Virus record (IMG/VR): IMGVR_UViG_3300027969_000411
Location: 1 to 24,392 of that record
Strand: one strand, 5' to 3'
Source of the DNA: a virus
DNA length: 24,392 nucleotides
Below are positions 1 to 24,392 of this stretch, in pieces. The notes beneath the pieces were generated by a model, which ran no database searches, was not told the DNA's origin, and was given only the letters and a program-made list of their open reading frames with translations. The stretch's first letter is position 1, and each line of letters starts with the position of its first letter. Both the position numbers and the translations under genes were made by a program.

Positions 1-1051
1 CTGTGTGCCAGACCTCGCCGATTAGGTTCGCATATTCGTCAGAGTCCTTCGCTGCCTGTCCGCCGTGGAACCGGTTGATGTGCCAGCCTTCCTCCGCCAT
101 CTGGCAGACGAACCCAGTGCCGAGGCCATCAGCATCGCCGAAGATCTGACCCGGCTTTAGTCCGTGTTCCTCGAAGAGTCTGATGAACTGTCGAGCCGCT
201 TGGACCGTGTCACGTTCCTGCCATGCCTTGACGATCTTCGCCGAGTTGCCTTTGCGGATCGCCAGCACGTCCTCATCTCGACCGGCTGCGAAGTCGCAGA
301 ACGCCACGACCTCGCCTGACTCGTCTTTCTTAGGCTGGTTGTCGAGTGCCGCGGTGAGCCTAGCTGGGGAGAGAACCATGAACTCGTCGTCCGCGGTGAA
401 CTCGGCGAGATGCTTCGATCGGTAGAGCGGATGATCCTCGCCATAGCGCTTGCGGTCGAGATCCCGGCGCTCCTCCGGGATGTGCGGACATTCGATCGAC
501 GGAACGCGCCTCGTCCAGTAGAGTGGAGCATCCTTGTGATGGCTGTCGAAGAACTGACCGCGAGGCGCACCGGGTGAGCTGACCCATAGCTGGAACTCGC
601 GAGTGCAGCGATCGAACGCTTCGAAGATCTGGTCAGGAACGGTCTTCGCCTCGTCCACGATAATCATGAGCGGAGCATCTGGCTCGCCGTGCCAGCCTTC
701 TGCCTTGCCTGCGTCGTCGGTCGAGAAGCCGAGAGCGAATCCTCCTTCGGGTGTTCTCAGCTCCTCGGCCATGAAGTTCCAGTTCGGGAACTTGTCGCGG
801 TGCTTTCGGATCGCAGGCCAGAGCTGGTTCGATAGCTGCCGGAAGGATCCAGATGTGAAGACAACCTTGCCCTTCGGATATTGGTCGAGGTGCCAGAGGA
901 TGAGCGGTGCCACTAGCCGGTCAGTCTTGCCGCTGCCGTTCGCTGCGACGACGCTAGTCGGCTGCTTCATCGCGACCGACTCAAGGCTCTCGATCTGCCA
1001 GAGATACGGCACGATGCCTAGTCGTTTGACGCAGAACTCGGTGGGTGTCAT
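1..1051 (-). CDS. terL: Phage terminase large subunit, 3'-truncated by window edge
   Basis: This is the ATP-driven DNA packaging motor and nuclease that fills the phage head. Translating from the ATG at 1049-1051 gives 350 codons without a stop to base 1, so the C-terminus is outside the window. Visible motifs are a Walker A of the form AANGSGKT at residues 36-43, a Walker B MIIVDE at 129-134, and an SSP at 158-160 where the coupling motif is expected. The start of the RNase H-like nuclease domain is FCDFAAGRDED near 251-261, with a second acidic motif GDADGLG near 305-311. The start codon overlaps the stop of the small subunit as ATGA, the usual small-large terminase order. The head genes that normally follow would lie beyond the left edge. 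Function is secure from the motifs; only the end is unknown. Confidence 0.95.
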   Translation of the reverse strand, partial: MTPTEFCVKRLGIVPYLWQIESLESVAMKQPTSVVAANGSGKTDRLVAPLILWHLDQYPKGKVVFTSGSFRQLSNQLWPAIRKHRDKFPNWNFMAEELRTPEGGFALGFSTDDAGKAEGWHGEPDAPLMIIVDEAKTVPDQIFEAFDRCTREFQLWVSSPGAPRGQFFDSHHKDAPLYWTRRVPSIECPHIPEERRDLDRKRYGEDHPLYRSKHLAEFTADDEFMVLSPARLTAALDNQPKKDESGEVVAFCDFAAGRDEDVLAIRKGNSAKIVKAWQERDTVQAARQFIRLFEEHGLKPGQIFGDADGLGTGFVCQMAEEGWHINRFHGGQAAKDSDEYANLIGEVWHT

Positions 1052-1482
1052 GGTATCCGTTTGACTCGTTCTCTTGCGTCCTCGATGACCCGCTTGAGCG
1101 CGTCCTCCTGATCGGCTGGCAGATTGACGACGACCGCCTTCTGCGAGTTGTCGATGTTGACCTCGACCTCAGCCGGTGGCTTCCATCCAGCCCGGCACTT
1201 GAGCCAGAAGATGCAGGCGGTGAGCGAATCCTTGCCGTCGCTGTTGGCTATGTCGAAGAGACGCTTCGCCATCCGGCTGTTCGCCTTGGCGTGTCCCATG
1301 TCGATCTCCGCCCGGTAGTGCTTCGAGAGCGTCTTGCGGTCGATCCCAGCCAGCGTGCATATCTGCTCCAGCGGCACGCCGATGCCAGAGAGAAGCTCGA
1401 CCTGCTTCCTCCAATACTCAGTCGGCTCGTATTGCGGACGACCGACTGCCTTCTTATTCGCTGGTGACTTCTTCGCGCTCAT
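1048..1482 (-). CDS. terS: Phage terminase small subunit-like DNA-binding protein
   Basis: A 144-residue basic protein directly upstream of the large terminase, with which it overlaps by ATGA. It is expected to recognise the packaging site and hand DNA to the large subunit. A helix-turn-helix is visible around residues 36-60 (LEQICTLAGIDRKTLSKHY), followed by an IFWLKCRAGWK segment near 91-101 that recurs in small terminase-like phage proteins. The N-terminus is Lys-rich and contains a GRP motif typical of proteins with DNA contacts. Its start faces the only plus-strand gene across a 46-base gap. The assignment rests on position, size and the HTH; an unrelated HTH protein is the main alternative. 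Confidence 0.82.
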   Translation of the reverse strand: MSAKKSPANKKAVGRPQYEPTEYWRKQVELLSGIGVPLEQICTLAGIDRKTLSKHYRAEIDMGHAKANSRMAKRLFDIANSDGKDSLTACIFWLKCRAGWKPPAEVEVNIDNSQKAVVVNLPADQEDALKRVIEDARERVKRIP

Positions 1483-1528
1483 GGTTTTATTTCTTGCAGT
1501 TCGGTTTTGTTATCCTATTCGTCAATAC
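1483..1528. promoter_or_regulatory. Divergent intergenic gap between terS and the plus-strand gene
   Basis: These 46 bases separate the start of the minus-strand small terminase gene from the start of the lone plus-strand gene. The gap is T-rich on the plus strand. The best plus-strand -10-like hexamer is TATCCT at 1511-1516, without a convincing -35 element, so any promoter here is only inferred from the divergent arrangement. Neither start has a Shine-Dalgarno sequence. Confidence 0.3.
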
Positions 1529-1756
1529 ATGGTTACAAAACTCTCTCAACTGATGGTTATGATCGAGGCAGGCGATTGGCTCGCTGCGATTAAGTTTGCT
1601 GCCAAGTTTCCAGACCTCGGCTCCGAGCGAGACTCCATTCTGCGTGCCAAAGATGCGATTCATAACCCTGATTTCTATCGCCAGATCAAGAGAGATCCAG
1701 AGAGCTTGATTGAGGCTGGGAAAGATGCTCTGCGTCGTCGCTACCCTCTGCGCTGA
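1529..1756 (+). CDS. Small conserved-type phage protein, only plus-strand gene
   Basis: A 75-residue protein read from the ATG at 1529. It is Ala/Arg/Lys-rich and predicted helical. The second half (ILRAKDAIHNPDFYRQI, then DPESLIEAG) resembles small phage proteins of unknown function whose C-termini carry a 'NPxFYxQI..DPxxLIEAG' pattern; that resemblance is from memory of the family. The 5' portion of the longer open frame reaching back to 1334 is antisense to the small terminase and is left out. The gene is divergent from the small terminase and converges with the methyltransferase, overlapping its 3' end by 71 bases (1686-1756). No function can be assigned. It could be regulatory, since it is the only gene transcribed against the genome. 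Confidence 0.72.
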   Translation: MVTKLSQLMVMIEAGDWLAAIKFAAKFPDLGSERDSILRAKDAIHNPDFYRQIKRDPESLIEAGKDALRRRYPLR

Positions 1757-2654
1757 TCTCGCCAAAGTCGCATTCTCCGCAGGCTGCGGTCGCCTTCTTG
1801 CCGTCGCCCTTGACGAACACTAGGACGTTCTGGTGCGTCTTGCCGAGCTTGCGACCGCTGGAGAACTGCTTGCCAGCGCGGATCGGCAGTGAGCCGACGC
1901 AAGTAACAAGAATTGCCTCGTTGTAGAAGTGCAGCCCGGCAGCGCGGAAAGCCTCGACCGTGTCGCCAACGAAGTTGTAGTAGTTGCCTTTTTTATCACG
2001 GACGTCGCCGACCACAAAACAGGCGAAGCGATCCTCTTTCAAGCGGCTGCACGCCTTGGCGATGATCTCGAAGTAGACGGCGCGAAAGTCCTCATAGCTC
2101 ATTGTCGAGAGGTCGGCAGGGTCATCCGAGTAGACCTCTAAATCGGCGTATGGAGGGCAGGAGAAAATAAAATCCGCGTCGACATCGGCGCATACCTTGT
2201 CGATTGTTAAGCTGTCGCCGCAATGCCAGACCGGCTGCGGATCGCGGGCGACGTCTGCTTGCGCTCTGTTCGCCTCGATCTGCTCGGCTCGTAAGTCCAT
2301 GCCGATGTATTGCCGACCACAATGGCTGGCAACGATCCCGCGCACGCTGCCACCGGCGAATGGGTCAAGCACGACGCCACCTGCCGGGCTGAACCAGCGA
2401 TAGGCAAGCTCGCAAAGGACAGGATCGAAGATCGAGGTGCCGCTGGTGTAGCTGTCCGGACCTTCATAGTAATCGCGCTGAAACTCCTCAGTCGTCAACT
2501 CGCGGCCTAGCTTTTTCTCTGCCGCCTGCTTCTTGAAGTAGTATGCTGGGTCGTTGCCACTGTCCGAGGTCATCAAAACACCTCCGACGTGTTGCTCGGC
2601 TTTTGCCTTGACCTTCTTGCCGCCTCCGCCGGGTCGTGTCGATACCTTACTCAT
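1686..2654 (-). CDS. Phage DNA methyltransferase (modification methylase)
   Basis: A 322-residue S-adenosylmethionine-dependent DNA methylase. Motif I is visible as LDPFAGGSVRG at residues 96-106 and the catalytic motif IV as SCPPY at 165-169, a variant of D/N/S-PPY typical of amino-methylating N6-adenine or N4-cytosine enzymes. The SGTSIFDPVLCELAYRWF stretch at 71-88 matches the methylase half of phage proteins that carry ParB and methylase domains in one chain; here they are two adjacent genes. The chosen ATG at 2652-2654 sits six bases after a run of eight G. An upstream frame starting at 2724 would fuse with this protein if that run were seven or ten bases (see the 2647-2724 entry). The final 25 or so residues are Ser/Asp-rich and overlap the convergent plus-strand gene. 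It may protect phage DNA from host restriction; the target site is unknown. Confidence 0.9.
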   Translation of the reverse strand: MSKVSTRPGGGGKKVKAKAEQHVGGVLMTSDSGNDPAYYFKKQAAEKKLGRELTTEEFQRDYYEGPDSYTSGTSIFDPVLCELAYRWFSPAGGVVLDPFAGGSVRGIVASHCGRQYIGMDLRAEQIEANRAQADVARDPQPVWHCGDSLTIDKVCADVDADFIFSCPPYADLEVYSDDPADLSTMSYEDFRAVYFEIIAKACSRLKEDRFACFVVGDVRDKKGNYYNFVGDTVEAFRAAGLHFYNEAILVTCVGSLPIRAGKQFSSGRKLGKTHQNVLVFVKGDGKKATAACGECDFGEISAEGSDDAEHLSQPQSSSLDLS

Positions 2655-2724
2655 GCTCTTCCCCCCCCACTATGTGTTCTTTTTTCATTAGATCCTGTCC
2701 GAAGCATCGTGCTTTACCTTTCAT
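2647..2724 (-). other. 25-codon ORF coupled to the ParB stop, broken by a G8 run before the methylase
   Basis: The ParB-like gene ends in TGA at 2721-2723 and an ATG at 2722-2724 overlaps it as ATGA, the coupling used throughout this genome. The frame from that ATG passes a second in-frame ATG at 2686-2688, preceded by AGGA, and crosses the G8 tract at 2661-2668. It stops at TAA 2647-2649, just past the annotated methylase ATG. Removing one G (or adding two) would join this frame to the methylase and give a 345-residue protein with 23 extra N-terminal residues. As it stands it is either a leader peptide allowing reinitiation at 2654 or the original methylase start knocked out of frame. Confidence 0.6.
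2661..2668 (-). repeat. Mononucleotide run of eight G (minus strand) at the methylase start
   Basis: Eight consecutive C on the plus strand, read as G8 in the mRNA, lie six bases upstream of the annotated methylase ATG and inside the 25-codon coupled ORF. Runs of this length are prone to replication slippage, RNA polymerase slippage and sequencing error. The run also serves as a purine-rich segment at ribosome-binding distance from the ATG at 2654, so length changes would alter either the frame or the spacing. Confidence 0.85.
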
Positions 2725-3377
2725 TTGTTTATGTTTTTGAGTCCTATGAGCCTTTGTCCGTCCTTAGAATATCCCGATACCATCACCGAGCCGCCGGGCG
2801 CTGCATGGTGGGAGCCCTCGCCGCGTCCTAGCTCGGAGCGGATGCCTATCGCGAGCCACGCTCGCTTTCTGTCTTGCCACCAGCCCTCGCGTGCGTTCAG
2901 CACCGAGAACGGAGGGATGCCGAACTTAGCCGATAGTGAGCCAGCTCCGACTTCGCTTCCCTTTGCTGCTTCTTCTGCTGGATCAGCCATTAGTTCTCCA
3001 AGCTCTGCCTCATCGAATCCTAGCAGCCCGAGATCGAAGTCTGCCTCCCGTAAGTCCGACAACTCCAGCCCCAGCATCTCCTCATCCCAGCCTGCGTTCA
3101 GCGCGAGCTTGTTGTCGGCGATGATGTAGGCGCGTCGCTGCGTGTCGGTCAGGTGGCCGAGGCGGATGCATGGCACCTTGTCGAGTCCGAGCTTCTGCGC
3201 GGCCATGACTCGACCGTGACCGGCGATGATCCCGTTCTCGGCGTCGATCAGGATCGGGTTGGTGAATCCGAACTCGCGGATCGACCCGGCGATCTGTGCG
3301 ACTTGTGCCTCTGAGTGTGTCCTCGTGTTCCGTGCGTAGGGAATGAGGGTTGTCGTTTGTAGTGTTTCAATTTTCAT
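2721..3377 (-). CDS. ParB/Spo0J-like nuclease-domain protein (methylase partner)
   Basis: A 218-residue protein with an N-terminal ParB-like domain: LIPYARNTRTH near residues 11-21, the GHGR box at 53-56 followed by VMAAQKLG, and an IADNKLAL segment near 86-93. The C-terminal part holds FGIPPFSVLNAREGWWQDRK around residues 150-170, a stretch normally found between the ParB and methylase domains of fused phage modification proteins. With the methylase gene next door it looks like the front half of that system carried as a separate gene. It starts in an ATGA overlap with the zinc ribbon gene and ends in an ATGA overlap with the short ORF described at 2647-2724. The likely role is site recognition or regulation of methylation; whether it has CTPase or nuclease activity cannot be told. 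Confidence 0.88.
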   Translation of the reverse strand: MKIETLQTTTLIPYARNTRTHSEAQVAQIAGSIREFGFTNPILIDAENGIIAGHGRVMAAQKLGLDKVPCIRLGHLTDTQRRAYIIADNKLALNAGWDEEMLGLELSDLREADFDLGLLGFDEAELGELMADPAEEAAKGSEVGAGSLSAKFGIPPFSVLNAREGWWQDRKRAWLAIGIRSELGRGEGSHHAAPGGSVMVSGYSKDGQRLIGLKNINK

Positions 3378-3583
3378 ATCGGGGAAAAATATCTGATTTG
3401 ATCCTTGGTCATCTTGGCTCCGCAGTCAATGCAGACCCATCTGTCGCTGAACTCCACCGGCGTTCCGTATCGGCAGAACGGACAGTCAGGCATGTCGGCA
3501 AACGATCGCGGAGCGTGGAAGGGTTGACCGGCTGGGCTGTGGACGTCCTTGACCGTCGGGGTTGATTCTAGTCCTTTTTGCAT
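3374..3583 (-). CDS. Small zinc-ribbon protein
   Basis: A 69-residue protein with one treble-clef or ribbon-like metal site: CPFC near residues 34-37 and CIDC near 50-53. The spacing is Cys-x2-Cys followed by about 12 residues and a second Cys-x2-Cys. The first third is probably disordered. The ATG at 3581-3583 was chosen because the longer open frame upstream is antisense-like, Ser/Arg-rich and overlaps the head protein gene. The gene starts two bases past the stop of the head protein gene and ends in an ATGA overlap with the ParB-like gene, so it is probably co-translated with ParB and the methylase. The function is unknown; nucleic-acid or protein binding is the usual role of such ribbons. 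Confidence 0.78.
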   Translation of the reverse strand: MQKGLESTPTVKDVHSPAGQPFHAPRSFADMPDCPFCRYGTPVEFSDRWVCIDCGAKMTKDQIRYFSPI

Positions 3584-3584
3584 G

Positions 3585-4472
3585 TTATTTCTGGCTGCGG
3601 AGTCTGCGGAATGTTTCAAGCGTGAGCTTGCCATCTGGTGAGAGCGCACCCGGACCGAGGCGCGCGGTGATCGTGTCGATCGCCTGCTTGCGGATCTCAG
3701 GCGTGACTTCATCGACGGTCGCCTCGACGCCTGCGTTGAAGCGGGTCTTCGGTGAGATGCCCCATGGAGTGAGGTCGAGCGGTTCGACTATCTCGCCCTT
3801 GCGGACAAGTCCAAGTTGCTCGGCCTCGGCTCGGCTGACTGGATCCGTTGTCATGAATGAGTTAAATCCCCACGGTCCCCAAGGCACTTGAAACCCTCCG
3901 ATGTCGGCTGCATTCTGCCTGAGCCAGAAGATGAAGTCGTTGTAGCGTCGGACTTGTCCCTGAGCTTCGACGTGGCGGAGTCGCGGCTCGATCGCCCCGG
4001 GACTGCGGACGAACCGAGCGGCTGGGAACATGTTGATCCGCACCGGATCGGTCACGCGCATCTCGTAGGCAGCGAACTCCTGAGCCTGCTGGGTGTTCGT
4101 GTTGAAGATGAGCTTTAGCCGGGACATCGAGGCGATGTTCTGGATCCGGTTATCCTTGAAGTCAGACGGCTCGGCCAGTCCTTCGCTGATGAGCAGTTGA
4201 CCGGCTTTCTCGCGGAAGTCGGCGAGACCGCTGACCTTGTAGGCTCTGCTCGGGATGCCTGATGGACTGACGACATCCTCGGTCGCACCGGCCTGCCAGT
4301 CGAGGAGCATGTTTCTGAATCGGTTCAAGACCTTCGCCGACTCGACGTTCGCTGAGAAGAACGAACGCTGCCGGATCGCTGGGCCGACCGATTGCCAGTC
4401 GGCAGAGTTGAACGATGCCGGGAACGCTTTGCGGCGCAGTAGTGCTTTCAGTCCTTCGAGGTAGGCTTGCAT
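3585..4472 (-). CDS. Putative phage head morphogenesis / minor head protein
   Basis: A 295-residue protein read from the ATG at 4470-4472. It contains a segment of the form RLKLIFNTNTQQAQ in its middle, then an FPAARFVR stretch, LRHVEAQG, and further on VPWGPWGFNSFM followed by SRAEAEQLGLV. This order (helix with 'IFxTN..QA', an 'R..H' element, then 'PxGFN') resembles the C-terminal region of Mu gpF / SPP1 gp7-type minor head proteins, which join the portal and take part in head assembly. The match is by memory of motif order, without an alignment, so the family is moderately supported. It is the only head gene in the window and sits oddly between small early-type genes and the ParB/methylase pair. 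Its start lies 25 bases inside the preceding gene and lacks a Shine-Dalgarno sequence. Confidence 0.68.
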   Translation of the reverse strand: MQAYLEGLKALLRRKAFPASFNSADWQSVGPAIRQRSFFSANVESAKVLNRFRNMLLDWQAGATEDVVSPSGIPSRAYKVSGLADFREKAGQLLISEGLAEPSDFKDNRIQNIASMSRLKLIFNTNTQQAQEFAAYEMRVTDPVRINMFPAARFVRSPGAIEPRLRHVEAQGQVRRYNDFIFWLRQNAADIGGFQVPWGPWGFNSFMTTDPVSRAEAEQLGLVRKGEIVEPLDLTPWGISPKTRFNAGVEATVDEVTPEIRKQAIDTITARLGPGALSPDGKLTLETFRRLRSQK

Positions 4473-4648
4473 GGTTTGTTGATTTGTTTCTTGGTCACTG
4501 GGTCGATCCGATTGCCCTTGAGGTCGAAGCATCGCATTCCCTTTCGGGCGAAGTAGCGGTCGCAGGCGGCTGAGACGATCTGAGAATTGCGGAGCATCTT
4601 GCGCAGACTGTCGTCGCTCTCTTGTTCTTGTTCCTCGTCTTCATCCAT
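4448..4648 (-). CDS. Small charged protein of unknown function
   Basis: A 66-residue protein with an acidic N-terminus (Asp/Glu/Gln-rich over residues 1-13) and a basic C-terminal half with three Cys (residues 29, 39 and 60). Its ATG at 4646-4648 lies three bases beyond the stop of the HTH gene, so the two are probably co-transcribed. The last 25 bases overlap the start of the head morphogenesis-like gene. I do not recognise a family. Supporting evidence is the tight spacing, the absence of a better frame, and a C-terminal KxxNxxDPVTKKQINKP pattern that reads as real protein. Confidence 0.62.
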   Translation of the reverse strand: MDEDEEQEQESDDSLRKMLRNSQIVSAACDRYFARKGMRCFDLKGNRIDPVTKKQINKPCKPTSKD

Positions 4649-4651
4649 GGC

Positions 4652-4852
4652 TCAAGGTTTGATTGGTGGATAGTTTCGGATTTCTTCGACATATCGCTCG
4701 TGCAGCCACTTCGGAGGCGTGCGCCTGCCTGATCGCCAGTCATAGGCGGTCGGCAGGCTGCACCCGATCGCGGCGGCGATGTGCTTCGCTGGGTAGCTGG
4801 CAACTCGGGAGCTGAATGATTTAGCTGTTAGCTTTGCTATCATTGCTTGCAT
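4652..4852 (-). CDS. Small helix-turn-helix DNA-binding protein
   Basis: A 66-residue basic protein. The stretch HIAAAIGCSLPTAYDWRSGR reads as a helix-turn-helix of the Cro/YdaS type: an A-A-x-x-G-C/V-S core, a recognition helix starting at LPTAYDW, and a following wing rich in Arg. It could regulate the small-gene operon or bind the repeats at 5.5-5.7 kb, but nothing in the sequence links it to a particular site. The ATG at 4850-4852 was preferred to a TTG at 4877-4879 because GAGGAG lies about ten bases upstream, one of the few clear Shine-Dalgarno sequences in the window. It follows the previous gene by one base. Confidence 0.72.
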   Translation of the reverse strand: MQAMIAKLTAKSFSSRVASYPAKHIAAAIGCSLPTAYDWRSGRRTPPKWLHERYVEEIRNYPPIKP

Positions 4853-4853
4853 C

Positions 4854-5045
4854 TTAGTTATTCTCCTCGGCTTTGGCAATGTCTAATTCTGCGCGAAGCT
4901 CGGCGAGTTCGGCTTTCATAGCTGCATAGTTTTCGATGAGCCAGTCGAGCGCCTCTCCGATCTCTTTCGAGGTTGGCTTTTCAATGACATCATCGCTCCT
5001 GCGCCATGCGTTGAAGCGTTGGAGGATCTGGATGTGGTTAATCAT
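4854..5045 (-). CDS. Small coiled-coil protein of unknown function
   Basis: A 63-residue protein beginning MINHIQILQRF. The C-terminal half (AAMKAELAELRAELDIAKAE) has heptad-spaced Leu/Met/Ile and alternating charge, so a short coiled coil is likely. The start overlaps the preceding stop as ATGA. The longer open frame that begins at 5195 is discarded because its first 50 residues are Arg/His-rich shadow sequence over the neighbouring gene. Small proteins ending in such a coil are common in phage early operons and have no assigned function. Confidence 0.7.
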   Translation of the reverse strand: MINHIQILQRFNAWRRSDDVIEKPTSKEIGEALDWLIENYAAMKAELAELRAELDIAKAEENN

Positions 5046-5254
5046 TGTTTTGGTCCTTTCGTGATGTTGATCCGCTCGACGATAAGATCGGTGGCGGCTG
5101 TGTGTCTGGATGCGTGCTTGAGCGCTCCTCGGCGAGTTGGTGCGGCGACCATGTAAGGTTCGCCACCAGTTGTCACGAACGCGACCGCGTGCCATTGCAG
5201 GCGGCTCTGTGCGTGGTAGATGCCGGTGGGTTCTGGTTTGAGTTTTGTTTTCAT
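5042..5254 (-). CDS. Small basic protein of unknown function
   Basis: A 70-residue basic protein (MKTKLKPEPTGIYHAQSRLQ...) with a central hydrophobic strand pattern WHAVAFVTTGG and a His/Arg-rich helix. It is coupled on both sides by ATGA overlaps, at 5251-5254 with the upstream gene and at 5042-5045 with the downstream gene, which is the main evidence that it is real. There are no recognisable catalytic motifs, Cys pairs or membrane segments. Confidence 0.7.
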   Translation of the reverse strand: MKTKLKPEPTGIYHAQSRLQWHAVAFVTTGGEPYMVAAPTRRGALKHASRHTAATDLIVERINITKGPKQ

Positions 5255-5463
5255 ATTGTGTCTATTCCGTGGTCTTCGTCGGTGAGGTTGTCGGCGGCTT
5301 CTTTGAGGATGTCGCGGATCTCGTCGATGGTGTGGTGGTGGTTGTATGGATTCGGCGCCCAGTTCTCGACGTGTCGGAGGATCTGGGAGAGGAGGTATGT
5401 CGGCTCTTCGGGCGGGGTGTCTGGTGGCGCTGTGTAGCGCGTGAGGTCTTCTGATTCTGGCAT
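5251..5463 (-). CDS. Small acidic protein of unknown function
   Basis: A 70-residue acidic protein rich in Pro, Glu and Asp at the N-terminus (MPESEDLTRYTAPPDTPPEE), followed by a likely helix ILRHVENW, a His cluster (NHHHT at about 41-45) and a second helix DEIRDILKEAADNL. It is the first gene after the AT-rich repeat region. Its leader reads AACAAAACACTATG, the A/C-rich form seen before several other genes here, with no Shine-Dalgarno. It ends in an ATGA overlap with the next gene. No family is recognised. Confidence 0.7.
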   Translation of the reverse strand: MPESEDLTRYTAPPDTPPEEPTYLLSQILRHVENWAPNPYNHHHTIDEIRDILKEAADNLTDEDHGIDTI

Positions 5464-5584
5464 AGTGTTTTGTTGTTTGTGGTTAATCGAGAGAGGAGAG
5501 GGGTCTAGGGGTTCTAGGGGTTAATTGTTGAGTTTGTGAGTTTTTGTTGGTTATCTGTCTGGGTAATTCTCTTATATATGTACT
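5464..5584 (-). promoter_or_regulatory. AT-rich non-coding gap, possible origin or early promoter
   Basis: These 121 bases contain no gene. They hold three copies of TAGGGGT-like units on the left and a strongly AT-rich right half around 5522-5584, including TATATA at 5573-5578 (self-complementary, so it reads the same on both strands). On the minus strand TATATA could act as a -10 for the gene at 5463, with TTCTAA 16 bases upstream as a poor -35. The AT-rich core between inverted G/C-rich repeats is also what a replication origin unwinding element would look like. Confidence 0.4.
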
Positions 5585-5680
5585 TTATTTAAACTTAGAA
5601 CTATAAAACAGACCCCTAATACCCCTATTAAGGAGATTGAGGCGAAACTTTAAAGGAGGAAACTTGACCCCTAGACCCCT
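5498..5680. repeat. Inverted sets of ACCCCTA/TAGGGGT iteron-like repeats flanking AT-rich DNA
   Basis: On the left, GAGGGGT at 5498-5504 and TAGGGGT at 5506-5512 and 5515-5521 are spaced 8-9 bases apart. On the right, the complement occurs as ACCCCTA at 5612-5618, 5621-5627 and 5667-5673, then ACCCCTG at 5675-5681. The 14-mer at 5499-5512 is an exact reverse complement of 5667-5680. The right-hand copies lie inside the 3' end of the 110-residue gene. Arrays like this bind initiators or repressors; which of these applies here is not shown. Confidence 0.75.
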
Positions 5681-5917
5681 GCCATCTTGTCTCAAACAGT
5701 CGTTTGATTCCTCACTTCTCGCCTTCTCAGGGAGTGGCACCCGGTCGATGTGGCTGCCTTCGCCGACTCCATAGCGGAACTCCTCGATCATATTCCCGAC
5801 TTCAGGAAAATGATCGTTGTCTTGTTTATCGGTCATAAGTGGGTGGTTTCGTGTGGTTTGTAGGTCGTTATCGCATACGCATCCATCGTGTCCGCAGTGT
5901 CTGCATTGTCCGCTCAT
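5585..5917 (-). CDS. Small Cys-rich N-terminal protein of unknown function
   Basis: A 110-residue protein starting in an ATGA overlap with the previous gene. The first 15 residues contain CRHCGHDGCVC, a compact Cys-x2-Cys-x4-Cys-x-Cys cluster that could bind zinc. The middle part (EVGNMIEEFRYGVGEGSH) is plausible protein. The last 35 residues are encoded by the ACCCCTA repeats and AT-rich DNA and read as low-quality basic sequence, so the functional protein may have ended earlier in an ancestor and been extended by the repeat region. An internal ATG gives a second possible start at residue 28. No function is proposed beyond metal binding. Confidence 0.6.
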   Translation of the reverse strand: MSGQCRHCGHDGCVCDNDLQTTRNHPLMTDKQDNDHFPEVGNMIEEFRYGVGEGSHIDRVPLPEKARSEESNDCLRQDGRGLGVKFPPLKFRLNLLNRGIRGLFYSSKFK

Positions 5918-6171
5918 GGTTCGTTCGTGGTTAGGGATTGGAGTGCTTCGTCTGCGATCTTTACCGCATTTGCTACGGGAGCTGGATATTCTGGTTGCGG
6001 AACTCCAAGCTCATTTTTAATGCTCCGCATTGCCTCAGCCAGCCTGTCCCGCTGCTCGGTGACGGCGGTTAGTTCGCGTTCTAGTTCTTGTGAGCAATCG
6101 CGCAAAACAAAGCTCCATTGTCCGTCTGATTGTAATACTGCTTGATTCGTTCTCGGTGTTTCTGTGTTCAT
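5914..6171 (-). CDS. Small coiled-coil phage protein of unknown function
   Basis: An 85-residue protein starting at the ATG at 6169-6171, which overlaps the stop of the DUF3310 gene as ATGA; it ends in another ATGA overlap at 5914-5917. The centre (LERELTAVTEQRDRLAEAM) is a clear short coiled coil of the type found in many small phage early proteins, followed by a Pro-containing linker and a helix VANAVKIADEALQSL. The longer open frame reaching 6333 is antisense-type shadow over the DUF3310 gene and is left out. The function is unknown. Confidence 0.74.
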   Translation of the reverse strand: MNTETPRTNQAVLQSDGQWSFVLRDCSQELERELTAVTEQRDRLAEAMRSIKNELGVPQPEYPAPVANAVKIADEALQSLTTNEP

Positions 6172-6386
6172 AGTTCGTTCGGGTTGGTTGTCTTCATCCG
6201 CTCGATTTCGCGGTTGATATACCAAGCGGCCTTCTTCAAGTCTTGAATCTCGCTGTTCTTTTCTCCGGCTCTCCAGATGTATTTGATGGCGTTGCCACGG
6301 TTGAAGTTGAAATGCTCGGTGATCCGGATGCACTCGATGCCGCTGGGGTGGCTCTTGTAATGAGGTGGTTGATTGACTAGATCCAT
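6168..6386 (-). CDS. DUF3310-family phage protein
   Basis: A 72-residue protein with the full signature of the DUF3310 family: VNQPPHYKSHPSGIECI at residues 4-20, then HFNFNRGNAIKYIWRAGEK at about 25-43, and a terminal LKKAAWYINREIERM helix. The family is common in phage replication or nucleotide-metabolism regions and its biochemical role is not firmly known. The start at 6384-6386 is fixed by the family N-terminus; the frame further upstream is shadow sequence. The leader is a run of eight or nine A after AACACG, with no Shine-Dalgarno. It follows the primase-helicase gene by 19 bases and is coupled to the next small gene by ATGA. Confidence 0.93.
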   Translation of the reverse strand: MDLVNQPPHYKSHPSGIECIRITEHFNFNRGNAIKYIWRAGEKNSEIQDLKKAAWYINREIERMKTTNPNEL

Positions 6387-6405
6387 TTTTTTTTCGTGTT
6401 TGGTG

Positions 6406-8628
6406 TTATCTGCTGATTGCGTATCTGAGAGCCTTGCCGACCGGTGCGCGGTCGCTGAGTGAGACGTATTGACTGCCGCTGCGTGCGAGCTTGGCAAGTG
6501 CCGATCCGCAGGCGCCGTGCCACGTTCCGCATAGTTGGCGTGCCTGCTCGCGGACTGGAGAGTTGAGTTCGACAAGTCGCGCCTCGACCTCGGATGCGGT
6601 CATGTCGCGTGGCAGATCGTGCCAGATGCTGTAATCAGCGAACGCTGCTTCGAGGAGTGCTTCGAGGCGCTTGCTCGGACTGTGTGCGTCAACTGACTCG
6701 CTGAGTTCTGGATCGCGCCATGCAATAACCCCTGAGCGGCTGTCTTTGATTTCGTCGGGTGTCACCCAGTCGATGAGTTGCTGCGCGAATGCAGGCAGCT
6801 CGGAGCGGATGAGAGATTGCAGAGCCGTTTTACCATCGGGTGTCGAGGTGTCGATCGGGAGCTTGACGCCGATGACATGCAGGAGCGCGATCTTATCAGC
6901 GAGGTCAGCGTCGAGCGGTGGGATGATCTGCAAGGACTCCGGTGTGGAGTTGCAGCAGACCATCACGCACCAAACTGGGCGGACTGAGATTGAGGAGTGG
7001 TTGCGTTTGCGGAGCTGCACCGAGTGAGGATAGACCGACTCCTTGAACGATGCACCGAACGCTCTGCGGTTGCGGATGTCAGTCGAGGCGACGCAGTCAT
7101 CGACGAGGAGTAGTTCTGATCCGACGAGGTCGTCGTTCCAGAGCATCCCGCCTGACCATGCTGAGTAGGGATTTGCTGTGCGACCGCCGAGGGTCTGGGC
7201 AACGATCCAAGCGAGGAGGCTCTTGCCTGAGTTGATCTCACCGGCGAGAACGAGCATCGGAGATGGGATATGGCAATGCGCTCGCACCGATTTATATCGG
7301 CCGGAGAGCCAGCTCATGAAGACGGTCGTCGCCATCGGGTCAGCGAACGCTCCACCGACGATCTCGGAGATGGTCGGTGCGTCGCCTGCCATCGGTTCTG
7401 GGATCTTTGCCTCGGATGTGATGAGGATCGGAAGGTCGTTCGTGTCCTTGCTAAGTCCCTGAGCATGTCCGGCAATGCTGCCGTGCCATTGAACTCCTCC
7501 GTCGAGTTCGCGGTTTTTTACGCTCTCTCGGACTGCCTGCATAAGATCCTTCGGCTCGTCGTATTGATCGCTGAGGTGGCGCGAGACGCCGGTGATGACC
7601 GGGGAGAGCTTCGAGTAGGTCATGAACGACTTGCCGACGCGGACGAGATATTTGTTCGCCGGTCCGTCGTAGAATAGATCTTCTGGATCGAATGACTGCG
7701 CGGTCGATGGTGCGCGTCTGGCTGCGGCCACGGTAGCGGCGTCGCGCCAGTCATCGTCTGCTGATGGCATCTCGGATGAATAGACCGTGCGGACCGCGTC
7801 GATGACCTCGGTGGGTTGATAGGAGCGGCGGAGCGTGCCGTCGTAGGCTTGGAGCTTGGCGACTGCGTCGGACTCACTCAGCTCGGCGAACCGGCACCAC
7901 CAAGCGGCCTCCATGAGCCAAGTGTGGATTCCCTCGCGAGGTGGAGATGGAAATGCTGTCTTGCCGACCTTGAGCTTGATGCCTGACTTCTTATCGGATT
8001 TCGCTGCCTTCGGTAGTTCTGGATCCGCAGCTTCGACCGGCTCGAACATCGAGGATCGGTTCAGGTCGATCCATGCGCCGGGATCGTGCGAGACGAACAT
8101 CAGGCGGACTGGATCCTTGCATGCCTCGTCCATTGTCAGGTTGTGAGCGCGGAAGTGATTGCGAGCTGCGACGAACGCAGCGACGTGTTGTTCCTTGGTC
8201 TTGCATACTGGAATTCGGGCAATGCCTTTAACTCCGGCACCAGAAGGAGAGACGAAGGCTGCGACGATGCGCGGCTCGGCTTGGAGTATCTCGACGATCT
8301 CCTCGACCGTCCAGCCGACATTATCAGCGGCGTCGAAGTCAAGTTGAAGGAAGCCAGAGTGGATGAATCGTCCCTCCTCGATCGCCTTCGCCCGGCGGCC
8401 TTCGCAAGTGCCGGAGATGCTGACCGCTTGCAGGTCTTTCTTGGCGACTGCATATCCGTCGTCGTCACCGGCTGCGAGCGTGCTACGGAGCCGGGTAATC
8501 TTGGCGGAGAACTCATCGGAGCGGATCGCCTCAATGAGATCTTCCAGCGTGGTGGTCGCCATCGCGCTTGGCGAGGTCGCTGATGAGTAGTAGTCGATGG
8601 CGGTCGGTTTGTTTTGTGTCATTGTCAT
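6406..8628 (-). CDS. Phage primase-helicase (BT4734-like/AEP primase with P-loop helicase)
   Basis: A 740-residue replication protein. The N-terminal part matches the BT4734/VirE-type primase-polymerase domain: LQLDFD at residues 94-99 supplies the first acidic pair, FVSPSGAGVKGIARIP at 125-140 the conserved 'SPSGxGxK' loop, and DPVRLMFVSHDP at 172-183 the strand that follows. A linker with a helical PriCT-like segment (about 230-285) leads to a helicase-type P-loop ATPase with Walker A GEINSGKS at 463-470 and Walker B ELLLVDD at 505-511. Together these would prime and unwind the phage DNA at the fork. It sits between the SNF2 helicase and DUF3310 genes. The leader ends GAAACACTATG; an in-frame ATG two codons downstream is an alternative start. 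Confidence 0.88.
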   Translation of the reverse strand: MTMTQNKPTAIDYYSSATSPSAMATTTLEDLIEAIRSDEFSAKITRLRSTLAAGDDDGYAVAKKDLQAVSISGTCEGRRAKAIEEGRFIHSGFLQLDFDAADNVGWTVEEIVEILQAEPRIVAAFVSPSGAGVKGIARIPVCKTKEQHVAAFVAARNHFRAHNLTMDEACKDPVRLMFVSHDPGAWIDLNRSSMFEPVEAADPELPKAAKSDKKSGIKLKVGKTAFPSPPREGIHTWLMEAAWWCRFAELSESDAVAKLQAYDGTLRRSYQPTEVIDAVRTVYSSEMPSADDDWRDAATVAAARRAPSTAQSFDPEDLFYDGPANKYLVRVGKSFMTYSKLSPVITGVSRHLSDQYDEPKDLMQAVRESVKNRELDGGVQWHGSIAGHAQGLSKDTNDLPILITSEAKIPEPMAGDAPTISEIVGGAFADPMATTVFMSWLSGRYKSVRAHCHIPSPMLVLAGEINSGKSLLAWIVAQTLGGRTANPYSAWSGGMLWNDDLVGSELLLVDDCVASTDIRNRRAFGASFKESVYPHSVQLRKRNHSSISVRPVWCVMVCCNSTPESLQIIPPLDADLADKIALLHVIGVKLPIDTSTPDGKTALQSLIRSELPAFAQQLIDWVTPDEIKDSRSGVIAWRDPELSESVDAHSPSKRLEALLEAAFADYSIWHDLPRDMTASEVEARLVELNSPVREQARQLCGTWHGACGSALAKLARSGSQYVSLSDRAPVGKALRYAISR

Positions 8629-8649
8629 AGTGTTTCGTTTGGAGATTAG

Positions 8650-10005
8650 TTAATTCATGCGCTGGAGAGCGCGGACAGCCAAGAGCATTCCGCTTTGAGT
8701 TTCTGATTTATCGCGGAGTGCTTCAGCGACCGCGTCATCCACCGTCCCTGAGCAGATGATACGATAGATCAGAGTCTCTGCCGTTTGTCCAGTGCGAATG
8801 AGTCGGGCGTTGGTTTGGACGTAGGTTTCGTGCGAGTAGGTGAGGCTGACCCAGATTGCAATCCGGCAGGAGACTTGCAGCCCGTCGATCCCGTGGCTGA
8901 GTGATCGCGCATCGGCGACCCAGACTGGGATATTGCCTGCCTTCCAGTCATCGAGGTCAGCTTCGTTGAACATCTTGGATCCGCGGACCGCGGCGATGAC
9001 CCGGGCACTCTCGTGCTTGAACGCGCAAAGAACGAGGATCGGCTCGCCCTTGTGCCGAGCGATGATCGCCTTGAGCGTGGAGATCTTAGCGGTGTGAACT
9101 GGAAGGATGTTGCGGTCTTCATCATAGACGGCTCCTGATGTAAGCTGGAGGAGCTTATTGACCAGCACGCCAGCTGATGGTGCGGTGATCTCTCCATCCT
9201 CGATCTCGGCGAGCATCTCTTTTTCGAGAGTCTTGTATTGCTTGCGAGCTTCGGCAGGCATGACCGCAGCGACATCGACCACGCTGGATGCTGGCAGGTC
9301 AGACTCCTCGCCGATCAGGACTAGAGCGAGGTCTGAGAGCTTGGCGTCGATCGCCTCCTTTGATCCTGTGACCAGTTTGTAGGTGTAGCCCATGTAATCG
9401 GCCGGGTAGAAATAGGCGTCGCGGTAGCCGGTGAACGTGCGACCGAGGCGGCTGCCATCGTCGAGCATCTTGATCTGCATGAATAGGTCAAGGTAGTTGT
9501 TCGGGATCGGTGTTCCGGTCAGACCCCAGCGGCGCTCGATCGCGGCGAGGTGCTTGTGCAGAGCCTTGAAGCGTTTGGAGGCTGGGTTCTTAGCAAGGCT
9601 GAGTTCGTCAATGACCAGCGTGTCCACCGGGATCTCGAAGGTCTTGCTCTTCGGGAACATCTTCGGCAGGCGGCTCGGTAGCAGCTCGGAGTTGATGAGG
9701 TAGATGTCAGCGGCTTGCTCGTGCCATGCCTTGAGTCCTGCTGCGGTCCGCAGGTGTGCGACTCTCATCCAGCGGGTGTGCGCCCATCGCTCGACCTGAG
9801 CTGGCCATGTGATCGAGCAGACGCGGAGTGGTGCGACGATCAGCGCAGCCTTGAACTTGCCGACCGTTGCCAGCGCGTCGATCGCGGTCAGAGTGACCAC
9901 GGTCTTGCCCTTGCCGGGTGAGACGAAGAGCGCGGCCCGATCGTTGTCGAGCAGGTGGTCGATCATCGGGAGCTGGTAGGCGAACGGCTGGAAGTTTTGG
10001 CTCAT
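8650..10005 (-). CDS. SNF2/superfamily 2 DNA helicase, phage type
   Basis: A 451-residue single-chain SF2 ATPase of the short SNF2 type common in phages. The sequence shows a Q-like motif YQLPMIDHLL near residue 10, Walker A SPGKGKT at 29-35, DELS at 133-136 in place of DEAH, motif III LTGTP at 162-166, and in the second RecA lobe SHGIDGLQ and QTNARLIRTGQT for motifs V and VI. It should translocate on double-stranded DNA and remodel replication or recombination intermediates. Its start overlaps the stop of the VRR-NUC nuclease gene as ATGA; this nuclease-helicase pairing is frequent in phage replication modules. It ends 21 bases before the primase-helicase gene. Confidence 0.93.
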   Translation of the reverse strand: MSQNFQPFAYQLPMIDHLLDNDRAALFVSPGKGKTVVTLTAIDALATVGKFKAALIVAPLRVCSITWPAQVERWAHTRWMRVAHLRTAAGLKAWHEQAADIYLINSELLPSRLPKMFPKSKTFEIPVDTLVIDELSLAKNPASKRFKALHKHLAAIERRWGLTGTPIPNNYLDLFMQIKMLDDGSRLGRTFTGYRDAYFYPADYMGYTYKLVTGSKEAIDAKLSDLALVLIGEESDLPASSVVDVAAVMPAEARKQYKTLEKEMLAEIEDGEITAPSAGVLVNKLLQLTSGAVYDEDRNILPVHTAKISTLKAIIARHKGEPILVLCAFKHESARVIAAVRGSKMFNEADLDDWKAGNIPVWVADARSLSHGIDGLQVSCRIAIWVSLTYSHETYVQTNARLIRTGQTAETLIYRIICSGTVDDAVAEALRDKSETQSGMLLAVRALQRMN

Positions 10006-10277
10006 GAGAAGATGATGTCGATAAGTTGCTTGCCGCGATCAATGTCGTCGCAATACGCGACCGACATGCCCTGAGATTGAAGGTCAGAGAGCCATTTTAG
10101 TTGCAGCGCGGTCGGATGCTTGCCCGGAGCTTTGAACTCGACGAACAAGCACCGACCGGAGCGGATGAACAATCGGTCCGGCTGTCCGCGCTGGTTCTGT
10201 CCAGCGAGCTTGACGATCAAGCATCCTTTGAGCTTGGCGTAAGCACAGACGGCCTTCTCGATTGTTGATTCTCTCAT
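10002..10277 (-). CDS. VRR-NUC domain nuclease
   Basis: A 91-residue stand-alone VRR-NUC protein of the PD-(D/E)xK superfamily. The catalytic pattern is visible: GQPDRLF with Asp34, then FVEFKAPGK with Glu47 and Lys49, and the conserved Gln59 in TALQLKWL. Such phage proteins are structure-specific nucleases that act on branched DNA. The ATG at 10275-10277 overlaps the previous stop as ATGA, and the gene is itself ATGA-coupled to the SNF2 helicase, so the two are probably made together. The longer open frame to 10463 begins with shadow sequence and is discarded. Confidence 0.93.
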   Translation of the reverse strand: MRESTIEKAVCAYAKLKGCLIVKLAGQNQRGQPDRLFIRSGRCLFVEFKAPGKHPTALQLKWLSDLQSQGMSVAYCDDIDRGKQLIDIIFS

Positions 10278-10993
10278 CGGCTGCTGACGATTGGTTTTTT
10301 GAATGCGCGGATGCCGAAGGTTGCGGCGAGTGCCTCGACTTGATAGCCGTGTTCTTCCATGTCCTTGAGTTCGGCAAGGATCTCTGCTCGACGTGGTTCG
10401 ATCCTGACCAGCGCTGGCTCCTTTTCTGCGAGCTTGTGCAAGTCGATGACCTCGAAGTCCCATGCGAAGCGGATGCCCTCGGCGAGTCTGGTCGCTGCGA
10501 GATCAGCTGAGGCTTCGAGCTTCTCAGCGGTTGCCTTCTTAGCTGCGAGAACGGCAGCGATCCCACCTTCCTCAGCAGCTTCCCGGGCGGCTCTAGCTGC
10601 CTCGAACGCAACACGCTCGGCGGCTTCCTTCTCGGCTTTTATCCGCATCACTTCCTCGGCGTGCGCGTTGATGAGTTGCTTGATGCGTCCTTCCTCGGCA
10701 TTGATCTCGATCATGAAGGCAGCGGCGGCCACGTCGATCATCTTGCCGATGCGGTTGACCGGCTCCTTGACCAGCTTCCGGCTCTTCTCGACCTCGATGC
10801 GCATTGCGGCGAGTGACCGGGTGTGGCGCTGCGCTCGTGCGCTGTCGTCGTTGCTGAAGACGGTTGTGATCGCTGATGACTTCTCAATGATTGATGCCTT
10901 GCGAGCTTCGGCCTCGGCTGAGATGGTGAGTTGGTATCCATCCCCAGCGAGGATGAGCGGCATTAGTTCGTTTGTTTCGTTTGTAGTGTTCAT
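10274..10993 (-). CDS. Coiled-coil phage protein of the replication module
   Basis: A 239-residue largely helical protein. The N-terminal third has RIEVEKSRKLVKEPVNRIG, and the middle (about residues 90-170) is a long Ala/Glu/Lys-rich coiled coil. The C-terminal part has WDFEVIDLHKLAEKEPALV, and then GIRAFKKPIVSSR closes the chain. This order matches a group of phage proteins of unknown function found next to recombination or replication genes, which share a 'GIR.F....V.SR'-like terminus (from memory). It is ATGA-coupled to the VRR-NUC gene. Its leader is AATAAAACAAAATG without a Shine-Dalgarno. It might act as a ssDNA-annealing accessory or scaffold, but no activity can be assigned. Confidence 0.8.
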   Translation of the reverse strand: MNTTNETNELMPLILAGDGYQLTISAEAEARKASIIEKSSAITTVFSNDDSARAQRHTRSLAAMRIEVEKSRKLVKEPVNRIGKMIDVAAAAFMIEINAEEGRIKQLINAHAEEVMRIKAEKEAAERVAFEAARAAREAAEEGGIAAVLAAKKATAEKLEASADLAATRLAEGIRFAWDFEVIDLHKLAEKEPALVRIEPRRAEILAELKDMEEHGYQVEALAATFGIRAFKKPIVSSR

Positions 10994-10999
10994 TTTGTT

Positions 11000-11188
11000 T
11001 TATTGGTCGGAGCAAGCGGAGCAGTTGAGTTTTTCGATTGTTGATTCGCCAAATCCAAATGCTAGGAGTGCAGGCACAATAATTTCATCCCATATCTCGT
11101 AGATATTGAGATCGTCATGATTTACACTCACCTCGACTGAGTTGCTATATTTTGGCTCGGAATGCGTTGTTTCTAATTTAATTTTCAT
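11000..11188 (-). CDS. Small acidic protein of unknown function
   Basis: A 62-residue acidic protein (MKIKLETTHSEPKYSNSVEV...) with a helix IYEIWDEIIVPALLAFGFGE and a C-terminal CSACSDQ. The DDLxIxEIWDxxIxPALLAxGF layout resembles small phage proteins that sit near replication genes, whose function is unknown. It starts six bases beyond the preceding stop with the leader AAAACACTATG and ends six bases before the coiled-coil gene. Its coding sequence is more AT-rich than its neighbours. Confidence 0.75.
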   Translation of the reverse strand: MKIKLETTHSEPKYSNSVEVSVNHDDLNIYEIWDEIIVPALLAFGFGESTIEKLNCSACSDQ

Positions 11189-11194
11189 AGTGTT

Positions 11195-11416
11195 TTATTG
11201 TTTGGAGAATGGTCTAGGTGGTGAGAGGTCAATGTGACCAGTGCAGGCGCAGCAGTCAATTAGAAGAGCGCGGTAGTGTTTGTGGAAGCAGGTCGGGCAG
11301 TGGTTCGGTGGGCAGACTCGCGCTCTGGCTTTGTGAGCGCGTTCGGCGAGCGCTTCGCGGATGCTCAGAACGGCTCGCGGTCGGTCGGCTTGTGCGGTTG
11401 ATCCCAGAGCGTCCAC
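11195..11416 (-). CDS. Small Cys/His-rich protein, start uncertain
   Basis: The open frame carries a metal-binding pattern near its end: CPPNHCPTCFHKHYRALL followed by CCACTGHIDL, giving five or six Cys and several His in about 30 residues. This reads as a zinc-finger-like domain and is the reason for calling the gene. The start is unclear. I use the GTG at 11414-11416 (73 residues, overlapping the previous gene by 52 bases). A CTG at 11366-11368 would overlap the previous stop as CTGA and mirror the ATGA pattern elsewhere; the ATG at 11548 would overlap by 184 bases and is unlikely. The function is unknown. Confidence 0.5.
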   Translation of the reverse strand: MDALGSTAQADRPRAVLSIREALAERAHKARARVCPPNHCPTCFHKHYRALLIDCCACTGHIDLSPPRPFSKQ

Positions 11417-11841
11417 GGGAGCCGGTGGATGAGGATAGGTGGCATTCCGGCGCGGTATGATTTGACCGCCAGCCAAGCCACTTCCGAATCCGTGGGATCG
11501 CGCATCAAGCAAAGCTCTGTCTCGAATGCGTTGAGTGCTGCGTGCCATGTTATCTCCTCTGGATCCGCGTTGATCGGCACCATCGGGATTGCCTCGCCTT
11601 TCGTCTGGCCCAGGCTGCGTTCTTCCGCGTGTGCTGCCTTCTCCGCGATCTCTGCCTTCGGCAGTGGAGTCTTGGAGCTGATGACTAGCCCCGCTCGGCG
11701 CTTTCCCGGCGGGTCGATGCGGTCGATGGCTGCTTCGAGTTCGAGATCGTCAGCGGTTGGCATCGGTGGAGCCGGTGATGGCTTCGGTTGTGAGGCGGCT
11801 GCTGCTTTCTTGGCGGCGATGATTTCGGCGATGGTTGGCAT
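11365..11841 (-). CDS. Hypothetical phage protein, Pro/Ala-rich N-terminus
   Basis: A 158-residue protein with a low-complexity start (AAKKAAAASQPKPSPAPP) followed by an ordered C-terminal half. That half contains WHAALNAFETELCLMRDPTDSE at about 100-121, then AVKSYRAGMPPILIHRLPW at about 124-143. The second half looks like a real domain with conserved-type aromatic residues, but I do not recognise it. It is the first gene after the intrinsic terminator at 11870-11900, so it needs read-through or its own promoter. Its leader (11842-11857) repeats the 16-base leader at 13162-13177 with one mismatch. Confidence 0.75.
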   Translation of the reverse strand: MPTIAEIIAAKKAAAASQPKPSPAPPMPTADDLELEAAIDRIDPPGKRRAGLVISSKTPLPKAEIAEKAAHAEERSLGQTKGEAIPMVPINADPEEITWHAALNAFETELCLMRDPTDSEVAWLAVKSYRAGMPPILIHRLPWTLWDQPHKPTDREPF

Positions 11842-11869
11842 TGGTCAGTTGGTTAGTAGTTTTGCCCAG

Positions 11870-11900
11870 AAAACCCCATCCCGCGTCGCGCAGGATGAGG
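11870..11900 (-). terminator. Rho-independent terminator after the ssDNA-binding-like gene
   Basis: On the minus strand a 12-base-pair stem (11889-11900 pairing with 11874-11885, including two G-U pairs) closes a three-base CGA loop. It is followed directly by TTTTCT (T4 at 11870-11873). The stem is GC-rich and lies 26 bases beyond the stop of the gene at 11926-12609. This is the clearest intrinsic terminator in the window and probably limits transcription into the downstream replication genes. Confidence 0.8.
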
Positions 11901-11905
11901 TGAGT

Positions 11906-11932
11906 CTATTAGGCTCTATTAGGTTCTAATAG
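11906..11932. repeat. CTATTAG heptamer, two direct and one inverted copy at 10-base spacing
   Basis: CTATTAG occurs at 11906-11912 and 11916-11922, and its complement CTAATAG at 11926-11932, so the copies start exactly 10 bases apart. The last two form a 7-base-pair hairpin with a GTT loop that includes the stop codon of the 227-residue gene. The array lies just upstream, in the direction of transcription, of the intrinsic terminator. It could be a protein-binding site or part of the terminator structure. Confidence 0.7.
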
Positions 11933-12609
11933 TCGTCGCCACCGAGGATGTCAGCCAGCTCAGTCAGTGCAGCGGCCAGCGGTGCATCCTCTGCCTTGCC
12001 ATCAGCTTTTGCTTTAGGCAGCCACTTCTCGATGAGAGTTGCCACGCCTGCCTCGTCAACTTCGCCGAGGAGCTTGCCCTTGTATTTGCCGATGTGGACC
12101 ATGACCTTCTCCCAGCCGGACTCTTCGGCCTTCGCCTCTGAATTGCCTTCGCCACCTTCGACGTCGCGGTCGCGGATTCGGGTGTATTTGCCGCTCGGCT
12201 TCAGTGCCTTGTCTTTGTCCGGTGCCATGAACGAGATGTTCGCATAGGTGCGGTCGTCCTTGGTCTCGTGCTGGATGATGAGTTTGACGCCGTGACCGAT
12301 GAGAGCTTCGAGATCGAACTCGCCAAGCTCTGCGGCTGTGAGTTCGCGTCCCATCAATTTCTTGAGGTCTTTGCGGAGTGCTGCCTTCTCGTTGAGGCTC
12401 GGCGTGTATCCACGCGACCAGATGCAGAATCGACGGTCGTTCTCTTCGTCCATGACCTCAGTCTCGAAGACGAGCCGGAACTCATCCTTCTCGCCGTATT
12501 GTGTCACTCGTTTCTTCAAATCCGTGATGTCCACAAGAACGGCCTTGATCGGGCCGTCGGTTTCTGGATGTGGGGTGAAGTTGCTGTTCTTTTTTTCGCT
12601 TAGTTTCAT
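11926..12609 (-). CDS. ssDNA-binding-like phage replication protein
   Basis: A 227-residue protein. Residues 20-130 (KAVLVDITDLKKRVTQYG, EFRLVFETE, YTPSLNEKAALRKDL, LIGHGVKLIIQHE, TYANISF) follow the pattern of the OB-fold-like phage family related to DUF669 and treated as ssDNA-binding or annealing-associated. A second short region, HIGKYKGKLLGEVDEAG at 172-188, resembles the C-terminal domain found in exodeoxyribonuclease X-like proteins. The chain ends in the acidic tip DILGGDDY, as in SSB-type proteins that recruit partners through the C-terminus. It probably coats ssDNA during replication. The leader is A/C-rich (ACAAATAGAACAAATG) without a Shine-Dalgarno, and the gene ends at a strong terminator. 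Confidence 0.78.
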   Translation of the reverse strand: MKLSEKKNSNFTPHPETDGPIKAVLVDITDLKKRVTQYGEKDEFRLVFETEVMDEENDRRFCIWSRGYTPSLNEKAALRKDLKKLMGRELTAAELGEFDLEALIGHGVKLIIQHETKDDRTYANISFMAPDKDKALKPSGKYTRIRDRDVEGGEGNSEAKAEESGWEKVMVHIGKYKGKLLGEVDEAGVATLIEKWLPKAKADGKAEDAPLAAALTELADILGGDDY

Positions 12610-12648
12610 TTGTTCTATTTGTTTTGGTTTGTTGTTACTTGGGGAGAG

Positions 12649-12852
12649 TTATGGGAGGAGTCCGAGGAAATGTGCCGCGATGACTCCGATTGCAAAGCCG
12701 ATCAATGCGGCTGAGATGACGACCGCTGCCATTGATGGATCGCGGCGGTAGTTGGGTGACTTCGTTTCATTGAGGGTGAGTTTGCTCAGATCGTCAATGT
12801 GGAGGCGCAGAAACTTGTCTGTGCCGAGCTGGATGTTTTGGTCGTTGTTCAT
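12649..12852 (-). CDS. Small single-pass membrane protein
   Basis: A 67-residue protein with a soluble N-terminal part of about 40 residues and one clear transmembrane helix near the C-terminus, AAVVISAALIGFAIGVIAAHF (about 42-62). The preceding YRRDPS makes a cytoplasmic N-terminus likely by the positive-inside rule. It has no signal peptide cleavage site or lipobox. The gene is separated from its upstream neighbour by an 82-base gap with a hairpin, and its leader reads CCAATAACAACACC before the ATG region. Membrane proteins of this size in phages can be exclusion or lysis factors, but nothing specific is seen. Confidence 0.7.
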   Translation of the reverse strand: MNNDQNIQLGTDKFLRLHIDDLSKLTLNETKSPNYRRDPSMAAVVISAALIGFAIGVIAAHFLGLLP

Positions 12853-12887
12853 GATGTTGGTGTTGTTATTGGTGTTAAACCCCCGCG

Positions 12888-12927
12888 CCCTCCTCGGTCA
12901 ACCGACCAAGGAAACACGCGAGGAGGG
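12888..12927 (-). repeat. Nine-base inverted repeat with nested hairpin in an intergenic gap
   Basis: CCCTCCTCG at 12888-12896 is exactly complementary to CGAGGAGGG at 12919-12927. The loop holds a second small stem (GGTC at 12896-12899 with GACC at 12904-12907). The minus-strand product is followed by CGCGGGGGTTTAA, which is not a proper U-tract, so this is more likely an RNA processing or regulatory structure than an intrinsic terminator. The right arm is part of the 19-base direct repeat. Confidence 0.6.
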
Positions 12928-12938
12928 TGGGAGATTAG
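12920..12938. repeat. 19-base direct repeat, copy 1
   Basis: GAGGAGGGTGGGAGATTAG here is identical to 13178-13196. It spans the stop codon of the 74-residue gene (12935-12937) and 15 bases beyond it. The two copies bracket that gene and its leader. Confidence 0.85.
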
Positions 12939-13159
12939 TTGGAGATCGGGATTGTGATTTCAGTCGGAGTCTTGCATCCGTAGATTGTCGCGACCGTTCC
13001 TTCTGGAACGTCGTATTGATTCACCAATTCTTGCGCAGCTTCGTCAGAATAATCTGCGGATGCTCCGAGAAGATATAAGTTGCCTGCAAAGCATTGATAG
13101 ACGTTGCGCATGCGGCGATGGCGAATAGTGATTTTACCCTTTGGAAGTTGCAGTTTCAT
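12935..13159 (-). CDS. Hypothetical small protein
   Basis: A 74-residue protein: a basic strand-rich start (MKLQLPKGKITIRHRRMRNV), a short hydrophobic segment YLLGASADY, an acidic helix DEAAQELVNQY, and a strand-rich end VATIYGCKTPTEITIPIS. I recognise no family. It lies between two exact 19-base direct repeats together with its leader, so it could be gained or lost as a unit. The leader ACTAACCAACCGACCAAC before the ATG is almost identical to that of the gene at 11365-11841. There is no Shine-Dalgarno near the start. Confidence 0.7.
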   Translation of the reverse strand: MKLQLPKGKITIRHRRMRNVYQCFAGNLYLLGASADYSDEAAQELVNQYDVPEGTVATIYGCKTPTEITIPISN

Positions 13160-13177
13160 GTTGGTCGGTTGGTTAGT

Positions 13178-13196
13178 GAGGAGGGTGGGAGATTAG
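13178..13196. repeat. 19-base direct repeat, copy 2
   Basis: This is identical to 12920-12938. It spans the stop codon of the 51-residue gene (13193-13195) and the 15 bases after it. The leader of the next gene follows immediately (13162-13177). Confidence 0.85.
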
Positions 13197-13348
13197 GCAG
13201 GCACTTCGCGGACTTGTGCATCGCTGGACGTAGCCCAGAGAAAGATGGAAAGAATGCGGCGAGCTTCCTCAATGGATTTTGCTTCGCAGGTGGCGATAGA
13301 GATGTAGTCTCCTGACTTGGTTTTGGCGATTGCCTCGTAGTTTTTCAT
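13193..13348 (-). CDS. Hypothetical 51-residue protein
   Basis: A short gene reading MKNYEAIAKTKSGDYISIAT, then CEAKSIEEARRILSIFLWAT, and a polar end. The strand-helix layout (two strands around GDYISIA, then a helix EEARRIL) resembles small phage proteins with a 'T..G....i.f.A.S..EA...L' pattern. It starts at the ATG at 13346-13348, the first gene after the 147-base regulatory gap, with an ACAAAATTACCAAT leader. It ends within the 19-base repeat. No function is known. Confidence 0.65.
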   Translation of the reverse strand: MKNYEAIAKTKSGDYISIATCEAKSIEEARRILSIFLWATSSDAQVREVPA

Positions 13349-13495
13349 ATTGGTAATTTTGTTATTGGTTAAGTCGCGTTGGCGATGTGAGAAAACTAGG
13401 CATTGCCTATGGAAAAGAAAAGCTCTTTTTTTGCATGTCGTGTAAATAGATGCAGAATCCTTTATTCTATAAAGGATTGCGGCTGAAAAATAGTT
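13349..13495 (-). promoter_or_regulatory. Largest intergenic gap; likely regulatory region for the genes downstream
   Basis: A 147-base AT-rich gap between the winged-helix-like gene and the small-gene run. It contains two hairpins next to the upstream stop, an imperfect palindrome AGGCATTGCCT at 13399-13409 that could be an operator half-pair, and on the minus strand TTTACA as a possible -35 without a good -10 at standard distance. This is the most likely place for an early promoter, but no promoter can be drawn with confidence. Confidence 0.4.
13456..13478 (-). repeat. Perfect nine-base-pair hairpin
   Basis: AATCCTTTA at 13456-13464 pairs perfectly with TAAAGGATT at 13470-13478 across a five-base loop. 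The U-tract expected of an intrinsic terminator is missing, so an operator or RNA-stability element is equally possible. Confidence 0.65.
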
Positions 13496-13499
13496 TCAG
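13483..13499 (-). repeat. Six-base-pair hairpin over a stop codon
   Basis: CTGAAA at 13483-13488 pairs with TTTCAG at 13494-13499 across a five-base loop. It includes the stop codon of the winged-helix-like gene and lies four bases from the larger hairpin at 13456-13478, so the two form a tandem pair after that gene. Confidence 0.5.
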
Positions 13500-13774
13500 A
13501 GGAACCGATAAAAATTGCACTGCTTGCCATCTTTGACCGATTTTCTTCTCGAAATGACTCCCTCATCGGTCAGATTTCTCATGTTCCTGCTGGCAACTGT
13601 CATGCTGATCTTGATGCCCTGATCTTTCATCTTGTCGATGTAGTCATAGATCGTGAACTCGTCCGGTTGGATCGGTTGTAATTCGGCTGCCTGCTCTTTG
13701 ATATAAGCATCGAGCGCGCTCAGATGATTCCTTGTGGCGAGATCCAAGCCTCGCCCTCTTTTGTTACATGCCAT
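13496..13774 (-). CDS. Small winged-helix-like DNA-binding protein
   Basis: A 92-residue protein from the ATG at 13772-13774. The second half reads as a winged helix: a helix TIYDYIDKMKDQG, a recognition-type helix VASRNMRNLTDEGVI, and a wing SRRKSVKDGKQCNFYRFL ending the chain. The pattern 'NMRNLxxxGxIxRRK' is typical of small HTH regulators that act on DNA ends or operators. The start overlaps the 3' end of the metallophosphoesterase gene by 55 bases; a longer frame to 13831 is possible but starts in shadow sequence. As the last gene before the regulatory gap, it may control the promoter expected there. Confidence 0.68.
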   Translation of the reverse strand: MACNKRGRGLDLATRNHLSALDAYIKEQAAELQPIQPDEFTIYDYIDKMKDQGIKISMTVASRNMRNLTDEGVISRRKSVKDGKQCNFYRFL

Positions 13775-14451
13775 ATTTTTGTGTCCCCTGTTTTGGTGTT
13801 GATGATTCCGTAAGCGAAACCTTGCCGCCATCCGAGTTTAGCTGTGTATCTGTCAGCGTATTCCATCTGCTCGATGTCGCCGATGCAGCCGATCGAGAAC
13901 GCTTCTCCGCCGTCGATGTGACGCCCGGTGTATTGGTTCGGCGTGTGGACGTGTCCATGCACGCACGGGCCGTATCGCTCGAAGTGCATCTTCGCCGGGT
14001 TCACTCCGCTGTGGAACCCATGAATGAACTTCGGCCCGCCTTCTGGCAAGCGCAGGTAGTTTCCGACCTTGTAGGCAATCCACTTGATCTTGCGCTTTGT
14101 GAACTGTCGCTGCGCGGATTCGACGAGTCCTTGGCAATGCTCGCGCAAGACGCCGTTGGTCGTGGTGTGAGCCATCTGCCAGATCCGATCGTCGTGATTC
14201 CCTAGCGTGAGGAAGTTGGGTTGAAAAGCATCGAGGAAAGCGATCCCAGCGGAGAAGTCCTCCGACAATCCACCGGCCTTCTCATCTGGACTGGCGCCTC
14301 CTCGAAGTGGAGCGAAGTCGAAGTTGTCGCCGAGGTGGATCGTGTAATGCGGCTTCCAGTCGGCTTTGAATTTGAGAAGTATCTTCAATGACTCCTGATG
14401 AACCATGCTCCCGTGATTGTCGGCAGCGACGATGAATTTCTTAAAGCTCAT
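13720..14451 (-). CDS. Calcineurin-like metallophosphoesterase
   Basis: A 243-residue two-metal phosphoesterase with all the usual boxes: DNH at 11-13 (DxH), GDN at 41-43, GNHDD at 84-88, HGFH at 144-147, and HGHVH at 165-169. Phage enzymes of this class act on nucleotides, RNA ends or protein phosphates; the substrate cannot be told from sequence. It starts three bases after the stop of the metallopeptidase-like gene. Its leader is AAATCTAAAAC before the ATG, without a Shine-Dalgarno. Confidence 0.92.
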   Translation of the reverse strand: MSFKKFIVAADNHGSMVHQESLKILLKFKADWKPHYTIHLGDNFDFAPLRGGASPDEKAGGLSEDFSAGIAFLDAFQPNFLTLGNHDDRIWQMAHTTTNGVLREHCQGLVESAQRQFTKRKIKWIAYKVGNYLRLPEGGPKFIHGFHSGVNPAKMHFERYGPCVHGHVHTPNQYTGRHIDGGEAFSIGCIGDIEQMEYADRYTAKLGWRQGFAYGIINTKTGDTKIWHVTKEGEAWISPQGII

Positions 14452-14454
14452 GTT

Positions 14455-14736
14455 TTAGATTTTAAGTTTATCCCAAGCTGGGAAGAAGATTTCTTCCATG
14501 CACCGCACCACCGATTCCTGATCGTAATTCTGCATCCAGCCGACTCCTGACAGAAGCAGGGAGGCTTCCATCATCTCGTGGCGCAGAGTCTCTTTTTTCG
14601 CCTTGTCGTTTTTTATTAGATCAGAGATCCAAATGGTTTTTGAGTCGTGTTCGTATTGACCGTAAGCGTTCTCAAGTTTGCCGACGCGGATCTTCACGTT
14701 CTGACCCGCGATTTTGATTTGTTTGGGTAGGGTCAT
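14455..14736 (-). CDS. Small phage protein resembling a metallopeptidase, HExxE core
   Basis: A 93-residue protein. The layout is a strand-rich first half (MTLPKQIKIAGQNVKIRVGK, then IWISDLI), a central LRHEMMEASLLLSG helix at about 51-64, and a C-terminal VVRCMEEIFFPAWDKL. It matches a phage family whose helix carries HExxH and whose end is 'ExVVxxLExxFxPAW' (from memory). Here the second His is Glu (HEMME, residues 53-57). That would remove one zinc ligand, so the protein may be inactive or coordinate metal differently. The ATG at 14734-14736 is used; a TTG at 14758-14760 overlaps the previous stop as TTGA and would add eight residues. Confidence 0.72.
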   Translation of the reverse strand: MTLPKQIKIAGQNVKIRVGKLENAYGQYEHDSKTIWISDLIKNDKAKKETLRHEMMEASLLLSGVGWMQNYDQESVVRCMEEIFFPAWDKLKI

Positions 14737-14756
14737 CGGTGTCTTGGTTGTCGATC

Positions 14757-15014
14757 TCAAACGTTAGTTCTGCGTGCAAAGTGCCATCGGCAAGTCTCCA
14801 TGCCGCAGCCTTGAGACAATCGTAGCACTTCAGCCTTGAGCGAGTCGATCTGCGTCTCCTGCATGGCTAGAATCCTGTCCTGCGCTTCGAGGCGGCTTTT
14901 CATGAACTGGTAGAACGTCGTGGCGAGCGTCCCGACTGTTGCGCAAAGAACGCCGAACCCAGAGAGGATCCAAGAGATAGGGATTTCGATGATGCCTGTG
15001 GCAAGAGTTTCCAT
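14757..15014 (-). CDS. Small membrane protein with coiled coil, lysis-region candidate
   Basis: An 85-residue protein with one strongly hydrophobic stretch (IIEIPISWILSGFGVLCATV plus the following TLATTF, about residues 8-33). After it comes a likely coiled coil, SRLEAQDRILAMQETQIDSL at about 40-59, and a Cys/His/Arg-containing tail. This layout, next to an endolysin gene, fits a holin-like or spanin-like accessory protein, but no family signature is certain. The ATG at 15012-15014 lies two bases beyond the endolysin stop; the longer frame to 15134 is shadow sequence over the endolysin gene. Confidence 0.72.
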   Translation of the reverse strand: METLATGIIEIPISWILSGFGVLCATVGTLATTFYQFMKSRLEAQDRILAMQETQIDSLKAEVLRLSQGCGMETCRWHFARRTNV

Positions 15015-15016
15015 AT

Positions 15017-15583
15017 TTAGATTGTGGCTTGAAAGTGCATTGCGTCGCGGCCCCATGCGGATCCAGCGCAGCTCCATCCCTCGGCGGCGAAGATCTCTAT
15101 GACCTCGATCGGCATAGTGGCTGAGACCGGCCATGCTTGGCGGTTGCGGTTGGTCGATGGGTCGAGGTCGATCGCGGCTCCGCGGGCGTGGAGCGATGGG
15201 AGTGATCCACCGCGCATCGGTCGGTCGTTATAGACTCCTGCATATTGCTTGAGCGCGTAGCGTCCCTGCGGGATCTCTGAGAGCTTGGAGATGATCCGTT
15301 CGAGTGAGTCGGCGACCTTGTGATGGCACCTGATCGTCTTAACCGGCTTGCCATCGTAGCGCACGCCGTAGCTGCTGACATCTATGTTGACGAGTTGCTC
15401 CTCGTCCCCGGGCGATCCGTAGAAACCCTGAAGGGCGACTTGGCTTGTCGATGGCCAGATGGTTGTCGCGGGTCTGAGCTTTCTCAGATACTCCTGACAA
15501 GCAGCGATCGACCGAGCGCCCCAGAACCCGTCTGGAGTCGCGCCGATCTTCTCTTGCAGTGCTTTGATCTCTTGGAGATTCAT
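15017..15583 (-). CDS. Endolysin: M15-family peptidase
   Basis: A 188-residue cell-wall peptidase. The first 35 residues (LQEKIGATPDGFWGARSIAA) look like half of a peptidoglycan-binding domain. The C-terminal part holds the zinc site of VanY/M15_4-type peptidases: SLHARGAAIDLD with His132 and Asp139, and DAMHF with His183; WPVSATMPIEVIEIFAAEGW lies between them. It should cleave peptide bridges in the host peptidoglycan at the end of infection. It lacks an obvious signal peptide, so release would need a holin, and a 51-residue two-helix peptide gene is coupled directly upstream by ATGA. Family assignment is strong; the exact bond cut is unknown. Confidence 0.9.
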   Translation of the reverse strand: MNLQEIKALQEKIGATPDGFWGARSIAACQEYLRKLRPATTIWPSTSQVALQGFYGSPGDEEQLVNIDVSSYGVRYDGKPVKTIRCHHKVADSLERIISKLSEIPQGRYALKQYAGVYNDRPMRGGSLPSLHARGAAIDLDPSTNRNRQAWPVSATMPIEVIEIFAAEGWSCAGSAWGRDAMHFQATI

Positions 15584-15735
15584 CTGCCTGCGTCGCGTGC
15601 TTTGATTAGACCGATGCCTGCGGTGACTGCTGCGAAGGCGCCGACAAGGTCAGCAGATTCGCCGTTGATGAGCTGGATGGCTACATTCGCCAAGGTGGCG
15701 AGAACTGTGAGGATTCCGAGTGCTGTTGTTTTCAT
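15580..15735 (-). CDS. 51-residue hydrophobic peptide, holin candidate
   Basis: A small gene coupled on both sides by ATGA, at 15732-15735 with the upstream gene and at 15580-15583 with the endolysin gene. The protein has two hydrophobic helices, TALGILTVLATLANVAIQLI (residues 4-23) and LVGAFAAVTAGIGLI (about 30-44), joined by a short NGESAD turn and followed by the basic end KARDAGR. This is the topology of a small class II-type holin, and the position directly before the endolysin supports that. At 51 residues it is shorter than most described holins, so a membrane protein of other function remains possible. Confidence 0.78.
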   Translation of the reverse strand: MKTTALGILTVLATLANVAIQLINGESADLVGAFAAVTAGIGLIKARDAGR

Positions 15736-16076
15736 GATTCGATTTCTGGTTCTGGTTCTGGAGCGGGTTCTGGTTCTGGAGGTGCGACGAAGATGACTGT
15801 GCCGTCTGGTTGAGGCTGGAACATGATGAAGTCAGGCAAAGCGAGTCCATCGGCTTGACCTAGTGCTGAGATTGCCGAGTAGAACGTAGCATAGACCGTG
15901 AGAGCGTTGTCTGCGTTCGTGCCGAACACGTCCATGATTGCTTGCTGCTCGCCAGCGGTGTTCGCCTTGGCGAAAGCGTTCGACATCATGGATTTGATGA
16001 AACTGATCGCCTCGGTATTGATCGCGTCGATCTCGTTGGCTAGTTTCTCTGCTGGTGATTTTTGGATGAGTGACAT
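15732..16076 (-). CDS. Hypothetical tail-module protein with Pro/Glu tail
   Basis: A 114-residue protein: a helical N-terminal part (KLANEIDAINTEAISFIKSM, then EQQAIMDVFG), a strand-rich middle ALPDFIMFQPQPDGTVIFV, and a low-complexity end with repeated Glu-Pro (PEPEPAPEPEPE). The gene sits between the tail fibre and the holin-like peptide, the usual place for fibre chaperones or small tail-tip proteins. I recognise no family. The leader AAAACATCATG lacks a Shine-Dalgarno. The stop overlaps the next start as ATGA. The repeat tail suggests a flexible extension that can vary in length. Confidence 0.75.
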   Translation of the reverse strand: MSLIQKSPAEKLANEIDAINTEAISFIKSMMSNAFAKANTAGEQQAIMDVFGTNADNALTVYATFYSAISALGQADGLALPDFIMFQPQPDGTVIFVAPPEPEPAPEPEPEIES

Positions 16077-16082
16077 GATGTT

Positions 16083-18050
16083 TTAAGCAATTTTGCGAAT
16101 GATCAAATAAGACCCCTGCCCGACTGTTGTTGTTGTTGCTGAGGATGTATTTTGTGCCGCAGTGAGTTGATAGGTATTAGTTCCACTTGTGACAACTAAG
16201 ATTCCACCGCGTTCGTGGTTATCAGCGTTGGCTGTCGCACCCCAAGGTCCACCACCAGCTGGTGCAGTATTAACACCTGCAATGCGCGATGGTGATGAGC
16301 CGTTGCCATATTGTCCTCGATACCCGCTTATTACAGGAGCGGCTCCTTCAAGGATTGATGGGGTGACTTTTGAATTTGCTGAGTTTGCCGTGAATCTAAC
16401 AAACGCATCTATCGAATAAGTGCCTATCGGCAGAGCCACAGATAAAATAACGGTACCTGTTGCATCATTCGTGTAAGATACGCTGCTTGCAAGAATCCTG
16501 TAATAAAGCTGACCTCCATATCGAGTATCAGCAAGAGCGCGAGTCATCGCGCTTGTGTCGTTCGTAGCTGCCTGACCTGTGAGTTCAGTCTGACCGCTGA
16601 AGGTCTTATTCCCTGCGATGGTCTGTGCGCCTGTGAGCGCGACGTAGAGCGTATCGAAATACGTTTTGAGAAATGCCTTGAGATTAGTGAATGTGACCTT
16701 CTTCAGTCCGAAAGATGCTGCGCTGTCGGTGATCGGGATCTCGTCTGCGTCAACTGGTGTTGTCTTCGATGTGGCGGCTGTGATGAGTGAGGCGATCCGT
16801 GCGCCTGTCTCGTCGCCAGTGTTCGTGCCGCTATTCGTGCCAGTGATGTCAGAAGTTAATGCGACTGTGCCTGCATTGTTTGGAAATGCAATCGCTCGGT
16901 TTGCTGTCGGGGAGTGGGAGAGCGTGGTTGTATAAGTGCCGTTGAAAAGTTTAAATGTTGAGCGGGATCTGATGTAGGCGTTAGTTCCTTGGGTCTCAAT
17001 AACAGCGTCACTTCCGCTTGTATAGATGTGTGCAAAGTTGCCAGATGTGGAGATGGTTGCACTACCTCCGTTTGTAGAAATGCTACCATCATAATTAATA
17101 GATCCGACAAAGCCTTCGTCAGCACTATCGAACTGCATAAAACTGCCTTCAAACGAATATAACTTACATGCTACTCCAGAACCTGTTTGGAAATTACCAC
17201 CATTTCCTGTATCACTTGATCCATACACTCCGTCTCCAGAATCACTGTCTCCACGCACTCCAGTTCCCGAAGTGCTATTTCCTTGAATACCAGTGCCGCT
17301 AGGAGCGATTCCAGTAACAGCATTAAAAGCTCCAGATGGAGATGTAACGCTTAACTGTCCAGTAAATACAGGATCTTCAATCGGAGCTGCACCAATATCA
17401 GCAGGAGTAAGAGGGTCACTTCCACCGATTGCGTGAGTCTGTGCGTGCAGCGGAAGGGTCTGGCTCGTTCCGAATAGTAGCTGATGATTGTTTGCAAAAC
17501 CAGTCGTTCCAATTCCTCCAGAATCGACAAGAGTTATTGGGAATGTAAAATATGCGTTAGCTGTCCCGCCTCCAGTCAATGTTGGTGTTCCAGATATCAA
17601 CCATAATTGGAAATTTTCTGATATGTCACGATCTTGCAGGAACAGTTGCTGACCTTCTTGAATGAATCCTAAGAAGAATTCAATGTCGTCAGCATCTTGA
17701 TTCTTGTGCGACACGTTAATGCTAGTTGCACTGATCTGAGTAGCATTGTTCCAAATAACATGACCATCGGTTGGATTGCCAGTAGTTATCGTGGTCTTGG
17801 CTCTATAATGCCAAGCGGTTGTCGAAGATCCAGATGCTCCAGTTGCTCCAGTTGCTCCAGTAGCACCCGTAGCACCCGTAGCACCCGTAGCTCCGGCTGG
17901 GCCGGTTGGTCCTTGGTTGAGATTAATGATTGAGATTCCGTCGCCAGTTGATCCGACCTCGACGACTGCGACCGGCTGACCGTTCGATTCGACTTGAACG
18001 GTTGAGACCGCTCCGCTACTCGATTGCACTTCGACGATTGCGATGCTCAT
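16083..18050 (-). CDS. Collagen-like tail fibre protein
   Basis: A 655-residue fibre protein. After a strand-rich N-terminal anchor (residues 1-45) come nine Gly-X-Y triplets at 47-73 (GPT, GPA, six GAT, GAS), a collagen-like trimeric stem. A middle domain follows, then four ten-residue repeats of the form SGTGVxGxSx at 251-290, probably a beta-structured shaft. A segment with DADEIPITDSA and YFDTLYVALTG (about 440-490) resembles shaft pieces of many phage fibres. The C-terminal part from about residue 530 is a strand-rich tip likely to bind the host surface. The region coding for residues 120-400 is visibly more AT-rich than the neighbouring genes, suggesting exchange between phages. It is the best candidate here for host-range determination. 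Confidence 0.85.
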   Translation of the reverse strand: MSIAIVEVQSSSGAVSTVQVESNGQPVAVVEVGSTGDGISIINLNQGPTGPAGATGATGATGATGATGATGASGSSTTAWHYRAKTTITTGNPTDGHVIWNNATQISATSINVSHKNQDADDIEFFLGFIQEGQQLFLQDRDISENFQLWLISGTPTLTGGGTANAYFTFPITLVDSGGIGTTGFANNHQLLFGTSQTLPLHAQTHAIGGSDPLTPADIGAAPIEDPVFTGQLSVTSPSGAFNAVTGIAPSGTGIQGNSTSGTGVRGDSDSGDGVYGSSDTGNGGNFQTGSGVACKLYSFEGSFMQFDSADEGFVGSINYDGSISTNGGSATISTSGNFAHIYTSGSDAVIETQGTNAYIRSRSTFKLFNGTYTTTLSHSPTANRAIAFPNNAGTVALTSDITGTNSGTNTGDETGARIASLITAATSKTTPVDADEIPITDSAASFGLKKVTFTNLKAFLKTYFDTLYVALTGAQTIAGNKTFSGQTELTGQAATNDTSAMTRALADTRYGGQLYYRILASSVSYTNDATGTVILSVALPIGTYSIDAFVRFTANSANSKVTPSILEGAAPVISGYRGQYGNGSSPSRIAGVNTAPAGGGPWGATANADNHERGGILVVTSGTNTYQLTAAQNTSSATTTTVGQGSYLIIRKIA

Positions 18051-18052
18051 GA

Positions 18053-18382
18053 TTAGACGCGGGTGACAAGATCCCGGAACTTGATCGTTCCGCCGGTGAT
18101 GAAGATCGTTCCTGCGCTGCTCGGCAGGTCAAGGACTAAGTCCCAGTAGTAAATCCCTGCCGTGATGCCTGTCGTTGCGACGTTGATCCGGATGATCCCG
18201 TTCGCTGGCGTCGGGATGGTCGGTGCTAAGTTCAGCAGGACGGTGCGTGATGTCGGCGTGGTGCGCACTTGTGCGCGTGCTGTGTAGCCGGTCAGATTGA
18301 CTGCGGCTCCCGCAGAATTGAGGCATGTGAAGCTCGCAGTGAAAGTCTCGCCTGCGTGGGTGTCGAAGTTCGTTCCGGCCAT
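18053..18382 (-). CDS. Small phage structural protein, Ig-like
   Basis: A 109-residue strand-rich protein starting AGTNFDTHAGETFTASF. The central VNLTGYTARAQVRTTP at about 33-48, with a later YYWDLVLDLPSSAG and a closing GTIKFRDLVTRV, follows the pattern of small phage baseplate/tail Ig-like proteins ('G..vdLTGytaraqvR...G.y.w.l..'). It sits between a structural gene and the fibre gene, both at close spacing, so it is probably part of the tail tip or an adaptor for the fibre. The role is inferred from fold and position. Confidence 0.78.
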   Translation of the reverse strand: MAGTNFDTHAGETFTASFTCLNSAGAAVNLTGYTARAQVRTTPTSRTVLLNLAPTIPTPANGIIRINVATTGITAGIYYWDLVLDLPSSAGTIFITGGTIKFRDLVTRV

Positions 18383-18391
18383 TGATCTGCC

Positions 18392-18418
18392 CTTGCCATG
18401 ATTTCTGAGGATGGCAAG
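18392..18418 (-). repeat. Eight-base inverted repeat between tail genes
   Basis: CTTGCCAT at 18392-18399 is exactly complementary to ATGGCAAG at 18411-18418, with an 11-base loop. It lies between the stop of the 443-residue gene and the start of the 109-residue gene. It lacks a U-tract, so it may slow read-through or mark an RNA processing site. Confidence 0.55.
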
Positions 18419-18419
18419 A

Positions 18420-19751
18420 CTATTTCCATAGAAACGCGCCTTCGCTAAATTGCGTGACGTTGCCTAGTCCGTCCGAGTAGGAGATCGGGATGATTTTGAC
18501 GCCTGAGGTGTTAGCTGGAAGCGTCGGAGCTGAGAACGGACCAGTGACGCCAGTGATAGATCCGGAGGTCACTGCTGCCTTGAGATAGGTGTAAAGCGCA
18601 AGCGGTGGCGTGACGACCATGTTGATAGCTATTGAGAAGTCCACGCCGTTGTTGTAGGTGTTGCGCCCGTAAGCTGTTGAGTCATAAGATCCGGTCGGGT
18701 CGAGGTATTGCTCGGCCCCGGCGACCGTTGGGCGGATCGCGATGACTTGAGAATGGTCTGAGATCGTCGCGACTCCGGCACTGCTAATATCGCATCTGAA
18801 TTGGTTTCCTGTTTCGACCCAATGAGTGACAGTACTCTGTGTAAATGGAAATGTCCCACCTAGTGCCACAGAAGTCATCTCGATCTCTGTTTCTACTTCT
18901 TTTCCTTCATACATGACCGAACGTGTGAAAGCTGTTCCGCCATTAAGTGAATTTCCGTAAGCTGTCGAGGTTGCCGTGAAAGTATTTCTTCCTGTTGCTG
19001 ATGGAGTGTATGGAGGTGCTGCACCGCCCGGACATGAAAGGTTCAATGTCCATGCTGTTCCTGTGAATGGTGCCGTGACGCGAACGATGCAGAACGAAGG
19101 GGAGGCGGTTGACTTTGTGAAAGATGCTGTGCCTGCACCCGGACCAGCAACCACGACTGCCACGCCGTCGTAAGTTCCGCTGACTCCTCGATAGCCGGTA
19201 TTGATGACCTCTGTGCCGTTATACTCGACTGTAAAGATGTCTGGCACTGTGTAAGCGTCAAAAGTCAATGTGACGAGACCGGTTGCACTGCCAAGATCAA
19301 CGATATATTCGCTATTTCCCGGTCCTCCATCTGTGACTATTGCTGTGCAAATTATCCTCTCATCCAGAGGGATGGATCCAGCCGGAGCTGTCATGATGAC
19401 ATCGGTATCATCCGACCATTCCAAACTTCCGTTTGAGTTGACTAATACATTGAACCGAGGATCTTCGCATGCCCATTCATATTTTTTAATCTGCTTAAAC
19501 CATCCGCTAGGGATGTCGTCGTTGGTTGCTGTCTCGATGAGCATGTTTCGACTTGATCCACCGGCGAAGCGAGGCTGCGCTCTGTTTGATGGAAAATTGC
19601 CAGTGATTAGAGGTTGCATCGGAACGGCTTGTCCTCCGTTTGTCCGTGCAGTGTTGAAGATGCTAGTTGTGGCAGCGGTCAGATCAATGACAACTCCTGC
19701 CTCGATGCTCATGTCTCCGATGTTTGAACGAGTGGTTGTAAATTGGCTCAT
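18420..19751 (-). CDS. Phage tail-module structural protein, function unknown
   Basis: A 443-residue strand-rich protein without long helices. Residues about 130-185 contain PLDERIICTAIVTDGG, SEYIVDLGSATGLVTLTFDA and DIFTVEYNGTEVINTGYRG. This beta-sandwich pattern ('v.L....g.v...fday..PD.f.v.ydg..v.dTg..G') is known from secreted and virion surface proteins. The start overlaps the hub gene stop as ATGA. Its place after the hub and before the fibre makes it a tail-tip or receptor-binding accessory protein by inference. I do not recognise a named family for the whole protein. Confidence 0.75.
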   Translation of the reverse strand: MSQFTTTRSNIGDMSIEAGVVIDLTAATTSIFNTARTNGGQAVPMQPLITGNFPSNRAQPRFAGGSSRNMLIETATNDDIPSGWFKQIKKYEWACEDPRFNVLVNSNGSLEWSDDTDVIMTAPAGSIPLDERIICTAIVTDGGPGNSEYIVDLGSATGLVTLTFDAYTVPDIFTVEYNGTEVINTGYRGVSGTYDGVAVVVAGPGAGTASFTKSTASPSFCIVRVTAPFTGTAWTLNLSCPGGAAPPYTPSATGRNTFTATSTAYGNSLNGGTAFTRSVMYEGKEVETEIEMTSVALGGTFPFTQSTVTHWVETGNQFRCDISSAGVATISDHSQVIAIRPTVAGAEQYLDPTGSYDSTAYGRNTYNNGVDFSIAINMVVTPPLALYTYLKAAVTSGSITGVTGPFSAPTLPANTSGVKIIPISYSDGLGNVTQFSEGAFLWK

Positions 19752-22474
19752 ATGTAGCTGATGTTATCTTGTGAGGTCTTGCGGATCTTATCGACGAGAG
19801 TGCGGTAATCGTTGCGCGGTGGCGCTCCTAGTTGGATCGTAGTCCTGCCGCTCTCGATCTCGATCGTCTCGCCTGAGACGAGTGCGCCCATGGTTGAGAA
19901 AGCTGCCAGAGAGTTTGTGATATTGACCTTGGTTCCGACGTAGCGCGTTGCACCGACATCCTCCTGTTCCAGAACGATCTCGCCTGCGTAGGGTAGCCAG
20001 TTCTGCGTCAGTCGTAGGAAGTCAGCGAGTCCTGCCGGTGGGTTGATGAATGAATAGTCGGCTGCTTTGTAAAGTGTGCTTGATCCCGCTGAATCTGGAG
20101 TTGCGAATCCTGAGAAGCTAAATGTTTTGAAATAGACTCCTCCATAGGTTCCATAGGTAGGACTGCTGTATCCGGTTGCATAAAGCGTTAAACCAGCCGG
20201 AGCGAGATATTTTGCCTCTCCGATATATTTATCGTTCAGGTCATAGTAAGAATCGAAAAGACTCATGGTGCCGCTGACTGTGCATTCGACATAAGGGATT
20301 TCTGTCCAGTCGGCAGGTTGTCCAGATGTGAGGATGCTGTAACCGATCAACTCTTTTCCGCTCTTGTCGGTTATTTTTGGAGCTGGCCATCTGATATTTG
20401 CAGTAGGCCATGAGTAATCATTGGTAGGCCAATCATCAGACGAACTCCACAAGACGTAAGAACTGGGACCAACACTAATTGGGATTCTAGTTATTCCTGC
20501 TGCAAGTGCCGCAGCCACGCAAGCGCTGTCTGAATCGTGAGCAAGGGTCAAGATGTTCGTGCTTTTCACGATCGTCTGCGTCTCGAAAAGGTCGTTGGGA
20601 AGGAAGGTGTCAAGCTCTGGTCCTGCTATCGTGATGACCTGACGCTTGGTGATGTCCTTACCTGTCGGAGCTGTTCCTGATGTCTGATTATTGAAGACCG
20701 TTCTTCCTGTTACGTTGCGAGTGACTGCCGGAAGCGTGACTTGGCTGACTTCAAGCTCGATGACTGGGTTGATGTCGATCGAGGTGATCGGTGCTGTGTC
20801 TTCGTTGAATGTAGTCGTGGTGCAGGTCGGACGGCGGACGACTCGCATCGCAGCTGGTTTTACCGAATAGTCAAAAAAGACCATCGCATCTGGAACGAGT
20901 CGGATGAGTTCGGCAAGTGCCTGCCCGCAGGTTGATTGATTGAGCGTGATGCGTGGGTATTCTTGCATCGCGGTGACTGTCGATCCTCCAGCGATGTTTG
21001 CGATCGGACATCCGAGAGCATTAGACCGATTGATGACTGACTCGATGCTCGTCTTGAGATCTTGACCAAGTGATGCGCTGCCGAAGACGAACGAGATTCG
21101 TTCGGCTGATATGCCGGTGCCATCTTCGATCTGTGAAGTGAATGGAACCTTCTCAAGAAACCACCACGGCCCTGAGACCGTGACCTGATGCTCCTGCGAG
21201 TCGCCTCGAATAAAGCTGCGGACGTTTGTGACGTTGCCGTGGAAGAAACGAACGCCATCTCGATAAAGTGCCATCTCCTGCCTGAGTGATGGAAGGCTTG
21301 AATCTGGAGAAGGGATGTTCGATGGATTCGGTGGCTGTGCAACTTCGTATTTGATAACCACTATCCCGGATGATCCGTTTGCACCGATACCAAGATCTTT
21401 TGATTTAAATAAACCCGCTCCTCCTCTGCCAGTATTAGGCACGACTGAGACGTCGGGTGTCAGTGAACCACCCCCACCGACCGCGTAGGTCGTTGCTGTC
21501 CCTGTGATCGAGTTGGAGAGACCAGCACCGCCATCGGCGATAGCTGATGAACGATTTGTTCCGGCGGCTCCAGCTCCTCCTCCTGTGCCGAAGTTTGTTG
21601 ATGAGCTGGATCCACCGATGTTGCCTTGACCGACAACTCGCGTTCCTCCTGCACCTCCAGAAGTGCCACCGCCACCAGATCCACCATTGCGGCCTGCGAC
21701 TGCGGTTGTGCCTGAGACGCTCGCACCGGCTCCTCCTCCTGTGGTCACGACTGTCGAGCCGATTGATGAGGCTCCGCCGTCAGATGCTGCTGTTTGCGTC
21801 AACTGTGCCATGCCACCGGCTCCGACTGTGATTGCGTAAGTTCCAGCCGAGAGCGTTGTCGAGCCGGTCAGATAGCCACCTGCACCGCCACCACCGCCTG
21901 ATCGGTTCGAGGAGTTCGCACCGCCTGATCCACCGCCACCGACGACGAGATACTCGACCGTGCCGCCATTTGTGACGACAAACGATCCGCTTGTTCTGAA
22001 GATGTGCGTGCGGTAGTTGCCTGAGTCGGTTATATCTCCTCCTGTGGCGACGACTTTCTGCAAGACGTATTGTGCGACTTTCGTGTCGCTAGTCAGGATG
22101 CCCGGTGCGGTCGCTCTAACTTTGAGCGTCGATGGGTTGGCGATCGTGAGCGTGCCACCGTTGGCGACCGTCGGACTGGATCCGGTCGGGTTGCTGCCGT
22201 CGGTCGTGTATCTGATAGTCGCACCAGCAGTTGCGCATGCAACGACGACGTTGACCGTGGAGCCTGTTCTGATTGATGAGTCGGGTGTGACTGTCGGCGT
22301 GGCGGTAAAGACCTGAGAAGAGGCATCCTCGACGACGATTGAGATGTTCAACTCGTCGGCTTCGAGGCTGCGGAAGTTGACGTTCGCAGCAGTGATTTTG
22401 CGATACTCAAGAGAGCGAGCTGTCTCGTCCCATCCTTGACCAGTTTCTCCTTCGATTGTCCAGTTGGTCTGCAT
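19748..22474 (-). CDS. Tail hub-like protein with chitobiase-like and glycine-rich insert
   Basis: A 908-residue protein. The ends look like one phage tail hub/tip protein: residues 1-54 (ARSLEYRKITAANVNFRSLE) and from about 396 on (EMALYRDGVRFFHGNVTNV, VSGPWWFLEKVPF). Between them lies an insert. Residues 55-140 resemble a chitobiase/Fn3-associated C-terminal domain (GATIRYTTDGSNPT). Residues 141-378 are a Gly-rich domain (GGTVEYLVVGGGGSGG, then GTGGGAGAAG) ending with GSSGIVVIKYE, the signature of phage-fibre Gly-rich domains. The remaining 500 residues include a hub-like region with many Thr/Val strands and SSDDWPTNDYSWPTANIRWP near 700. It follows the tape-measure gene directly, the normal place for distal tail and hub proteins. 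The insert probably projects as an adhesin. Confidence 0.82.
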   Translation of the reverse strand: MQTNWTIEGETGQGWDETARSLEYRKITAANVNFRSLEADELNISIVVEDASSQVFTATPTVTPDSSIRTGSTVNVVVACATAGATIRYTTDGSNPTGSSPTVANGGTLTIANPSTLKVRATAPGILTSDTKVAQYVLQKVVATGGDITDSGNYRTHIFRTSGSFVVTNGGTVEYLVVGGGGSGGANSSNRSGGGGGAGGYLTGSTTLSAGTYAITVGAGGMAQLTQTAASDGGASSIGSTVVTTGGGAGASVSGTTAVAGRNGGSGGGGTSGGAGGTRVVGQGNIGGSSSSTNFGTGGGAGAAGTNRSSAIADGGAGLSNSITGTATTYAVGGGGSLTPDVSVVPNTGRGGAGLFKSKDLGIGANGSSGIVVIKYEVAQPPNPSNIPSPDSSLPSLRQEMALYRDGVRFFHGNVTNVRSFIRGDSQEHQVTVSGPWWFLEKVPFTSQIEDGTGISAERISFVFGSASLGQDLKTSIESVINRSNALGCPIANIAGGSTVTAMQEYPRITLNQSTCGQALAELIRLVPDAMVFFDYSVKPAAMRVVRRPTCTTTTFNEDTAPITSIDINPVIELEVSQVTLPAVTRNVTGRTVFNNQTSGTAPTGKDITKRQVITIAGPELDTFLPNDLFETQTIVKSTNILTLAHDSDSACVAAALAAGITRIPISVGPSSYVLWSSSDDWPTNDYSWPTANIRWPAPKITDKSGKELIGYSILTSGQPADWTEIPYVECTVSGTMSLFDSYYDLNDKYIGEAKYLAPAGLTLYATGYSSPTYGTYGGVYFKTFSFSGFATPDSAGSSTLYKAADYSFINPPAGLADFLRLTQNWLPYAGEIVLEQEDVGATRYVGTKVNITNSLAAFSTMGALVSGETIEIESGRTTIQLGAPPRNDYRTLVDKIRKTSQDNISYI

Positions 22475-22476
22475 GA

Positions 22477-23997
22477 TTATCTTGCCGAGGTAGCTCCGGG
22501 CGTTCTACCTTTTAACGCGTTTATCTGATTCTGCAAGGAAGCATTTTGAGCTTTGAACTCCTGCATGATCGTCGTGAGCTGAGTGACCTTCTGGCTGTTA
22601 TCAGTAATCGCTGTGCGAATAAGTGGTCCGAGTTGCGCAAGCGCTCCAGAGTTTGAACTGATCTCGTTCATTGTCACTTTGCCATCTTCAAGATTCTTCT
22701 TGATGGTATTAAGTGCCTCCTGCTCCTTCGGTGTTGATGCAGCTAGATCATCTGTGATGCGTTTAGTCTCGCTTGCAATTAACTTGCTGCGCTCTTCGAT
22801 CTGGGCTGCTGCTGCTCCGATTTCTTCAGTAGATGCTGCCTGAGTGATAGTTGTGACTGCCGCCTGAACATTCTCTCTGGTCATCCGCAGATTCTCTTCG
22901 ACCGTGCTTAACTCACCCCATGATGCGTCAATAGCTGCGGTGCTTTTTGACATGTTGTCTTTGAGTTGACTGATTTTGCTGCGTAAAGATTCGAGTTCCG
23001 CATCAATTCTTCCTGAATCAAGAGTTGATTGAGCTGCCTCAGATCTTTGAATCGACTCGGGACTCTTGCGAGCAGTAAGCCCACCTTCTCCGATTTGATA
23101 GGGACTTATGAAATTTCCTATCCTGTTCAATAAATTAGTTTGTGAGGCCAGCTTCCTTGTCGCTTCAAGTCGAGCTTCGGTGGCTCTTAGGAGTTTTAAA
23201 GTGGCTCCTAGTTCATTAAATGAGTTTTGCTTTTGCTCCTGACTCTTATCTACTGTTTCAGATGCAATCAAAACAGCATCCTCAGCAAGTTTGATTTTGA
23301 GTTGCTCTGCTGCAATCGCCTGATTTACCTCCTCTTGCCTGCGCCTTGCATCTTCGGCAGCTTGCTCAGATTGGCTCTTGAATGCGTCGGTCGATTCTCC
23401 GCGCATTTCCATGAGTATCTTCTCCGCATCATAGAGAGCGTTGTATGAGTCACTGACTGACTTATTGAGTTTCAGTTGATTCTCCGCAGTATTGTTTAAC
23501 TGCTGTGCAAATCTTTGAGCTTCTGTCGCTGCGTCTTCAATCTTCTTTTTTCCGAAGTCATATTTCCGATCAACTGCTTTGGCTGCTGCCTCTCCTGCTT
23601 CCTTTAATCCATCTGCAAGGAGTTTAGTCTTATCGGCTGCGCTCATTGCATCTCCCTGCATTCCCAAAAAAACCTTGGTGGCGATCGCACCGATCGCGAC
23701 AACTGCTCCAGCGATGGCTCCTGCCGGTCCGAATACTCCGAGGAGCTGCGGCGCCTGTTGTGAGAACGCTGTGAGAGCAGAAGTACCTGCACCGACTTGG
23801 ACTGCAAAGTCTTGAATCTGATAGCCAGCCTGACCGACAAGTTGACCCGCTTTAGATGCTCCCTTACCGACATTCGTCGTGGCGGTGTTCGCGCTATTGG
23901 TGGCATTCGTCAGGTTAGTCATCGCAGCAGTTGCCTGCTGTGCGCCCGTCGTGTTGGCGGTCGTATTGATGTTGATCGTGACTTTTCGATTGGCCAT
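22477..23997 (-). CDS. Tail tape-measure protein, short
   Basis: A 506-residue protein that scaffolds and sets the length of the phage tail. The N-terminal part is Thr/Asn/Ala-rich. Residues 56-110 (QAGYQIQDFAVQVGAGTSAL, then FSQQAPQLLGVFGPAGAIAG) carry the hydrophobic block typical of lambda-type tape measures, and the rest is almost wholly coiled coil (about 150-490, rich in Glu/Gln/Ala/Lys). At about 1.5 angstroms per residue the length suggests a tail of some 75 nm, short for this class; this is a rule-of-thumb estimate. The coding region is more AT-rich than its neighbours. The start lies three bases beyond the stop of the previous gene. Confidence 0.88.
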   Translation of the reverse strand: MANRKVTININTTANTTGAQQATAAMTNLTNATNSANTATTNVGKGASKAGQLVGQAGYQIQDFAVQVGAGTSALTAFSQQAPQLLGVFGPAGAIAGAVVAIGAIATKVFLGMQGDAMSAADKTKLLADGLKEAGEAAAKAVDRKYDFGKKKIEDAATEAQRFAQQLNNTAENQLKLNKSVSDSYNALYDAEKILMEMRGESTDAFKSQSEQAAEDARRRQEEVNQAIAAEQLKIKLAEDAVLIASETVDKSQEQKQNSFNELGATLKLLRATEARLEATRKLASQTNLLNRIGNFISPYQIGEGGLTARKSPESIQRSEAAQSTLDSGRIDAELESLRSKISQLKDNMSKSTAAIDASWGELSTVEENLRMTRENVQAAVTTITQAASTEEIGAAAAQIEERSKLIASETKRITDDLAASTPKEQEALNTIKKNLEDGKVTMNEISSNSGALAQLGPLIRTAITDNSQKVTQLTTIMQEFKAQNASLQNQINALKGRTPGATSAR

Positions 23998-24000
23998 AAG

Positions 24001-24392
24001 TTAAGCTGTGATGCGTCCTGTGACGCCGACTGATAGGTTGACAGTGACGCCGATCTGCGTCGCGGAGATAGATGGAAATGCCTCGTATATCGTCTGGCTG
24101 CTGTAATAGGTCGGAGCTACGCCTGCGGTCGTGTTGTCGCTGGTAGCGTCGGCCGTGATCCCGGGGTTGGGTGATCCGTTCGAGATTGCGATGTTCAGGG
24201 TTGAGTCGTTCGCCTCTGCCTTGCGTGCTGTGAGTGAGATCGACGTGCCAGATCCGCCGACGTTGTAGTGGCTTGAGATGTCACCGTTCTGGATAAGAGC
24301 GGTGCGAACCTTGCCAGCCCAGACTGCTGCGGTGTCGCCTAGCAAGACCGGCACCTGAATCGTGCGCGGTGATGAGTCGAGGATCGCTGAGG
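24001..24392 (-). CDS. Phage virion/tail protein, 5'-truncated by window edge
   Basis: The frame is open to the right edge: upstream of the GTG at 24352-24354 it continues through sense codons to base 24392, so the true start is outside the window. The visible 130 residues contain LLGDTAAVWAGKVRTAL, then HYNVGGSGTSISLTARKAEA and NDSTLNIAISNG. They end in a strand-rich tail, GVTVNLSVGVTGRITA. The pattern resembles repeated structural domains in phage tail tube or tail-associated proteins. Its position immediately upstream of the tape measure fits a tail tube or tail assembly protein. Confidence 0.72.
   Translation of the reverse strand, partial: SAILDSSPRTIQVPVLLGDTAAVWAGKVRTALIQNGDISSHYNVGGSGTSISLTARKAEANDSTLNIAISNGSPNPGITADATSDNTTAGVAPTYYSSQTIYEAFPSISATQIGVTVNLSVGVTGRITA

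Follow-up and report, generated by a model that had tools for sequence, protein, structure and literature searches.

In the present study, we describe a 908-aa tail hub of an uncultured phage that carries two extra modules in a loop near its N-terminus. The best explanation, to which we assign a probability of roughly two in three, is that this protein is a gp27/gp44-type hub whose first sub-domain carries, in a loop, an Ig-like CHB_HEX_C_1 domain and a glycine-rich module that bind the bacterial surface; with such binding-type modules inserted, it would thus be an "evolved Tal"-like hub. Because a domain of the sugar-enzyme type and a domain of the fibre-tip type have been spliced into a hub loop, the hub itself probably helps to grip the bacterial surface.

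Results

The window, i.e. the whole stretch of 24,392 nucleotides analysed here, contains on its minus strand an open reading frame of 908 residues plus stop (22474-19748), identified as a hub with inserted modules from Pfam matches and the fold of an insert-free homolog. Alignment to insert-free hubs separates an N-terminal piece with the first strands of sub-domain 1 (residues 1-46, positions 22337-22474) from the inserted segment and its linkers (approximately residues 47-394, 21293-22336). On the 3' side of the insert follow the hub core (residues 395-631, 20582-21292), recognised from its fold and its identity to relatives, a hypervariable region (residues 632-799, 20078-20581), and a C-terminal core aligned with that of relatives (residues 800-908 and stop, 19748-20077). 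Within the insert, CHB_HEX_C_1, an Ig-like domain of the chitobiase C-terminal type, occupies residues 72-131 (22082-22261; PF13290, E 1.6e-10, and PF13287, E 3.8e-7; 41.2 bits for PF13290 against a curated cut-off of 22) and is overlapped by an Fn3_assoc match, and Gly_rich_2 occupies residues 163-377 (21344-21988; PF21722, E 1.5e-16, 61.5 bits against a curated cut-off of 24.3). The initial annotation had placed two such domains at residues 55-395; both lie within these residues, the limits fall within a few residues of those derived from homologs, and the two motifs that it quoted, YRDGVRFFHGNV and SGPWWFLEKV, are present in the protein. The Pfam family description counts CHB_HEX_C_1 among the accessory domains that accompany sugar-active enzymes; the domain scan matched no recognised CBM family in the 908-aa protein. 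Moreover, three PHROG profiles that represent phage tail proteins or unknown proteins (phrog_2295, E 1.8e-39; phrog_863, tail fiber assembly; phrog_454, tail fiber protein) cover most of the CHB and Gly-rich part, and because they span both domains, the pair is suggested to travel together.

The hub gene adjoins the tape measure gene directly upstream (22477-23997, minus strand; phrog_1538, E 9e-18), an arrangement that is syntenic in many relatives, and a 443-aa tail-region protein of unknown function is encoded downstream (18420-19751, minus strand), with synteny in most relatives. A 655-aa fibre-like protein is also encoded downstream of the hub (16083-18050). A collagen-like fibre had been proposed nearby; the fibre-like gene is indeed there, but its collagen match is weak (19.6 bits, below the Pfam cut-off of 27.2). 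The strand that carries the tail genes also encodes a terminase-like protein (2-1051), a DNA methyltransferase (1686-2654), a ParB N-terminal protein (2721-3377), a BT4734-type primase/helicase (6406-8628) and an SNF2-type helicase (8650-10005).

The hub core had no Pfam match above cut-off and no sequence match in the PDB, and its only PHROG match was a weak one to baseplate hub in one distant member of the family (L073, E 0.006). An AlphaFold2 model of an insert-free homolog (L040; 35-sequence alignment, mean pLDDT 87.2) matched contractile-injection-system hubs (Z about 20-21), Mu gp44 (1wru; Z 18.0, 291 residues), VgrG (Z 15.8-17.4), T4 gp27 (1k28; Z 16.1, 293 residues) and the 80alpha hub (6v8i; Z 15.1, 301 residues), and more weakly T5 pb3 (Z 10.4-10.8); the top fold match was a deposited 910-aa protein, UniProt A0A6J5N658. 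Because this model matches Mu gp44, T4 gp27 and 80alpha, and given the gene position, the assignment of the 908-aa protein as a gp27/gp44-type tail hub, with a fold of four sub-domains, is established by computation, as is its architecture. The structure alignments start at or near residue 1 of the model, and therefore the N-terminal piece is part of the hub fold. Strands of the model lie at residues 5-8, 27-35, 41-46 and 62-67, with the insertion point between the last two, which on the strand order and the published description of gp27-like domains (PMC9437275) would place it inside the first hub sub-domain. The view that the flanks are two parts of one hub domain is borne out by the insert-free model, in which both belong to one gp27/gp44-type fold and residues 1-54 do not appear as an independent, unrelated domain. 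A model of the full-length window protein with eight near relatives reached a pLDDT of 42.6 and a pTM of 0.28.

Homologs lacking the insert were found by a search with the hub part alone, and a wider search gave 48 viral and 3 genome-contig loci, partly repeats of the same contigs. The insert is cleanly absent from more than 20 homologs. In insert-free hubs, a loop of ~10 residues connects window residues ~46 and ~395, with a net difference of 338 residues, and the N-terminal piece leads directly into the YRDGVRFF segment; in one example (L026), the site corresponding to window residues 46 to 395 reads ...LTFTI-TPESLTSAKI-PDLRQEMILYRDGVRFF. The clean joining across the site that had been anticipated for related phages therefore exists in nature. 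Core residues 395-631 share 59-87% identity with full-length relatives with and without the insert, falling to 42% and 28% in L037 and L038. The insert itself is retained in seven further contigs, where its amino-acid identity is 65-80%; seven contigs (L003-L009) have the same insert-bearing architecture or its 5' part, and one record (L002) encodes a hub protein identical to that of the window. The insert is an evolutionarily discrete unit between two beta-strands, and its retention in seven contigs, low dN/dS and clean absence from more than 20 homologs exclude chance.

On a hub tree built from the hub core, without the insert and the variable region, five complete insert-bearing hubs form one clade (support 100/100), which is sister to insert-free hubs and nested among further insert-free hubs. 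The insert needs only one change of state on this tree, and a single gain is the simplest reading with the outgroup used. Wherever dN/dS could be estimated it was below 1, with values of about 0.05-0.12 for CHB_HEX_C_1, 0.09-0.25 for the Gly-rich module, 0.01-0.11 for the main core of the hub and 0.25-0.40 for residues 632-799; judged from these ratios, the insert is under purifying selection (about 0.05-0.25). That the insert was relocated from a different gene within these phages is not favoured by the records at hand: 16 insert-free records contain neither module at any other place, and four insert-bearing records contain each module a single time, all of these being fragments or of unknown completeness.

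Residues 632-799 behaved differently from the rest of the hub. Mean pairwise identity was 70-76% for the insert and 78% for the hub, compared with 50% for this region, and relative to L003 the region is 46% identical whereas the hub is 87% identical. When the DNA of L006 is compared with that of L009, identity is mostly 91-100% over the hub core and the insert but 53-76% over the stretch encoding residues ~640-800; this stretch lies at about 6900-7450 in both contigs, corresponding to window 20078-20581. The region looks like a cassette exchanged between near-identical phages and is a probable second surface-exposed specificity region. Because it evolves faster and is exchanged, it is a better candidate than the insert as the determinant of fine host specificity; the insert, for its part, may mediate a broader or an initial contact.

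A scan with an alignment of the Gly-rich module returned, as a sample of matches, at least 68 loci, at least 67 of which are not this hub. Among the matches listed, the module forms the extreme C-terminus in 58 of 63 non-hub proteins with a closed 3' end (one such end reads GGSGIVIIRYKYQ) and is internal in the other five, and none of these 63 matches the hub profile. That such modules are usually found at fibre tips, as had been stated, agrees with this result, and given the C-terminal place in 58 of 63 unrelated proteins, the position inside a hub is unusual. The Gly-rich part of the insert and the C-terminal tips of fibre-like proteins of other phages are homologous. Of the 69 glycines in the module 60 are invariant, as opposed to 59 of its 170 remaining positions; for the hub core, the corresponding figure is 92 of 164 non-Gly positions. 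Because its glycines are mostly invariant while other positions vary, the module fits the design of solved Gly-rich tips, namely fixed glycines with variable loops. The Gly-rich profile had no sequence match among solved structures in the PDB, and the sole phmmer match of the insert, a PilT chain (E 0.16), was taken as chance. In one locus (L012:3-4465), three consecutive fibre-like genes each have a Gly-rich module at the end, and two contigs (L103, L135) encode proteins of more than 1,600 residues with several tandem Gly-rich modules and, by eye, other surface-type domains.

Other inserts were observed in the same hub family, at positions given here in L040 numbering. Two hubs (L067:3417-6281; L071:3420-6263) carry a DUF5122 beta-propeller of ~359 residues at 155-159 (Pfam E 8.9e-33 for L067), two (L074, L075) carry a 78-residue insert at 266, and eleven members (L059-L066, L068, L070, L072) carry a 48-51-residue insert at 437; each fits one change on the hub tree. 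Together with the CHB and Gly-rich insert after residue 46, at least four slots are occupied. A broader proposal, that the family is a general multi-slot display scaffold with at least four positions for unrelated modules and a fast-exchanged region, so that host contact is diversified mainly in the hub and not in the fibres, falls in our estimate somewhat short of an even chance.

Three distant hub homologs were found in MAGs labelled Akkermansiaceae, Luteolibacter and Verrucomicrobiales; because their identity is just 25-35%, a Verrucomicrobiota host for the window phage is only suggested. By tblastn, none of 50,697 isolate phage records contained a relative of the hub.

Discussion

Herein, we propose the following model for the inserted modules. 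The hub would form a trimer, and three copies of the insert would therefore stand out around the tail tip. The glycine scaffold may act as a rigid stem presenting variable loops, and the Gly-rich and Ig-like domains together could bind a cell-surface glycan or protein, adding a contact near the DNA exit to those of the fibre-like proteins and of hub region 632-799. We infer with good reason a probable adhesin role of the insert. The stronger suggestion, that display on the hub makes a separate fibre unnecessary for binding the host, is not upheld, since a fibre-like gene (with a weak, collagen-like match) is present downstream and since, within the hub, it is region 632-799 that evolves fast.

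Three other views of the insert have to be weighed. First, as a special case of surface binding, the insert might bind an abundant surface or environmental polysaccharide broadly, providing reversible first contact without strain specificity. The association of CHB_HEX_C_1 with sugar-active enzymes favours this possibility, as do the retention of the module across several contigs while another hub region varies and the finding that Dits carrying CBMs recognise the host of the true RBP, but with a lower affinity (PMC7291167). However, CHB_HEX_C_1 is only a putative binder and no sugar-binding residues were recognised in it, and we place this narrower version below even odds. Second, the insert might be structural or decorative, e.g. 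a collar at the tail tip that keeps the trimer stable or holds adjacent proteins in place, with specificity residing in residues 632-799 and the fibre-like proteins. It is in fact conserved nearly as well as the hub, whereas region 632-799 is divergent and exchanged. Nevertheless, insert-free relatives assemble without it, the non-Gly positions of the module are more variable than those of the hub core, Gly-rich modules of the same type lie at fibre ends in other phages, and those Gly-rich fibre domains whose structures are solved serve as receptor-binding tips (PMC6851490, PMC9608196); a purely structural role is thus considered unlikely. Third, an assembly or gene-calling artefact that fused a fibre gene to the hub gene can practically be dismissed, since the same junctions are common to seven further contigs from different samples (63-81% protein identity), the reading frame is open with dN/dS well below 1, and the deposited 910-aa protein named after the same domain is the top fold match; a chimera or misassembly was likewise ruled out because seven other contigs share the architecture, and nothing was found in its favour.

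Should the insert bind the host, an adhesin of the fibre-tip type has been transferred to the very hub that opens when the DNA is released, and receptor contact has been placed next to the exit channel. Moreover, naturally paired hubs that have or lack the insert, in addition to the other inserts at other sites of the scaffold, make the effect of hub decoration directly testable. Searches of the literature on hubs of Verrucomicrobia phages and on chitobiase or DUF5122 domains in tail proteins returned nothing on point. As far as the literature searched shows, hub decoration itself is known, and the modules, the insertion site and the phage group are new. Decoration of hubs, for which phages of Gram-positive dairy bacteria provide the best descriptions, also occurs, as these natural pairs and the other inserts show, in a quite different group of uncultured (water) phages.

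A close known protein is A0A6J5N658 from an uncultured Caudovirales phage, whose aligned part shares 53% identity with the insert-free hub model. It is similar in length to the window protein and is named after its chitobiase C-terminal domain, not as a hub; judged by length, name and fold match, it very probably has the same architecture. The hubs of Mu (gp44), T4 (gp27) and 80alpha share the overall fold and the place in the tail gene order, and we know of no insert of this kind in them; unlike these hubs, the window family has an extra variable region of ~180 residues before the C-terminal part. Lambda gpJ and T5 pb3 are also hub proteins with inserted extra domains (FNIII-A in gpJ and a plug in pb3), but these concern the HDII-insertion domain and HDIV, and a Gly-rich adhesin is not described there (PMC10721106). 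The receptor-binding tips S16 gp38 (PMC6851490) and Pam3 gp24 (PMC9608196) have conserved glycine motifs and variable loops, and the window module shares with them glycine-rich motifs, including the GGGGxGG type, and variable intervening segments. However, those modules lie at the distal fibre end, whereas that of the window is internal (residues 163-377 of 908) and is followed by the hub core, so that it is not a fibre-tip adhesin by location.

A further close parallel is provided by siphophages of Gram-positive bacteria, in which the tail-tip proteins Tal and Dit are decorated with binding modules (PMC7291167, PMC9437275). In these "evolved Tal" and "evolved Dit" proteins, binding modules have been added to a conserved gp27-like core, either within its loops or at the borders between sub-domains. 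The insert of Brussowviruses lies between sub-domains 3 and 4 and that of the window in a loop inside sub-domain 1; BppA-type CBMs are replaced by CHB_HEX_C_1 and a Gly-rich module; and Gram-positive hosts contrast with uncultured phages whose distant homologs are found in Verrucomicrobiota MAGs. Despite these differences, the window hub has the arrangement of an evolved Tal, in that the module lies within a gp27-like core that, as the natural insert-free homologs demonstrate, is intact around it.
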